A stretch of DNA of 64,000 nt from Plantimonas leprariae (GTDB lineage Bacteria; Pseudomonadota; Alphaproteobacteria; Rhizobiales; Rhizobiaceae), in the NCBI RefSeq assembly GCF_008802405.1, contig NZ_VZDO01000001.1:434001-498000 (forward strand). The letters are read 5' to 3'. Numbering within the stretch: the first letter of the stretch is position 1; each line of letters opens with the position of its first letter. A program made the translations under genes and the position numbers. This document shows positions 1 through 64,000 of this stretch, one piece after another. The notes under the pieces were generated by a model that saw only the letters and a program-made list of their open reading frames with translations, had not been told where the DNA came from and did no database searches.

Positions 1-168
1 CAGGGGCCGGACGACCCGAGCGTCGCGGTCCTGGTGATCGACCCGGACGGCGCCGAACTCTGGGACGTGACGTCGAACAAGGTCAAGCAGGCGTGGGAAT
101 TCGCCAAGGCCTATCTCGGCGACAAGGATCGGCCGGACACGACCGAGTATCGCAAGGTCAAGCTCTGA
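1..168 (+). CDS. C-terminal fragment of a pyridoxamine-phosphate-oxidase-like general stress protein
   Basis: The frame is open from the first base and stops at a TGA ending at 168, giving 55 residues of a protein that begins outside the window. The fragment contains a pattern of the form VLVIDPDGAELWDV...FAKAYLGD, which resembles the C-terminus of short flavin-binding split-barrel proteins of the general stress protein 26 type, where a D/E-x-WD stretch is followed by an alpha helix and a short charged tail. These proteins usually bind FMN or F420 and have poorly known substrates. The assignment rests on tail similarity only; the flavin-binding part is not visible. It is read in the same direction as chvI, but 284 bases separate them, so they are probably separate transcription units. 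Confidence 0.5.
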   Translation, partial: QGPDDPSVAVLVIDPDGAELWDVTSNKVKQAWEFAKAYLGDKDRPDTTEYRKVKL

Positions 169-272
169 CGCTCTCGTGAGGAAAACGGGGATATCCTTGC
201 CGGGGCACCGTTCCGCGGCATGGATTCCTTTCCGTTTCGTAATATTCTCCGAAATTCTTCTTGCGTCCGAGC

Positions 273-288
273 CGCTTCACGTGAAATG
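273..288. promoter_or_regulatory. Degenerate parS-like palindrome upstream of chvI
   Basis: The core TTCACGTGAA is intact, and 12 of 16 positions match the bacterial parS consensus TGTTTCACGTGAAACA. The outer positions on both sides diverge. A much better copy lies at 20991-21006. It could be a weak ParB site or a chance palindrome in the chvI leader. Confidence 0.35.
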
Positions 289-452
289 AAGCGCGGGTCA
301 GGTTCCGGTCCCCGGCGGATCGGCGCTTCCATCGCCGCCGGACGCACGGTGTTCCGCCGTTTTTCCGGACGAACATGCTGGACGCTTCGGCCCGATCCGA
401 CCGTCCGAGCCCGGGCGGATCGCGATCCGGCCGGCGTTGCAGGAGAACGAGC

Positions 453-1151
453 ATGCCGACTATCGCCCTCGTCGACGACGACCGGAACATTCTGACCTCC
501 GTGTCGATCGCGCTCGAGAACGAAGGCTATCGCGTCGAGACCTACACGGACGGCGCGTCCGCGCTCGAAGGCCTGCAGTCGCGCCCGCCGCATCTCGCGA
601 TCTTCGACATCAAGATGCCGCGCATGGACGGGATGGAACTGCTCCGGCGCCTGCGCCAGAAGTCGGACCTGCCGGTGATCTTCCTGACCTCCAAGGACGA
701 GGAGATCGACGAACTCTTCGGCCTGAAGATGGGCGCCGACGACTACATCCGCAAACCCTTCTCGCAGCGGCTTCTCGTCGAGCGCGTCCGGGCGGTGCTG
801 CGGCGCGGCCTGCCGAAGGACGCGGCCAAGCTCGCCCCCTCGCCGGAAGCCTCGCTGGAGCGCGGGCAACTCGTGATGGACCAGGAGCGGCACACCTGCA
901 CCTGGAAGGCCCAAGCCGTGACGCTCACCGTCACGGAATTCCTGATCCTTCATTCGCTGGCGCAGCGACCGGGCGTGGTGAAGAGCCGCGACGCGCTGAT
1001 GGACGCCGCCTACGACGAGCAGGTCTATGTCGACGACCGCACGATCGACAGCCACATCAAGCGCCTGCGCAAGAAGTTCAAGGCGATCGACGACGACTTC
1101 GACATGATCGAGACGCTCTACGGCGTCGGCTATCGCTTCCGGGAAATCTGA
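453..1151 (+). CDS. chvI: ChvI-type response regulator
   Basis: This is a 232-residue OmpR/PhoB-family regulator. The N-terminal receiver domain (about 1-120) has the acidic pocket D8-D9-D10, the phosphorylatable D52 in [11 protein letters not shown]79 and K101. A winged-helix DNA-binding domain fills about 135-232 and ends in the typical GVGYRF motif. The start at 453 is chosen because AGGAG lies at 441-445 and the receiver begins directly afterwards; the frame is open further upstream but that part has no family similarity. It is followed by its kinase chvG. In Rhizobiales this pair controls envelope, exopolysaccharide, acid and symbiosis or virulence genes, and it is usually essential or nearly so. 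Elsewhere pckA often sits upstream in the opposite direction; it is not here. Confidence 0.95.
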
Positions 1152-1191
1152 GCGGAAAGGCGGGGCACGGAACCGGCCGCGTCAAGGCTGA

Positions 1192-3000
1192 ATGGTCGCA
1201 GGTTTCGACATCGATTCGCGTGAGCGCGCCTCCATGCGGCGGAAGCGCCGCCGCGCGCTGGCGCGGGCGCGAATCCGCCGGATCCCCATCGTCGGCCGCC
1301 TCTATCTCGGCACGCGCGGCCTCCTCGACCATTCGATCTTCTCGTCCCTCACGCGCCGGATCGTCTTCCTCAACCTCGTCGCGCTGATCGTCCTCGTTTC
1401 CGGCATCCTCTACCTGAACCAGTTCCGTGCCGGCCTGATCGACGCGCGGGTGGAGAGCCTCCTCACGCAGGGCGAGATCATCGCCAGCGCCATCGCCTCC
1501 TCGGCGACCGTCGACACCAACTCGATCACGCTCGATCCCGAGAAGCTCCTCGAGCTCCAAGCCGGCGCGACGCTGCAGCCGAACGCGGAAAGCACCGACA
1601 GCCTCGATTTCCCGATCAATCCGGAGCGCGTCGCGCCGCTGCTCCGCCGCCTGATCTCGCCGACGCGCACCAGGGCGCGCCTCTACGACCGCGACGCGAA
1701 CCTCATTCTCGACTCGCGCCACCTCTATTCGCGCGGTCAGATCCTGCGCTACGACCTGCCGCCCGTCGCCGACGAGGAGGAGAGCGTCGCCGCGCGAGGC
1801 ATGGACTGGCTGCGCCGCCACGTCTTCCAGCGCTCCGACCTGCCGCTCTATTCCGAGACGCCCGGCGGCTCCGGCTCCTCCTATCCGGAAGTGGTGAACG
1901 CGCTGACCGGCAGTCCCGCGACGATCGTGCGCGTCACCGACCGGGGCGAGCTCATCGTCTCGGTCGCCGTGCCGATCCAGCGCTTCCGCGCGATCCTCGG
2001 CGTCCTGCTCCTGTCGACGCAAGGCTCCGACATCGACAAGATCGTCCAGGCCGAGCGGATGGCGATCGTCCGCACCTTCGCGGTCGCCGCCTTCGTGACG
2101 GTGGTCCTGTCGATCCTCCTCGCCTCCACCATCGCGACACCGCTCCGCCGCCTGTCGGCCGCGGCGATCCGGGTGAAGCGCTCGGTGAAGGCGCGCGAGG
2201 AGATCCCGGATTTCGGCGACCGCTCCGACGAGGTCGGCAATCTCGCCTCGGCGCTGCGCGAGATGACCGGGGCGCTGTACCGGCGGATGGACGCGATCGA
2301 GAGCTTCGCGGCCGACGTCAGCCACGAGTTGAAGAACCCGCTGACCTCGCTCCGCAGCGCCGTCGAGACCCTGCCGCTCGCCCGCAACGAGAACTCCAAG
2401 ACGCGGCTTCTCCAAGTGATCGAGCACGACGTGCGCCGTCTCGACCGGCTGATCACCGACATCTCCGACGCCTCCCGCCTCGACGCCGAGCTCGCCCGCG
2501 AGGCGGCGAACCGGATCGACCTCGCCGCCCTCCTCGGCTCGGTGGTGGACGGCGCGCGCGCCCATACCAAGGAAGGCTGGAACCTCGCGATCGACTTCGA
2601 GCCGGCGCCGCTGCCGCCGGGCCGCACATTCGCGATCTCCGGCCACGACCTCCGCCTCAGCCAAGTCTTCACCAACCTCGTCGACAACGCCCGCTCCTTC
2701 GTCCCGATGGAAGGCGGCCGCATCCTCGTCCAGCTTCGCCGCTCCGGCTCGCAGGTCGTCGTCACCGTCGACGACAACGGGCCGGGCATCCGCGCCGAAG
2801 ACATCGAGCGCATCTTCGAGCGCTTCTATACCGACCGTCCGGCGGCCGAGGCCTTCGGGCAGAATTCCGGGCTCGGCCTGTCGATCTCGCGCCAGATCGT
2901 GGAAGCCCACGGCGGCACGCTGGAAGCGGAAAACCTCGGCTCCGGCTCGCCTTCGGGCCTTGCCGGGGCGCGCTTCACCGTGCGCCTGCCGGCCGAATGA
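1192..3000 (+). CDS. chvG: ChvG/ExoS-type sensor histidine kinase
   Basis: This 602-residue inner-membrane histidine kinase is the partner of ChvI. It has a basic cytoplasmic N-terminus, a first membrane segment at about 55-78 and a periplasmic sensor of about 210 residues. A second membrane segment (about 290-313) leads to a HAMP linker. The dimerisation box contains the phospho-accepting H378 in ADVSHELKNPL. The ATPase domain has the N box (NLVDNA), DDNGPGI and GLGLSISRQI. In the family the periplasmic repressor ExoR holds the kinase inactive until acid triggers its loss; no exoR is visible here. The start at 1192 has AAGG just upstream; an in-frame ATG at 1234 is an alternative. The gene begins 40 bases after chvI and its stop overlaps hprK, implying one operon. 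Confidence 0.95.
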   Translation: MVAGFDIDSRERASMRRKRRRALARARIRRIPIVGRLYLGTRGLLDHSIFSSLTRRIVFLNLVALIVLVSGILYLNQFRAGLIDARVESLLTQGEIIASAIASSATVDTNSITLDPEKLLELQAGATLQPNAESTDSLDFPINPERVAPLLRRLISPTRTRARLYDRDANLILDSRHLYSRGQILRYDLPPVADEEESVAARGMDWLRRHVFQRSDLPLYSETPGGSGSSYPEVVNALTGSPATIVRVTDRGELIVSVAVPIQRFRAILGVLLLSTQGSDIDKIVQAERMAIVRTFAVAAFVTVVLSILLASTIATPLRRLSAAAIRVKRSVKAREEIPDFGDRSDEVGNLASALREMTGALYRRMDAIESFAADVSHELKNPLTSLRSAVETLPLARNENSKTRLLQVIEHDVRRLDRLITDISDASRLDAELAREAANRIDLAALLGSVVDGARAHTKEGWNLAIDFEPAPLPPGRTFAISGHDLRLSQVFTNLVDNARSFVPMEGGRILVQLRRSGSQVVVTVDDNGPGIRAEDIERIFERFYTDRPAAEAFGQNSGLGLSISRQIVEAHGGTLEAENLGSGSPSGLAGARFTVRLPAE

Positions 3001-3464
3001 GCGAGGGCGCGCCGAACCATCACGGCACCGCCATCGCGGTCGGCGAGGCTGGCATCCTGATCCGCGGATCGGCGCGCTCCGGCAAGTCGTCGCTCGCCTT
3101 CGCGGCGCTCCGCCGCGCCGAGCTCCTCGGGGTTCCGGCTTTTCTCGTCGCCGACGACCAGGTGCTCCTCGACCGGGTGGGGGAGCGGGTGCGCGCGAGG
3201 GCGCCGGCGTCGATCCGCGGCCTCATCGAAGTCTCCGGGGTCGGCATCCTGCCGGAGCCCACGGTCGACGAGGTCGTCCTGACGCTCCTCGTCGACCTCG
3301 CCGAGCCGGCCGCGATCGAGCGCCTGCCGGCGAGCGGCAGCGCGACGCTGCTCGGGCTTACGCTCCGCCGCGTCGTCCTGCCGGCGCGGCAGGCCCCGTT
3401 CGGCGCCGACATCCTGCAGGGGATCGCGATGCGCCCGAACGCGGCAGCGTTAACGAAGAGTTGA
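2997..3464 (+). CDS. hprK: Short HPr kinase/phosphorylase
   Basis: This 155-residue protein corresponds only to the catalytic P-loop domain of HPr kinase. Walker A is GSARSGKSS at residues 24-32, followed by a conserved acidic VADDQV stretch and the RGLIEVSGVGI signature. The N-terminal domain of Gram-positive HprK is absent, which is normal for alphaproteobacteria. It phosphorylates a serine of HPr and so tunes the carbon/nitrogen PTS cascade. Its ATG overlaps the chvG stop as ATGA, so the two are translationally coupled, as is usual in the chvI-chvG-hprK block. In many relatives rapZ follows; here about 290 bases without a convincing gene follow, then manX. Confidence 0.92.
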   Translation: MSEGAPNHHGTAIAVGEAGILIRGSARSGKSSLAFAALRRAELLGVPAFLVADDQVLLDRVGERVRARAPASIRGLIEVSGVGILPEPTVDEVVLTLLVDLAEPAAIERLPASGSATLLGLTLRRVVLPARQAPFGADILQGIAMRPNAAALTKS

Positions 3465-3753
3465 CGAAACCCTTGCTCAATGACGCTGGAAGCGCTCCAA
3501 CCTGCCGCGCCGTTGCGAACGCCGAGGGACTGTTGCATCATCACCGGCCACAGGCGCGAGACGTTCAGCGGTTCGCGTCTCGCGGAAAAGGCGGCGCATC
3601 GCTATCTCTCGGACGGCAGCGGTCGCATGCTGCCGGACATCACCATCCACCGGAAGGCCGCATGCCCGACCACCATCGGCGATCCTGTCGACGCGAAGAC
3701 GCCGCAGCGAGAAGCATGACCGCCGCCACGAAGCAGCGCGCGGGCGGCCCGCG

Positions 3754-4155
3754 ATGATCGGCATCGTTCTCGTCACGCACGGCCGCCTCGCGGACGAGTT
3801 CCGCCTGGCGGTGGAGCATGTCGTCGGCCCGCAATCGGCCTTCGAGACGATCTCGATCGGCCCCGAGGACGACATGGAGCAGCGGCGCAGCGACATCATC
3901 GCCGCGGTGAACCGCGCCGACCGCGACCGGGGCGTCATCATCGTCACCGACATGTTCGGCGGCACGCCATCGAACCTCGCGATCTCGGTGATGGACGGGA
4001 CGCGCGTCGACGTCCTCGCCGGCATGAACCTGCCGATGCTGATCAAGCTCGCTAGCCTTCGCGCCGATGGCGAGATGGCCGAGGTGCTGCGCTGCGCCCA
4101 GGAAGCCGGCCGGAAATACATCAATGTCGCAAGCCGCATCCTCAACGGACAATGA
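3754..4155 (+). CDS. manX: PTS EIIA component, mannose/fructose family (regulatory)
   Basis: A 133-residue EIIA-Man-like protein. H9 in LVTHG is the phosphorylated residue, and the later DMFGGTPSN motif is diagnostic of the family. No membrane EIIC or EIID components are nearby, which fits the alphaproteobacterial arrangement where EIIA-Man and HPr act in a purely regulatory phosphorelay fed by PtsP. It lies between hprK and ptsH on the same strand. The name manX is used in the sense of EIIA-Man; ptsA-like names also occur for this gene. Confidence 0.9.
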   Translation: MIGIVLVTHGRLADEFRLAVEHVVGPQSAFETISIGPEDDMEQRRSDIIAAVNRADRDRGVIIVTDMFGGTPSNLAISVMDGTRVDVLAGMNLPMLIKLASLRADGEMAEVLRCAQEAGRKYINVASRILNGQ

Positions 4156-4195
4156 CGATGGGTTGCGCGCGACATCGCGGCCGCGGGGCCGCCCT

Positions 4196-4495
4196 TTGAC
4201 GCCCCCGGACGAAGCCGGCGCGTCGTCGCTCTTCCGCACGCTGCCGATCGTCAACCGGCGGGGCCTCCATGCCCGTGCCTCGGCGAAGTTCGTGCAGGTG
4301 GCCGAGAAGTTCGACGCCGAGATCACCGTGACGCGCGACGGCATGAGCGTCGGCGGCCAGTCGATCATGGGCCTGATGATGCTGGCGGCCGGTATCGGCA
4401 CCACGATCGACGTCGCGGCCTCGGGCCCGCAGGCGGCGGATGCGCTGGACGCGATCGAGCGCCTCGTCGCCGACCGCTTCGGCGAGGAGGCCTGA
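4196..4495 (+). CDS. ptsH: HPr phosphocarrier protein
   Basis: A 99-residue HPr if the TTG at 4196 is the start. The active histidine is about H25 in NRRGLHARASAKFV, and the second half carries the conserved SVGGQSIMGLMMLAAGIG stretch containing the regulatory serine targeted by HprK. The start is uncertain: no ATG lies in frame between the manX stop and the histidine, and another in-frame TTG occurs at 4163. HPr receives phosphate from enzyme I (Ntr) and hands it to EIIA proteins. It is the last gene of the chvI-to-ptsH run; a cupin gene on the opposite strand follows. Confidence 0.9.
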   Translation: MTPPDEAGASSLFRTLPIVNRRGLHARASAKFVQVAEKFDAEITVTRDGMSVGGQSIMGLMMLAAGIGTTIDVAASGPQAADALDAIERLVADRFGEEA

Positions 4496-4520
4496 AGGTC
4501 GCGGACCCGCTCGTCCCGGG

Positions 4521-4976
4521 TCACGGGTAGGGCGTGCCGTCCTTGCGAACGAAGCGTCCGTCGGCGTTCGAGCTCATCATGTCGACGTCCGAGCAGACGG
4601 TGGTGTCGTCGCGGTGCCGCGACCCGATCTCCAGATAGACCGCATCGCGGTTCGAGCGGTTGACCATGTGATGGCCGTTTCCGGTGCCTTTTGGAAAGGC
4701 CGCGGCGTCGCCGGCCCGCAGGACCGTCTCGCCTTCGTCCTCGATCAGCACGAGTTCGCCTTCGAGGAGGAAGACCAGTTCGTCCTCCAGCGAATGCCAA
4801 TGGCGCTGGCTGGACCACTCGCCCGGCGGCAGGCGAGTGAGGTTGACTCCGAAATCGGTCAGGCCGCCGGCGTCGCCGAGGCGCTGACGCAGGCGGTTGG
4901 CGGTGCGGGCCGCGAAGGGTTCCGGATAGCCGACGCCCTTGCGGGACGGCACCGCGGCGATCTCGATCTTCGGCAT
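4521..4976 (-). CDS. Cupin-domain protein
   Basis: A 151-residue single-domain cupin. The metal-binding first motif is visible as RHWHSLEDELVFLLEGE, and the second as GDAAAFPKGTGNGHHMVN. The N-terminus begins with a short conserved-looking stretch containing PYPEPF-like residues. Such proteins are often called transcriptional-regulator-like or sugar-isomerase-like cupins, but no substrate can be read from the sequence. It stands alone, convergent with ptsH and 66 bases downstream (on its own strand upstream) of the exported protein gene. Confidence 0.8.
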   Translation of the reverse strand: MPKIEIAAVPSRKGVGYPEPFAARTANRLRQRLGDAGGLTDFGVNLTRLPPGEWSSQRHWHSLEDELVFLLEGELVLIEDEGETVLRAGDAAAFPKGTGNGHHMVNRSNRDAVYLEIGSRHRDDTTVCSDVDMMSSNADGRFVRKDGTPYP

Positions 4977-5042
4977 GCCGCATCTCCTTCCGGATCCGAA
5001 CGTGGTCGAGAGGAGCTCGAACCGTCTTCGAGCCGAGCGCCT

Positions 5043-6686
5043 CTAGGGTGCCTTCGCGGCGAGAACCCGGCGCCAGAGTTCGGCCGCTTCCTGCCGCGCC
5101 GCGTCGAGCGGCAGGGCGAGCCGCCGGTCGCCCGCCGCAAGCGTCAGGTCGTCGCGCAGGGAGGCCGCCAGCCGGTCGCCGCCCGCCGCCGCGACGTCCG
5201 CGAGCGCGAAGGCGCGCACCATGCTGAGCGGCCGGCGCGTCCCGTCGTAGTGATCGAAGGCGAGCTTGCGCAAGGCCCGCCAGTCGCGCGCGGCGATGGC
5301 TCGCGTCTCTTCCGCTTCCGAGACGCGTCCCGCCTCGCTGCCGCGCCATTCGGCGAGCGCCTGCGCCTCCGCCTCGGCGAGCGCCTGCCCCGGCAGGAAG
5401 GCCGTGGCGCGCGCCAGCACCGCGTCCGGCACGATCCGGCCGCGGGTGCGGGCGAGCGTCAGGATGACATAGGCGTCCGCCGCGTTCGCCGCGGTCAGCG
5501 ATGCCGCCGGGTCGGCGATCATGCCGTCCACCGCGATCTCGCTCGCGCCGGGCTTTCCCGCCGCGGTGTCGGCGAGCGCCAGCGCGACGCCGCGCCCGAC
5601 GTCGCGCGGCACGCCGAGCCCGTCCACCAGCCGGCGCGCCAGCGGCACGGAGCCGCCGGCGTCCGGCACCGCATCCGGGTCGACCAGCGCCGTCCGCCCG
5701 ATCGGCTCGGTCGCGACGGTCGGGTTCAGGCGCACGAGGACGGCCTCGTCGACCGCGCCATCCTTCAGGAGGTCGAGCGGCACCGGCTCGGCCGGTTCGA
5801 GCAGGAGTTCGATGCGCTTCGGATCGCCGAGGAAGCGGCCGGCCACCTCGCCCCAGCCGTCGGCGCGCCGCACGAACTCCGGGCTCACGCCGCCGGGGAG
5901 ACCGGCGACGTATCCCGCCAGCAGCGGCCGCGCGAGCGCGGCGGCGGTCGCCTGCATCTGCTCGCCGCCCATGTTCTGCTCGCGGCCGATCGCCTCGAAC
6001 AGCGGTTTCGCCAATCCGGCATCCTCGTAGGTGAAACGGACCCGGCCGAGCGAGCCGAGCACCTCCGGCTGATCGCCGCCGATTCCCGCCGCCTCGCCGA
6101 GCGGCGCGAGGATGTGGAAGCCTTTCAGCTCGGCCTCGAGGTCGGCGCGCCCGATCCGGTCGAAGTCCAGCGACGCGGCGACGGTCAGGTCGGCATTGGC
6201 GAAGAAGTCCGCCGCGAGATAGACGTCGCCCCGCACCACCTCGCTGTCGAGGCGCCGCAGCGCGTCGCGGAACTCCGGATCGACCGGCAGGCGGCGGGTG
6301 TCCACCTCCAGCCCCTGCAGCAGCGTCGCGCTCGGCCCGAGGCGAAGTTGCGCGACCCGCGCGTCGAACGGCCCCCGGTGCAGCCGCAGGCCCGCCACGA
6401 CGAAGTTCCGGCGCACCGGATCGTAGGCGCGCGTGTCGTAGGTGATCGCCACCACGGTGCGCAGGCTGGAGACCGCGAGGTCGAACAGGTAGGGCGAATA
6501 GGGCAGCACCGCCTCGCTCAGCGAATCCGGCATCGGAGCCGCGACGGCGGGCGCCACCGCGCCGCCCGCGTCCTGCGCTAGCGCCGTTCCAGCCGCCGCG
6601 AAGGAGATGGCGGCCGCGAGCATCGCCGCGCCGCCTCCCCCGCTGAAGGATCCGCCATCTGCCCGTGCGATGGCGCGGTTTCTCAT
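5043..6686 (-). CDS. Exported protein of unknown function
   Basis: A 547-residue protein with a clear signal peptide: a basic N-terminus, then a hydrophobic Ala-rich segment ending near ALAQDAGG (about residues 20-40). The mature part is mainly alternating hydrophobic strands and Ala-rich helices, with no membrane segment or catalytic motif that I recognise. The start at 6686 follows a strong GGGGAGAG ribosome site. The codon positions show the normal high-GC bias of the neighbours, so the gene looks native and expressed. It is divergent from ahcY, sharing a 230-base intergenic region. I do not know a function; a periplasmic location is the only safe inference. Confidence 0.75.
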   Translation of the reverse strand: MRNRAIARADGGSFSGGGGAAMLAAAISFAAAGTALAQDAGGAVAPAVAAPMPDSLSEAVLPYSPYLFDLAVSSLRTVVAITYDTRAYDPVRRNFVVAGLRLHRGPFDARVAQLRLGPSATLLQGLEVDTRRLPVDPEFRDALRRLDSEVVRGDVYLAADFFANADLTVAASLDFDRIGRADLEAELKGFHILAPLGEAAGIGGDQPEVLGSLGRVRFTYEDAGLAKPLFEAIGREQNMGGEQMQATAAALARPLLAGYVAGLPGGVSPEFVRRADGWGEVAGRFLGDPKRIELLLEPAEPVPLDLLKDGAVDEAVLVRLNPTVATEPIGRTALVDPDAVPDAGGSVPLARRLVDGLGVPRDVGRGVALALADTAAGKPGASEIAVDGMIADPAASLTAANAADAYVILTLARTRGRIVPDAVLARATAFLPGQALAEAEAQALAEWRGSEAGRVSEAEETRAIAARDWRALRKLAFDHYDGTRRPLSMVRAFALADVAAAGGDRLAASLRDDLTLAAGDRRLALPLDAARQEAAELWRRVLAAKAP

Positions 6687-6793
6687 GCCGGCACTCTCCC
6701 CTCGCCGAGCCCGACTCCCCCGCCGGGCGTTCCCCGCAAGCTCTAGCCCGGATCGGAACCGACGCGAAACCCTGCCGCCGCGACCGGAAAAGG

Positions 6794-6815
6794 CATATAA
6801 AGATATCCTTATATG
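6794..6815. promoter_or_regulatory. 22-bp palindromic operator upstream of ahcY, SahR/ArsR-like
   Basis: Arms CATATAA and TTATATG flank a central self-complementary GATATC, with one unpaired base on each side, so all but two of 22 positions are symmetric. Such an AT-rich palindrome is striking in this GC-rich DNA and lies 103 bases before the ahcY start. From memory it resembles sites bound by SahR, an ArsR-family repressor of methionine-cycle genes that senses S-adenosylhomocysteine. It could also serve the divergent exported-protein gene. Confidence 0.6.
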
Positions 6816-6917
6816 TTCTTGCGGCAGGTTCGTACGGCTGCTAATCAGCCGACGATCCGATTTCCCGCACGCGCGCCTTCGCCGGCGCCCACCCTTCCAG
6901 CCAGGATGCCGCTCCCC

Positions 6918-8333
6918 ATGTCCGCAACGCACGCTTCCGCCACGTCCGACTACGCGGTGCGCGATCTCGCACTCGCCGATTGGGGCCGCAAGGAGATCAC
7001 GATCGCCGAGACCGAGATGCCGGGTCTGATGGCCTGCCGCGAGGAGTTCGGCGCCGACAAGCCGCTGACGGGCGCGCGCATCACCGGCTCGCTGCACATG
7101 ACGATCCAGACCGCCGTCCTGATCGAGACGCTGCAGGCGCTGGGCGCCGAGGTCCGCTGGGCGTCCTGCAACATCTTCTCGACGCAGGACCACGCCGCCG
7201 CCGCGATCGCCGCGGGCGGCACGCCGGTCTTCGCGATCAAGGGCGAGAGCCTCGACGACTACTGGACCTATACCGACCGCATCTTCCAATGGGCCGACGG
7301 CCAGCCCTCGAACATGATCCTCGACGACGGTGGCGACGCGACGATGTACATTCTGCTCGGCGCGCGCGCCGAGGCCGGCGAGGACATCCTTTCGAAGCCC
7401 GGCAACGAGGAGGAGGAGATACTCTTCCGCCAGATCAAGAGCCGCATGGAAGCGTCGCCCGGCTTCTTCACCCGCCAGCGCGACGCGATCCGCGGCGTGA
7501 CGGAGGAGACCACGACGGGCGTAAACCGCCTCTACCAGCTTCAGAAGAAGGGGCTTCTCCCCTTCCCGGCGATCAACGTCAACGACAGCGTCACCAAGTC
7601 GAAGTTCGACAACAAGTATGGCTGCAAGGAGAGCCTCGTCGACGGCATCCGCCGCGGCACGGACGTGATGATGGCCGGCAAGGTCGCGGTGGTCTGCGGC
7701 TACGGCGATGTCGGCAAGGGCTCGGCCGCCTCGCTCCAGGGCGCGGGCGCCCGCGTCAAGGTGACGGAGGTCGACCCGATCTGCGCGCTGCAGGCGGCGA
7801 TGGACGGGTTCGAGGTGGTGACGCTGGAGGAGGCCGCGCCGACCGCCGACATCGTGATCACCACGACCGGCAACAAGGACGTCGTGACCATCGAGCACAT
7901 GCGCGCGCTGAAGGACATGGCGATCGTCGGCAATATCGGCCACTTCGACAACGAGATCCAGGTCGCCGCGCTGCGCAACCTGAAATGGGTGAACGTCAAG
8001 CCCCAGGTCGACATGGTGGAGTTCCCCAACGGCAAGCGGATGCTCCTCCTGTCGGAAGGCCGCCTCCTCAACCTCGGCAATGCCACCGGCCATCCGAGCT
8101 TCGTGATGTCGGCGTCCTTCACCAACCAGACGCTCGCCCAGATCGAACTCTTCACCAAGGGCGAGAAGTACGACAACCAGGTCTACGTCCTGCCGAAGCA
8201 CCTCGACGAGAAGGTCGCGCGCCTGCACCTCGGCAAGCTTGGCGCAAGGCTGACGGAACTCTCCGAGGAGCAGGCGTCCTATATCGGCGTCACCCCGCAA
8301 GGCCCTTATAAGGCTGAACATTACCGCTACTGA
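6918..8333 (+). CDS. ahcY: Adenosylhomocysteinase
   Basis: This 471-residue cytoplasmic enzyme reversibly splits S-adenosylhomocysteine into adenosine and homocysteine, clearing the product inhibitor of methyltransferases and feeding the methionine cycle. The NAD-binding [13 protein letters not shown] motif, the substrate-domain signature [15 protein letters not shown], and the C-terminal KAEHYRY with its NAD-contacting Lys and Tyr are all present. Length is normal for the proteobacterial form, including the insert around [14 protein letters not shown]. The ATG at 6918 is preferred; an in-frame ATG at 6906 is possible. A palindromic operator lies upstream and a strong hairpin downstream, so it is probably a single-gene transcript. 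The ahcY-divL neighbourhood is conserved in Rhizobiales. Confidence 0.97.
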
Positions 8334-8356
8334 GACCGCCCCTTCCGGGCGAGGTT

Positions 8357-8400
8357 TCGGGGCCGCCGGCGCATCCTGCGCCGGCGGCCCCGATCGTTTT
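8357..8400 (+). terminator. Rho-independent terminator after ahcY
   Basis: A perfect stem of 17 base pairs (8357-8373 with 8377-8393, rich in GGGGCCGCCGG) has a 3-base loop and is followed by TCGTTTT. It lies 24 bases after the ahcY stop and should separate ahcY from divL. Confidence 0.85.
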
Positions 8401-8539
8401 CGGACATGTGTCGCATTCCTGCGATAGGCTCGGCGATTCGCTTCGGCGATCATGGCCGAATCGCGGCACCCGTACGGGGACGGAGGCCGCGTGACGGTGC
8501 GGACCGTCTTGTCCTGATGCGGCTGGAAGGGACGAAGGC

Positions 8540-11095
8540 ATGCCTTCGCAAATCGACAGGGCGGCAGCGTCGCGGGGGGTGCGGACCCCGGCGGCCACGC
8601 CGAAGGACTCCGGCGGCGGCGCGTGGCGGAGCCTCGCGGGCCTGCCGGTCGCCGTCCTCGCCTGGACGGCGCCGTGCCTCGCGCAGGAGGCCGGCGCGCC
8701 GACGGAGTTCGGCATGACGCCGCACGAGACGCTGATGCTGGCGCTCCTCGCGCTCGCGGTCGGCTTCGGCATGCTAACCCTCGTCTGGCTGCTCCGCCAG
8801 CAGTCGCTGACGGAGGGCGAGAACCGGGATCTCCGCGCCGCGGTGGACGAGCTTCGCGGCCAGGCGGAGCGGAGCGCGGCGCTCCTCGCCGGCGACGACC
8901 AGCGCGTCGTGGTCTATTCGGCCGGCGCCTTGCCGAGCGTCCAGGGCATGCTGCCCTTCGCCTCCGGCGCGCCCGCCGACCCGCGGCGCTTCCTCGATTT
9001 CGAAAGCTGGCTGCCGGCCGAAACCGCGCGCCGGCTCGACGCGGCGGTCGGCCAGTTGAAGGACCGGGCCGAGACCTTCCGCATGATCCTCGGCGTGCCG
9101 AACGGCTCGCCGGTGGAGGCCTGCGGCCGCGCGATCGGCGCGGACGCCGTGGTGCGCTTCTCGGCGCTCGGGGGGCTTCGCGAGGAACTGGCGCTCCTGC
9201 GCGCCGACCACGCGCGCGGACAGGCCACCATCGGCACGATGCAGGCGCTCTGCGACGACCTGCCGATGCCGGTCTGGCTGCGCGACGGCGAGCGCCGCCT
9301 GTCCTGGGTGAACCGTGCCTATGCGGCGTCCGTCGACGCGGACGACGCCGCCGCCGCCATCGCGAGCCAGGCCGAGTTCCTCGGCGAGCAGGACCGCTCC
9401 GCCGTCGCCGCCGCCGTCGCGGAGAAGGGCGCGGCGTCGGAGCGCCTGTCGACGGTGGTCGACGCCGACCGCCGCAACTTCCACGTCGTCGAGGCGGCCG
9501 GCCCCGCCGGCTCGGCGGGCGTCGCGATCGACGTGTCTGAAACCGAAGCCGTGCGCATGGAACTGCGCCAGACCATCCGGAGCCATTCCGAGACGCTGGA
9601 CCAGCTCACCACCGCCATCGCCAAGTTCGACGACAAGACGCAGCTCGTCTACCACAACGCCGCCTTCGGCAAGCTCTTCGGCCTCAGCGCCGTCTATCTC
9701 GACGCGCGGCCCGACCAGGTGTCGATGATGGATCACCTGCGCTCGAAGGGCGTCCTGCCCGAGGATCGCCCCTTGCGCGAGCTAAAGAACGAGATCCTCG
9801 CCGCCTACCGCGCGACGGAGCCGACCGAGACGCTCTGGCATCTGTCCGACGGGCGGACGCTCCGCGTCTTCGCCGCCCCGGCCCCGCAGGGCGGCGCGAC
9901 CTGGATCTTCGAGGACCTGACGGAGAAGCTGGAGCTCGAATCGCGCCTGAACGTCCTCGTCCGCCTCCAGGGCGAGACGCTGGACTACCTGAACGAGGCC
10001 GTCTCGGTGTTCGGGCCGGACGGGCGGCTGCGCTTGTCGAACCCCTCCTTCGCCGAGCTCTGGGGCCTTTCCGACGAGTTCGTGCAGGCCAAACCCCACA
10101 TCAAGGCGATCGGCAAGGCCGTCGACGTGACGATCCTGCCGCCGGAGGACGGTTCCGACAGCCCCGGCATCGACTGGGGCGGCTTCATCAGGGCCGTCAC
10201 CGCCTTCGCGGAGGGCGAGCGTCGCAACCAGACCGGCGAGTTCCGCTTGAGCGACGGCCGCGTCCAGTCCTACGGCATCGTGCCGCTGCCGAACGGGCAG
10301 ACCATGCTGACCTTCTCCGACATCACCGACGCGAGGGCCGCCGAGCGGATGCTGCGCGAAAGGAACGACGCGCTCGAGATGGCGGACCGGGTGAAGACCG
10401 ACTTCGTCAAGCACGTGAACTACGAGCTGCGCTCGCCGCTCACCAACATCATCGGCTTCTCGGCGCTGCTGCGCGCCAGCGAGACCGGCCCGTTGACCGA
10501 GCGCCAGGCCGAATATCTCGACTACATCTCGACCTCGACGGCGGCGCTGATGACCATCGTCAACGACATCCTCGATCTCGCCTCGATCGACGCCGGCACG
10601 ATGGACCTCGAGATTTCCGAGGTCGAGATCGCCAAGGTGGCGGAAAAGGCGATGGAGGGCCTCGCCGACCGCCTGCGCGAGAACGACCTGACGGTCGCGG
10701 TCGACGTCGCCCGCGCCGGTCGCTCGTTCTTCGCCGACGAGCACCGCGTCGTGCAGGTGCTGTTCAACCTCCTGTCGAATGCCGCCAACTTCGCCCCGGC
10801 CGGCACGGCGATCGACCTCACCGCCGAGCGCGACGGGAGCGACCTCGTCTTCGCCGTCCGCGATCGCGGCCCCGGCATCGCGCCGGGCCAGTTGGACCGC
10901 ATCTTCGAGCGCTTCGAGGCCGACCCCGTCGGCGGCCGCCATTCGGGCGCCGGCCTCGGCCTGTCGATCGTGAAAAGCTTCGTCGAACTGCATCGCGGCA
11001 CGGTCGAGGTGCGCTCCAACCGCGAGGACGGCACCACCGTCGTCTGCCGCTTGCCCTTCGAAGGTCGCGCCATCCTGTCGGACGCCGCCGAATGA
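8540..11095 (+). CDS. divL: DivL-type cell-cycle pseudo-histidine kinase
   Basis: This 851-residue membrane protein has two hydrophobic segments near the N-terminus (about 28-48 and 62-87). Several PAS domains follow, a PAS-like region around 230-330 and clear ones near 345-470 and 475-600, then a kinase core. The dimerisation box reads FVKHVNYELRSPLTN, so tyrosine Y628 replaces the phospho-accepting histidine, the hallmark of DivL. The ATPase boxes (NLLSNAANFA, DRGPGIA, GAGLGLSIVKSF) remain intact. In Caulobacter and Rhizobiales, DivL reads phosphorylated DivK and modulates CckA, and thereby CtrA, to time the cell cycle. Its stop overlaps tsaE-amgK as ATGA. Confidence 0.92.
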   Translation: MPSQIDRAAASRGVRTPAATPKDSGGGAWRSLAGLPVAVLAWTAPCLAQEAGAPTEFGMTPHETLMLALLALAVGFGMLTLVWLLRQQSLTEGENRDLRAAVDELRGQAERSAALLAGDDQRVVVYSAGALPSVQGMLPFASGAPADPRRFLDFESWLPAETARRLDAAVGQLKDRAETFRMILGVPNGSPVEACGRAIGADAVVRFSALGGLREELALLRADHARGQATIGTMQALCDDLPMPVWLRDGERRLSWVNRAYAASVDADDAAAAIASQAEFLGEQDRSAVAAAVAEKGAASERLSTVVDADRRNFHVVEAAGPAGSAGVAIDVSETEAVRMELRQTIRSHSETLDQLTTAIAKFDDKTQLVYHNAAFGKLFGLSAVYLDARPDQVSMMDHLRSKGVLPEDRPLRELKNEILAAYRATEPTETLWHLSDGRTLRVFAAPAPQGGATWIFEDLTEKLELESRLNVLVRLQGETLDYLNEAVSVFGPDGRLRLSNPSFAELWGLSDEFVQAKPHIKAIGKAVDVTILPPEDGSDSPGIDWGGFIRAVTAFAEGERRNQTGEFRLSDGRVQSYGIVPLPNGQTMLTFSDITDARAAERMLRERNDALEMADRVKTDFVKHVNYELRSPLTNIIGFSALLRASETGPLTERQAEYLDYISTSTAALMTIVNDILDLASIDAGTMDLEISEVEIAKVAEKAMEGLADRLRENDLTVAVDVARAGRSFFADEHRVVQVLFNLLSNAANFAPAGTAIDLTAERDGSDLVFAVRDRGPGIAPGQLDRIFERFEADPVGGRHSGAGLGLSIVKSFVELHRGTVEVRSNREDGTTVVCRLPFEGRAILSDAAE

Positions 11096-12657
11096 ACGCC
11101 CTGCCCTCCACCGCCGCCGGCCGGCCGATCGCCGATGGCGCGACGCCGATCCGCCTCGTCCTCGGGGCGGAAGCGGAGACGCAGCGCCTCGGCGAGGCGC
11201 TGGCGATGATGCTGCGCGCCGGCGACGTAGTGACGCTGCAAGGCGATCTCGGCGCCGGCAAGTCGACGCTGGCGCGGGCGCTGATCCGCTCGCTCGCGGG
11301 CGAGCCGGCGCTGGAGGTGCCCTCGCCCACCTATACCCTCGTCCAGACCTATGAGACGAGCCCGCCGGTCGCGCATCTCGACCTCTACCGTCTCGGCGAC
11401 CCGGCGGAACTGGACGAACTCGGCTTCGAGGAACTCGCCGGGAACGGCATCGTCCTTTGCGAATGGCCGGAGCGCGCCCCGCAAGCCTTCGCGGATGCGG
11501 CGCTGCAGCTCGAACTCGTGTCGGACGGCGCCGGGCGGCTCCTCCTCGCCTCCGGCCGGCCGGAAGCGCTGGACCGGCTCGCCCGCAGCCTCGCGCTGAC
11601 CCGTTTCCTAGAAACCCTTCCCGCCCCCGTCACCGAGCGGCGGCGCCTCTTCGGCGACGCCTCCATCGCCCGCCGCTACGAGACGGCGCGCTACGGCGGC
11701 GAGGCGGTGATCGTGATGGATGCGCCGGCGCGCCCGCTCGGGCCCCCGATCCGCGACGGCCTGCCCTACAGCCGGCTCGCGCATCTCGCCGAGGACGTCG
11801 TGCCCTTCGTCGCGGTCGACATGCTGCTGCGCGCGCGGGGCCTCGCCGCGCCCCGCATTCTCGCCGCCGACCTTGGCCAAGGCTTCCTCGTCATCGAACA
11901 CCTCGGCATCGAGACCATGCTCGGGCCGGATGGCGCGCCCGTGCCGGAGCGCTACGAGGCGACGGCGTTGGTACTCGCCGAGCTGCACGGCGCACCCGTC
12001 GATCCGGTGGTGCCCGTCGCCGAAGGCCTCACGCATACCGTGCCGCCCTTCGACCGCACCGCGATGGGCATCGAGGTCGAGCTGCTGCTCGACTGGTCCT
12101 TCCCCGATCGCTTCGGCCGTCCGGCGACGGATGCCGAGCGCGAGCGCTTCCTCGCCGTCTGGAACGACCTCTTCGCCCGGCTGGACGAGACGGAGACGTC
12201 GATCCTCCTCCGTGACGTCCACTCGCCGAACGTCATCTGGCGCGGCGAGCGGGAAGGCACGGACCGGGTCGGGCTGATCGACTTCCAGGACGCGATGATC
12301 GGGCCGACCGCCTACGATCTCGCCTCGCTGGCGCAGGACGCGCGGGTCGACATCGCGCCGGAGCTGGAAGCGCGGCTGGTGGCGAGCTACTGCGCGGCGC
12401 GGCGCGCGCAAGGCTCCGGCTTCGACGCCGAGGCGTTCGAGGAGGCCTATGCGATCATGGCAGCGCAGCGCGCGACCAAGATCCTCGGCATCTTCGTCCG
12501 GCTGGAGAAGCGCGACGGCAAGCCGTACTACCGCCGCCACCTGCCGCGGCTGCAAGCCTATCTCCGCCGGACGATCACGCATCCGGCGCTCGCCTCGCTG
12601 CGCGAACTCTACGACGAGTGGGGCGTCCTCATCGCCCCCGATCACCCGAAAGGCTAG
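11092..12657 (+). CDS. tsaE: TsaE-AmgK fusion: tRNA t6A ATPase plus sugar kinase
   Basis: A 521-residue two-domain protein. Residues about 15-165 are a TsaE P-loop ATPase (GDLGAGKSTLARA, then SPTYTLVQTY and HLDLYRL), needed for threonylcarbamoyl-adenosine at tRNA position 37. Residues about 180-515 form an aminoglycoside-phosphotransferase fold with the catalytic HSPNVIW loop and the metal-binding LIDFQDAMIGP. That half matches AmgK, which phosphorylates N-acetylmuramate at C1 in cell-wall recycling. The next gene, murU, uses the product, which supports the AmgK role. The fusion is common in Rhizobiales. The ATG overlaps the divL stop, so divL, tsaE-amgK and murU look like one operon. Confidence 0.9.
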   Translation: MNALPSTAAGRPIADGATPIRLVLGAEAETQRLGEALAMMLRAGDVVTLQGDLGAGKSTLARALIRSLAGEPALEVPSPTYTLVQTYETSPPVAHLDLYRLGDPAELDELGFEELAGNGIVLCEWPERAPQAFADAALQLELVSDGAGRLLLASGRPEALDRLARSLALTRFLETLPAPVTERRRLFGDASIARRYETARYGGEAVIVMDAPARPLGPPIRDGLPYSRLAHLAEDVVPFVAVDMLLRARGLAAPRILAADLGQGFLVIEHLGIETMLGPDGAPVPERYEATALVLAELHGAPVDPVVPVAEGLTHTVPPFDRTAMGIEVELLLDWSFPDRFGRPATDAERERFLAVWNDLFARLDETETSILLRDVHSPNVIWRGEREGTDRVGLIDFQDAMIGPTAYDLASLAQDARVDIAPELEARLVASYCAARRAQGSGFDAEAFEEAYAIMAAQRATKILGIFVRLEKRDGKPYYRRHLPRLQAYLRRTITHPALASLRELYDEWGVLIAPDHPKG

Positions 12658-12660
12658 CCG

Positions 12661-13395
12661 ATGGCAGCTCCCGCGACACGGCGGCCGGACACGGCGATGG
12701 TGCTGGCCGCCGGCCTCGGCAAGCGCATGCGGCCGATCACCTCGACCATCCCGAAGCCGCTGGTGGAGATCCGCGGCAAGGCGCTGATCGACTACGGCCT
12801 CGACGCGCTGGAACGGGCCGGCGTCCGGCGGGCGGTGGTCAACGTCCACTACCTCGCCGACCTGATGCAGGCGCATCTGCGCCGCCGCAAGGGGATCGAG
12901 ATCGCCGTCTCCGACGAGCGCGACGCGCTGCTCGAATCCGGCGGCGGCATCGTGCGCGCCCTGCCGCTGATCGGCTCCGAACCGTTCTACGTCGTCAACG
13001 CCGACACGTTCTGGATCGACGGCTATCGCGACAACCTCGAACTCATGGCCGAGATCTGGGACGAGGCGCGCATGGACGTGCTGCTCCTCATCGCCGACAT
13101 GCGGCAGGCGACCGGCTACGACGGGCGCGGCGACTTCACGATGGACGTCGAGGGCCGCCTCACGCGCGTCGCCGAGCGCGACATGTCGCCCTTCATCTAT
13201 GCGGGCGCGGCGATCCTGAAGCCGGAACTCTTCGCCGGCATGGCGGAGGAGAAGTTCTCGCTGAACCGCATCTTCGACCGCGCGATCGAGGCCGACCGCC
13301 TCTTCGGCGTCCGCCTCGACGGCCTCTGGTTCACGGTCGGCACCCCTGAAGCCATCCCCCTCGCCGAAGCCGCTTTCAAGTCCAGCGCGGCTTGA
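12661..13395 (+). CDS. murU: N-acetylmuramate-1-phosphate uridylyltransferase
   Basis: A 244-residue nucleotidyltransferase with the N-terminal LAAGLGKRMRPIT loop, the K of PKPLVEI, and the later NADTFW metal-binding site. It joins UTP to MurNAc-1-phosphate, giving UDP-MurNAc and bypassing de novo MurA/MurB, which makes recycling-positive cells less sensitive to fosfomycin. It starts 3 bases after the upstream gene, whose C-terminal half supplies its substrate. A GDP-mannose or glucose-1-phosphate enzyme would be the alternative for this fold, but the pairing with AmgK favours MurU. Confidence 0.9.
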   Translation: MAAPATRRPDTAMVLAAGLGKRMRPITSTIPKPLVEIRGKALIDYGLDALERAGVRRAVVNVHYLADLMQAHLRRRKGIEIAVSDERDALLESGGGIVRALPLIGSEPFYVVNADTFWIDGYRDNLELMAEIWDEARMDVLLLIADMRQATGYDGRGDFTMDVEGRLTRVAERDMSPFIYAGAAILKPELFAGMAEEKFSLNRIFDRAIEADRLFGVRLDGLWFTVGTPEAIPLAEAAFKSSAA

Positions 13396-13402
13396 GACGG
13401 TC

Positions 13403-13732
13403 TCACGCCGGCCCGGGGGACCCGCGCACCGGCACTGTCGCGACGTCGGCCGGGTCGAACAGCCGGCCGTTCACCGCCATGCGGGTTTCCGTCCTGTCCG
13501 TCGGCGCCCAGTGGGTGACGCAGCCGCATTGCCGGCAGCGGTGGAACTCGAGCGTCCGGTCGCCCCAGCAGTAGAATTCCGTTTCGCCGGCGATGCGGAC
13601 TTCGTCCGGCCGGTAATAGGCCCAGAGCGCCCCGTAGCGCCGGCAGATCGAGCACTGGCAGGCGTTGAAAGCGGCGGGCGGCGCATCGACTTCGATGTGG
13701 ACGGCCTTGCAATGGCAGGTTGCCGCAAGCAT
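13403..13732 (-). CDS. GFA-family (CENP-V/GFA) zinc protein
   Basis: A 109-residue protein with the GFA cysteine pattern: CHCKAV near the start, CQCSICRR in the middle and CRQCGC near the end, which together bind zinc. Family members include glutathione-dependent formaldehyde-activating enzyme, but most are uncharacterised and the substrate cannot be read. The ATG at 13732 has GGGAG upstream; longer frames have no family similarity. It is convergent with murU (7 bases apart) and divergent from addB, 43 bases apart. A second GFA gene lies at 46985-47377. Confidence 0.85.
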   Translation of the reverse strand: MLAATCHCKAVHIEVDAPPAAFNACQCSICRRYGALWAYYRPDEVRIAGETEFYCWGDRTLEFHRCRQCGCVTHWAPTDRTETRMAVNGRLFDPADVATVPVRGSPGPA

Positions 13733-13775
13733 TCGCTTCTCCCAAACCGACGCCAACTGCGATAGCATTTTCGCG

Positions 13776-16700
13776 ATGCCTGCCAAGCTCTTCTCCATCG
13801 CGCCCGGCTCCCCCTTCCTGCGCACGCTCGCGGAAGGCGTGCTGGACGGCCGCATCCTGCCGGGCATGTCCTTCCGCGGCGATCCGCTGGCGCTGGCCGG
13901 CCTCACCATCTACCTGCCGACCCGTCGCGCGGTGCGCGCTCTCGGGGAGGAGTTCGCCCGCGCGCTCGGCGGTTCAGCCGCGATCCTGCCCGCCATCCGC
14001 ACGCTCGGCGACGAGGACCCGACCGCCCTCTTCGACCGCGACGGCGGCGCGAAGTCGTTGGAAGCGGTGATCGACCCGACCGAGCGGCGCATGCTGGTCG
14101 CGCGCTTCGTCCGGCAGTGGAAGACGCGGTTGCGCGAGGCGGCGATCGCCGATCTCCACGACGGCGAGGAGCATGTGGTGCCGGCCTCCAGCGCCGACGC
14201 GCTCTGGCTCGCCTGCGACCTCCTGGCGCTGCTCGATGAGGCTGAAACGGAGGGCACGACGCTTCGCGACCTCACCGGTCTCGCGCCGGACAGCCTTGCC
14301 GGCTGGTGGCAGTTGACGCAGACCTTCCTCGCCATCCTCACCGAGCACTGGCCGGCGGTGCTTGCCGAGCGCGGCCGCGTCGACGAGGTCGCGGCCCGCA
14401 ACCGCTGGCTCCGGGCCGAGGCCGAGGCGATCGGCAGCGGCCGCCGGCCGGGGCCGGTGATCGTCGCCGGCTCCACCGCGACGGCTCCGGCGATGGTGGC
14501 GCTGATGCGGGCCGTCGCGAACCATCCGAGCGGCGCGGTGGTGCTGCCGGGGCTCGACCGGCACATGGACGAGGCCGGCTTCGATGCCGTCCATACGGGC
14601 ACAGCCATCGGCGCCGGCTCGGCGCCGGGCCACCCGCAATACGCGCTGAAGCGGATCCTGCAAGGCATGCTGCTGCCGCGAGGCGCGGTCGACCATTTCG
14701 CGCCGCCGGACGGTGCTACCCTCGCGCTCCGCGAGGCCTTCCTGTCGGACGCGTTGCGCCCTGCCTCCACGACCGATGCCTGGGGGGAGCCGGCGCACCG
14801 GCACCCGGCGCAGGCGCTGGACGGTCTTTCCTTGATCGAGGCCGAGAACGAGCACGAGGAGGCGCTCGCCATCGCCTGCGCCATGCGCGACGCCCTGACG
14901 GATCCCGCCGCCACGGTGGCGCTGACGACGCCGGATCGCTCCCTCGCGCGCCGGGTCTGCGCCGAGCTCGAACGCTTCAACATCGCCGCGAACGATTCCG
15001 CCGGCCGGCCGCTCGCGGCGACGCCGCCCGGCACGCTGATGGCGCTGGCGCTCGCCTGCGCGCTCCGGCCCGGCGACCCGGTGGCGCTGGTGGCGCTCTT
15101 GAAGCATCCGCTGGTGCGGCTCGGCCATGTGCCGGGTGACACCCGTCGCGCCGCCCGCGCGATCGAGATCATGGCGCTGCGCGGCAATGTCGGCGTCGCC
15201 GACGCGGCGAGGCTAGCCGCGCTCTTCGCGAAGGCGCGCGCCGATGCCGAGCCGCCCGCGGAAGAGACTGGGGATACGGCGGCGGCGAAGCGGGCCGCGT
15301 CGCCGGGGGTCCGGGTGACGCGCGCCGTGCGCCTCGTTTCCCGTGCCGATCGCGATCTGGCCGCCGAGGTGGCGCAGCGGCTGGAAGACGCCCTCCGGCC
15401 GCTGATCGAGCTTCGCGACGCCGATCCCTCCGAGATCGGCCCGCAGGCGGTCGCGCTCACTCAGGCGCTGGAAGCCCTTGCCCGCGACGAGGAGGGTGAT
15501 CCGAAGGCGCTCTACGCCACCGAGACCGGCCGGGCGCTGGCCGACTTCCTGCGCGAGATGGTGGCCTGCGTCCCGACCGGCTTTTCCTTCTCGCCGCGTG
15601 AGTTGCCGGACGTGGTGGAAGCGCTGGTCGCGCCGGAACGGGTGCGCCCGCGCGGCGGCCTGTCGGGCCGCGCCTTCGTCTGGGGCGCGCTGGAATCGCG
15701 CCTCCAGCACGTCGACACGATGATCCTCGGCGGCCTCAACGAGGGCACCTGGCCGCACCGGGCGGTCAGCGACGCCTTCCTGTCGCGCCTGATGCGGGCC
15801 GAGATCAAGCTGGAGCCGCCGGAGCGGCTGATCGGCCTCGCGGCGCACGACATCCAGATGGCGCTCGGCATGCCCCGCGTCGTCATGTCCCGCTCCATGC
15901 GGGTCGACGGCGCGCCGACCATCGCGTCGCGCTGGCTGCAGCGCATCCTGACGCTGGCTGGCACGGAGGGCGCAGGGCGGCTGCGGGCCGAGGGCGCGAC
16001 CTTCCTCGCCCATGCCCGAAGGCTGGACGAGGCGGCGGAAGGCCCCGGCGCGCCGGCCCGGGCCACGCGCCCAGCGCCCGTGCCGCCGCCGGAGAAGCGA
16101 CCGAAGCGCTATTCCGTCACCGAGGTGGAGCGGCTGGTGCGCGACCCCTACGCCGTCCACGCATCCCGCGTCCTGAAGCTCGAGCCCTTTCCGGACCTCC
16201 TGCGCAATCCGGGCGCCGCCGACCGCGGCAATCTCTTCCACGCGATTCTCGCCGAGTTCGCGGCACAAGACGCCGACCCCGGCGGCGCGGGGGCGGAGAC
16301 GCGGCTCCTCACCGTCGCGGCCGAGCATTTTGAACGCGAGAAGTTGCCGAAGGAAGTCGAGGCCGTCTGGTGGCCGCGCATGGAAACGCTTGCGGCGAAC
16401 TACTGCGAATGGGAGCGCGGCCGGGCGCACCGCATCGCGAAGCGCCTCGTGGAAACGCGCGGCGAGCACCATTTCGCCGACATCGACACCGCGATCCGCG
16501 GCTTCGCCGACCGGATCGACGTCGCCACCGATGGATCGCTGGAGATCATCGACTTCAAGACCGGCACCAACCCGTCGGTACGCCAAGCGCGCGTGCTGCT
16601 CAGCCCGCAACTGCCGCTGGAAGGGGCGATGGCGAAGCTCGGGGCCTTCGCGGAGACCGGCGAGGGAGCGAAGTCCGTCGCCGATCTGTCCTACGTGCGC

Positions 16701-16958
16701 CTGCGCGAGCGCGAGCTCTACGAGGAAACGCTCAGCTACGACGACCGCCGCACCGGCGCCCGCGTCACCGGCGACGACCTCGCCGACGCGGCGCTGGAGA
16801 AGTTCCGGGGCCTCGCCGCGCACTACGCCAAGGCCGGAACGCCCTTCCCGTCGCGGGCGCGCCCGTTCATGGCCGGCGACTTCTCGGGCGACTACGACCA
16901 TCTGGCTCGCGCCCGCGAATGGTCGGTCGGCAGCGACGATGGGGACGGCGGCGAATGA
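13776..16958 (+). CDS. addB: AddB, subunit of AddAB helicase-nuclease
   Basis: A 1060-residue protein of the alphaproteobacterial AddB type. The N-terminal half is a degenerate helicase ([13 protein letters not shown] replaces a canonical Walker A). The C-terminal part is a RecB-like nuclease with an [12 protein letters not shown] motif that supplies catalytic Asp and Lys. With AddA it unwinds and resects double-strand breaks to load RecA. The iron-sulfur cysteines of Firmicutes AddB are not evident, as expected for this lineage. The start at 13776 fits the family; the reading frame extends upstream without similarity. Its stop overlaps addA as ATGA. Confidence 0.93.
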
Positions 16959-19900
16959 GCGCGCTGAAGGTCTCCGAGGCGACCCGGCTCGCCCAGCTCG
17001 GCGCGTCCGATCCGACTTCCTCCGTGATCGTCGCGGCGAATGCCGGCTCCGGCAAGACGCATGTCCTCACCGAACGCGTCGTGCGGCTCCTCCTCGCCGG
17101 GGCCGAGCCTTCGAAGATCCTCTGCCTCACCTACACGAAGGCCGCCGCCGCCGAGATGTCTACCCGCGTCTTCGCGCGCCTCTCGGCCTGGGCGACCGCG
17201 AGCGACGCGGCGCTCTCGAAGGAACTCGAACGACTGCTCGGCCGGCCCGTGGCGGCGAAGGATCGCGCCGGCGCCCGCCGCCTCTTCGCCGAGGCGCTGG
17301 AAACGCCTGGCGGCCTGAAGATTCAGACGATCCACGCCTTCTGCGAGGCGATCCTCCACCAGTTCCCGCTGGAAGCCAACGTACCCGGCCATTTCCACGT
17401 GCTGGACGACAAGGAGAGTGCGCTCGTCCTCGCCGAGGCGCGGCGGCGGCTCGTCACCGGCGACGGCCACCCGCCGGCGGAACGGGCGGCGCTGGCGGGC
17501 GCCTTCGCCGAGGCGCTGGCGCTCGGCGGCGAATGGGGGCTCGACGCGCTGCTCGCCGAGATCGTCTCGCGCCGCGACGCCGTCCGCCGCTTCGTGGAAG
17601 CGTCCGGCGGCATCGAGGCGGCGGTGGCGCGCACCGCCCGGGCGCTCGGCCTCGCCTCGCCGGACGACACGGAGGACGCGGTCATCGCGCGGCATTTCGC
17701 GACCGTCGAGGGCTTCGACGCGGAGTTCCGCGAGAGCCTTCTCGCCGTCGCGCGAACGAGCGACAAGGCGACCGACAGGAAGCTCGCCCAGCTCCTCGAA
17801 GCGGCTGGCGACACGGCGAAGCCGGCGGCGCGGCTCGAAGCGCTCCGCGCCCTCGCCTTCACCAAGGCGGGCGAGCCGAAGAAGCCGGGCTCGGTCGCGA
17901 CCAAGGCGGTGGCGGATTTCCACGCGGATTTCGTCGACCGGCTGGACCGTCTCGTCCGTCAGATCCAGGCGCTGGACGACCGCCTCGCCTCGCTCCGCCT
18001 GTTCCGGGCGAGTCGCGCCGCGCTCGCCATCGCCGACCGACTGGAGGAGGACTACGCGGAACTGAAGCGCCGGCGCGGCCGGCTCGACTTCGAGGACCTC
18101 GTGGTGCGCACCGCCGACCTCCTGACCCGCTCGGAAGCGGCGAATTGGGTGCACTACAAGCTCGACCGCGGCATCGACCACGTCCTCATCGACGAGGCGC
18201 AGGACACCTCGCCCCGGCAATGGCAGGTGATGCGCTCGCTGGTGGAGGAGTTCTTCGTCGGCGCCTCGGCGCGGCAGGGACCGCGCACCGTCTTCGCGGT
18301 CGGCGACGAGAAGCAGTCGATCTACTCGTTCCAGGGCGCGTCGCCGCTGATGTTCGCCGAGGAGCGGCGGCGGCTGCGCGCCAGGGCCGAGGATGCCGGC
18401 CTGCGCTTCACCGAGCAGCAGCTCCACCAGTCCTTCCGCTCGACGAAGACCGTGCTCGACGCGGTGGACCTCGTCTTCGCCGACCCGGCGAACCGGCAGG
18501 GCCTGTCGTCGGACGGCCTCGCCCCGGCGCACGCGACGGCGCGAGGCGCCGAGGCGGGCGTCGTCGAGGTCTGGCCGCCCTTCGTCGCCTCGCCCCTCGC
18601 CGAGCCGGAGGACTGGCTGGAGGCGGTCGACGTCGAGCCGGAATCCTCGCCCGCCAACCGGCTCGCCCGGCGGATCGCGGCGGCGGTCAAGGCGTGGCTG
18701 GGCACGCCGGTGCGCCAGCGCGACGGCACCACCCGGCCGCTGACGCCGGGCGACGTCCTGATCCTGGTGCGCAAGCGCTCCGGCTTCGTCGAGGCCATGG
18801 GCAAGGCGCTGCGGGACGAGCGGATCGCCGTGGCCGGAGCCGACCGCCTGCTCCTCACCGACCACATCGCCGTGCAGGACCTGATGGCGCTCGGCCGCGC
18901 CGTCGCCAATATCGAGGACGAGCTGTCGCTGGCGGCCTGCCTGAAGAGCCCGCTCTTCGGCTTCACGGACGACGAGCTGATGGCGCTCGCCTTGTCGCGC
19001 AACGGGCACGACGAGTACCAGGGCCTGTTCTTTGCGCTGCGCGACCTCGCCGGCCGCAAGGGTCCGTCGCTGGTGCCGGCCTTCGTGCCGAAGGAAGCTC
19101 GCCCGGCGCTGCTCGCCAGGGCGGACGAGGCCTACCGGCGGTTGGAGGCGCTCCGCAGCCGCACCGGCTTCGTCGGCGTCTTCGCGTTCTATTCGCGCAT
19201 CCTCGGGCCGGAAGGCAGCCGCGCGCTGCTGACGGCTCGGCTCGGGCACGATGCCGGCGAGGTGATCGACGCCTTCCTCGACCTCGCGCTAGCCGCGGAG
19301 GAGGAAGGCCGGCTCGGCCTCGACAGCTTCCTCGCCGACCTCGCGAGCGCGCCGCCGGAGGTGAAGCGCGAGATGGAGCACGGACGGACCGAAGTCAGGA
19401 TCATGACCGTCCACGCCTCGAAGGGTCTCGAGGCGCCGGCGGTGTTCCTAGTCGATCCGGGCTCCGCGCCGTTCTCCCACGCGCACGGGGCGCGGCTGAT
19501 GCGCTGGGACACGATGCCGGGCCTTCGCCCCGGCGAAGCACCGGGTTTCCTATGGCGGGCCGACAAGTCGCTGGAGAACGCGGCGGTGAAGGTGCTGCGC
19601 GAGGAGGAGAAGCGCCTCGCCGAGGAGGAATACCGCCGCCTCCTCTATGTCGGCATGACACGCGCTGCCGACCGCTTGGTGGTCTGCGGCACGGCCGGCA
19701 CAAGAGGCGGCCACGAGGAAAGCTGGCTGGCGCGCGTTGCCGCCGCGCTCGCCCCTCATGCCGAGCCGATCCCCGATGCGGACGGCGAGCCGGCCGGCTG
19801 GCGCTACGGCGGCCTCGCGGCGGAAGCGACCGTCCCAGCCGCGCCGGACGAGCGGCCGGCACCGCTGCGCGACATCGACCTTCGCGAACTGCCGAGCGAA

Positions 19901-20602
19901 GCGCCGCCGCCGCGCCCCCTGTCGCCCTCGGCGGCCGGCGAGGTGCACCGGCTGGAATCGGCGGAGGACGAGACGACGCCCACCGAGGAAACGCCGACGA
20001 GAGCCTCTCCGGTCCTGAGCGCGGCGGGGGACGATGCCGCGGCGGCGCGGCGCGGCACGCTCGTCCACCGGATGCTGGAAGTGCTGCCGGACCTTCCCCT
20101 CGCGGAACGTGCGGATGCGGCCCGGACCTATCTCGGGAGAGCCGCGTCCGACTTGGCTGCGACCGAGCGCGAAGCGATGGCCCGCTCCGTGCTGGCCGTG
20201 CTCGAAGACGCGCGCTTCGCCGGCGCCTTCGCGCCGGACAGCCGCGCCGAAGTCTCGGTCGCCGGCACGATCGAGCTCGGCGGCCGATCCTACGCGGTGG
20301 CGGGGGCCGTCGACCGGATCGCGGCCTCCGAGCACGAAGTGCTCGTCCTCGACTACAAGACCGTCCGCCCCCCGCCCGCCGCGTTGGACGAGGTGCCGCC
20401 GGCCTATGTCCTGCAGCTCGCGCTCTACCGGCAGCTCCTCCAACCGATCTATCCGGACCGCGAGGTGCGCGCCGCGCTGCTCTTCACCGAAGGGCCGTGG
20501 CTGGTGGACGTGCCGGGGGAAGCGATGGACGAGGCGCTCCGCCGCCGCGCCCACGTTTCCGAAGGCGAAACGCCGCGTTCACGGGACGGCGATCCCGCTT
20601 GA
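16955..20602 (+). CDS. addA: AddA, UvrD-like subunit of AddAB
   Basis: A 1215-residue superfamily 1 helicase plus nuclease. Walker A is [11 protein letters not shown] near residue 28; motif II is [15 protein letters not shown]; motif III is [14 protein letters not shown]; motifs IV to VI include [19 protein letters not shown] and [14 protein letters not shown]. The C-terminal nuclease has VLVLDYKT. It forms the break-processing complex with AddB, encoded directly upstream with a 4-base overlap. A short gap separates it from trxA. Confidence 0.95.
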
Positions 20603-20658
20603 TCAGGGGCTTGCCGGTCTCTACCTATCCGGTTCAACGAACGCGTGGGGAGCCTTCC

Positions 20659-20979
20659 ATGGCCACGGTGAAAGTCGATTCCAACAACTTCCAGGCCGAG
20701 GTTCTCGACGCCGGCAAACCGGTGGTCGTCGACTTCTGGGCGGAATGGTGTGGCCCCTGCAAGATGATCGCCCCGAGCCTCGAGGAAATCTCGAACGAGA
20801 TGGGCGACGTCCAGATCGCCAAGCTCAACATCGACGAGAACCCGGACCTCGCCGCGCAGTACGGCGTGCGCTCGATCCCGACGCTGATGATCTTCAAGAA
20901 CGGCGAGCACGCCGACACGATGATCGGCGCGGCGGCGAAGTCGAAGCTCGCCGACTGGATCAAGAGCAACGCCGCCTGA
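20659..20979 (+). CDS. trxA: Thioredoxin 1
   Basis: A 106-residue classical thioredoxin with the redox-active C31-G-P-C34 pair inside [16 protein letters not shown] and the cis-proline stretch [13 protein letters not shown]. It keeps cytoplasmic disulfides reduced, using thioredoxin reductase. It starts 56 bases after addA and is followed by a parS site and a terminator. Confidence 0.97.
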
Positions 20980-20990
20980 GCGCGGCGACA

Positions 20991-21006
20991 CGTTTCACGT
21001 GAAACA
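20991..21006. promoter_or_regulatory. parS centromere site (ParB binding)
   Basis: The sequence matches 15 of 16 positions of the near-universal consensus TGTTTCACGTGAAACA; only the outermost base differs. It lies between the trxA stop and its terminator. ParB loads here and spreads, and parS sites normally cluster close to the replication origin, so this places the window in the origin-proximal part of the chromosome. Confidence 0.85.
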
Positions 21007-21012
21007 TCGAGG

Positions 21013-21040
21013 AAGCCCGGCCAATGCGCCGGGCTTTTCT
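21013..21040 (+). terminator. Terminator after trxA
   Basis: A 9-bp stem AAGCCCGGC/GCCGGGCTT with a 6-base loop is followed by TTTTCT on the plus strand. Its A-rich left side lets it also work for folC on the minus strand, whose stop overlaps its edge, so it is probably bidirectional. Confidence 0.85.
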
Positions 21041-22367
21041 ATTCCGGGACCAATCCGCTCAAGCCCAGCACCTCGCCAGCCAGATAAAGCGAGCCGCAGA
21101 CGAGGAAGCGCGGTGCGACCGGTTCCGGCCAGCCGTCCGCGACGCTGCGGATCGCCGCCTCGACGCCCTCCGCCGTTTCAGCTTCCAGACCCGCACTGCG
21201 TGCGGCCTCGGCCAGCGCCTCGGGGTCGAGTCCGGCATCCGAGTTGCGGACCGGCACCGCGAGGACGCGGCGGGCGATGCCGGCGAAGGGCGCGAAGAAG
21301 CCGGCCGGGTCCTTGGTGTTGAGCATACCGACGACGAGGACGAGCGGGCGTGACACGCGCTCCTCCATGTCGGCGAGAGCTTCCGCGATCACCGCGCCCG
21401 CGCCTGGATTGTGCCCCCCGTCGAGCCAAAGCTCGGCCCCCTCGCCGGCGGCCGCCTTCAGCGGTCCCGACCGGATCTGCTGCATCCGCCCCGGCCAGTC
21501 GACCGCGAGAAGGCCTCGCTCGATCGACTTCTGCGTCGGCGCGAAACCGGCTTGCCTAAGGGTCGCGATCGCCGTCGCGGCATTGGCGAGCTGGTGGCGG
21601 CCGGGAAGCCGCGGCAGCGGCAGGTCGAGGAGGCCGCGATCGTCCTGGTAGACCATGCGGCCGTGCTCCTCGAAGGCGAGGAAATCCTCGCCGTAGACGG
21701 AAACCGGCGCGAAGCTCCGGCGAGCGGCGCGGACGAGCACCTCCTCCGCCGCGCCTTCCGTCTGCCGGCCGATCACCACCGGGCTACCATGCTTCACGAT
21801 GCCGGCCTTCTCGCCGGCGATCTTCGCGACCGTGTCGCCGAGATAGGACTGGTGATCGAGCGAGACCGTGGTGATCGCACATGCCGCCGGGCGCTCCACG
21901 ACGTTGGTCGCGTCGAGCCGGCCGCCCAGCCCGACCTCCATCACGCAGCAATCCGCCGGATGCTCCGAGAACAGGACGAACATCGCGGCGGTCAGGATCT
22001 CGAACACCGTGATCGGCTCGCCCGCATTCGCCGCGGCGACGCGCCCGATCGCTTCCGCCAGCACGGCGTCCTCGACCAGCCGGCCGGGACCGTCCGTCCG
22101 GCCGAGCCGGAAGCGCTCCCGCCAGTCGACGAGATGCGGCGAGGTGTGGACATGGACCGCGAGCCCCTGCCCTTCGAGCATCGCCCGGACGAAGGCGACC
22201 GTCGAGCCCTTGCCGTTGGTGCCGGCGACGTGGATCACCGGCGGCAGGCGGCGGTGCGGGTTGTCGAGCCGGTCCAAGAGCCGCTCGATCCGCGTCAGCG
22301 CGAGGTCGTAGCCCCTCGGGTGGACGAGCGACAGCCGCTCGATGGCGTCGGCAGCGAGGCCCGGCAT
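21039..22367 (-). CDS. folC: Folylpolyglutamate/dihydrofolate synthase
   Basis: A 442-residue Mur-ligase-family enzyme that adds glutamate to dihydropteroate and to folates. The P-loop HVAGTNGKGSTVAF is near residue 46; further markers are TSPHLVDWRERFR, EVGLGGRLDATN and LDGGHNPGA. Full length. It is the last gene of a seven-gene minus-strand operon and follows accD by 23 bases, a pairing conserved in many proteobacteria. Confidence 0.95.
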   Translation of the reverse strand: MPGLAADAIERLSLVHPRGYDLALTRIERLLDRLDNPHRRLPPVIHVAGTNGKGSTVAFVRAMLEGQGLAVHVHTSPHLVDWRERFRLGRTDGPGRLVEDAVLAEAIGRVAAANAGEPITVFEILTAAMFVLFSEHPADCCVMEVGLGGRLDATNVVERPAACAITTVSLDHQSYLGDTVAKIAGEKAGIVKHGSPVVIGRQTEGAAEEVLVRAARRSFAPVSVYGEDFLAFEEHGRMVYQDDRGLLDLPLPRLPGRHQLANAATAIATLRQAGFAPTQKSIERGLLAVDWPGRMQQIRSGPLKAAAGEGAELWLDGGHNPGAGAVIAEALADMEERVSRPLVLVVGMLNTKDPAGFFAPFAGIARRVLAVPVRNSDAGLDPEALAEAARSAGLEAETAEGVEAAIRSVADGWPEPVAPRFLVCGSLYLAGEVLGLSGLVPE

Positions 22368-22390
22368 GGAGGATCGGGTGCCTTACGCGC

Positions 22391-23317
22391 TCACTCGGCC
22401 GCGTGCGCGAGTTCGGCGGGCGCGGCGGGCGCCGCGTCGTTGGCGGCCTCCGGCCGATGCACCTCCGCCGGGTGCTTCATCATCACCTTCAGGAGCCGCG
22501 CGATCGTCCGCTTCAGGTCGTGGCGGTGCACCACCATGTCGACCATGCCGTGCTCCATCAGGTACTCGGCGCGCTGGAAGCCCTCGGGGAGCTTCTCGCG
22601 GATGGTCTGCTCGATGACGCGCTGGCCGGCGAAGCCGATCAGCGCGCCGGGCTCGGCGATATGGACGTCGCCGAGCATCGCGTAGGACGCGGTGACGCCG
22701 CCCGTGGTCGGATTCGTCAGGACGACGATGTAGGGAAGCCCCGCCTCCTTCACCATCTCGACCGCGACCGTGGTTCGGGGAAGCTGCATCAGGGACAGGA
22801 TGCCTTCCTGCATGCGCGCGCCGCCGGAGCCGGCGAAGAGCACCAGCGGGCGACGGCGCTCGACGGCGCTTTCCGCGGCCGTGACGATCGCCTCGCCGGC
22901 CGCCATGCCGAGCGAGCCGCCCATGAAGGCGAAGTCCTGCACGGCGGCGACGATGCCGAGGCCTTCGATCGAGCCCCGGGCGACGAGGACCGAGTCCTCG
23001 AGACCGGTCTTCGTGCGGCTATCCTTCAGGCGGTCGACGTAGCGCCGCTCGTCGCGGAACTTCAGCGGGTCGGCCGCGACCTTCTTCAATTCCAGCGCAT
23101 GGTACTCGCCGTCGTCGAAGAAACTTTTCAGCCGCTCCTTTGCCGAGATACGCATGTGGTGGTTCGAGGACGGGATGACCCACTGGTTGGCCTCGAGGTC
23201 CTTGTGGAAGACCATCTCGCCGGTCTCGGGACACTTGATCCACAGGTTCTCCGGCACCTCGGTGCGCGTGAGAAGGCTGGTGATCTTCGGACGGACGTAG
23301 TTGGTGATCCAGTTCAA
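22391..23317 (-). CDS. accD: Acetyl-CoA carboxylase carboxyltransferase subunit beta
   Basis: A 308-residue crotonase-fold subunit that, with AccA, transfers CO2 from biotin to acetyl-CoA. The oxyanion-hole regions [13 protein letters not shown] and [13 protein letters not shown] and the [13 protein letters not shown] stretch are intact. The N-terminal zinc ribbon seen in E. coli AccD is not: only C29 (WIKCPETG) of the four zinc cysteines remains. The start codon is TTG, chosen because [11 protein letters not shown] is the family N-terminus. The C-terminus ends in an Ala/Pro-rich tail. It lies in the trp-accD-folC operon. Confidence 0.95.
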
Positions 23318-23370
23318 GACGTGTGTTCCGTCGCCGGTGCGAATGGTTGGCGGGTCAGATGGCCCCGAAT

Positions 23371-24204
23371 TCAGGCCTCGGCAAGGCTTTTCTCGGCGAT
23401 GCCCGTTTTGAGCGAGCGCACGAGCGTGAGAACGGCGTCGGCCGTGGCATCGCTCGCGCGCCCGTCTTCGAGCGAAGTCTCGATGGCTGCGACCAGCGCC
23501 GAGCCCACCACGACGCCGTCCGCCGCCCGGCCGATCTCGCGCGCCTGGTCCGGCGTGCGGACGCCGAAGCCGACGCAGACCGGCAGGTCGGTATGCTTCT
23601 TGATACGCGCGACGGCGGCCCCGACGCGGCCCGCATCCGGCGCGGCGGAGCCGGTAATGCCGGTGATCGAGACGTAGTAGACGAAGCCGGACGTGTTGCG
23701 GAGCACCGCCGGCAGGCGCCGGTCGTCGGTGGTGGGCGTCGCGAGGCGCACGAAGGCGAGACCGCCCTGCATCGCCGGCAGGCAGAGTTCGTCGTCCATC
23801 TCCGGCGGCAGGTCGACGACGATCAGGCCGTCAACGCCGGCCGCATGCGCATCGGCGACGAAGCGTTCGACGCCGTAGACGTAGATCGGGTTGAAGTAGC
23901 CCATCAGGATGATCGGCGTCTCGCCCTCCGCCTCGCGGAAACGGCGGACGGTCGCCAGCGTCTTCGCCAGGGTCTCGCCGCCTTTCAGGGCGCGCAGGCC
24001 CGCCTTCTGGATCGCCGGTCCGTCCGCCATCGGATCGGAGAAGGGCATGCCGAGTTCGATCAGGTCGGCGCCCGCTTCGGGCAGCCCGCGCATGATGGCG
24101 AAGGCCGTGTCCGGGTCCGGGTCGCCAGCCATCAGGAAGGTGACGAGCGCGGGCCGGCCCTCTTCCTTCAGCTTGGCGAACCGGGCGTCGATGCGGGCGG
24201 TCAT
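23371..24204 (-). CDS. trpA: Tryptophan synthase alpha subunit
   Basis: A 277-residue TIM barrel that cleaves indole-3-glycerol phosphate and passes indole to TrpB. The catalytic Glu is in [16 protein letters not shown], with its Asp partner in [10 protein letters not shown]. The phosphate-binding [10 protein letters not shown] is present. It starts 3 bases after the preceding uncharacterised gene and is separated from trpB by that gene. Confidence 0.96.
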
Positions 24205-24207
24205 GGG

Positions 24208-24653
24208 TCAGTAGCTTCCGTCGGGCAGCGACGCTGCCAGGTAGTCCTCGGCGCTTCTACCGTGCATGATCGTCCGAACATAGAGGTCGCGCTCGAAGGA
24301 GATCGGCACGAGTTCCCAGACGCAGGCCATCAGCGGCCGGTCACGTGCCTCGAAGCGGATCGGGCCGGCGAGCGGCGAGGACCACAGGAGTTGCCCGAGG
24401 ATGCCGCCCGGCAGCCACCAGTGGAGCAACAGCCAAAGCGCCTCCTCGCCGCGATGCAGGATCACGAAGCCGAGGCCGTTGGCCGAACCGTCGGCCACAA
24501 CGGTTTCACGGGCAAGCGCAATCGCCTCCGCGCTCATCGGCTCGGGCGTGGCGGTGATCGTAAATAGCTTCAGCGCCGCGTGGTCCGCTTCCCATCGCCC
24601 GGCAGAGCGCACCGCGCGGGGGCGGTAAGCGGTCTCGGCTTTGGCCTCTGTGG

Positions 24654-24657
<4 letters not shown>
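24208..24657 (-). CDS. Conserved protein of unknown function inside the trp operon
   Basis: A 149-residue soluble protein. The start is a TTG at 24657 that overlaps the trpB stop as TTGA, which argues for translational coupling. The sequence has a [15 protein letters not shown] segment near the start, a core [21 protein letters not shown], then [20 protein letters not shown]. This looks like a real family (aromatic-rich, alternating strands) that I know only as uncharacterised proteobacterial proteins. No catalytic motif, signal or membrane span is apparent. Placement between trpB and trpA may reflect co-expression rather than a role in tryptophan synthesis. Confidence 0.75.
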
Positions 24658-25870
<1,213 letters not shown>

Positions 25871-25874
<4 letters not shown>

Positions 25875-26539
25875 GAGGCTTTCCGTTCCTGAATGGGAGG
25901 TGCGCCGTCGAGCGCGTCGAAGAAGGCCTCGATCAGGGCGACGTCCTTGACGCCCGGCGCGGATTCAACGCCGGACGAGACGTCGATGCCGGCCGGCGAG
26001 ACGAGCGCCAGCGCCTCGGCCACGTTGCCGGCATGGAGGCCGCCGGACAGCATGTAGCGAGTGGCCGGATCGAGCGCCGCGAGCAGTCGCCAGTCGAAGG
26101 AAACGCCGTTGCCGCCCGGAAGCTCCGAACCCTTCGGCCGCTTGGCATCGAGGAGGATGGCATCCGCGACCGGACGATAGGCGGCGACGGCATCCAGATC
26201 TGCAGCGGACCCGACCGACAATGCCTTCATCGCCGGCAACCCGGTCCGCCGCTTCACTTCGGCGAGGCGCTCCGGGGTTTCGTGCCCGTGGAGTTGCAGC
26301 ATGTCGGGCCGGACGCGCGCGGCGATCGCGCCCAGCGTCGCGTCGTCGGCATCCACCGTGACGACGACGAGCTTCACGCCAGGCGGCACAAGCGGGCGTA
26401 GCGCCGCCATCGCGTCGAGCGACAGGTGGCGCGGGCTCTTCGGGAAATGGATGAAGCCGACATGCGTCGCGCCGCGTGCGCTCGCGCGCTCGATCGTTTC
26501 CGCCGTGCTCAACCCGCAGATCTTGATGTCCATCGCCAT
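25871..26539 (-). CDS. trpF: Phosphoribosylanthranilate isomerase
   Basis: A 222-residue TIM barrel that carries out the Amadori rearrangement of phosphoribosylanthranilate. The family signature KICGLST with the catalytic cysteine lies at the start, [11 protein letters not shown] follows, and the Asp/phosphate sites are near the C-terminus ([17 protein letters not shown]). The ATG at 26539 has AGGA 5 bases upstream; the open frame continues upstream without similarity. It heads the trpF-trpB-x-trpA group. Confidence 0.94.
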
Positions 26540-26583
26540 GACGGTCCTGCTTATCGCGCTCGGCCACTGCCGCCGCAAGGGCT

Positions 26584-27333
26584 TCACTTCGCGCCGAAAT
26601 CGATCGCGTGGAGCGACGCGCCGTTCGCCTTCAGCCAGGCGCGCCCCGCCGGGGTGCCGGGGCAGAGTTCGCGGCAGAGCGCCCAGAAGTCGGCGCCGTG
26701 GTTCATCTGCCGGAAATGCGCCACCTCGTGCGCCGCGAGGTAGTCGAGCACGGCGGGCGGCGCCATGACGATGCGCCAGGAGAAGGCGAGCCGGCGGTCA
26801 GCGGTGCAGGAGCCCCAGCGGCTCGTCGTGTCCTTCAGGGCGAGCGCCTTCGGCTTCAGCCCGACCGTCGCGGCGTGCCGGTCGACGGCGGCCTGCAGGT
26901 CGGACCGGGCCGCGCGCTTGAGAGCGTCGGCGACGCGGCGGGAGAAATGTTCGAGCCCGCCGCCGACGACGAGATGGGATGCACCATCGATTTCCTGGAA
27001 CGCGGTGCCGCGCCGATCCGGGCGATGGACGAGAGTGAGCTCGCCCCCACGGAACGGCAGCACCGCCCCCGGCTCCACGACGAGCGTCGGCGCGGCGCGG
27101 TCGAGCCGGGCGGCGATCCAGCCGCGATGGCGCTCGACGAAGTCGAGGACGGACGCCGAGGACGCCCGCGGCGGCGCGGTCACCGCGATGCCGCCGTCCT
27201 TCAGCCGGAGCGTCAGGCGCTTCGCGAGCGGATGGCGGTTCAGGCGCAGCGGCACGGCGCGCCCGGCGATCTCCACCGTATCCGGCAGGAGGACGGCGGG
27301 CCTTCGTCCGGCGCGAAGCAGGCTCAGCGGCAT
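26584..27333 (-). CDS. YgjP-like zinc metallopeptidase-fold protein (DUF45)
   Basis: A 249-residue protein. The zinc-binding HEVAH motif appears in DYLAAHEVAHFRQMNHGADFW, with a downstream histidine in the same segment, preceded by the family RWGSC(T) and SWRIVMAP motifs. These M48-like YgjP/DUF45 proteins occur next to many operons, sometimes with restriction systems, and their substrate is unknown. It is read in the trp direction, 44 bases before trpF, so it could be the first gene of that operon. No good ribosome site is visible before the chosen ATG. Confidence 0.85.
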   Translation of the reverse strand: MPLSLLRAGRRPAVLLPDTVEIAGRAVPLRLNRHPLAKRLTLRLKDGGIAVTAPPRASSASVLDFVERHRGWIAARLDRAAPTLVVEPGAVLPFRGGELTLVHRPDRRGTAFQEIDGASHLVVGGGLEHFSRRVADALKRAARSDLQAAVDRHAATVGLKPKALALKDTTSRWGSCTADRRLAFSWRIVMAPPAVLDYLAAHEVAHFRQMNHGADFWALCRELCPGTPAGRAWLKANGASLHAIDFGAK

Positions 27334-27383
27334 GGGGAGGAGGCGAGCGGCATGGTCGCGGCGATCAAACCACGCCGCCCAGG

Positions 27384-27414
27384 AAAAAGCGACGGCCGCG
27401 AGAGGCGGCCGCCG
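27384..27414 (-). terminator. Terminator after the DUF2852 gene
   Basis: On the minus strand a CGGCCGC/GCGGCCG stem with a 5-base loop, plus outer pairs, is followed by CGCTTTTTC. It lies 28 to 58 bases after the DUF2852 stop and separates that gene from the YgjP-trp operon. Confidence 0.75.
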
Positions 27415-27441
27415 CTCCGTTGACGTTCGTGCGGGACGGGC

Positions 27442-27882
27442 TCAGCCCTCGACGATCGGGCCTTCGCCGGCCGGGCGGCCGCGGCGGTTCGACATGAAGC
27501 GGTCGAACTCCTCCTGGTCCTTGGCGCGGCGGAGTTCGCGGGCATAGGCCTCGAACTCGGCGCGCGACTCGTCGAGCTTCCGGCGCTCCTCGTCGAGGCG
27601 CTTCAGCTCGGCCTCGCGCCAGTCGTCGAAGGCGACGTTGCCGGTGCGATCCATGAACACTGGCCCGCCCCGGCGACCCCGGCCCCAGCCGGCGCGGCGG
27701 ACGCCGCCCATGAAGCGGTCGGTGGAGCGGTTCACGTCCGTGCGGAAGGCTTCCAGCCGATCGCCCCAGATGATGTAGGCGAGAACGGCGAGGCCGAGCG
27801 GCCAGTAGAGCATGAAGCCGCCGACCATCAGGGCGATGGTCGCGGGCGTCCAGGCCGGTCGTATGAGGGCGTGCGATGTCAT
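27442..27882 (-). CDS. DUF2852 membrane protein
   Basis: A 146-residue protein with one membrane segment at about 12-38 (ATIALMVGGFMLYWPLGLAVLAYIIWGDR). A Gly/Arg-rich stretch and a highly charged alpha-helical, probably coiled-coil part (about 85-130) follow, ending in a basic Arg/Gly tail. The pattern WPLGLAVLAYIIWGDRLEAF is the family signature of DUF2852, found across Rhizobiales with no known function. AGGAAG precedes the ATG. It follows phaZ by about 100 bases. Confidence 0.85.
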   Translation of the reverse strand: MTSHALIRPAWTPATIALMVGGFMLYWPLGLAVLAYIIWGDRLEAFRTDVNRSTDRFMGGVRRAGWGRGRRGGPVFMDRTGNVAFDDWREAELKRLDEERRKLDESRAEFEAYARELRRAKDQEEFDRFMSNRRGRPAGEGPIVEG

Positions 27883-27983
27883 CGAGGCGCTTCCTTGTCG
27901 AGAACCGCGGCGATGCTGCCGCGTCGGATTCGAGATGGGAGCGCCGAAAACCGGCTTCAATGCGAATTCGTTAAAATCCGCGC

Positions 27984-29405
27984 TCAGCGCGGCCGGCGCG
28001 ACCGCGGCGGGCGGTTCGCCGGGGCGGCGGGCTCGCGGCCGGCTTCGAGCGACGCGACGGCTTCGCTCGCGGTCTGCGGCGCGGTCGCGTCGGCGGCGAC
28101 CGCCTCGACGGGAAGCTGCGCCTCGGCCGGCCCGCCTGCCGCCGCGCTCGCGCGCGCGGCCCGCGCCGCGACGCCGGCCGCACCGTGGGTCAGCGCGAAG
28201 TCGATCATCCGCGGCGCGATCTCGGCGCGGAAGCGCGAGCCGTTGAACACGCCGTAGTGCCCGACCTTCGGCTGCAGGTAGTGCGCGCGCCGGTCCGCCG
28301 GGATCGACGGGCAAAGCCGGTGCGCGGCTTCCGTCTGGCCGACGCCGGAAATGTCGTCGTTCTCGCCCTCCACCGTGAAGAGCGCCGTCCGCCGGATCGC
28401 CGCCAGGTCGATGCGCTCGCCCCGGTGGGTCATCGTGCCCCGCGGCAGGTCGTGCCGGATGAAGACGCGCTCGACCGTATCGAGATAGAACTCGGCCGCG
28501 AGGTCCATCACGGCGTTGTATTCGTCGTAGAACTCGCGGTGCTTGGCCGCCCCGTCGCCGTCGTTCTTCACGAGGTGCATGAAAAAGTCTTTATGCGCGA
28601 TGAGGTGGCGGTCGAGGTTCATCGACATGAAGCCGGAGAGTTGCAGGAAGCCCGGATAGACCGCCCGGCCGAAGCCCGCATGCGGGAAAGGCACGGTCAT
28701 CACGGCGTTGTCGCGGAACCAGTCGATGCCGTGCTCGGCCGCCAGCCGGTTCACGGCGGTCGGGTTGACCCGCGTGTCGATCGGCCCGCCCATCAACGTC
28801 ATCGTGGCGGGGAACGCCGGATCGCCCGCCGCCTCCATCACGGCGGTCGCCATCATCACCGGCACGGCGGGCTGGCAGACGCCGACCACATGCGTGTCCG
28901 GGCCGATGAAGCGCAGGAACTCGATCAGGTAGTCGACGTAATCGTCGAGGCCGAAGGGCCCCGCCGCGAGCGGCACGGTGCGGGCGTCGATCCAGTCGGT
29001 GATGTAGACGTCGGCATAGGGCAGCAGCGCCTCCACCGTGCCGCGGAGCAGCGTCGCGTAGTGACCGCTCATCGGCGCGACGAGCAGGAAGCGGGGGCCG
29101 CGCGGCCGGCCTTCCGGTAGGGCCCGGTCGAAGTGGAGAAGCCGGCAGAAGGTCTTCTCCACCGCCACCCGCTCGGCGACGGGCACGCGCATGCCCTTCA
29201 CCACGGTCTCGTCGAGACCGAATTCCGGCTTGCCGTAGACGCGGGTGGTGCGCTCGAACAGTTCGGCCATCGCGGCGACGGCGCGCCCGCCTTCCGTGTG
29301 CGAGAACGGGTTCAGCGGGTTGGTGTAGAGCAGCTTGGTCGCGTCGGCGACGGCGCGGAGCGGCGCCAGCGCCGCGTGGTTCCATTCGTAGAAATGGTAC
29401 ATCAT
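27984..29405 (-). CDS. phaZ: Intracellular polyhydroxybutyrate depolymerase
   Basis: A 473-residue alpha/beta hydrolase. The nucleophile motif is GVCQPAVP, with cysteine as the expected nucleophile in intracellular PHB depolymerases of the R. eutropha PhaZa1 type. An Asp lies in VEGENDDISG and a His in KVGHYGVFNG. It lacks a signal peptide, so it degrades the native stored polymer inside the cell. The C-terminal 70 residues are an Ala/Pro/Arg-rich low-complexity tail. No other pha genes lie in the window. A possible regulator site lies upstream (29444-29459). Confidence 0.9.
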   Translation of the reverse strand: MMYHFYEWNHAALAPLRAVADATKLLYTNPLNPFSHTEGGRAVAAMAELFERTTRVYGKPEFGLDETVVKGMRVPVAERVAVEKTFCRLLHFDRALPEGRPRGPRFLLVAPMSGHYATLLRGTVEALLPYADVYITDWIDARTVPLAAGPFGLDDYVDYLIEFLRFIGPDTHVVGVCQPAVPVMMATAVMEAAGDPAFPATMTLMGGPIDTRVNPTAVNRLAAEHGIDWFRDNAVMTVPFPHAGFGRAVYPGFLQLSGFMSMNLDRHLIAHKDFFMHLVKNDGDGAAKHREFYDEYNAVMDLAAEFYLDTVERVFIRHDLPRGTMTHRGERIDLAAIRRTALFTVEGENDDISGVGQTEAAHRLCPSIPADRRAHYLQPKVGHYGVFNGSRFRAEIAPRMIDFALTHGAAGVAARAARASAAAGGPAEAQLPVEAVAADATAPQTASEAVASLEAGREPAAPANRPPRSRRPR

Positions 29406-29443
29406 CCGCACTCGCCTGGGATCCGCTACTGAACTAGCACCTC

Positions 29444-29459
29444 TTGCTGCAGCGCACAA
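29444..29459. promoter_or_regulatory. TGC-rich imperfect palindrome before phaZ
   Basis: TTGCTGCAGCGCACAA lies 39 bases upstream of the phaZ start. From memory, PhaR, the PHB-granule regulator of alphaproteobacteria, binds TGC-rich inverted sites of this sort. The match is visual only. Confidence 0.25.
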
Positions 29460-29601
29460 ACGACACCGGGCGTTGCGGCCCGCCTCGTCGTGCCCGCAAA
29501 GCCCAAGGTAGGCATACGGAGCTTACCGGAGGCTGCGGCATCGTCGCCCGGCGGCGGAAACCTGCCGGTGGGATGAACGGAAACTTGCGTCGGCCCGGCC
29601 G

Positions 29602-29892
29602 TCACTCGACGCCTTCGACGAGCACCATCTCGGCATCCGCCACCTCCCGCCGGATTGCCTTCGCCTCCTGGTAGGCGGGGCTGTCGTAGCAGGCCTTGGC
29701 CGCATCCATGCTGGGGAACTCGATCACGACGTTGCGGGTCCGCGCCTTGCCTTCGAGTTCCGTCAGCGGTCCGCCCCGCGCCAGGAACCGCGCGCCGTAT
29801 TCGGCGAAGGCGGGAGCGGCGGTGGCGACGTAGTCCTGGTACCGCTCCGGGTCCCGCACGTCGACGCGTGCGATCCAGTAGGCTTTCGGCAT
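29602..29892 (-). CDS. DUF1330 protein
   Basis: A 96-residue small ferredoxin-like-fold protein of the DUF1330 family: MPKAYWIARVDV at the start, then DPERYQDYV, and a core RNVVIEFPSMDAAKACYDSPAYQEAKAIRR. These are dimeric alpha/beta barrel proteins with no established activity. It stands alone between phaZ and pyrF on the same strand, with 196 bases to phaZ and 55 to pyrF. Confidence 0.88.
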   Translation of the reverse strand: MPKAYWIARVDVRDPERYQDYVATAAPAFAEYGARFLARGGPLTELEGKARTRNVVIEFPSMDAAKACYDSPAYQEAKAIRREVADAEMVLVEGVE

Positions 29893-29947
29893 GTGTTTCG
29901 GCTCCCGTTCCGTTGGAACAGGCAAGATGCGCCGCCGGCCTCTGCCT

Positions 29948-30655
29948 TCAAGCCGGAACGGCGGCCATCTCGGCGAGGATCGCCGCCGCCGCCGCGCGCC
30001 GGTCGGGCGCCCCGACGATCGGACGCGCCACCACGAGATGCGAGGCGCCGGCGCGAAGCGCGTCGGCGGGTGTGACGACGCGTTTCTGGTCGCCCGCCGC
30101 CGCACCGGTCGGGCGGATGCCGGGCGTGACGATCGCCATTCCCCGACCGACGATCTCGCGCAGCCGCCCGGCTTCCGCCGCCGAGGCGACGATGCCGCCC
30201 ATGCCGGCATCGCGCGCTTGGGCCGCGCGCCGCTCCACGAGACTTGCGACGCTCGCTTCCCCGTAGCCGGCCTCAACGAGATCGGCGTCGTCCATAGAGG
30301 TCAGCACCGTGACGCCGAGGACGAGGAGGTCGGTGCCAGCCGCCGCCTTCGCCGCGGCGCGCATCACCTTCGGATAGGCATGGACCGTGGTCATCGCCGC
30401 GCCGAGACGAAGGACGCTCCCGATGCCCTTTTCCACCGTGTTGTCGATGTCGTGGAGCTTGAGGTCGAGAAACACCGACTTGCCCGCGCGGGCCAGCTCG
30501 CCGACGAGGTCCAGTCCCCCGGCGAAGCCGAGCTGGTAGCCGATCTTGTAGGCCGAAACGGTTGTCCCGAGTTCCGCGACGACGGCTTCCGCCTCCGCGC
30601 GGGAGGCGACGTCGAGGCCGACGATCAGCCGCGGGTCGGCCGCCACCGCGCTCAT
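29948..30655 (-). CDS. pyrF: Orotidine 5'-phosphate decarboxylase
   Basis: A 235-residue TIM barrel making UMP. The catalytic Lys/Asp network is in [14 protein letters not shown], and the phosphate loop PGIRPTG is near the C-terminus. Its ATG overlaps the stop of the LOV kinase as ATGA, so pyrF is translationally coupled to a light-sensor gene. Confidence 0.96.
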
Positions 30656-32007
30656 TCGGCGGTTTCGTCCTCGCGCGGGATATCCACCGTGACGGTGGTG
30701 CCGATCGTGTCGGAATTGACGTCGAGCCGGGCGTCGAGGCCGCGCACGAGGCTGAGGACGATCCGCCCGCCGAGTCCCTTGCCGCCGCTCGGTGCGTCGC
30801 TATCCCCGTCGCCGCCGGGCTCCTCCGCCAAAGCGGAGGTGCGGGCAGCCTGTGTCGAAACCGCGTTCGGACGCGGGTCCGGCGGTTGTCCCGGCTCGCG
30901 GCCGTGCAGCTTGCCTTCGGTGCCTTCCGAAATGGCGTCGGCGATCTGGCGTGCCATGTTCGGCTCGGCAGAAGCCGGCTCCCCGGCAGAACCCGGTTTC
31001 GCCGAGGCGACATGCGACTCGATCTCGTGCGCCGCCGCCTGGTCGATGGCGTCGGGCTCGCCTCCCTGGCCGTGCGGCCATTTGCTGTTCGCCGCCATGC
31101 CGACGCCGTCATCGGTGACGGTGAGGCGGATGACGCCGGAGGACAGCATCTTCAGCCGCGCCTCGACCAGCCCTTCCTCGCGCCCGTCGAAGGCGTGCTT
31201 CAAGGCGTTGGTGAGGAGTTCGGAGAACAGGAGGCCGATCCGCGCGGCGCGGTCGACGTTGACGTCCACCGCGTCGCAGTCGACGTTGATCCTGACCGAG
31301 CGCCGGCCGTCGAGATGGCCGATCGTCGCCGCGATGCGGCTGACATAGGCGCCGAGCGGCACGCGCTTCGAGCGCGAATGGGCGACGCCGGCCTCCGTCA
31401 TCTCCTGGTAAAGGAGCTGCAGGCTCTCGATGCGGCGGGCCAGCGCGTTGAACGAATCCTCGCTGGTCTTCATCCGCGCCTGCATGCGGATCATGCCGAT
31501 GATCATCGCGAGATGGTTCTTCACGCGGTGCTGGATCTCGCCGAGCAGCGTGTCGAGCGACAGCGTCCCCGGTCCGCCGTCGCGCGCCGTGATCGCATCG
31601 TGCGGCCCCTCGCTCATGTCGCGCTGGACGCCGAGGAAGCACTGGAGCCGGCCCTCGCCGTCGTAGAGCGGCGTGATCATCAACCGGTTCAGGAACTTCG
31701 TGCCGTCCGCCCGGTAGTTCACGAGGTCGAGCGAGATGTCCTTCTGCGCTTTCAGGGCGTCGCTGATCCTGACATGCGCGTTCGGATCGGTGTCCGGTCC
31801 CTGCAGGAAGCGGCAGTTGCGCCCGATCGCAGCCGCCGGCGCGTAGCCGGTGATCCGCCCGAACGCGTCGTTGACGTAGACGATCGGATTGTCTTCGAGA
31901 TACGGGTTCGTCAGAACCAGTGCGAGCGGCACCTTGGCGAGCGCCGCAGCGGTGATGCCGTCCGGCATCCCGCTCGGAGCCGACGTGTCGGTGTTGTCTG
32001 ACTGCAT
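30652..32007 (-). CDS. LOV-domain blue-light histidine kinase (HisKA_2 type)
   Basis: A 451-residue soluble sensor kinase. The LOV domain (about 25-130) carries the canonical GRNCRFLQ motif; C64 should form the flavin adduct in blue light. A HisKA_2 dimerisation region follows with the phospho-accepting H159 in [13 protein letters not shown]. The ATPase domain has its N box ([11 protein letters not shown]) and DDGVGM. Unusually, about 100 residues rich in Pro, Gly, Ala and charged residues (about 305-407) separate DDGVGM from the GKGLGGRIV lid. Related LOV kinases in Brucella and Caulobacter affect virulence, adhesion or the general stress response; no response regulator is adjacent here. It overlaps pyrF. 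Confidence 0.9.
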
Positions 32008-32139
32008 GCCGTGGTTCGATCGGCCCCGTTACGTCGGATCGTGCAAGGATGGATGTTGCAGACGGCGCCAGCCCCGGCCGCCGTTCCTCACCATAGAGGG
32101 CGTCGGCGGAACCTGTCGACCGTTAGGGGACCAATAGCC

Positions 32140-32172
32140 GCAGCCGGGAACCGGTTTTCGGTGGCCGGCTGC
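32140..32172 (-). terminator. Hairpin after polA
   Basis: An 8-bp stem GCAGCCGG/CCGGCTGC encloses a 17-base loop just after the polA stop on the minus strand. There is no T-run, so this may be a stability element or weak terminator. Confidence 0.4.
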
Positions 32173-32179
32173 AGAATTC

Positions 32180-35107
32180 TCAGTGCGCCTCTTCCCAGTT
32201 CCCGGCGGCGCGCGCCTCCACCACGAGCGGCACCTGGAGATCGACCACCGGCTTCTCGGCGTTCTCCATCACCTCGCGGATCACCGGGATCGTCGCGTCG
32301 ATCTCCTCTTCGGCGACCTCGAAGACCAGCTCGTCGTGGACCTGCAGCAGCATCCGGGCCGAAAGCTTCGCCTCTGCCAGCGCGTCCTCCATGCGGACCA
32401 TCGCGCGCCGGATGATGTCGGCCGCCGTGCCCTGGATCGGCGCGTTCATCGCGGCGCGCTCGTTGAAGGCGCGCATCTGCGGATTGGACGAGGCGATGTC
32501 GGGATAGTGCGCCCGCCGCCCGAACAGCGTCTCGACATAGCCCTGGCGCTTCGCCAGCGCCTTGGTGCCGTCCATGTAGTCGCGGATGCCGGGAAAGCGC
32601 TCGAAGTAGCGCTTGATGTACGAGCCGGCCTCCTCGCGCCCGATGCCGAGCTGGTTGGCGAGGCCGAAGGCCGAGATGCCGTAGATGATGCCGAAGTTGA
32701 TGGTCTTTGCCCGCCGGCGCATGGCGGGGTCCATGCCTTCGCGCGGCACGCCGAACATCTCGGACGCCGCCATGACGTGGATATCGATCCCCTCGCGGAA
32801 CGCCTCGATCAGCTGCGGGATGCCGGCCATGTGGGCGAGGAGCCGCAGCTCGATCTGCGAGTAGTCGGCCGAGACGAGCCGGCTCCCCTCCGGCGCGACG
32901 AAGGCGGTGCGGATTTCGCGCCCCTCGCGCGTCCGGACCGGGATGTTCTGCAGGTTCGGGTCGGACGAGGACAGGCGGCCCGTCGTGGTGGAGGCCATCG
33001 AGAACGAGGTGTGGATGCGCCCCTCGCCGTCGAGATGGGCCGGCAACGCGTCCGTATAGGTGCCCTTCAGCTTGGTGAGCTGGCGCCAGTCCACCACCTT
33101 CCGGGGCAGCTCGTGGCCTTCCGCCGCCAGTTCCTCGAGCTTCCGGACGTCGGTCGCCCACTGGCCGCTCTTGGTCTTCTTGCCGCCGGGAAGTCCCAGC
33201 TTGCCGAAGAGCACGTCGCCGAGCTGCTTCGGCGAGCCCGGATTGAAGCTCTCGCCCGCGATTTTCGAGATCTCGGCTTCGAGTTCCGCCGTCCGTTGCG
33301 CGAAGCGGCCCGACAGGCGCGACAGGATCTGCCGGTCGACCTTGACGCCGCGCTCCTCCATCCGCGCCAGCACCGGCACCAGCGGCCGCTCCAGCCGCTC
33401 GTAGACGTGGGTCAGCTTCTCGGCGACGAGGCGGGGCTTCAGGACGCGCCAGAGCCGCAGCGTCACGTCCGCGTCCTCGGCGGCGTATTTGGTCACCTTG
33501 TCGATCGCGACCGCCGCGATGGGCTTGGCGGATTTCCCCGAGCCGCAGAGGTCCTTGTAGCTGATCGGCTTGTGGCCGAGGAAGCGCTCGGACAATTCGT
33601 CCATGCCGTGCCCGTCGAGCGAGGCGGAAGCGTCGAGCACGTAGGAGATCAGCATCGTGTCGTCGAAGGGATGGATGGTGATCCCCTCGCGGCGCATCAC
33701 CAGCCAGTCGAACTTGACGTTCTGGCCGACCTTCAGGATTGCGGGGTCTTCCAGGACGGGCTTCAGGATGGCGATCGCGTCCCGCACCGGCACCTGCGCG
33801 CCGACGCCCGCCTTCGCCTCCTCGCCGGAGAGGAGGTCGGTCGCCCCTTCCGCTACATGGGCGAGCGGCAGATAGGCCGCCTCGCCGGGCGCGACGGCGA
33901 AGGAAACGCCGATGAGGTTCGCATTGGTCGCGAGCAGCGAGTCGGTTTCGGTGTCGAAGGCGACGATGCCCGTTTCCCGCGCGCGCTCCATCCAAGCTTC
34001 GAGCGTCGCGGCATCGCGGATCGTGGCGTAAGCCTTCAGGTCGAACGTCTCGGCCGCCGCCTGCTCGCGCCGCTCGGCCGCGAGGTTTTCCGGCCGCAGC
34101 GGCAGGCCGCCCCCCGACTTCGCGGCCGGGGCGGGCTTGGCCCCTGCATCGAGATCCGGCCCGCGCACTTCGCCGTCGGTCACCTCGATCTTCGCCGTCT
34201 CGACGGAGCCTGCATCCGTGCCGAGCGCCGCCGAAACGCGCCGCGTCAGCGTGGTGAATTCCATCGCCTTGAGATAGGCGATCAGCTTCTCGCCGTCCGG
34301 CTCGTGCAGCTTCAGGTCCGCCAAGGGCACGTCGAGCGGCATGTCCTGTTCCAGCGTGACGAGCCGCTTCGACAGCCGGGCCTGCTCTGCGAAGGCCTGG
34401 AGATTCTCGCGGCGCTTGGCCTGCTTGATCTCGCCGGCGCGCTCCAGAAGGGCTTCCAGCGTGCCGTAGGTCTCCAGAAGCTCGGCCGCCGTCTTCGGAC
34501 CGATGCCCGGCACGCCCGGCACGTTGTCGGACGTGTCGCCGACGAGCGCCTGGAGGTCGATCATCTTCTCCGGGAGGACGCCGAACTTCTCGCGCACGTC
34601 CTCCGGCCCGAGCCGCTTGTCCTTCATCTGGTCGTAGAGGATGACGCCCGGCCCGACGAGCTGCATCAGGTCCTTGTCGGACGAGACGATGGTGACGTCG
34701 CCGCCGGCTTCCACCGCCTGGCGCGTATAGGTCGCGATGAGGTCGTCCGCCTCGAAGCCCTGCTGCTCGATGCAGGGCAGGTCGAAGGCGCGCACCGCCT
34801 CGCGGATCAGGGCGAACTGGGGGCGAAGGTCTTCCGGCGGCTCGGCGCGGTTCGCCTTGTAATGCTCGTAGAGTTCGTTGCGGAAGGTCGTCGACGAATG
34901 GTCGAAGATCACCGCGAAATGGGTCGGCACGGTGCCGACCGCCGTGTCGCGCGACTCCTCGACGAGCTTCCAGAGCATGTTGCAGAAGCCGGCGACCGCA
35001 CCGACCGGCAACCCGTCGGATTTGCGCGTCAACGGCGGCAGCGCGTGGTAGGCGCGGAAGATGTAGGCCGAGCCGTCGACGAGAAAGAGATGATCGCCCT
35101 TCTGCAT
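32180..35107 (-). CDS. polA: DNA polymerase I
   Basis: A 975-residue three-domain enzyme. The 5'-3' exonuclease occupies about 1-300 (LVDGSAYIFRAYHAL, GFEADDLIATY, SDKDLMQLV). The 3'-5' proofreading domain (about 365-565) appears active, since VAFDTETDS keeps the metal-binding Asp and Glu. The polymerase domain has SADYSQIELRLLAH, RRAKTINFGIIYG and LLQVHDELVFE. It works in Okazaki-fragment maturation and excision repair. An Ala/Pro-rich linker lies between the first two domains. No operon partner is close upstream. Confidence 0.97.
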   Translation of the reverse strand: MQKGDHLFLVDGSAYIFRAYHALPPLTRKSDGLPVGAVAGFCNMLWKLVEESRDTAVGTVPTHFAVIFDHSSTTFRNELYEHYKANRAEPPEDLRPQFALIREAVRAFDLPCIEQQGFEADDLIATYTRQAVEAGGDVTIVSSDKDLMQLVGPGVILYDQMKDKRLGPEDVREKFGVLPEKMIDLQALVGDTSDNVPGVPGIGPKTAAELLETYGTLEALLERAGEIKQAKRRENLQAFAEQARLSKRLVTLEQDMPLDVPLADLKLHEPDGEKLIAYLKAMEFTTLTRRVSAALGTDAGSVETAKIEVTDGEVRGPDLDAGAKPAPAAKSGGGLPLRPENLAAERREQAAAETFDLKAYATIRDAATLEAWMERARETGIVAFDTETDSLLATNANLIGVSFAVAPGEAAYLPLAHVAEGATDLLSGEEAKAGVGAQVPVRDAIAILKPVLEDPAILKVGQNVKFDWLVMRREGITIHPFDDTMLISYVLDASASLDGHGMDELSERFLGHKPISYKDLCGSGKSAKPIAAVAIDKVTKYAAEDADVTLRLWRVLKPRLVAEKLTHVYERLERPLVPVLARMEERGVKVDRQILSRLSGRFAQRTAELEAEISKIAGESFNPGSPKQLGDVLFGKLGLPGGKKTKSGQWATDVRKLEELAAEGHELPRKVVDWRQLTKLKGTYTDALPAHLDGEGRIHTSFSMASTTTGRLSSSDPNLQNIPVRTREGREIRTAFVAPEGSRLVSADYSQIELRLLAHMAGIPQLIEAFREGIDIHVMAASEMFGVPREGMDPAMRRRAKTINFGIIYGISAFGLANQLGIGREEAGSYIKRYFERFPGIRDYMDGTKALAKRQGYVETLFGRRAHYPDIASSNPQMRAFNERAAMNAPIQGTAADIIRRAMVRMEDALAEAKLSARMLLQVHDELVFEVAEEEIDATIPVIREVMENAEKPVVDLQVPLVVEARAAGNWEEAH

Positions 35108-35375
35108 GGGCGATGCCTAGCCTGCGGCGCCCTTCGAGTCCATGCGGCGGGGCGGCGGGTTCCACCCGGGCGGAGGCGGCGGCCCTACTTGGCGCTGCTT
35201 TGCGACCTGCGATTATTCTTGCCGAATCGTAATGGAGTTTTCACGCGCAAGTGAGTCGCAGCCGGTTCGGGAGGGTTGAAAAAGCAACGAAAGGGGATCA
35301 CATGTGGGGCAACGGCGCGGCAGGACCGCGTCGGCTTCGGCCAAGGCAAGTCCCCCGCTCTTGTGCCGAACATGA

Positions 35376-35478
35376 GAAGTTCCCGGTCCCATCCCCCCTC
35401 GCGGGACCCTATGGAACTTCGAGAAAGACGGAGCCGTCGCCGCCATCCCCCCTCGGGCCGCGACGGCTCCGCTGTTTT
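35376..35478 (+). ncRNA. Candidate small RNA: two hairpins with identical C-rich loops
   Basis: The interval 35108-35501 has no credible gene. Hairpin 1 pairs GAAGTTCC (35376-35383) with GGAACTTC (35413-35420) and GGTCCC with GGGACC inside. Hairpin 2 pairs CGGAGCCGTCGC (35429-35440) with GCGACGGCTCCG (35460-35471) and is followed by CTGTTTTC. Both loops expose the same ATCCCCCCTCG. Paired C-rich, SD-complementary-like loops recall Rhizobiales anti-Shine-Dalgarno small RNAs. The plus strand is favoured because the T-run is better there; hairpin 2 could also end tctC on the minus strand. The 5' end is unknown and may lie some 80 bases upstream. Confidence 0.5.
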
Positions 35479-35501
35479 CGGCGGAACCGTTCCGCGCCCC
35501 G

Positions 35502-36500
35502 TCAGTCGATCTTCGCTCCGGACTTCTCGATCACCGGCTTCCAGCGGGCGATCTCGCTGGAAACGTGCGTCGCCAGTTCGTCCGGCGTCGAGCCGACCAC
35601 CACCGCTCCGGCCTCGCCGAGGCGTTTGGCGACCGCCGGATCCTTCACCGCCGCCACCGCAGCCGCGTTGAGCTTCGCGACGATCTCCGGCGGCAGGCCC
35701 GCCGGCCCGAAGAAGGCGTTCCAGGTGTTCGTCTCGTAGCCGGAGACGCCCGCCTCCTCCATGGTCGGCAGGTCCGGGAAGCTCGCCGCGCGCGTCTTCG
35801 TCGTGACCGCCAGCGCGCGGAGCTGGCCGGCGCGGATCGGCTCGGTCGACGACGGCAGGTTGTCGAAGATGATCGGCACCTGGCCGCCGATCACGTCGAC
35901 GAGCGCCGGCCCTGAGCCCTGATAAGGCACGTGGACGAGATCGACGCCCGTGAGGCTCTTGAAGAGCTCGCCCGAAAGATGCAGCGGCGTGCCGTTGCCG
36001 GACGAGGCGTAGGCGTATTCGCCGGGCTTCTCCTTCGCCATCCGGACGAGGTCGGCGACCGTCTTCGCGGGGAACTCCGGATTGACGGCGAGCACGTTCG
36101 GCACCGTCACCAGCCAGGAGATCGGCGTGAAGTCCTTCACGGGATCGAAGGGCGGCGTGGAATAGAGCGAGGCGACGAGCGCGTGCGTCGCGATCGTGCC
36201 CATCAGGATCGTGTAGCCGTCGGGCGCCGCCTTCGCGACGAAGCTCGCGCCGAGGTTGCCGCCGGCGCCGCCCTTGTTGTCCACCAGCACCTGCACCCCG
36301 AGGATCTCGCCCATCTTCTGCGCGATGACCCGCGCGACGAGGTCGGTGGAGCCGCCGGCCGCGAAGGGCACCACGAGCGTCACGGGCTTTTCCGGAAATT
36401 CCGACGTCTGCGCCAGCGCCGGCTTGGGTCGACCGAGGCCGAATCCGAGAAACGCGCCGCCGATGAGCGCGGAAGCCGCGCGGCGGTCGATGGTGGTCAT
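35502..36500 (-). CDS. Tripartite tricarboxylate transporter substrate-binding protein (TctC/Bug family)
   Basis: A 332-residue periplasmic binding protein. The signal has a twin arginine ([11 protein letters not shown]) and a cleavage-like ALAQ near residue 31, so Tat export is possible. Bug-family landmarks are [53 protein letters not shown] and the AGLPPEIV region. The family binds carboxylates, but the ligand is not predictable. No tctA or tctB permease genes are in view, so it is an orphan, as many Bug proteins are. GGAG precedes the ATG. It is divergent from glcB with 152 bases between. Confidence 0.92.
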
Positions 36501-36652
36501 GGCGAACTCCTCCGAACGGCCCTCCCGGCGTCCGCCGCCGAGACTGCGGCAGGCCGCCGCAAAGCTCAAGCGGCATCCGGCGTCGGGCAACGCGAATTGA
36601 CTTCGAGGACGGTTCGACCGATCTCCCGCTCCGACAGAGAAGGAGACGCGTC

Positions 36653-38827
36653 ATGGCAGCCGGGATGGTCGAGGTCGAAGGGTTGCGGATCGCGGCGATC
36701 CTGAAGGACTTCATCGACGACGAGGCGCTGCCCGGCACGGAGATCGCGCCGGAGCGCTTCTGGAAGGGCCTCGCCGCCATCCTCGCCGATCTCGCGCCCC
36801 GCAACCGCGAGCTTCTCCAAACCCGCGACGACCTGCAGGAACTGATCGACGACTGGCACCGGGCGCGCCGGGGCCGCGACATCGACGCAGCCGAATACCG
36901 GAGCTTCCTGGAAGGCATCGGCTATCTCGTGCCGGAAGGCGAGGCCTTCGCGATCGAGACGGCGAACGTCGATCCGGAGATCGCCCTCGTGCCGGGACCG
37001 CAGCTCGTGGTGCCGCTGCTCAACGCCCGCTACACGCTGAACGCCGCGAACGCCCGCTGGGGCTCGCTCTACGACGCGCTCTACGGCACCGACGCGCTGG
37101 GCGACATGCCGCCGGCGGGCGGCTACGACGAGGCGCGCGGGGCCCGGGTGGTGGAATGGGCGAAGCGCTTTCTCGACGAGGCCGCGCCGCTCGACGGCAT
37201 GAGCCATGCGGACGCCCATCTCTACCGCGTCGAGGGCGGCCATCTCCTCGCCGCGCATGGCGACCGCGTCGCCCGGCTGAAGGACCCCGCGCAGTTCGCC
37301 GGAACCAGCGGCGATCCGGCGGCCGCGAAAGGCGCGGTGCTTCTCCGCCACAACGGGCTGCATATCGAAGTGCGGATCGACCGCGAAGACCGGATCGGCC
37401 GGACCGATCCCGCGCATGTCGCGGACGTCGTGGTGGAAGCGGCGCTGACCGCGATCTGCGACCTCGAGGACTCGATCGCCGCCGTCGACGCCGAAGACAA
37501 GACGGCCGTCTACCGCAACTGGCTCGGCCTGATGAAGGGCGACCTCGCGGAGACCTTCGAGAAGAACGGTGAGACCGTGCGCCGGACGCTGCACGGCGAC
37601 CGCGAATATACGGGGCCGGACAGCGAGCGCCTGCGGCTGCCCGGCCGCTCGCTGCTCCTCGTGCGCAACGTCGGCCACCTGATGACCAATCCGGCGATCC
37701 TCCTGCCCGATGGTTCGGAAGTGCCGGAAGGCATAATGGACGCGATGGTCACCGCCGCGATCGCCATCCACGACCTGAAGAAGCCGGACGATGCGCCGAT
37801 CCGCAACTCGCGGGCGGGTTCGGTCTACGTTGTGAAGCCGAAGATGCACGGGCCGGCCGAGGTCGCCTTCGCGACGGAACTGTTCGAGCGCGTCGAGCAG
37901 GCGCTGGGCCTGCCGCGCAACACGATCAAGATGGGGATCATGGACGAGGAGCGGCGCACCTCGGCCAATCTCAGGGAATGCATCCGCGCCGCGAAGTCGC
38001 GGATCTTCTTCATCAATACCGGCTTCCTCGACCGCACCGGCGACGAGATGCACACCTCGATGGAAGCCGGGCCGATGGTGCGCAAGGGCGCGATGAGGGC
38101 CGAATCCTGGATCAAGGCCTACGAAGATCGGAACGTCGACATCGGCCTCGCCTGCGGTTTCTCGGGGCGCGCGCAGATCGGCAAGGGCATGTGGGCGATG
38201 CCGGCGCGGATGCGCGACATGCTGGAGCAAAAGGTCGGGCATCCAGAAGCGGGGGCGAACTGCGCCTGGGTGCCCTCGCCCACCGCCGCGACGCTGCACG
38301 CGACGCACTATCATACGGTCGACGTGATGGGCCGGCAGCGCGAGATCGCGGGAGGCGGGGCGCGCGCCTCGCTGGACGCGCTGCTCGCGCCGCCGATCGC
38401 CCGCGGCGCGAACTGGAGCGAGGACGAGGTCCGCGCCGAGATCCGCAACAATGCGCAAGGCATCCTCGGCTACGTCGTGCGCTGGGTGGACCAGGGCGTC
38501 GGCTGCTCGACGGTGCCGGACATCGACGATGTCGGCCTGATGGAGGACCGCGCCACCTGCCGCATCTCTTCGCAGCACCTCGCCAACTGGCTGCACCACG
38601 GCGTCGTATCCGAGGACGAAGTGCGCGCCGCCTTTCGCGAGATGGCGGCGAAGGTCGACGCGCAGAACGCCGGGGACCGAGCCTATCGGCCGATGGCGCC
38701 GGATTTCGCGAACTCGATCGCGTTCAAGGCGGCGGAGGACCTCGTCTTCGAAGGCCGCATCCAGCCCTCCGGCTACACCGAACCGATCCTCCACAAGCGC
38801 CGGCTGGAGCGGAAGGCTGCGGGCTAG
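36653..38827 (+). CDS. glcB: Malate synthase G
   Basis: A 724-residue monomeric TIM-barrel enzyme that condenses glyoxylate and acetyl-CoA into malate. Landmarks are the [15 protein letters not shown] stretch, [15 protein letters not shown], the [13 protein letters not shown] substrate region and the C-terminal [18 protein letters not shown], where family members carry the catalytic Asp and a redox-sensitive Cys. Isocitrate lyase is not in the window. The gene has its own promoter region shared with the divergent tctC-like gene. Confidence 0.96.
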
Positions 38828-38845
38828 GGTGAGCGTCGCCTCTTT

Positions 38846-38880
38846 CCCGGCCGGCGACCGAACGCGGCCGATCGGCCGGG
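38846..38880 (+). terminator. Hairpin between glcB and the kinase gene
   Basis: CCCGGCCG (38846-38853) can pair with CGGCCGGG (38873-38880), and a perfect palindrome CGGCCGATCGGCCG (38865-38878) overlaps the right arm. There is no T-run. The stem touches the AGGAGG ribosome site of the next gene, so it could end glcB or mask that site. Confidence 0.35.
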
Positions 38881-38890
38881 AGGAGGCCAC

Positions 38891-39427
38891 TTGGGCCGCA
38901 GGAACTATCTGATCAACGGCGTCTCGGGGACCGGGAAGACCGCCGTGGCCAACGAACTGCAGCGGCGCGGGCACCAAGTGATCCACGGCGATCGTGACTT
39001 GGCTTACGCAGGCGATCCGCGAACGGGCGAACCGATCGGCGACCGCATGCGGGAATATACTATTCGGGATGCGGCCTTCGTGCACGGCCACCACCTTTGG
39101 GACGTCGGCAAGGTCGAATTGCTGGCCGCCGATCGAAGCCGGCCGGTCACTTTCTTCTGCGGCGGCGCAAGGAACTTCCACCGCTTCATCGATCTGTTCG
39201 ACGCGGTTTTCGTGCTCGACGTCGACCTGGATACGCTGAACGAACGCCTCGCTGCGCGTCCGGAGGACGAGTTCGGCGGAAAGCCGGACGAGAGGGCGCT
39301 GATCGTGCGACTGCACGCGACGCAAGAGGACGTCCCGAAGCACGCGGCGCGCATCGACGCCACGGGACCGCTGAGTTCGGTCGTCGACGAGATTCTCTCG
39401 CGATGCACGGCGATCGACCCGCTGTAG
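38891..39427 (+). CDS. P-loop nucleotide kinase-like protein
   Basis: A 178-residue protein starting at TTG (38891) with a strong GGGAGGAGG ribosome site 3 to 11 bases upstream. Walker A is INGVSGTGKTAVANEL (about 8-23). A lid-like and acceptor-binding part follows (HGDRDLAYAGD), then FFCGGARNFHRFIDLFDAVFVLDVD and an Arg-rich RLAARPEDEFG. The layout matches small AAA_18/adenylate-kinase-like proteins often annotated as shikimate or nucleoside kinases. The acceptor is unknown. It stands alone between glcB and a membrane protein gene. Confidence 0.75.
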   Translation: MGRRNYLINGVSGTGKTAVANELQRRGHQVIHGDRDLAYAGDPRTGEPIGDRMREYTIRDAAFVHGHHLWDVGKVELLAADRSRPVTFFCGGARNFHRFIDLFDAVFVLDVDLDTLNERLAARPEDEFGGKPDERALIVRLHATQEDVPKHAARIDATGPLSSVVDEILSRCTAIDPL

Positions 39428-39583
39428 CCGGGTTCGTTCACGATGGGCGGGGAAGTCGCTCAGGCATGACCGCAGTCGCCGGCAGGCGGCATCCGAAGCG
39501 AAAGTCCGCTCGCGGATGGAATGCGGCACTCGCCGGATCGGCCGTGCCGCAAGCATCGATCGGGCGACAGGAGCGAGCACTCG

Positions 39584-40267
39584 TTGAACTGGACCGACCC
39601 GATCGACGGCTATTGCGAGCGGACGAGTGCCGCCTTCTGGGCGGAACCGGTGAACGCCGCGACGAACCTCGCCTTCATCCTCGCAGCCGGCCTCGCCTTC
39701 GCGGCCTGGCGAGCCGAACGGCGGGCGGGACGGCCGCTCGATCTTGCCGCCCTGCTGCTCACGCTTCTGGTCTCCGTGATCGGGGTCGGCTCGTTCCTGT
39801 TCCACACGCTTGCGAACCGCTGGTCGGCGCTCGCCGACACGGTTCCCATCGCCGTCTTCATCTACGGCTATTTCGCGCTGGCGCTCCATCGCTTCGGCGG
39901 GTTGCCGGCAAGCGTCGCGCTCGGAGGAACGCTCGCCTTCCTCTCGGCGTCCATAGGGCTTGCCGAGCCGCTGTTCGCGCCGCTGGTCGGCTCGTCGGCC
40001 GGTTACGTTCCCGCGCTCCTGGCGCTGTTCGGCATCGGCGCGTGGCTGGCTCTCGCCGGCCGTCCGGCGGGACGGGCGCTCCTCGCCGCCGGCCTGGTCT
40101 TCCTCGTCTCTTTGAGTTTCCGGACGCTCGACATGCCGGTCTGCCCGAGCCTGCCGCTCGGGACCCACTTCCTCTGGCACGTCCTCAACGCATTGACGCT
40201 GCTGATTCTCGTTCTCGCGGCGATCCGGCATAGAACGCAGCGGAGCCGGAAACGGATCGGGCCGTAG
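39584..40267 (+). CDS. Ceramidase-family (CREST superfamily) membrane protein
   Basis: A 227-residue protein with about seven hydrophobic segments. The N-terminal block DPIDGYCERTSAAFWAEPVNAATNLAFI and the motifs VGSFLFHTLANRWSALADTVPI and THFLWHVLNA hold the conserved Glu, Ser/His and paired His residues seen in alkaline ceramidases, which use zinc to cleave amide-linked lipids. Bacterial members have uncertain substrates; sphingolipids or other amide lipids are possible. The TTG at 39584 is preferred because homologues begin just before D-P-I-D and AGGAG lies 10 bases upstream; an ATG-type start further upstream would add 21 residues. Confidence 0.75.
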   Translation: MNWTDPIDGYCERTSAAFWAEPVNAATNLAFILAAGLAFAAWRAERRAGRPLDLAALLLTLLVSVIGVGSFLFHTLANRWSALADTVPIAVFIYGYFALALHRFGGLPASVALGGTLAFLSASIGLAEPLFAPLVGSSAGYVPALLALFGIGAWLALAGRPAGRALLAAGLVFLVSLSFRTLDMPVCPSLPLGTHFLWHVLNALTLLILVLAAIRHRTQRSRKRIGP

Positions 40268-40278
40268 CCCGAACGGCG

Positions 40279-40638
40279 TCAGCCGCCGCCGTGCGACAGG
40301 ATGTTGACAAGGTTGCCGAAGGGATCGCGCACGAAGAAGCGCCGGACGCCCCACGGCTCGTCCGCGATGTCCCGGACGATGGCGATGCCTTTCGCCACGG
40401 CGCGCTCGCGGAAGCCGTCGGCGTCGTCGACCTCGATCGACAGAGCCGGCACGGGCATCCCCGAGCCGCCGTCGCGCGCGACGCTCACCTGCGGCGCGGC
40501 GGTCACGCCGGGCGCAACGAAGGTCGCGATCCAGCCATGGTCCATCACGAGGTCGAGACCGAGGAAGTCGCGATAGAAGGCCGCTGCCGATGCCGGCTCG
40601 GCCGCGGCGAGGTTGGCGACGATCCGCCGGACTTCCAT
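40279..40638 (-). CDS. Glyoxalase/bleomycin-resistance (VOC) family protein
   Basis: A 119-residue vicinal-oxygen-chelate fold protein: an N-terminal LAAAEPASAAAFYRDFLGLDLVMD, a middle LSIEVDDADGFRERAVAKG, and a terminal VRRFFVRDPFGNLVNILSH. The usual metal-binding Glu and His positions are partly present (the C-terminal half keeps DPFGN). The substrate is unknown. It is convergent with the ceramidase-like gene. Confidence 0.87.
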   Translation of the reverse strand: MEVRRIVANLAAAEPASAAAFYRDFLGLDLVMDHGWIATFVAPGVTAAPQVSVARDGGSGMPVPALSIEVDDADGFRERAVAKGIAIVRDIADEPWGVRRFFVRDPFGNLVNILSHGGG

Positions 40639-40654
40639 GCGCGCCTCCCGACCA

Positions 40655-40692
40655 AGAAAAAGGCCGGACGCTTCCCCCGAAGCGCCCGGCCT
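40655..40692 (-). terminator. Terminator after the L,D-transpeptidase gene
   Basis: Stem AGGCCGGxCGCTTC/GAAGCGxCCGGCCT with one A:C mismatch and a 4-base loop; on the minus strand it is followed by TTTTTC. It lies 64 bases after the transpeptidase stop and just before the VOC gene start. Confidence 0.85.
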
Positions 40693-40755
40693 GCCGAGCG
40701 GTCCCCCGCTCCGAAACTCTTCATGCCGGCACGGATTCGCGCCGGCCGTCTGCGG

Positions 40756-41577
40756 TCAGCCGGCGACGCGGCTGCGCACCGAGGCGACCTTCTCGACCTT
40801 CCGCGACTTGGCCGTGGCCGGCGCCTTCGGCTCGACCATACGCTCGGCGCCCTGCAGCACCACGACCCGCGCGCCGAGCGGCACGCGCTCGTAGAGGTCG
40901 ATGATGTCCTGGTTGATCAGGCGGATGCAGCCCGACGAGGCGGCCTTGCCGATCGACTGCCATTCCGGGTTGCCGTGCAGGCGGTAGAGCGTGTCGCGAC
41001 CGTTCTGGTGGAGGTAGAGCGCGCGCGAGCCGAGCGGGTTCATCGGGCCCGGGTCCATGCCCTTGCCGTCCTTGAACTTCGAGAGGTCCTTGCGGCGCTC
41101 GATCATCTCCATCGGCGGGAACCAGCGCGGCCAGTGCTGCTTGTCGCCGATCCGCGCCTCGCCGGCCCAGGAGAAGCCGTCCTTGCCGACGCCGATGCCG
41201 TAGCGCATCGCCGTGCCGCCGCGCTCCACGACGTAGAGGAAGCGGTGCGGCGTATCGACCACCACGGTCCCCTCTTCGTATCCGCCGGAATCGTAGACGA
41301 CGCGCTGGCGCAGGAACTGCGGATCGATCTTCTTCACCGGGATCGCCGGCAGGTGGAAACCGTCGTCCTCCGTCGCGCCGTAGGCTTCCAGCGGCGTCGC
41401 GCCGAAGGTGCGGTCGTCCTCGACGGTCGGGGAAACGTAGGCGGTGATGCGGGCGACAGCGGCCGTGGTGTCGGAAACGACGCCGGCGGACTGACGCGAG
41501 GAGGTGGCGCAGCCGGAGCCGAGAAGGGTGGCGGCGAGCGCGAGGCTGACCGTGACTGTCTTGAGCGGCATCGGCAT
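40756..41577 (-). CDS. L,D-transpeptidase (YkuD/ErfK family) lipoprotein
   Basis: A 273-residue exported protein. The signal peptide ends in a lipobox-like LLGSGC, so it is probably a lipoprotein. The YkuD domain occupies about 100-240, with the catalytic cysteine in SGCIRL, preceded by the expected LYRLHGNPEW histidine. A basic Lys/Arg/Ala tail follows. It should cross-link peptidoglycan 3-3 or attach proteins to it, working with class A PBPs such as the one at 49791. MPMPLKTV is taken as the start; open frame continues upstream without similarity. It is divergent from the cueR-like gene. Confidence 0.9.
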   Translation of the reverse strand: MPMPLKTVTVSLALAATLLGSGCATSSRQSAGVVSDTTAAVARITAYVSPTVEDDRTFGATPLEAYGATEDDGFHLPAIPVKKIDPQFLRQRVVYDSGGYEEGTVVVDTPHRFLYVVERGGTAMRYGIGVGKDGFSWAGEARIGDKQHWPRWFPPMEMIERRKDLSKFKDGKGMDPGPMNPLGSRALYLHQNGRDTLYRLHGNPEWQSIGKAASSGCIRLINQDIIDLYERVPLGARVVVLQGAERMVEPKAPATAKSRKVEKVASVRSRVAG

Positions 41578-41745
41578 GATCGCGGGGTCCGGTCGAACGG
41601 GTACTTGGAAGTCTGCGGGATGCGCCGCCGTAGGGGATCCGGGCGAGACCAACTGCGACCTGAATAGGACCTGGCGTCGGCGCTGACAACGCTGACAATA
41701 GAGCGACTTATGGTTAATAAAGTCTTTGTTGCCGGGGCGTCACAG

Positions 41746-41776
41746 TTGACCCCGTCCGCCGCGCGGACATTTGCCT
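41746..41776 (+). promoter_or_regulatory. Possible MerR-type promoter before cueR
   Basis: A -35-like TTGACC at 41746 is followed by the palindrome GTCCGC-CGC-GCGGAC (41754-41768), sitting where MerR-family activators bind in an over-long spacer. The -10 element (TTGCCT near 41771) is poor. Autoregulation is inferred, and the canonical copper half-sites are not obvious. Confidence 0.35.
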
Positions 41777-41819
41777 TCCCGACCAAGCACATGCCGGTCC
41801 CTCGACCCGAGGAGGGCTG

Positions 41820-42248
41820 ATGAACATCGGAGAAGCCGCGCGCCGCTCCGGCCTGCCGCCGAAGACCATCCGCTACTACGAGGAAGTCGGGCTGCTGCGG
41901 CCGGCGCGGGCTCGCAACGGCTATCGCGACTACGGCGAGCGGGAGGTCCATCTCCTGCGCTTCCTCCAGCGCTCGCGCTCGCTCGGATTTTCCATCGAGG
42001 AGGCGAGGAAGCTCCTGTCCCTCTACGGCGACGAGCACCGCCATTCGGAGGACGTCCGCGCGATGGCGAACGGCCGGATCGCCGAGATCGACCGCAAGAT
42101 CGCCGAGCTCCATTCGCTGAAACGGGCGCTCGCGAGCCTCGCCGAACAGTGCCCCGGCGACAGCGGGCCGGACTGCCCGATCCTCGACGAGATCGCCGGC
42201 GCTTCCGCCGCGGCCTCGGCCCTTCCGCGACCGGGACATCGGGCGTAA
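41820..42248 (+). CDS. cueR: CueR/HmrR-like copper-responsive MerR regulator
   Basis: A 142-residue MerR regulator. The DNA-binding helix-turn-helix reads MNIGEAARRSGLPPKTIRYYEEVGLL, followed by a dimerisation coiled coil. The metal loop has C111 and C119 in CPGDSGPDCPIL, the same spacing as the two Cu(I)-binding cysteines of E. coli CueR (112/120). It would activate a copper-exporting ATPase or oxidase; none is in the window, so the target lies elsewhere or it regulates itself. GAGGAGG precedes the ATG. The tail is Ala-rich. Confidence 0.85.
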   Translation: MNIGEAARRSGLPPKTIRYYEEVGLLRPARARNGYRDYGEREVHLLRFLQRSRSLGFSIEEARKLLSLYGDEHRHSEDVRAMANGRIAEIDRKIAELHSLKRALASLAEQCPGDSGPDCPILDEIAGASAAASALPRPGHRA

Positions 42249-42285
42249 TCTTTCTCCGCCCGCGATCCCGCATGGAGCCCTGCCG

Positions 42286-42597
42286 TTGAGCGAAACCAAG
42301 GTGCTGCACGTCACCCTGCCGGCCGAGCTCGTCCGGCTGGTGGAGGCGAAGGTCGCGTCCGGCGAATACGAGAACGAGAGCGCCGTCGTGGCGAGCGGCC
42401 TCGAAGCGCTGGCTTTCGACGAGGACGCGTCGCCGCACGGCGAGGCGGAGATCGAATGCTGGCTGCGCGAGGAGGTGGTGCCGACGATGGATGCGGTCCG
42501 TGATGGCCGCGAACGCCTTCTGTCGGCGGAGGAGGCCGGACACAGGATCAAGGCTTACATCGAGCGGAGAAGCCGCGAGGCCGACGATCTTCGGTGA
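42286..42597 (+). CDS. parD: ParD/CopG-type antitoxin
   Basis: A 103-residue protein starting at TTG. The N-terminal ribbon-helix-helix is KVLHVTLPAELVRLVEAKVASGEYENESAVVASGLEAL, the usual ParD DNA-binding and dimerisation part; the acidic, Arg-ending C-terminus would wrap the toxin. Its stop overlaps the toxin start as GTGA, the classic type II layout. It probably represses its own operon. Confidence 0.8.
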   Translation: MSETKVLHVTLPAELVRLVEAKVASGEYENESAVVASGLEALAFDEDASPHGEAEIECWLREEVVPTMDAVRDGRERLLSAEEAGHRIKAYIERRSREADDLR

Positions 42598-42893
42598 TAC
42601 GCCGCGTGATCTTCACCGAACGGGCAACTCTGGACATCGAGCGGATCTACGAAGGCTTGGCGATCCGGTTCGGGAAACGCCGGGCCGGCGAAGCCGCCGA
42701 GGAGCTCTACTCGCATTGCCTCGGTTTCGACCTTTTCCCGGAACGCGGCCGGATGCGCCACGACGCCGAACCCGGGTTGCGAACGGTCGGCTACCGGCGA
42801 ATGGCGACGATCGCCTTCCGGGTGGAGCCAAGCCAGGTGACGATCGTCCGCATCTTCGCCGCGGGCCGCGACATCCGCTTCGACGATCTCTGA
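42594..42893 (+). CDS. parE: ParE/RelE-family toxin
   Basis: A 99-residue protein with a GTG start, coupled to the antitoxin. The fold is seen in FTERATLDIERIYEGLAIRFG at the start and a C-terminal YRRMATIAFRVEPSQVTIVRIFAAGRDI strand pair. ParE members poison DNA gyrase, whereas RelE members cut mRNA on the ribosome; the catalytic RelE residues are not clear, so ParE is favoured. Chromosomal pairs often stabilise the region or act in stress. Confidence 0.8.
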   Translation: MIRRVIFTERATLDIERIYEGLAIRFGKRRAGEAAEELYSHCLGFDLFPERGRMRHDAEPGLRTVGYRRMATIAFRVEPSQVTIVRIFAAGRDIRFDDL

Positions 42894-42945
42894 GCCATCG
42901 CGCCGCGCTTGCCGGCCAATCGCGGCCCGTTTACCATTCCGGCGT

Positions 42946-43449
42946 ATGCCGATCGTCTCCCTTCATCGCGGCGACCCCCTGGTCGACGGGCGCCAGTCCG
43001 AGCGCGCCATGCTGGTGCGCCGCGGCGTCCAGCGCCTGATGGGGGCGATGCGCATCTCGCTCCTGCCGGAGATGGCGCTGGATTCCGGCCGCCGGGCCGA
43101 TCTCGCCGGCCTGACCGAGAAGGGCGACGTCGTGATCGTCGAGATCAAGTCCTCGATCGAAGATTTCCGCGTCGACCGGAAGTGGCCGATCTACCGCCTC
43201 CACTGCGACCGGCTGTATTTCGCGACGCATCCAGGCGTGCCCCTCGACATCTTCCCGGAGGATTGCGGGCTGATCCTGTCGGACGGCTATGGCGCGGAGA
43301 TCCTGCGCGAGGCGCCGGAGCACCGCCTCGCCGGCTCGACGCGCAAAGTCATGACGCTGCGCTTCGCCCGGGCAGCAGCCGACCGGCTGCAGGCCGCCGA
43401 ATGGGCGGCGAACCCCTATCTCACGGGTCCGCCGCCCGAGGCCGGCTGA
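42946..43449 (+). CDS. mmcB: MmcB-like DNA repair protein (PD-(D/E)XK fold)
   Basis: A 167-residue protein with a nuclease-like core: R-A-D near [36 protein letters not shown], where the Asp, the Glu-x-Lys of EIKSS and a downstream basic helix make a PD-(D/E)XK site. The family is called MmcB and, in Caulobacter, is induced by mitomycin C. Whether it cuts DNA is not settled. It follows the toxin gene by 52 bases and precedes the dnaK promoter. Confidence 0.82.
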
Positions 43450-43486
43450 AGCCCGGCGCATCGGAAAAATCCCGCCTCTCGCGTGG

Positions 43487-43513
43487 CTTGCGCGGCAAAA
43501 CGCCCGTCCATAT
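43487..43513 (+). promoter_or_regulatory. RpoH (sigma-32) heat-shock promoter of dnaK
   Basis: CTTG at 43487-43490 and CCATAT at 43508-43513 are separated by exactly 17 bases, matching the alphaproteobacterial RpoH pattern CTTG-N17-CCATNT. It lies 137 bases before the dnaK start, leaving a leader of about 125 bases. Confidence 0.75.
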
Positions 43514-43649
43514 ATACCTCGCAGCCCGGCGGGAGCGGCCTTTTCACCTGAAAGGCGCACCGCCGAACGTTCACATGCCACCGGGGGCCACCCAGTCGGA
43601 ACGCCTCCATAGAGGGTCCGGGCGGCCTGCTACTCGAAGGAGAACATTC

Positions 43650-45572
<1,923 letters not shown>

Positions 45573-45597
45573 CGCCGGCTTCCGGAACGACTTCGAG

Positions 45598-45627
45598 AAC
45601 CCCGGCGGGCAACCGCCGGGGCTTTTT
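45598..45627 (+). terminator. Terminator after dnaK
   Basis: A perfect 9-bp stem CCCCGGCGG/CCGCCGGGG with a GCAA-like tetraloop is followed by CTTTTTC. It should cut most transcripts between dnaK and dnaJ, keeping DnaK in excess. Confidence 0.92.
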
Positions 45628-45822
45628 CTTGGGCGACGGTGTGTCGGGCGAGGCACATCGGCCGCCGGTGCCAAGGCGTGTCGCGGCCGCGATTTCGCAT
45701 CGCCTCGTCCTATGGTAACGCCGGAACGGCATTCCCACATTGCGGCGAGGAGGCGGCGCGCAAGGGACGCGTTCCTTCCACGCCCGATCCTCTGACCACA
45801 GACACGAACGGACGGACCAGTC

Positions 45823-46977
45823 TTGGTAAAGGCCGATTATTACGAAGTTCTCGGCGTCGTGAAGACGGCCGACGACAAGGTCCTGAAGACCGCCTACCGT
45901 AAGCTCGCGATGGAGTTCCATCCCGACCGCAATCCGGGCAACGCGTCGGCCGAAGCGCGCTTCAAGGAGGTCGGCGAGGCCTACGAGGTCCTCAAGGACC
46001 CGCAGAAGCGCGCGGCCTACGACCGCTTCGGCCACCAGGCCTTCCAGAACGGCGGCGGCGGAGCGGGCTTCCGGGGCGACTTCGCCTCCTCCATGGCCGA
46101 CGTCTTCGACGACATCTTCGGCGAGATGATGGGGCGCGGGCGCGGCGGCGGGGCGGGCGGCCGCGCGGGAGCCGGCGGCGGGCGCGAGCGGGGGTCGGAC
46201 CTGCGCTACAACATGGAAGTCGGGCTGGAGGAAGCCTTCAACGGCAAGACCGCCGAGATCTCGGTGCCGACCACGATCCAGTGCGACGTCTGTTCGGGAA
46301 CGGGCGCGCGGCCGGGTTCGGGTGTCAAGACCTGCCCGACCTGCGCCGGCCAGGGGCGCGTGCGCGCCGCGCAGGGCTTCTTCGCCATCGAGCGCACCTG
46401 CCCGACCTGCCAGGGCCGCGGCGAGATCGTCGCCGACCCCTGCGCCAAGTGCCACGGCGAGGGCCGGCTGCCGGAAGAGCGCAAGCTCGCCGTCAACATC
46501 CCGGCCGGCATCGAGGACGGCACGCGCATCCGGCTCGCCGGCGAGGGCGAGGCGGGCCTGCGCGGCGGTCCGGCCGGCGATCTCTACATCTTCCTGTCGA
46601 TCCGCCCGCACGAGTTCTTTCAGCGCGACGGCTCGGACCTCTACTGCAAGATCCCGATCTCGATGACGACGGCGGCGCTCGGCGGCGGCTTCGACGTGAC
46701 GACGCTCGACGGCGGCACGACGCGCGTGAAGGTGCCGGAAGGCACGCAGACCGCCAAGCAGTTCCGGGTGAAGAACAAGGGCATGCCGGTGCTGCGCTCG
46801 GCGCAGACCGGCGACCTGTTCATCCAGGTGCAGGTCGAGACGCCGCAGAACCTGTCGCGCCGCCAGCGCGAGTTGCTGCAGGAGTTCGAGGACATCTCCT
46901 CGTCCGACAACTCGCCGCAGTCGACCGGCTTCTTCTCGCGCATGAAGGAGTTCTTCGGCGGGCTCGGCGAGGGCTGA
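45823..46977 (+). CDS. dnaJ: Chaperone DnaJ (Hsp40)
   Basis: A 384-residue type I J-protein with a TTG start. The J domain (about 4-70) has HPD in [14 protein letters not shown] Gly-rich region follows, then the zinc-binding part with four CxxCxGxG repeats ([32 protein letters not shown]), then substrate-binding and dimerisation domains. It delivers clients to DnaK and stimulates its ATPase. Confidence 0.97.
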
Positions 46978-46984
46978 AGATCGC

Positions 46985-47377
46985 CTACCCTTCCGAGCGG
47001 CCGGAACTGTCGCGGTCGCGCTCGTAGCGCCGCTCCAGCGGAAACGGCGGCAGCCACGATTCGCGCCGCACGGTCCAGAGCTCGTAGGTCGGCATGAATT
47101 GGTCAGGAGCGTCCAGCGCCCCGAGACTCACCTCGACCTCGTCGCCGCTCCGCCCGAACACCGATGAGCCGCAGCGCGGACAGAAGTGCCGTCCAGCATA
47201 GTCGCGGGTCTCGCCCTCGATCGTGACCGCATCCTCGGGAAAGATCGCGGAGGCGTGGAACAGCGAGCCGTGGTGCTTGCGGCAATCGAGACAATGGCAG
47301 AGGCCGACCCGGTACGGCTGTCCTTCCGCCGCGATGCGCACGTCGCCGCACACGCAACCGCCTTCGAGCCGATCCAT
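46985..47377 (-). CDS. GFA-family zinc protein (second copy)
   Basis: A 130-residue GFA protein, with CVCGDV near the N-terminus, CHCLDCRKHHGS in the middle and FCPRCGSSVF later. It diverges strongly from the copy at 13403 and is longer at the C-terminus, so these are paralogous subfamilies rather than a recent duplication. The substrate is unknown. GAGGAGG precedes the ATG. It is convergent with dnaJ (7 bases). Confidence 0.87.
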   Translation of the reverse strand: MDRLEGGCVCGDVRIAAEGQPYRVGLCHCLDCRKHHGSLFHASAIFPEDAVTIEGETRDYAGRHFCPRCGSSVFGRSGDEVEVSLGALDAPDQFMPTYELWTVRRESWLPPFPLERRYERDRDSSGRSEG

Positions 47378-47565
47378 GCCGTGCCTCCTCGCTCGATCCT
47401 CGAGATGATTCTTCCGCCAGCGAAGTCGTCTGTCGGTTAAACCGTTCCGTCGGCCCGCGAGCTTCGTACAACTGCCATCCGTTTGCGCCATTTTCCGTTC
47501 GAGACGCGACAAGCCCGCACCACATGCTATAGGGCGAGTCGCGAAACGAGCGGGATCGAAGTCAC

Positions 47566-48177
47566 ATGCACGGACGCGACGAACGGGCCGGAGAGAACAG
47601 GGGCGATGCGCTGCGCTTCTTCAAGACCTGGCTGCGCCATCCGCTGAAACTCGGGGCCGTCGCGCCGTCCTCCGCCGCCTATTGCGCGACGATGGCGAAC
47701 TGCGCCTCGACCGAGATCGACGGGCCGGTGCTGGAACTCGGCCCCGGCCTCGGCGTCGTGACCAAGGCGCTCCTCGACAAGGGCGTCGATCCGAAGCGCA
47801 TCACGTCGATCGAGTACGATCCGGGTTTCGCGGCGACGCTGAAGGACCGGTTCCCCGCGGTGAACGTGATCCGGGGCGATGCCTTCGACCTCGACCGGAC
47901 GCTGGGCGAGCGCCGAGGCGAGAAGTTCGCCGCGATCCTCCTCGCCGTACCGATCGTCGGGCTGCCGCAGGACAAGCGGCAGGCGCTCTTCGCCGACTAC
48001 TTCAGGCGCCTCCTCCCCGGCGGCAACATCACCCAGCTTTCCTACCTGGTGACGGCGCCCGTGAAGCCCGTTCCGGGCGTGTTCGACGTTTCCGCCTCGC
48101 CGGTGGTCTGGGACAACATCCCGCCGGCCCGCGTCTGGATCTACGCCCCGGCGAAGTCCGGCCGCATGGCAGCCTGA
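47566..48177 (+). CDS. pmtA: Phospholipid N-methyltransferase (PmtA, Sinorhizobium type)
   Basis: A 203-residue SAM-dependent methyltransferase. The SAM motif LELGPGLGVVTKALLDKG is near residue 55, with IEYD and NVIRGDAF later, and the C-terminal IPPARVWIYA is characteristic of rhizobial PmtA. It methylates phosphatidylethanolamine stepwise to phosphatidylcholine. A KsgA-like rRNA methyltransferase is the alternative for the motif alone, but the short length and RFFKTWLRHPLKLGAVAPSS start favour PmtA. Confidence 0.85.
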   Translation: MHGRDERAGENRGDALRFFKTWLRHPLKLGAVAPSSAAYCATMANCASTEIDGPVLELGPGLGVVTKALLDKGVDPKRITSIEYDPGFAATLKDRFPAVNVIRGDAFDLDRTLGERRGEKFAAILLAVPIVGLPQDKRQALFADYFRRLLPGGNITQLSYLVTAPVKPVPGVFDVSASPVVWDNIPPARVWIYAPAKSGRMAA

Positions 48178-48187
48178 GCCGGCCGCG

Positions 48188-48742
48188 TTGAGCCCGCGAA
48201 TCCTCGTCCTGCCGGGCACGCTGGAGTCCGCCTCGCCCGACCACGCGCTCGCCTTCGAGGCGGCGCGGCTCCTCGCCGGGACCAGTGCCACGGTGACGCT
48301 CGTCGGGCTCGCCGACTATCCGCTGCCGCTCATCGACGTCGCCTCGGGCGAGGATCCGCCGGAAGCGGCGGTGCGGCTTGCCGGCCGGATCGCGGCCTCC
48401 GACGCGCTCCTCCTCGTTTCGCCCGACGCGAACGGCTCGGTGCCGCCCCTTCTCAAGAACGCGGTCGACTGGATCGCCCGCGTCCGGCGCGCCGGCAGCC
48501 GACCGATCCAGCCCTTCCGCGGCCTCGTCGTGGCGCTCGCCTCCGCCTCGCCGGGACGCTCCGGCGGCTTCCGGGCGCTGGACGGCTGGCGCCCGATCTT
48601 CCGGGACCTCGGAGCCGAGGTCATCGGCCGGCAGGCGACGGTTGACGGCGCGGCGGGTCTGGAAGGCGCCTACGAGATGCTGGAGCTCTTCGTCGCCGAT
48701 CTCGCCGACAAGGCGCAGGCGCTCGGCCGCCACCGCTACTGA
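48188..48742 (+). CDS. NAD(P)H-dependent FMN reductase
   Basis: A 184-residue flavodoxin-like protein with a TTG start. The phosphate loop PGTLESASPDHAL is at the N-terminus (it replaces the usual GS-RxxSxN), and SPDANGSVPPLLKNAVDWI is the family core near residue 77-96. These enzymes reduce free or bound FMN and sometimes quinones or azo dyes. It is 10 bases after pmtA, so probably co-transcribed. Confidence 0.82.
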   Translation: MSPRILVLPGTLESASPDHALAFEAARLLAGTSATVTLVGLADYPLPLIDVASGEDPPEAAVRLAGRIAASDALLLVSPDANGSVPPLLKNAVDWIARVRRAGSRPIQPFRGLVVALASASPGRSGGFRALDGWRPIFRDLGAEVIGRQATVDGAAGLEGAYEMLELFVADLADKAQALGRHRY

Positions 48743-48762
48743 GGGCAAGGCGGGACGCGCCC

Positions 48763-49557
48763 TCAGGCGATCGTGTCCACCACGCCGCCGTCGACCCGAA
48801 GCGCCGCGCCGGAGGTGGCCGAGGCCTGTTCCGAGCAGACATAGACGATCATGTTCGCGACCTCCTCGACGCTGGCCAGGCGCTGGATGACGGAGGACGA
48901 GCGCTCGGCCTTGACGAAGGCGGCTCCGGCTTCCTCGAAGGAGATGCCCTGCTCTTCCGCCATCGGCTTCAGCATGGCGGAAACGCCTTCCGATGCGGTC
49001 GGACCGGGCAGGACGGCGTTCACCGTCACGCCGCTGCCTCGGGCCACCTTGGCGAGGCCGCGCGACACGGCGAGCTGCGCCGTCTTGGTGAAGCCGTAGT
49101 GCACCATGTCCGCCGGGATGTTCAGCGCGGACTCGGAGGAGATGAAGACGATCCGGCCCCAGCCGCGCTCCATCATGCCTTTCAGGTAGCTGCGCGACAG
49201 TCGCACGCCGGACATGACGTTCGCCTGGAAGAAGCGCTCCCAGTCCGCGTCGTCGATCTCGAAGAACGGCTTCAATTCGAAGATGCCGAGATTGTTGACG
49301 AGGATGTCGACGGCGGGAATGCGCTCGGCCGCCGCGGCGCAACCGTCCGCCGCGGCGAGATCGAGGGGAAGCGCTTCCAGCTTCGCCTCCGGCACTTCCA
49401 ACCGGATGTCCCGGATCGCTGCCTCGACCCGCTCCGCGGTGCGGCCGTTGACGATCACCGTCGCGCCTGCTGCCGCAAGGCCCTTCGCCGCGGCGAAGCC
49501 GATGCCGCCGGTCGACCCCGTCACCAGGGCGCGTTTGCCGTCGAGTGCGATACGCAT
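48763..49557 (-). CDS. Short-chain dehydrogenase/reductase
   Basis: A 264-residue Rossmann oxidoreductase. The coenzyme loop is VTGSTGGIGFAAAKGL, NNLGIF replaces NNAG, the catalytic Ser is in FISSESAL and the Tyr-x3-Lys is YGFTKTA. The Arg in NGRTAER suggests NADPH. The substrate is unknown. It is convergent with the FMN reductase gene. Confidence 0.9.
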   Translation of the reverse strand: MRIALDGKRALVTGSTGGIGFAAAKGLAAAGATVIVNGRTAERVEAAIRDIRLEVPEAKLEALPLDLAAADGCAAAAERIPAVDILVNNLGIFELKPFFEIDDADWERFFQANVMSGVRLSRSYLKGMMERGWGRIVFISSESALNIPADMVHYGFTKTAQLAVSRGLAKVARGSGVTVNAVLPGPTASEGVSAMLKPMAEEQGISFEEAGAAFVKAERSSSVIQRLASVEEVANMIVYVCSEQASATSGAALRVDGGVVDTIA

Positions 49558-49790
49558 CGCTCCGCCGTCCTTTCCCGAACCGTTTCGAGCTCCGGCAGAT
49601 GCGGCTGGGACGCGCCCGATCAAGGGTGACGCTGCGTGCGCGATTCCTCAACGGCCCGTTAATTCGCCGTATTTAGGTTGCACCGCGGGCGGGCGAGCGT
49701 GCGGCCGGCGGGGGATGGACCGGCGCGCGAACCGCACGACCCGGAGCGGCGCGAGCGAAGCGCCCGGCCGGACACGCGAGAAGGGGATCA

Positions 49791-52352
49791 ATGGCCGGAC
49801 GCCGCAGACAGGGCGAACGCGTCGAGCCGAGCTTTGGCCGCGAGCGCGACCGCGACGAGGAGATCCGCTTGTCGCCCGACGACCGCGCGGCGCGCGCGGC
49901 CGGTGAGCCGGAGCGGCCGGCGCGCGGCAAAGAGCGCCGTTCGGCGGCGAGGACGCGGCAGGACGAGCCGGAACCGGCGGAAAAGCGGCGGCGCTTCTTC
50001 GGCGGTGGTCGCGGTGGCAGCGGCGAGAGCCGGCCGCGGCGGCGGCGCTCCTTTCTCGGCCACCTCTTCCGGCTGGCGCTCTTTGCGGCGGTCTGGGGCT
50101 CGGTCGCGGCCGTCGGCGTCGTCGTCTGGTTCGCCGCGAGCCTGCCTTCGGAAGCCTGGAACGTTCCGGCCCGTCCGCCCAACGTCAAGATGGTGTCGGT
50201 GGCCGGCGAGCCCTTCGCCAATCGCGGCATCACCGGCGGCCAGGCGCTGTCGCTCGCCGAGATGAGCCCGTTCATCCCGAAGGCGGTGGTGGCCATCGAG
50301 GACCGGCGCTTCTACGACCATTACGGCGTCGACCCGATCGGCATCGGCCGCGCGCTTGCCGAGAACCTCGCCGCCGGCGCGACCGTGCAGGGCGGCTCGA
50401 CGCTGACCCAGCAACTCGCCAAGAACATCTTCCTGACGCCGGAGCAGAGCCTGAAGCGCAAGGGCCAGGAGGCGATCCTGGCGCTCTGGCTGGAGCAGAA
50501 GTTCTCCAAGGACCAGATCCTGGAGATGTACCTGAACCGCGTCTACTTCGGCTCCGGCTCCACGGGTGTGGAAGCCGCTTCCCAGCGCTATTTCCGCAAG
50601 AGCGCCAAGGACGTTAGCTTGAGCGAGGCGGCGCTCCTCGCCGGTCTCCTGAAGGCGCCCTCCCGGCTGTCGCCCGCCAACGATCCGGTGGCCGCCAAGG
50701 CGCGGGCCGACGTCGTGCTGCAGGCGATGCGCGACGAGAACGCCATCACCGAGGCCGAGTTCGAGGCGGCGAAGGCCGAGAAGCCGATCAGGGCGAAGAG
50801 CTTCTGGAACGGCGCGGAGAACTACGCCGCCGATCTCGTGATGCGCGACCTCTCGACCCTCGTCGGCGAGGTGAAGGGCGACGTCGCGGTGGAGACCACC
50901 ATCGACCTCGGCCTCGAGCGCGACGCCGAGAAGGCGATCCGCTCCACGATCGACGGCGCGAAGCAGAACGTCAGCCAGGGCGCGCTCGTCGCGGTCGACG
51001 GCACCGGCGCGATCCGCGCCCTCGTCGGCGGACGGGACTACGCCGATTCCCAGTTCAACCGCGCGGTGGACGCCAGGCGGCAGCCCGGCTCGGCGTTCAA
51101 GCCCTTCGTCTACGAGACGGCGCTCGAAGCCGGCTGGCGGCCGGACTCGGTGGTGAACGACGCGCCGACGCGGATCGGCAACTGGTCGCCGCAGAACTAC
51201 GACCAGCGCTACCGTGGCCCCGTCACGCTCGCCGACGCGCTCGCCCATTCGCTGAACACGATCGCGGCGCAGCTCACCGAGGCGGTCGGATCGAAGGCGG
51301 TGATCGAGACGGCGGCGCGGATGGGCGTGAAGACGCCGCTCGTCGACAACGCCTCGATCGCCCTCGGCACCTCCGAGGTGACGCTGCTCGAACTGACGAG
51401 CGCCTACGCGGTCTTCGCCAACGGCGGCTACCAGGCGACCCCGCACCTCATCAATAAGGTGACGGACGTGGCGAGCGGCAAGGTGCTCTACGAGCGCCCC
51501 GCCGGCGTACCGCCGGTGATCGTGAAGCCCGAGATCGTCGGCATGATGAACGCGATGCTCACCGGCACGATCACGCGCGGCACGGGTCGGCGCGCGGCGC
51601 TGAAGGACTGGCAGGCGGCGGGCAAGTCCGGCACCACGCAGGATTTCAAGGACGCCTGGTTCATGGGCTACACCGCGAACCTCACCACCGGCGTCTGGCT
51701 CGGCAACGACAACGGCGCCTTGATGAAGAAGGTGACCGGCGGCACGCTGCCGGCCGACGTCTGGAAGAAGTTCATGGCCGCCGCCCACGAAGGCCTGCCG
51801 CCGATGCCGCTGCCGGGCGTGCCGGACACGGCGCCCGGCGAAGCGGGCACGCCGCTGACCGCCTCGAACGGCATGGACGGCGGCGACCCGGCCGCGATCG
51901 CCGGCGAAGCGCCGAGCGGCGAGGCGATCGCCCCGCCGGGCGAGATCCCGGCGGTCGCCGGCCACGGCCAACCGGAGTCGGGGGATCCGATCGGCGCCAT
52001 CGCCGGCCGCGAATATCCGGAGCCCGAACGACGGATCATCCGGCGCGACGACGGACGCGGCCCGGCGAGTGGCGCCCCCTATAGCCGCGACCTGCCGCCG
52101 GACGATCCCTATGGCGTCTCGCCGCTGCCGGACGACGGCGCCTACGAGGAACTGCCGCCGGACGGCGTCGCCGGCGGCTACGACGATCGGGAAATCGCTC
52201 CGCCGCCGCCGGCGGACCTGCCGCCGGCGCGCGGCCCCTCGCGGCTGGTACGGCGCGACCAGCTTCCGCCGGACGCCGTGCTGGAGGGTCCGGTCGAGGA
52301 GCAGGGTCGACCGGTCGACCGGTCGCTGCTTCGCGACTTCCTCGGTGGCTGA
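49791..52352 (+). CDS. Class A penicillin-binding protein (PBP1 type)
   Basis: An 853-residue bifunctional peptidoglycan synthase. About 90 very basic residues precede a membrane anchor (about 88-112). The GT51 glycosyltransferase has catalytic E170 in VAIEDRRFYDHYGVD and QGGSTLTQQLAKN. The transpeptidase domain has S434-x-x-K437 in GSAFKPF, the SLN triad and KSGTT. The last 175 residues are low-complexity, Pro/Gly/Asp/Glu-rich with Arg patches. It extends and cross-links the cell wall. It has AAGGGG before the ATG. Whether it corresponds to PBP1a, 1b or 1c of other species cannot be told from the motifs alone. Confidence 0.93.
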   Translation: MAGRRRQGERVEPSFGRERDRDEEIRLSPDDRAARAAGEPERPARGKERRSAARTRQDEPEPAEKRRRFFGGGRGGSGESRPRRRRSFLGHLFRLALFAAVWGSVAAVGVVVWFAASLPSEAWNVPARPPNVKMVSVAGEPFANRGITGGQALSLAEMSPFIPKAVVAIEDRRFYDHYGVDPIGIGRALAENLAAGATVQGGSTLTQQLAKNIFLTPEQSLKRKGQEAILALWLEQKFSKDQILEMYLNRVYFGSGSTGVEAASQRYFRKSAKDVSLSEAALLAGLLKAPSRLSPANDPVAAKARADVVLQAMRDENAITEAEFEAAKAEKPIRAKSFWNGAENYAADLVMRDLSTLVGEVKGDVAVETTIDLGLERDAEKAIRSTIDGAKQNVSQGALVAVDGTGAIRALVGGRDYADSQFNRAVDARRQPGSAFKPFVYETALEAGWRPDSVVNDAPTRIGNWSPQNYDQRYRGPVTLADALAHSLNTIAAQLTEAVGSKAVIETAARMGVKTPLVDNASIALGTSEVTLLELTSAYAVFANGGYQATPHLINKVTDVASGKVLYERPAGVPPVIVKPEIVGMMNAMLTGTITRGTGRRAALKDWQAAGKSGTTQDFKDAWFMGYTANLTTGVWLGNDNGALMKKVTGGTLPADVWKKFMAAAHEGLPPMPLPGVPDTAPGEAGTPLTASNGMDGGDPAAIAGEAPSGEAIAPPGEIPAVAGHGQPESGDPIGAIAGREYPEPERRIIRRDDGRGPASGAPYSRDLPPDDPYGVSPLPDDGAYEELPPDGVAGGYDDREIAPPPPADLPPARGPSRLVRRDQLPPDAVLEGPVEEQGRPVDRSLLRDFLGG

Positions 52353-52378
52353 ACCGGTTCGGCCGGCGTCCGATCGCG

Positions 52379-52444
52379 CCACTGGAAGGTGTGCTGGTAT
52401 GACGAGGTTCACACTCGGCAAGGGATAAATCATACCGCCAGTGG
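52379..52444. other. Structured intergenic element after the PBP gene
   Basis: CCACTGG (52379-52385) can pair with CCAGTGG (52438-52444), and GGTATGA (52396-52402) with TCATACC (52430-52436). GTGTG (52389-52393) could further pair with CACAC (52410-52414), crossing the inner stem like an H-type pseudoknot. Downstream lies a GTTGC/GCAAC hairpin and a twice-repeated TATCCTTGCG. Function unknown. Confidence 0.45.
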
Positions 52445-52587
52445 AATTCACCCGGCATTGTTGCATGCCCGCAACGATCGCACCGCACCATGCGACAATT
52501 CGTATCCTTGCGCCATGGACCCCTAGCGTTTCTCGAATTCCCGCGACACTATCCTTGCGGGAACCTTGCCTCCCAGAGGTTGCAATC

Positions 52588-52752
52588 ATGCACGAGCCGC
52601 GGAGTGCATTCTATCAGGAGCGGGCCGAAGATCTGGCCCTGCTCGCTTGCGAGGCCGTCCCGGCCGACGTGAAGCATGCGCTTCTGGAAGCCGAGAAGGT
52701 GTTTCGGCTGAAGGCGGAGCAACTCGCGGAGGAGGAGGACGCGGTCGCCTGA
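52588..52752 (+). CDS. Small hypothetical protein
   Basis: A 54-residue charged protein: MHEPRSAFYQERAEDLALLACEAV followed by DVKHALLEAEKVFRLKAEQLAEEE. It is predicted to be two helices, the second amphipathic and possibly self-associating. AGAGG lies 8 bases before the ATG. The heptad-like pattern and ribosome site suggest a real gene. I recognise the style of small Y-x-E-R-A proteins of alphaproteobacteria, but no function. Confidence 0.5.
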   Translation: MHEPRSAFYQERAEDLALLACEAVPADVKHALLEAEKVFRLKAEQLAEEEDAVA

Positions 52753-53023
52753 GTTTCCGGTTCGAACCATCTCTTCCGAAAGAGGATGGGCTCGCGCACC
52801 CGCAGACCGTGAAACCCCCGCGGCTCATCGCTCGTTAGCCGGGTCCGCTTATCGTCGCCGTCGATCGCGAACCGCGTTTCGGGCCTGCGCGTTGCCGTTC
52901 CAGCTTCGAACCGGCAGGCAAAGCCTCTCGCATGTTCCGCAAAGTAGACCTGTTTCGCGCATGGGTTTCCAGGCGGGCCGCCGGGATCGCCACTTTCGGC
53001 CGCGAGTGCCGATCGGCGGCGGC

Positions 53024-54115
53024 ATGCGCCGGATGACGAACTGCGCGCGTGTTCCCGTCGTCGCCGTTCCTGCCAGGGACGAGGAGGAGCGCCTGCCGCC
53101 TCTCCTCGCGGCGCTGGGCGGCCAGACCTGGCTCGATGCCGGCGGGGCCCGCCTGCGCGTCGTGCTCGTCCTCAACAACTGCACGGACGATTCCGCCGGC
53201 GCCGCGATCCGGGCTGCGGCCGCGCAGCCGCGTCTCGCGCTCGACGTGGTCGAGGTTTCGCTGCCGCCGGACGCGGCGCATGTCGGCACAGCACGCCGCA
53301 TGGCGATGGAGCGCGTGCTGGAGGGATGCGACCCCACTTCCGTGGCGCTTCTCACCACCGATGCCGACGCCGTGCCCGCGCCGGACTGGATCGAGGCGAA
53401 CCTTTACGCCATCGCAGCGGGCGCGGACCTCGTCGGCGGCCTGATCGTCGGCGATCCCGCCGAGGAGGCGCGCCTCGGCCCGGGCTTCCGGCGGCGGGCC
53501 GAGGCCTTTCTCGACTATGCGGCGCTTGCCGACCGCCTGGCCGCGCTGATCGACCCGCTGCCGCACGATCCCTGGCCTCGGCACCGCGACCATACGGGCG
53601 CGAGCCTTGCGGTTCGCGGCGAGGTGTATGCGGCGGTCGGCGGCATGCCGCCCCTCCCCTTCCGGGAGGATCTCGCCTTCGCCAGCCGCGTACGCCTCGC
53701 CGGCGGCCGGCTGCGCCACGATTCGCTGGTCCGCGTCGAGGTCTCGGCACGCCTCGCCGGGCGGGCGCCGGGCGGGATGGCCGACTGCTTGAAGGAATGG
53801 CTGCGGGCGGAGGCGGAGAACCGCCCGATCCTCGTGGAAGCGCCCGACGCGATCGAAGCGCGGCTCGTCCTTCGGCGCGCCTTGCGGGACCTGGACGGCG
53901 CCGGCGTGGCCGAGCGGCGCCGAGCCGCCGAACGGTTCGGCCTCGATCCGCGCGGTTTCTCGGACGCGACCGGCGCACCGCTGCCTGGCTTCGCGCTGGC
54001 CGAGCTCTTTGCGCCGGACGCACCGGACGCGCCGGCGACCGTGCCGGTGGAAGCGGCGAGCGCGGCCTTGCGCGCGGCGATCGCCCGGCTGGAAGGCGAA
54101 CGCCATGCGGCTTGA
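53024..54115 (+). CDS. Glycosyltransferase family 2
   Basis: A 363-residue GT-A fold enzyme: VVAVPARDEEERLPPLLAALGGQ at the start, LVLNNCTDDS next, and the metal-binding TTDADAVPAPDWIE (DxD). Later PFREDLAFASRVRLAGGRL gives the acceptor-side acidic residues. No membrane span is seen. The start at 53024 is chosen over longer frames because similarity begins there; 53033 is possible. Donor and acceptor are unknown. It is the first gene of a tight four-gene operon and overlaps the next gene by 11 bases. Confidence 0.85.
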   Translation: MRRMTNCARVPVVAVPARDEEERLPPLLAALGGQTWLDAGGARLRVVLVLNNCTDDSAGAAIRAAAAQPRLALDVVEVSLPPDAAHVGTARRMAMERVLEGCDPTSVALLTTDADAVPAPDWIEANLYAIAAGADLVGGLIVGDPAEEARLGPGFRRRAEAFLDYAALADRLAALIDPLPHDPWPRHRDHTGASLAVRGEVYAAVGGMPPLPFREDLAFASRVRLAGGRLRHDSLVRVEVSARLAGRAPGGMADCLKEWLRAEAENRPILVEAPDAIEARLVLRRALRDLDGAGVAERRRAAERFGLDPRGFSDATGAPLPGFALAELFAPDAPDAPATVPVEAASAALRAAIARLEGERHAA

Positions 54116-55214
54116 CCCGATCCGCCATGCGGTCGACGCCGACGATCTGGCGGCGGAGATCGGGCGCGACGCCGCCAAGCACGACCGCGATGGCAGCTTT
54201 CCGGCGGAAGGCTTCGACGCGCTGCGGCGGCATGGCCTCGTCGGCTGGCCGCCGCTGGCGCCCGGCGAGATCGGTCGGCTCCTCCGCCTCCTCGCTGCGG
54301 TCGGTCGCGGCGACCTCAGCGTCGGGCGGATCTATGAGGGCCACGTCAACGCGCTGTTCCTGATCCGCGCCTACGGCACGGCGGATCAGCGGGACCATCT
54401 CGAAGCGGCGGCCGCACGCGGCGAGCTCTTCGGCGTCTGGAACACGGACGCGCCGGACCGGCCGCTCCGGTTTGGGGACGACGGGTGCCTCGAGGGCGCG
54501 AAGAACTTCTCTTCCGGCGTCGACGGCCTCGCGCAGGCGGTCGTCACGGTGCCGAGCCTAGAGGGACGCCGGATGCTGGTCGTGCCGCTGGACGGGCGAC
54601 CGGTCGACCGGTCCTGGTGGCACCCGATGGGCATGCGCGCGTCCGGCAGTCACATCGTCGATTTCGAGGACCTGCCCATCCGGCCGGAATGGCTGCTTGG
54701 CAGCCCCGACGATTACGTCCGCCCGCCCTGGTTCTTCGCCGGCGCGATCCGCTTCGCCGCGGTGCATGTCGGCGGCATGCATGCGGTGTTCGACACGGCC
54801 CTCCAGCATCTCCAGGAGACCGGGCGCGCCGGCGATCCCTACCAGCTCCACCGTCTCGCCCGGATGGGGATCGCGGTGGAGGAAGGCTACAACTGGCTCG
54901 ACCGCACCGCGCTCGCCTGGGAAGCGGCGGCGGCCGATCCGGCGGCGGGCGACTCGCTCGTCGCGACTGCGAACGCCGCCCGGAGCGCGATCGAGGCGCA
55001 TGCCCTCGCCGTCCTGGAAGAGGCCGAGCGGTCGGTCGGCGCGGCCGGCATGATCGCGCCGCATCCGCTGGAGCGGCTCGTCCGCGACCTTCGCACCTAT
55101 CTGCGCCAGCCGAACCCCGACGGCGCGCTCGCCTCCTTCGGGAAAGCCGTCGCGGAGGGTGGCTGGCGCCCGGGCCGGGCGGGACTGCCGGCGAAGGGCG
55201 GCGGCGGGCGATGA
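54105..55214 (+). CDS. Acyl-CoA dehydrogenase-like protein
   Basis: A 369-residue protein, short for an ACAD. The N-terminal helical domain has FPAEGFDALRRHGLVGWPPL; the middle has an LFGVWNTDAPDRPLRF region in place of the usual FAD-contact WITNG pattern, then GMRASGSHIVDFEDLPIRPEWLL; the C-terminal bundle is degenerate. I do not see an obvious catalytic Glu. In this context it may act on an acyl-carrier-bound or other unusual substrate rather than fatty acyl-CoA. It overlaps genes on both sides. Confidence 0.75.
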   Translation: MRLDPIRHAVDADDLAAEIGRDAAKHDRDGSFPAEGFDALRRHGLVGWPPLAPGEIGRLLRLLAAVGRGDLSVGRIYEGHVNALFLIRAYGTADQRDHLEAAAARGELFGVWNTDAPDRPLRFGDDGCLEGAKNFSSGVDGLAQAVVTVPSLEGRRMLVVPLDGRPVDRSWWHPMGMRASGSHIVDFEDLPIRPEWLLGSPDDYVRPPWFFAGAIRFAAVHVGGMHAVFDTALQHLQETGRAGDPYQLHRLARMGIAVEEGYNWLDRTALAWEAAAADPAAGDSLVATANAARSAIEAHALAVLEEAERSVGAAGMIAPHPLERLVRDLRTYLRQPNPDGALASFGKAVAEGGWRPGRAGLPAKGGGGR

Positions 55215-55918
55215 GGCTCGATCCCGCCTCGATCGAGGCCTCGCGCATCCTCGTCGTCGCCCCGCATCAGGACGACGAGTCGCTCGGCTGCGGCGGGCTC
55301 ATCGCCACGTTGGCGCCGCTCGGCCGGCGCTTCCACACGGTGTTCGTGACGGATGGCGGGGCGTCGCATCGCAACTCCGCTTCCTGGCCGCGCGAGCGGC
55401 TCGCGGCGGCGCGCGAGGCGGAGGCGGCGGAAGCGCTGCGACGGCTCGGGATCGGCGACCATCCCCGCAGCTTCTTTCGCCTTCCCGATGCCGCCATGCC
55501 GGCGGCGGGAACGGCGGAACACGGCAAGGCGCTTCGGGCCTTCGTCGACATCGTGCGGGGCTTCCGGCCGGATCTCGTCCTCCTGCCCTGGCGGCGCGAC
55601 CCGCATTGCGATCACCGCGACGCCTTCGCGCTCGCGAGCGGGGCGCTGGCGGCCACGGACATGCCTGCCGCCACGCTCGAATACGCGATCTGGCTCGACG
55701 AACTTGGTAGCCCCGAGGACCGGCCGCAGCCGGATGAGGCCGAGCGCGTCGACTTCGACGTCGCCGCCGTTCTGCCGGCGAAGCGGGCGGCGGTCGCGGC
55801 GCATCTTTCGCAGACGGGCGATCTCATCCACGACGATCCGGACGGTTTCCACCTGACGCCGGCGACGATCGAACGCCTCGCCGGACCGGTGGAAGCCTAT
55901 TGGCGGCCGCACCGGTGA
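55211..55918 (+). CDS. PIG-L/LmbE-type deacetylase
   Basis: A 235-residue zinc hydrolase. The metal site is seen in VVAPHQDDESLGCGG (H, D, D) and in DPHCDHRDAF, the second zinc histidine region. PIG-L proteins remove N-acetyl groups from GlcNAc in GPI anchors, mycothiol, bacillithiol or antibiotics. It overlaps the ACAD-like gene by 4 bases (ATGA) and the methyltransferase by 4 (GTGA), so all three are translationally coupled. The substrate is unknown. Confidence 0.88.
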   Translation: MRLDPASIEASRILVVAPHQDDESLGCGGLIATLAPLGRRFHTVFVTDGGASHRNSASWPRERLAAAREAEAAEALRRLGIGDHPRSFFRLPDAAMPAAGTAEHGKALRAFVDIVRGFRPDLVLLPWRRDPHCDHRDAFALASGALAATDMPAATLEYAIWLDELGSPEDRPQPDEAERVDFDVAAVLPAKRAAVAAHLSQTGDLIHDDPDGFHLTPATIERLAGPVEAYWRPHR

Positions 55919-56496
55919 AGCGGATCGACGCCGCCGGCTTCGAGGTGAAGTTCCGCGAGACCATCGACCCCTGGAACTACGCCGCCTCGCCCTTCGAGGC
56001 CTACAAGCGGGGCGTCCTCCTGCGCGCCTGCGGCAGCGACCGACGTTACGGCCGGGCGCTGGAATTCGGCTGCGCCATCGGCGAGACGTCGCGTTTCCTG
56101 TCGCCCCGCTGCCTCAGGCTTCTCGCGGTTGACGCCTCGCCGACCGCCCTTGCCGAGGCAGAGCGGCGGAACGCCGGCAACCGCCGCGTCGCCTTCCGCC
56201 GCTCCCTCCTGCCCCGCGAGGTGCCGCGCGGGCGCTTCGATCTCGTGGTGCTGTCGGAGGTCGCCTACTACCTGACGAAGCGCGAGCTGGCGATGCTGAT
56301 GCAGAAGGTCGCGCGGATCACCGCGCCTGGCGGGCGGGTCGTCGTGCTGCACCACGTGCGCCCCTTCGGCGACGCCTCGCAACTGCCGGCGCTGGCGCAG
56401 GCCCGTGCCTGCGCCGCGCTAGCGCGGACGATGCGGCGCGTCCATGCCGCCAGCCGCGGCCGCTTCGAATGCGCGGCCTACCTGAAACCCCGCTGA
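55915..56496 (+). CDS. NodS-like SAM-dependent methyltransferase
   Basis: A 193-residue methyltransferase with a GTG start at 55915 overlapping the preceding stop. The SAM motif is ALEFGCAIGETSRFL, motif II LLAVDASPTAL, and later DLVVLSEVAYYLTKREL. The EVKFRETIDPWNYAASPFE start and the EVAYYL acidic motif match NodS, which N-methylates the free amine of deacetylated Nod-factor precursors. Coupled to a deacetylase, it may methylate the amine freed by PIG-L. Confidence 0.85.
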   Translation: MKRIDAAGFEVKFRETIDPWNYAASPFEAYKRGVLLRACGSDRRYGRALEFGCAIGETSRFLSPRCLRLLAVDASPTALAEAERRNAGNRRVAFRRSLLPREVPRGRFDLVVLSEVAYYLTKRELAMLMQKVARITAPGGRVVVLHHVRPFGDASQLPALAQARACAALARTMRRVHAASRGRFECAAYLKPR

Positions 56497-56503
56497 GCGA
56501 GCA

Positions 56504-57901
56504 TCATTCCTGGCGCTCGGCGGCGCAGAGCTTCTCGACCGTGCGCACATAGGCGTCGGCATCGAATTTCTTCAGCGTGTTGTCGCCCTGGTAGCGCACG
56601 GTGCCGAACACCTTGCGCCGCCCCCAGGGCCGATCGTGCAGGCCGTAGACCCAGCCGACATTGGTGAACGAGTTCGGGTCCCGCCCGTCGAGAAAGAAGC
56701 GGTTGTTGATGCGAAGCGTCCGCTCGAAGCCCTCTTTCGGCGAGCGCGACCATTCGAGGATCTTCTTGCCCCAGTACATGCGCAGGTGATTGTGCATGAA
56801 GCCGGTCTCGCGCATCTCCGCCATCGCCGCGTTCCAGTAGCGATCGTGCGTCCGGCCTTCGACCAGTTCGTCGTCCGAATAGAGCTGCGGCCGCTCATCC
56901 TTCGCGTGCTCGGCGAGCGCCTTTCGCGCCCATTCGGGAATGGCCCGGTCGTAGGCGTCGTAGCCGTCGGTGTAGAAGACGTGGTTCATCGCGAGCTCGC
57001 GGCGCACCACCACCTCCTCGACGTAAGCCGACTTGTCGTCCTCGCCGCCCTTCGCCGCCGCGCGGACGACGAGCGCGATCTCGACCGGCGAGATCTGCCC
57101 GAAATGCAGGTAAGGGCTCATATGCGAAGCGGCGCCCGCCTCCGGCTTCCCGCGCACCTCGCCGTAGTCGGCGAAGGGACCGGCGAGGAAGGCCTTCAGC
57201 CGCCGCCGCGCCTCGGTCTCGCCGCCGCGAAAGCGCTTCACCGGCGGCACCGAGCGATCGAGCGTCATCCCGGCGAGCACCTTATCCGGATCGGAGATGT
57301 CGAGCTGGCTCTTCAGGCCGAGCGCCGCCGCATCGTGCTTCGGCTTCACTGCCGCGAGCGGCTGCAGGAACTCGTCCAGCCGCTTGCCGATCTTCGGGCG
57401 CAGCGTCCGGGCGGCGAATTCGTGGTGGTCGGATGCGGTCTCGAGCGGCACCACCACGTCGCCCTCCACCTGCACGACGCGGGTCGACACGGCCTTCAGG
57501 ATTTCCTCGTACCAGCGCTTCTGGATGGCGAGATAGCCGCGGTCGAGCACCAGGATCGCGGCATGCTTCGCGAGGTCGATCGCGATCTCGGCGGGCGAGC
57601 ATTTCCGCATCACGAAGCCGATCCTGCGCTTTGCAAGACCGGCGGCCGCGTCCGACAGGCCCTGCAGCAGGAAGGCGTAGTGCCGCTCGTTCGCTTCCGG
57701 GAAGCCGTCCGAGCCGTCGAGCAGGCCGAAGCAGGCGACGATGGGGAGGCCGAGCCGGTTCGCCTCGGCGATCGCGTATTCGAGCGCCGGGTTGAAGGAG
57801 GAGCGGTTGGCCTGCTGCAGGAGGTAGAGGACGTAGGTCCCCTTCTCGTTCGCCGGCCGGTCCGCGAGGACCCTGATTCGCTCCGCCTCGATTTCCGACA
57901 T
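56504..57901 (-). CDS. phrB: Class II CPD photolyase
   Basis: A 465-residue flavoprotein that splits cyclobutane pyrimidine dimers with light. The N-terminal RPANEKGTYVLYLLQQANRSSFNPALEYAI is the class II antenna-domain style. Late motifs TGFMHNHLRMYWGKKILEW, NNRFFLDGRDPNSFTNVGWVYGLHDRPWG and the KVFGTVRYQ end are the FAD-binding part of this class. It is convergent with the NodS-like gene and divergent from a phosphoesterase gene. Confidence 0.95.
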   Translation of the reverse strand: MSEIEAERIRVLADRPANEKGTYVLYLLQQANRSSFNPALEYAIAEANRLGLPIVACFGLLDGSDGFPEANERHYAFLLQGLSDAAAGLAKRRIGFVMRKCSPAEIAIDLAKHAAILVLDRGYLAIQKRWYEEILKAVSTRVVQVEGDVVVPLETASDHHEFAARTLRPKIGKRLDEFLQPLAAVKPKHDAAALGLKSQLDISDPDKVLAGMTLDRSVPPVKRFRGGETEARRRLKAFLAGPFADYGEVRGKPEAGAASHMSPYLHFGQISPVEIALVVRAAAKGGEDDKSAYVEEVVVRRELAMNHVFYTDGYDAYDRAIPEWARKALAEHAKDERPQLYSDDELVEGRTHDRYWNAAMAEMRETGFMHNHLRMYWGKKILEWSRSPKEGFERTLRINNRFFLDGRDPNSFTNVGWVYGLHDRPWGRRKVFGTVRYQGDNTLKKFDADAYVRTVEKLCAAERQE

Positions 57902-58025
57902 CGACCACCTCGCCGCCCGCCATCCTCTCGGGCGAGATGGAGCCGGAGCCGCGAACAGGAAGTGCGCATCGGCGCTGCGACCCTATGTCCCTTTGCGTCG
58001 GACAGCTTGGGTTTGAGACGGGTGG

Positions 58026-58550
58026 ATGCTGTTTTTCACGGCCGACACGCATTTCGGCGACCCGCGCGTGCTGCGGCTCGACCGGCGGCCCTTTCCTGAT
58101 CTCGCGAGCCATGACGCGGCGCTGGTCGCGGCCTGGAACGCGGCGGTGTCTCCCGGCGACGAGGTCTGGCATCTCGGCGATTTCGCGAAGGGAAGCGCGG
58201 ATCGGGTGGCGACACTGCTCGAACGGCTGAACGGCGCGAAACACCTCGTCGTCGGCAACAACGACGGCGCGGAAACGCTCAGCGCGGCGGGATGGGCGAG
58301 CGTGCAAGCCTATGCCGAGCTCGCCGTCGACGGCCGGCGGCTCGTGCTATGCCACTACGCCTTCCGCACCTGGAACGGCATGGGCAAGGGCGCGATCGAC
58401 CTCCACGGCCATTCCCACGCCCAATTGAAGCCGATGCCGCGGCAGTTCGATGTCGGGATCGACGCCTTCCCGTTCCGCCCGGTGAGCCTCGCCGAGATCC
58501 TCGCCTCCCGGCCGGGGCGGGGCCGCGCCGCTACTTCGACCGCGCGGTGA
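58026..58550 (+). CDS. Calcineurin-like metallophosphoesterase
   Basis: A 174-residue phosphoesterase: FFTADTHFGD (D-x-H), WHLGDFAKG, VVGNNDG (GN-x-D variant), LCHYAFRTWNG and LHGHSHA give the dinuclear metal site. Length is typical of small cytoplasmic YfcE-like or MPE_PPP_like proteins. The substrate is unknown. Its 3' end overlaps the cyclase gene tail-to-tail by 20 bases. Confidence 0.9.
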   Translation: MLFFTADTHFGDPRVLRLDRRPFPDLASHDAALVAAWNAAVSPGDEVWHLGDFAKGSADRVATLLERLNGAKHLVVGNNDGAETLSAAGWASVQAYAELAVDGRRLVLCHYAFRTWNGMGKGAIDLHGHSHAQLKPMPRQFDVGIDAFPFRPVSLAEILASRPGRGRAATSTAR

Positions 58551-60810
58551 AGACGCCGTCCCAGTCGGCCGGGACCGGCGCGGCTTCGAGCAGCGCCAGA
58601 CGCTCGGCGTAGATGCGGTGGAGCTTCGCGAGCGGCTCGAAACCGTAGGAGCGCGCGAGGTCGAGGCTGGCCTTCGCCTCGGCGAACCGGCCGGCGCGGT
58701 AGGCTTCGATCATCGCGCCGTGCGCCGCGGCGAGGCCCCGGAAGTCCGCCGTCCCGGCGAAATCCGCATCGCCGACGAGCGCGAAGAGCGGCAGCGGCTC
58801 GGCGCGCCCGACGACGCGCACGAGGTCGATCGCGACGAAGGCGAGATCGGGCGCCCCTGCCCGGACCGCTTCGGTCACCGCGATGGCGACGCCGTATTCC
58901 TTGGTCAGGCCTTCGACGCGCGAGGCGACGTTCATGCCGTCGCCGATGGCGGAATAGCTGAAGCGCTGGGCGGAGCCGAGATTGCCGACGCAGCAGACGG
59001 CGTTGTTGAGGCCGATGCCGATCTTCAGCGGGACCGCGCTCCGGGCGTTCAGGAGTTCGAGCTCGCGCACCATGGCGAGCGCGCCGAGACAGGCCCGGCG
59101 GCGATGGTCTGCGATGTCGAGGGGCGCGTTCCAGAAGGCGACGATCGCGTCGCCCATATACTTGTCGATCGTCGCCTCGGAGCGCAGCAGGACGTCTGTC
59201 ATCGGCGTCAGGAAGTTGTTGAGCAGCGTCGTCAGCTCGTTCGCGCCGAGCTTCTCCGAGATCGAGGTGAAGGAGCGGATGTCGGAGAAGAGGATCGTCA
59301 GCTCGCGCTCCTCGCCCCCGAGCTTCAGGAGGGCCGGGTTGTCGGCGAGGCGCTCCACCAGCGCCGGCGCGAGGTAGTGCGAGAAGGCGCCGCGCACGAA
59401 CTTCTTCTCGCGGTTGGTGAGCAGCAGGAGGAGTGGCATCGTGATCGCGAAGACCGCGACGACGGCCGTGGTCGGCAGGATCGGGTCGACGAGCAGGCGG
59501 TGGCGGCTGAAGGCGAACCAGGATCCCGCGAGGACGATGCCGACCAGCGTCACCGCGCTGACCGCGCTGAACGTGGCGCTGCCCTGCCGGATGACGACGA
59601 GCAGCATGAGGCCGGCGAGCGCCGCGGCGGCGACCTCCAGCCCGTGCGCCCAGTCCGGCTGGGACAGGAACACGCCGCCGAAGATCTGGTCGATCACCTC
59701 GGCATGGACGCGCATGCCCGGCATCGAGGCGGCCACCGGCGTCGCCACGAGATCGCGGAGGCCGAGGGCGCTCGTGCCGACCACGACGATATGCCCGGCG
59801 ATCTCGTCGGCGAGCGCCTGGCTGGCCTCCGGATCGAGAAGGACGCTCGCCGACACGGTCTTCACCGAGGGGAGACCCGAGAAGTAGATCCAGAAGCTGC
59901 CGTCGGCGGTGGTCGGCACTTCGAAGTCGCCGACCTTCAGCGCTGTGACCGCCGGCCGGCCGCTATCCGTCTCGCCGCTGGCGCTGGTGGTGCGCAGGAT
60001 CAGGGTGGAGGCTCCTTGCGCGACGCGCAGCGCCTCGACCGACAGCGACGGCTGCAAGCGCCCTTGCGCGTTCGCGACGAGCGGGATGCGCCGGACGATG
60101 CCGTCGCGGCTCGGCGGGAAGGAGAAGAAGCCGGTGCCGCGCGCCGCCGCATCGAGACCGGCGAGGTTCGCGACGCCGCCGCTGAATGCCGCCATGAAGC
60201 TCGTCGGGTCGCGGCCGGCATAGGCGAAGCCGGTCTTCGGCTCAGGCAGCGCGTTGTCGGTCTCGCCGGACACGGCGAAGCCCGCGACGACGCTGCTGCG
60301 GCCGAAGCTCTCGGCGAGCAACGCGTCGTTGTCGAGGCCGGCGCCGCCGGCCGGCATCACCACCGCGATGCCGGCCTTCTGCAATTCGGCCGCAACGCGC
60401 GCCGGCGAGGTGCGGTCGGCCTCGGGGAACACCATGTCGAAGGCGATCGTCGCGGCGCCGAGCTCGCCGAGGCGGTCGACGATCTTCGCCAGCGCCGAGC
60501 GCGGCCAGGGCCATTGGCCGAGTTGCGCGATCGAGGCCTCGTCGACGTCGACGAGGAGGATCGGCGCATGCGCCTCCTCGCGTGGCAGGACGCGCTGGTA
60601 GGCATCGAACACCAGCGCCTTGAAGCGGTCGAGCACGGTGACCTGCGTGCCGGCGAAGGCGATCGTCGCGATGAGCGTCGCGAGCCCGTAGCTCCAGACG
60701 ATCAGCGCCTCGCGTCGCGAGCGCACGCCGAACCAGCGGCGAGTCGTGGCGATCGCCCCTCCCCCGGCCCGGCGGTGGGCGCCGCCCGCCGGATAGGTGA
60801 CGTCGGCCAC
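58531..60810 (-). CDS. CHASE2-domain class III adenylate/guanylate cyclase
   Basis: A 759-residue integral membrane cyclase with a GTG start. A first membrane span (about 37-57), a large extracytoplasmic CHASE2 sensor domain (about 70-390), a cluster of three spans (about 395-470) and a cytoplasmic class III catalytic domain (about 500-690) follow in order. The catalytic part has the metal Asp in LFSDIRSFTS, the second in KYMGDAIVAFWN (with the adenine-selecting Lys), and the transition-state Asn and Arg in MNVASRVEGL, so it should be active. It lies directly downstream of the FecR-domain gene (13 bases), suggesting co-expression. Confidence 0.92.
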   Translation of the reverse strand: MADVTYPAGGAHRRAGGGAIATTRRWFGVRSRREALIVWSYGLATLIATIAFAGTQVTVLDRFKALVFDAYQRVLPREEAHAPILLVDVDEASIAQLGQWPWPRSALAKIVDRLGELGAATIAFDMVFPEADRTSPARVAAELQKAGIAVVMPAGGAGLDNDALLAESFGRSSVVAGFAVSGETDNALPEPKTGFAYAGRDPTSFMAAFSGGVANLAGLDAAARGTGFFSFPPSRDGIVRRIPLVANAQGRLQPSLSVEALRVAQGASTLILRTTSASGETDSGRPAVTALKVGDFEVPTTADGSFWIYFSGLPSVKTVSASVLLDPEASQALADEIAGHIVVVGTSALGLRDLVATPVAASMPGMRVHAEVIDQIFGGVFLSQPDWAHGLEVAAAALAGLMLLVVIRQGSATFSAVSAVTLVGIVLAGSWFAFSRHRLLVDPILPTTAVVAVFAITMPLLLLLTNREKKFVRGAFSHYLAPALVERLADNPALLKLGGEERELTILFSDIRSFTSISEKLGANELTTLLNNFLTPMTDVLLRSEATIDKYMGDAIVAFWNAPLDIADHRRRACLGALAMVRELELLNARSAVPLKIGIGLNNAVCCVGNLGSAQRFSYSAIGDGMNVASRVEGLTKEYGVAIAVTEAVRAGAPDLAFVAIDLVRVVGRAEPLPLFALVGDADFAGTADFRGLAAAHGAMIEAYRAGRFAEAKASLDLARSYGFEPLAKLHRIYAERLALLEAAPVPADWDGVFTARSK

Positions 60811-60823
60811 CGCCGTCGCGCCC

Positions 60824-63625
60824 TCAGGGCGTCCGCGCGCCGGCGACGATGCCGCTGGCGTTCCACGCGCCGTCGCCGCTGCCGAGATTGAAGTTGCCGA
60901 TGACGCCAGCGGCGATCGCGGAGCCGTTGTTGACGAATGCGCCGTTCACCGCGCCGCTGGCGTCGTTTGCGCCACCCGTGCTGTTGGTCTGCGCCAAGCC
61001 GCCGTTGAACAGGGCGTCCGGGGTGTCGCCGGTGTTTGCGCCAATAGTACCCGCGAAGTTACGCCCGTCGAAGTTGTCGATATTCATTGACCCGGCGCGC
61101 GAGCCGAAATCGTAGGTCATTCGCATCGAACCGCTGGCCAGATAGTCGCCGATGCCGCTGTTGTCTCTGACCGTCACATGGCCGAGCGCGCTGCCGGCAT
61201 AGCTGGCAGAGCCGGAAAGCGTCGCGACCTGCGCGTTCGTCGTGACGTCGCCGGCCACCCATTGGCCGAGATGCACCTGCGACTGGATCCGGTTGTCCGC
61301 GTCGTCGGGCACGTTGTCGGCCCTGGCGCGCACTGCGGTTCCCCACCAGCCCCATTCGAGGAACTTGCAGGCGCACATCTGGCCGTTCGGCAGAAGGTTC
61401 GGCTGCGGGTTGGCGTCGCCGGAGACGAAGTAGGTGTTGGGATTGTTGTCGCGCACCTGGGGATAGGTCGCCGGCGCGCCGTTGTCGTCGGTGACGGTCA
61501 CCGTCGTTCGCTGACGATTGCCGTTTTGGATCGCGCCGAACTTGTCGTCGTCGACATAAGCGTTCTGGCCGCCACTGGTGTTGCCGAGAACGCCGGCGCC
61601 GAAGGCGACGTGCGTCCTGAGACCGGTGGTGCCGATCTCCAGTTCGCCTCCAACGGAATTCCGCTGACGGTTGAACTCGACGTAGACGGCGTTGGGGTCC
61701 GAGCCGCTGTCCGAAACGTCGTTGTAGCCATTGTTCGGCGAGAACCCCTCCTGGAGGCCCGCAGCGAAGCCGCGGATGGCTTGCGTGCCGGACGCGCCGA
61801 GATTGCGGGTCGTTCCCTGATTTGCCGCGAAATCTGCAGCCGAACGCTCGTCCTGCAGGCCCAAGAGATGGAAGGTGCCGAAATCAGGACTCAGACCGCC
61901 GGTCGCGATGCCATCTGCGGACGTGTTGTTGCCGGTGATGTCGGTGCCAAGAACGAGATACTGTCCGTTCGATCCGAACAGCTGATTGCCGCCGTTCGGT
62001 CCCTTCAAACCTGCGATGGCGCCGCCCATTCGGTACGACAAGCCGTAGGCGTCGTCGCGATAGCTCCCGCGACGGCCGAAATCGAAGCTAAGAGCATCGG
62101 AGTCGTCCGTCCCGAGTACGGCGGCGGTGACGCCGATGCCGCTTCGCTGTTCCGGCCCGACGCCGTCGATCACCAGCCAGGACTGGAACAGCTTCGGATT
62201 GCCGACCGTGGTGTTCTCGGCGAGGTAGAACGGCGTGATCGATGCCGTCGAATAGTCGACGCCGAGGACGCCGTTCTGCATAAAAGGAACGGGCAGGCCT
62301 TGGAGGAGGTCGGGCGTGAAGGAGTAGGTCCGGATATCGCCGGACGACAGGCGGCTCGCGTCGGCGATGGGCGTGCCGGCGAGTGCGTAGACAGGTTGCG
62401 TCAGGTCGTTGCCAAGGATGAGCTGATAGAAGCGGAACCCGTCCGATCCGACGAACCCGCCGCCGAGAAGTTGCACGCCGCCAAGCGAGGCCCCGGCCTC
62501 CTGTCCGATCACCTCCGCCCTCAGTCCGCCGGACGGGGCGTCGGCGAACAGCGGCAGCACCAGCGTGCCGCGGTTGGTCGATCCGGAAGCGGTTCCGCCG
62601 CCGCGCAGCGTGACGATGCGGTCCTCATCCGCCGAACCGCCGACGAGCCCGGTCGCACCGGGATTCTGCACGACTTCGCCATCGCTGTTCGTGAAGGTCT
62701 GGCCGGCCGTCAGGAGACGCGCGGTCAAGGTCGTCGGGTTCGGCTCCGGTTCAGGCTCCGGCTCCGGCCCCGGACCAGGCTGGATCGGCGTGTCGGTGCC
62801 GGCTTCTTCCACGACGTCCTCCCGCACCACGTCGACGTTCTGCTCCTGCACCGCGGTCAGCACCTCGCTGCGCGGTTCGGGCCGCGGCTGCGGCACGGGC
62901 GGGTTGACGACGAGCGCAAGTTGCGAGTTGTCGCGCGGCACGTCGCTGTCGGCGACGATCCGGTCGGTCGGCGGGTTCGCCGAGCCGCCGGTCGTGCCGG
63001 GGCGTCCCGCCAGCGCGGTCTGGATCTGGCCGGCGGCCGCGGGTGGCGTCTTCACCACCTGCCGGGTCTGCTTCCCGTCCGGGCCGGTCTCGACCACGAT
63101 GGAATAACCGGGCTCGTAGACGCGGTTCGTCTGGCCGTTCGGCCCCGTCAGCGTCACCTCGCGCCCGAACACCATCGACACCGTGCCGTCGCCGCGCCCA
63201 CCCATCGCGATGTCGACCACGGCGCCGCGAATGCCGATCGTCCCGACCGGCGAGTTGATGCGCACCCCGTTCGGCGTCTTCGAGGTCTTGCCGCCGATGA
63301 AGCGGAACACGCCCTTGGTCAGGGTCGCGGAAACCTCCGCCGTGCCCCGGTTCGGGTCGTAGACGAAGCGGTCGATCGTCAGCGACGAGTTCGGCCCGGC
63401 GGTGAAGGCCGTCCCGTCGGCCAGCAGGATCTGCAGGAGGCCGATCGGATTGGTGTCGATCCGCTCGTTGAAGATGATGTTGTCGCCGAGCGCGAGCGTG
63501 CGCACCGCCTGGCTCGGCGGCGTGCCGCGCGCCTGCTGGTTCACCGCGGAGGTGATGCCGACGTTCTGGGCGCCGGCCGGCGCGGCGACGCCGGCGAGGA
63601 GAAGGGTCGCGAGAAGGAGCCGCAT
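60824..63625 (-). CDS. FecR-domain secreted/surface protein with a TbpB-like C-terminal region
   Basis: A 933-residue protein. A signal peptide ends near AGA-QN (residue 19/20). A FecR domain covers about 45-165, with VRINSPVGTIGIRGA. A Pro/Glu-rich linker follows (about 282-298). A long Gly/Asn/Ser/Asp-rich middle ends in a CACKFLEWGWWG motif. The C-terminal SGSASYAGSALGHVTV... ASGSMRMTYDFGSRAGSMNIDNFDGRNFAGTI resembles the C-lobe barrel of TbpB-type lipoproteins. No lipobox is seen, so it is probably soluble periplasmic or exported. Next to an outer-membrane protein and a CHASE2 cyclase, it may sense or present a ligand at the surface. Confidence 0.8.
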   Translation of the reverse strand: MRLLLATLLLAGVAAPAGAQNVGITSAVNQQARGTPPSQAVRTLALGDNIIFNERIDTNPIGLLQILLADGTAFTAGPNSSLTIDRFVYDPNRGTAEVSATLTKGVFRFIGGKTSKTPNGVRINSPVGTIGIRGAVVDIAMGGRGDGTVSMVFGREVTLTGPNGQTNRVYEPGYSIVVETGPDGKQTRQVVKTPPAAAGQIQTALAGRPGTTGGSANPPTDRIVADSDVPRDNSQLALVVNPPVPQPRPEPRSEVLTAVQEQNVDVVREDVVEEAGTDTPIQPGPGPEPEPEPEPNPTTLTARLLTAGQTFTNSDGEVVQNPGATGLVGGSADEDRIVTLRGGGTASGSTNRGTLVLPLFADAPSGGLRAEVIGQEAGASLGGVQLLGGGFVGSDGFRFYQLILGNDLTQPVYALAGTPIADASRLSSGDIRTYSFTPDLLQGLPVPFMQNGVLGVDYSTASITPFYLAENTTVGNPKLFQSWLVIDGVGPEQRSGIGVTAAVLGTDDSDALSFDFGRRGSYRDDAYGLSYRMGGAIAGLKGPNGGNQLFGSNGQYLVLGTDITGNNTSADGIATGGLSPDFGTFHLLGLQDERSAADFAANQGTTRNLGASGTQAIRGFAAGLQEGFSPNNGYNDVSDSGSDPNAVYVEFNRQRNSVGGELEIGTTGLRTHVAFGAGVLGNTSGGQNAYVDDDKFGAIQNGNRQRTTVTVTDDNGAPATYPQVRDNNPNTYFVSGDANPQPNLLPNGQMCACKFLEWGWWGTAVRARADNVPDDADNRIQSQVHLGQWVAGDVTTNAQVATLSGSASYAGSALGHVTVRDNSGIGDYLASGSMRMTYDFGSRAGSMNIDNFDGRNFAGTIGANTGDTPDALFNGGLAQTNSTGGANDASGAVNGAFVNNGSAIAAGVIGNFNLGSGDGAWNASGIVAGARTP

Positions 63626-63639
63626 CGGAAAATCTCCTC

Positions 63640-64000
63640 TCAGAACCGCCACACGACGCCGAGCGACGTCGAGACGTTGTCGTAGTTGCGCAGGTCGTAG
63701 TTCGACGAGACGTTGCGGTAGCCGACCGTCGTCTGCACCGCCCAGTCGGCGGCGACCGGCACGGTCAGCGAGCCCTCGACGAAGCTCTCGTCGTCCTCTT
63801 CCTCCTTCGTCAGGCTGAAGATCAGGTCGGGGTCGTCGTAGCCGCGCTTGATGTAGCCGCCGGTCAGGCCGAACACCCAGGGCTCGTCCTGCGTGGGAAA
63901 CGGCGAGCGGAAACCGAGCCGCGCCCCTGCCGTGATGCCGCCCTCGGTGTAGCTGAGGAAGTCGGCGTCCGCGGCGCGGCGCTCGCCGTTCAGCCCCGCG
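63640..64000 (-). CDS. C-terminal part of an outer-membrane beta-barrel protein
   Basis: The frame is open to the right edge, so only the last 120 residues are seen. They alternate polar and hydrophobic residues with Gly and aromatic turns, and end in SLGVVWRF, a terminal aromatic residue typical of barrel insertion by BamA. Phrases such as GGYIKRGYDDPDLIF and TTVGYRNVSSNYDLRNY fit long barrel strands. Its place upstream of a FecR/TbpB-like gene suggests a Slam-like exporter or a porin partner, but the start is outside the window. Confidence 0.65.
   Translation of the reverse strand, partial: AGLNGERRAADADFLSYTEGGITAGARLGFRSPFPTQDEPWVFGLTGGYIKRGYDDPDLIFSLTKEEEDDESFVEGSLTVPVAADWAVQTTVGYRNVSSNYDLRNYDNVSTSLGVVWRF

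Follow-up and report, generated by a model that had tools for sequence, protein, structure and literature searches.

A recurrent four-gene bacterial cassette that may build a modified amino-sugar glycoside

Four overlapping genes within a 64,000-nucleotide stretch of a Plantimonas leprariae contig (the window), encoding a glycosyltransferase (GT), a flavoenzyme of the acyl-CoA dehydrogenase (ACAD) fold, a PIG-L deacetylase, and a NodS-like methyltransferase (MT), form a cassette that recurs in several phyla and whose grouping is not due to chance. Tentatively, and with a little less than even confidence, the four genes are read as one short pathway whose product would be a modified amino-sugar glycoside, with protection against stress as its most probable role. 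The GT and ACAD-like genes overlap by 11 bp, the ACAD-like and PIG-L genes by 4 bp (ATGA), and the PIG-L and MT genes by 4 bp (GTGA), overlaps from which joint translation may be inferred (Table 1). Coordinates and overlaps were re-derived and agree throughout with those given in an earlier sequence-only reading of this DNA.

Table 1. Genes of the cassette at positions 53024–56496 of the window
Gene product	Position	Strand	Start codon and length
GT-A fold glycosyltransferase, GT2-like	53024..54115	+	ATG start, 363 aa
ACAD-fold flavoenzyme, distinct subfamily	54105..55214	+	ATG start, 369 aa
PIG-L/LmbE zinc N-deacetylase	55211..55918	+	ATG start, 235 aa
NodS-like class I SAM methyltransferase (MT)	55915..56496	+	GTG start, 193 aa

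Using an evenly drawn sample of 398 Pseudomonadota genomes, in which only the best candidates per genome were scored (4 ACAD, 6 PIG-L, and 8 MT), the PIG-L family was found in 39 genomes, the MT family in 43, and both in 31 (expected, 4.2), and all genomes with the close ACAD family (12/12) also carried the other two. Within 1.5 kb of these 12 family ACADs, an MT gene was present at 12/12, PIG-L at 10/12, and a GT at 6/12, compared to 0/25 for each of the three around generic ACAD loci. Among the best 80 of 583 confirmed family-ACAD stretches, many of them close kin, PIG-L occurred within 3 kb at 61 loci, MT within 4 kb at 73, and GT within 6 kb at 64, with the full four-gene set at 53; the flanks in this set (3–6 kb) are wider than those of the controls (1.5 kb), and the like-for-like comparison is therefore that of the 12 sampled loci. 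The linkage was also apparent from the partner genes, with ACAD and MT within 1.5 kb at 24 of 30 PIG-L-seeded loci and ACAD alongside at 28 of 30 MT-seeded loci, two sets that overlap in genomes (ACAD profile widened with L133, L134, and L136; members counted above 130 bits, generic ACADs scoring 81–116 bits). At five loci, PIG-L and MT are fused in one open frame. The earlier proposal of a conserved GT, deacetylase, and NodS-like MT set recurring elsewhere is thereby borne out, the families coinciding far above expectation rather than rarely. Its placement in alphaproteobacteria was correct as to recurrence and too narrow as to range, with the cassette also present in cyanobacteria, Bacteroidota, Deinococcus, beta- and gammaproteobacteria, and actinobacteria.

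Incomplete and variant cassettes were also observed. PIG-L was unlinked in 19 of the best 80 of 583 loci, and a search of four genomes recovered a family PIG-L elsewhere in three. Afifella (L047) possesses GT, ACAD, and MT with no PIG-L anywhere in the genome at E ≤ 1e-15, and five loci have an ACAD without linked partners (L033, L087, L088, L091, and L092). In one example from Rubrobacter, a polysaccharide deacetylase gene (PF01522) is located directly 5′ of the ACAD, with no PIG-L within 3 kb, a replacement suggesting that deacetylation is a required step. An extra gene in the Methylobacterium operons was considered as a deacetylase and dropped, as it encodes a LigD 3′-phosphoesterase domain. 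The domain fused to the ACAD in Deinococcus proved to be GH1-like, and the fusion was dropped as a GT-ACAD candidate. All four gene types are present on a plasmid of Acinetobacter soli (L133).

The window GT matched PF00535 (24.5 bits; Pfam cut-off, 23.3), with DxD (D113/D115) and ED (E215/D216) motifs invariant in 45 aligned sequences, and its AF2 model (pLDDT, 95.4) matched only assorted GT-A enzymes (Foldseek; TM, about 0.4–0.5). The PIG-L product was assigned to PF02585 (97.1 bits; cut-off, 28.2) and its zinc-site motifs, PHxDDE and DPHxDH, were invariant in 40 sequences (P18, H19, D21, D22, E23 and D130, P131, H132, D134, H135); the NCBIfam cut-offs for BshB1, BshB2, and MshB were all missed, with BshB1 the top model (66.9 bits; cut-off, 182.5). 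The MT matched the NodS family PF05401 (58.4 bits, over the Pfam 24), shares a DPW...E motif with NodS, and matches PDB 3ofj (E 9e-31), while its 77 bits against the NCBIfam NodS equivalog are far under 300; judged by these scores, it is a relative of NodS, not NodS itself.

Nod-factor synthesis (NodC/NodB/NodS) resembles the cassette in its logic of glycosyl transfer, N-deacetylation, and N-methylation. The parallel drawn in the sequence-only reading stands for the logic of deacetylation and N-methylation and for the MT family, but not for a processive chitin synthase, as QxxRW, the motif of such NodC-type enzymes, was absent from the window GT on inspection by eye. Further, the cassette deacetylase is PIG-L and not NodB, save for the NodB-fold protein (PF01522) of Rubrobacter, and the cassette flavoenzyme is not known to have a counterpart in the Nod system. 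Without QxxRW in the GT and with no NodA-like gene recognised by annotation among the annotated neighbours, a lipochito-oligosaccharide is an unlikely product.

The ACAD-like protein matched two Pfam families weakly (PF00441, 31.4 bits; PF02771, 23.8 bits), and its AF2 model confirmed the ACAD fold (Foldseek E as low as 2e-17; pLDDT, 93.6). Across 41 sequences of the subfamily, E78, H80, W112, and Q335 are invariant, and the flavin-site K-x-F-x-S/T is kept (K133, 41/41; S/T137, 41/41). The position of the ACAD catalytic Glu (YEGT motif) is occupied by Gln in 41/41 family members, compared to Glu in 24/25 generic ACAD controls, and Gln was again found in 37/37 rows of a second set, of which about half form a diverged non-alphaproteobacterial branch and at least one is a copy of the window protein. 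The residue before R216, which we take to be the site of the alternative base on the IVD/LCAD-type helix, is I or W in the family rows printed, from an alignment without any IVD sequence.

Among solved structures, both the family profiles and 3/3 single members tested had a group D flavin monooxygenase as their best relative. For the family profile, DszC (E 6e-28) exceeded the true ACAD 4u83 (E 1.4e-21), and for two members outside the window's branch DszC or MsuC was the best match. The window protein itself was closest to KijD3 (E 1.5e-13), a match in two stretches of which the better spans just residues 13–59, followed by 5gj7 (E 2.8e-9) and 4u83 (E 2.9e-9); in fold, 4u83 is close to the model (TM, 0.81), with KijD3 among the top matches. 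Because the catalytic Glu is missing and the nearest solved relatives are flavin monooxygenases, an acyl-CoA dehydrogenase step is doubted, and the product is proposed to be a group D flavin monooxygenase instead. The role of acyl-chain dehydrogenase was dropped on these two counts, and the original suggestion that the enzyme oxidises or desaturates an acyl part is probably wrong. A true dehydrogenase of this kind, its product an N-methylated glycolipid or a lipochito-oligosaccharide-like signal, is judged improbable; it would fit the ACAD fold and Pfam names, the nearly equal fold match of true ACADs, the MT family shared with NodS, the AMP-binding protein in the vicinity of the solitary ACAD of L033, and the acyl-CoA thioesterase close to L036, but runs counter to the Gln substitution, the monooxygenase relatives, and the missing QxxRW. 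In addition, the neighbours annotated, which cover part of the neighbour clusters, showed no recurring gene for an acyltransferase, a CoA ligase, or ETF.

DszC and MsuC are S-oxygenases, and KijD3 and the nitrososynthases (DnmZ and kin) are group D flavin enzymes that N-oxygenate amino sugars, their substrates being dTDP-deoxyamino sugars in antibiotic clusters; the KijD3 structure titles likewise name a dTDP-amino sugar. The window protein shares its fold with these enzymes, but the KijD3 match is mostly confined to the short stretch above and members beyond the window's branch are nearer to DszC or MsuC. The best relatives vary by member, so the enzyme may be an N-, S-, or C-oxygenase. The cassette does not regularly come with a flavin reductase, and an FAD oxidoreductase was seen in the operon only in Rubrobacter.

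In the proposed pathway, the GT2 enzyme would transfer an N-acetylhexosamine, probably GlcNAc, onto an acceptor common to most bacteria, the PIG-L enzyme, of established family and zinc ligands, would remove the acetyl group, and the MT would N-methylate the freed amine. The flavoenzyme, to judge from its monooxygenase kinship and lost ACAD base, would perform an oxygenation, most simply of the same nitrogen, yielding a hydroxylamine or nitrone; this step and the N-methylation could occur in either order. Weighing against this pathway are the short KijD3 match, the closeness of true ACADs, the varying best relatives, the irregular presence of a flavin reductase, the solitary ACADs, the cassettes of Afifella and Deinococcus, and the missing EcfG-type motif in the window. 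In its boldest form, the pathway would yield a new glucosaminide, either N-methyl-N-hydroxy or nitrone in type, that acts as a natural radical scavenger in the manner of hydroxylamines and nitroxides, made by drying-, UV-, and oxidation-tolerant bacteria of several phyla and spread by plasmids, which is offered as a long shot.

It is somewhat unlikely, though worth weighing, that the flavoenzyme of the same pathway acts away from the sugar nitrogen, on acceptor sulfur (thiol or thioether) or on a C–H bond, or converts the amine to an imine with subsequent loss of nitrogen. DszC and MsuC as best relatives of the profile and two single members are consistent with such a target, as is BshB1 as top NCBIfam model of PIG-L, but KijD3 as the window protein's own best match, albeit via a short stretch, is not. 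With a thiol acceptor, the product would be akin to mycothiol or bacillithiol. Bacillithiol, mycothiol, and N-methyl-bacillithiol are protective metabolites made by a GT, PIG-L deacetylation of a GlcNAc conjugate, and amine modification, and the combination of GT, PIG-L, and N-MT is reminiscent of the last of these. BshA and MshA are GT4 enzymes, however, compared to the GT2-like cassette enzyme (PF00535); in addition, the BshB/MshB cut-offs are missed, the flavoenzyme is extra, and neither BshC nor a cysteine ligase was recognised by annotation among the annotated neighbours.

On plasmids, the cassette often stands as a unit by itself. Stress-list genes (catalase, ferritin-like/Dps, Ku-LigD, trehalose, spore-photoproduct-lyase, and general-stress genes; a list drawn up after the loci had been seen) occurred in 8/12 annotated plasmid stretches with the cassette and in 0/12 control stretches from the same plasmids (Fisher p = 0.001), as counted from incomplete gene tables and omitting L037 (no annotation), L137 (one trifunctional gene rather than the cassette), and L138 (no listed gene; a second copy on the same record as L038). 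One stretch, L135, has MT and GT only, with no family ACAD match, and without it and its paired control the counts are 7/11 and 0/11. Control L156 contains two off-list genes, annotated ‘peroxide stress protein YaaA’ and ‘SOS response-associated peptidase’, and counting this stretch gives 1/12 (Fisher p = 0.009). An EcfG-like motif (relaxed GGAAC-N-GTT) was located upstream in 7/28 alphaproteobacterial loci (mean of 200 shuffles, 1.06); in the window no EcfG-type motif precedes the cassette, and the stricter motif is found nowhere in its whole length. Control by a general-stress sigma factor is unproven, and a link of the cassette to stress is favoured.

The plasmid context also bears on a further reading, considered unlikely, in which the enzymes, rather than making a free internal molecule, modify a polysaccharide of the cell surface, a compound for export, or a lipid-linked glycan. 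Polymer and LPS-type GTs among the GT fold matches would suit a surface glycan, as would the GT4, UDP-galactopyranose mutase, and GH1-like genes near the cassette in Chryseobacterium and the capacity of PIG-L enzymes for oligosaccharide substrates (diacetylchitobiose deacetylase), and MFS transporter genes adjoining the cassette at nine Methylobacterium loci and on one Bradyrhizobium plasmid would suit export. Against this, the annotated neighbours include no gene recognised as a glycan ligase or polymerase, and the cassette is frequently a plasmid unit of its own, near stress genes in 8/12 stretches.

The internal, amino-sugar reading, if true, would make the product of this small and self-contained cassette a common stress metabolite, so far overlooked partly because one gene carries a fatty-acid-enzyme annotation. 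No name for the product of this several-phyla set was found in the open-licence PMC literature searched, in agreement with the sequence-only reading. In Acinetobacter baumannii, ACICU_02432-02435 are tabulated as one operon of a glycosyltransferase, a SAM methyltransferase, LmbE, and an ACAD-related protein, and are lowered together with trehalose genes in colistin-dependent strains, the available part of the source stating no function (PMC5660220). Matched by annotation, this operon is probably the same cassette. The same gene types adjoin blsA in the available part of a second source (PMC6240043).

The cassette spanning 53024–56496 of the window encodes a glycosyltransferase (GT), an acyl-CoA dehydrogenase (ACAD)-like flavoenzyme, an LmbE-type deacetylase (PIG-L) and a NodS-like SAM methyltransferase (MT), and the gene coordinates agree with the overlaps of 11, 4 and 4 bp given by the sequence-only reading. 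A short frame without a Pfam match and a PBP1-type gene lie upstream, and the downstream neighbour is a photolyase-related gene, convergent with the cassette, with a clear DNA_photolyase domain and a weak FAD-binding domain.

Genes of the cassette and its downstream neighbour in the window
Feature	Position	Strand	Remark
GT	53024-54115	+	cassette gene 1
ACAD-like	54105-55214	+	cassette gene 2
PIG-L	55211-55918	+	cassette gene 3
NodS-like MT	55915-56496	+	cassette gene 4
Photolyase-related	56504-57901	-	

Using a seven-sequence ACAD alignment, at least 593 stretches of genome contigs were matched, of which 583 were confirmed and the best 80 of the 583 kept. These 80 loci included Aurantimonadaceae and other Hyphomicrobiales (59–67% identity between the window ACAD and Aureimonas and Aurantimonas loci), Methylobacterium, Skermanella, many cyanobacteria, one Puniceicoccaceae and Bacteroidota (Hymenobacter, Mucilaginibacter, Chryseobacterium, Dyadobacter, Neolewinella and others). 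The identity to the Aureimonas and Aurantimonas loci suggests that the window's organism is related to them. Plasmid records added Deinococcus, Sphingomonas, Sulfitobacter, Bradyrhizobium, Komagataeibacter and Rubrobacter and the MT led further to Acinetobacter, Cupriavidus, Kitasatospora and Paraburkholderia, the last with MT and GT only. The cassette genes are linked: among the best 80 ACAD loci, PIG-L occurred within 3 kb at 61, MT within 4 kb at 73 and GT within 6 kb at 64, with all four genes together at 53 (47 of the 62 loci flanked on each side by 3 kb of contig). Cassette partners were found at none of 25 generic ACAD loci, for which flanks of 1.5 kb were searched as opposed to 3–6 kb; at equal flanks (1.5 kb), 12 ACAD loci from the even genome sample had MT in 12, PIG-L in 10 and GT in 6. 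Gene order was GT-ACAD-PIGL-MT in window-type alphaproteobacteria and ACAD-PIGL-MT in cyanobacteria and Bacteroidota, where the GT lies downstream and in most cases on the opposite strand. Counted stop to stop, PIG-L and MT occupied one open frame at loci L076, L104, L112, L116 and L129.

The even sample comprised 398 Pseudomonadota genomes. Twelve of them had the close ACAD family (E ≤ 1e-60), and all 12 also carried the PIG-L and MT families (present in 39 and 43 genomes of the sample, respectively; E ≤ 1e-25). PIG-L and MT co-occurred in 31 genomes compared to 4.2 expected (hypergeometric p ~5e-29, uncorrected for kinship). Within 1.5 kb, 24/30 PIG-L-seeded loci had both ACAD and MT, and MT-seeded loci had ACAD in 28/30 and PIG-L in 23/30, the genomes of the two sets overlapping. 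Of 289 genomes in an earlier class sample, 5 strongly matched a single ACAD sequence (E ≤ 1e-39), and ACAD was present in 4/198 Bacteroidota genomes, the sample centre included. The recurrence proposed by the sequence-only reading is borne out by scan and sample alike and is widespread; a named product, which it had thought lacking, was absent from the open-licence literature searched.

PIG-L was unlinked at 19 ACAD loci; in three of four such genomes searched, a family PIG-L was located elsewhere, and none was found in the fourth, Afifella. In one Pseudomonadota genome (G421), GT adjoins PIG-L while ACAD and MT share a different contig. At the single Rubrobacter example, no PIG-L was found within 3 kb of the ACAD, and a polysaccharide deacetylase gene lies immediately 5' of it.

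The zinc-site residues of PIG-L were invariant across 40 aligned sequences, and its closest solved structures were TT1542 and diacetylchitobiose deacetylases. The top solved match of the MT was 4isc, an unnamed methyltransferase, followed by NodS (E = 9e-31). The GT had a weak GT2 family score and a confident GT-A fold model, with DxD and ED motifs invariant in 45 sequences; its sugar donor was not predictable from fold comparison.

The ACAD-like protein, also confidently modelled, had Foldseek top matches to 5gj7/5z8t (titled putative ACAD and flavin-containing monooxygenase), MAB_4123, KijD3 and DszC, with ordinary ACADs next at similar E-values and TM-scores. In single-sequence searches, the best solved relative of the window protein was KijD3, that of a cyanobacterial member DszC and that of a Mucilaginibacter member MsuC; all three are group D flavin monooxygenases. 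The KijD3 match (E = 1.5e-13) comprised two stretches, the best covering residues 13–59 only; the next hits were 5gj7 (2.8e-9) and 4u83 (2.9e-9), the latter a true ACAD. The ACAD catalytic base is lost: its Glu is replaced by Gln in 41/41 family members, compared to Glu in 24/25 generic controls, the exception appearing DszC-like at this position. A second set, roughly half of which belongs to a diverged branch from other Pseudomonadota classes, retained Gln in 37/37 members, and E78, H80 and W112 were present in 35/35 of its ungapped rows. In alignment, H80 falls on a catalytic His of DszC. The proposal of an uncharacterised amino-sugar pathway stands, with a flavoenzyme that is probably mis-annotated as an acyl-CoA dehydrogenase.

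A single amino group best accounts for three of the four enzymes: PIG-L would expose it, the NodS-like MT could methylate it and the proposed flavin monooxygenase could oxygenate it. Substrate, step order and oxygenated atom are as we infer them, and we tentatively propose glycosyl transfer, deacetylation, N-methylation and flavin oxygenation of one amino sugar, linked to stress. Because the KijD3 match is mostly a short N-terminal stretch, this proposal was given slightly less weight, and slightly more was given to the same pathway with a flavoenzyme acting on sulfur, carbon or otherwise than on the sugar nitrogen, which we regard as unlikely. An N-methyl-N-hydroxy (or nitrone) glucosaminide acting as a radical scavenger, similarly down-weighted, is an improbable product.

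The cassette may serve stress survival. Stress genes (catalase, ferritin-like/Dps, Ku-LigD, trehalose synthesis, spore photoproduct lyase and general-stress genes, a list drawn up after viewing the loci) occurred on 8/12 annotated plasmid stretches of the loci versus 0/12 like-length stretches elsewhere on the same plasmids. The Methylobacterium operon includes a LigD 3'-phosphoesterase-domain gene (L070:7306-7902) and adjoins two MFS transporter genes; one related MFS gene adjoins the Bradyrhizobium cassette. In Acinetobacter baumannii, compared with the cassette by gene annotation, PMC5660220 describes ACICU_02432-02435 (operon 'e': glycosyltransferase, SAM methyltransferase, LmbE, ACAD-related) as down 31- to 62-fold in colistin-dependent strains, together with trehalose-6-phosphate synthase and phosphatase. 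The neighbouring ACICU_02436 is described as a DUF2171 protein (PMC6330354), and genes of the cassette's types are placed next to the blue-light sensor blsA (PMC6240043); a BLUF-domain gene also lies ~5.7 kb from the cassette on a Bradyrhizobium plasmid (L034:1-14).

Several variants were observed. The Deinococcus ACAD (L032:4783-7023, L035:5543-7882) has a GH1-like glycosidase domain at its N-terminus that matches no Pfam family; in Chryseobacterium a homologue of this domain is encoded by a gene of its own (L084:15003-16193), 3' of GT4-like and UDP-galactopyranose mutase genes. A family ACAD without linked partners (L087:7142-9622), possibly another use of the enzyme, adjoins cytochrome b561 and DUF892 genes. 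A Sulfitobacter gene (L137:4366-7446) is annotated as a trifunctional glycosyltransferase/SAM methyltransferase/polysaccharide deacetylase, and several genomes from the family and order to which the window belongs also have MT-family matches in long open frames (~750–1200 aa), possibly a fused Nod-like logic.
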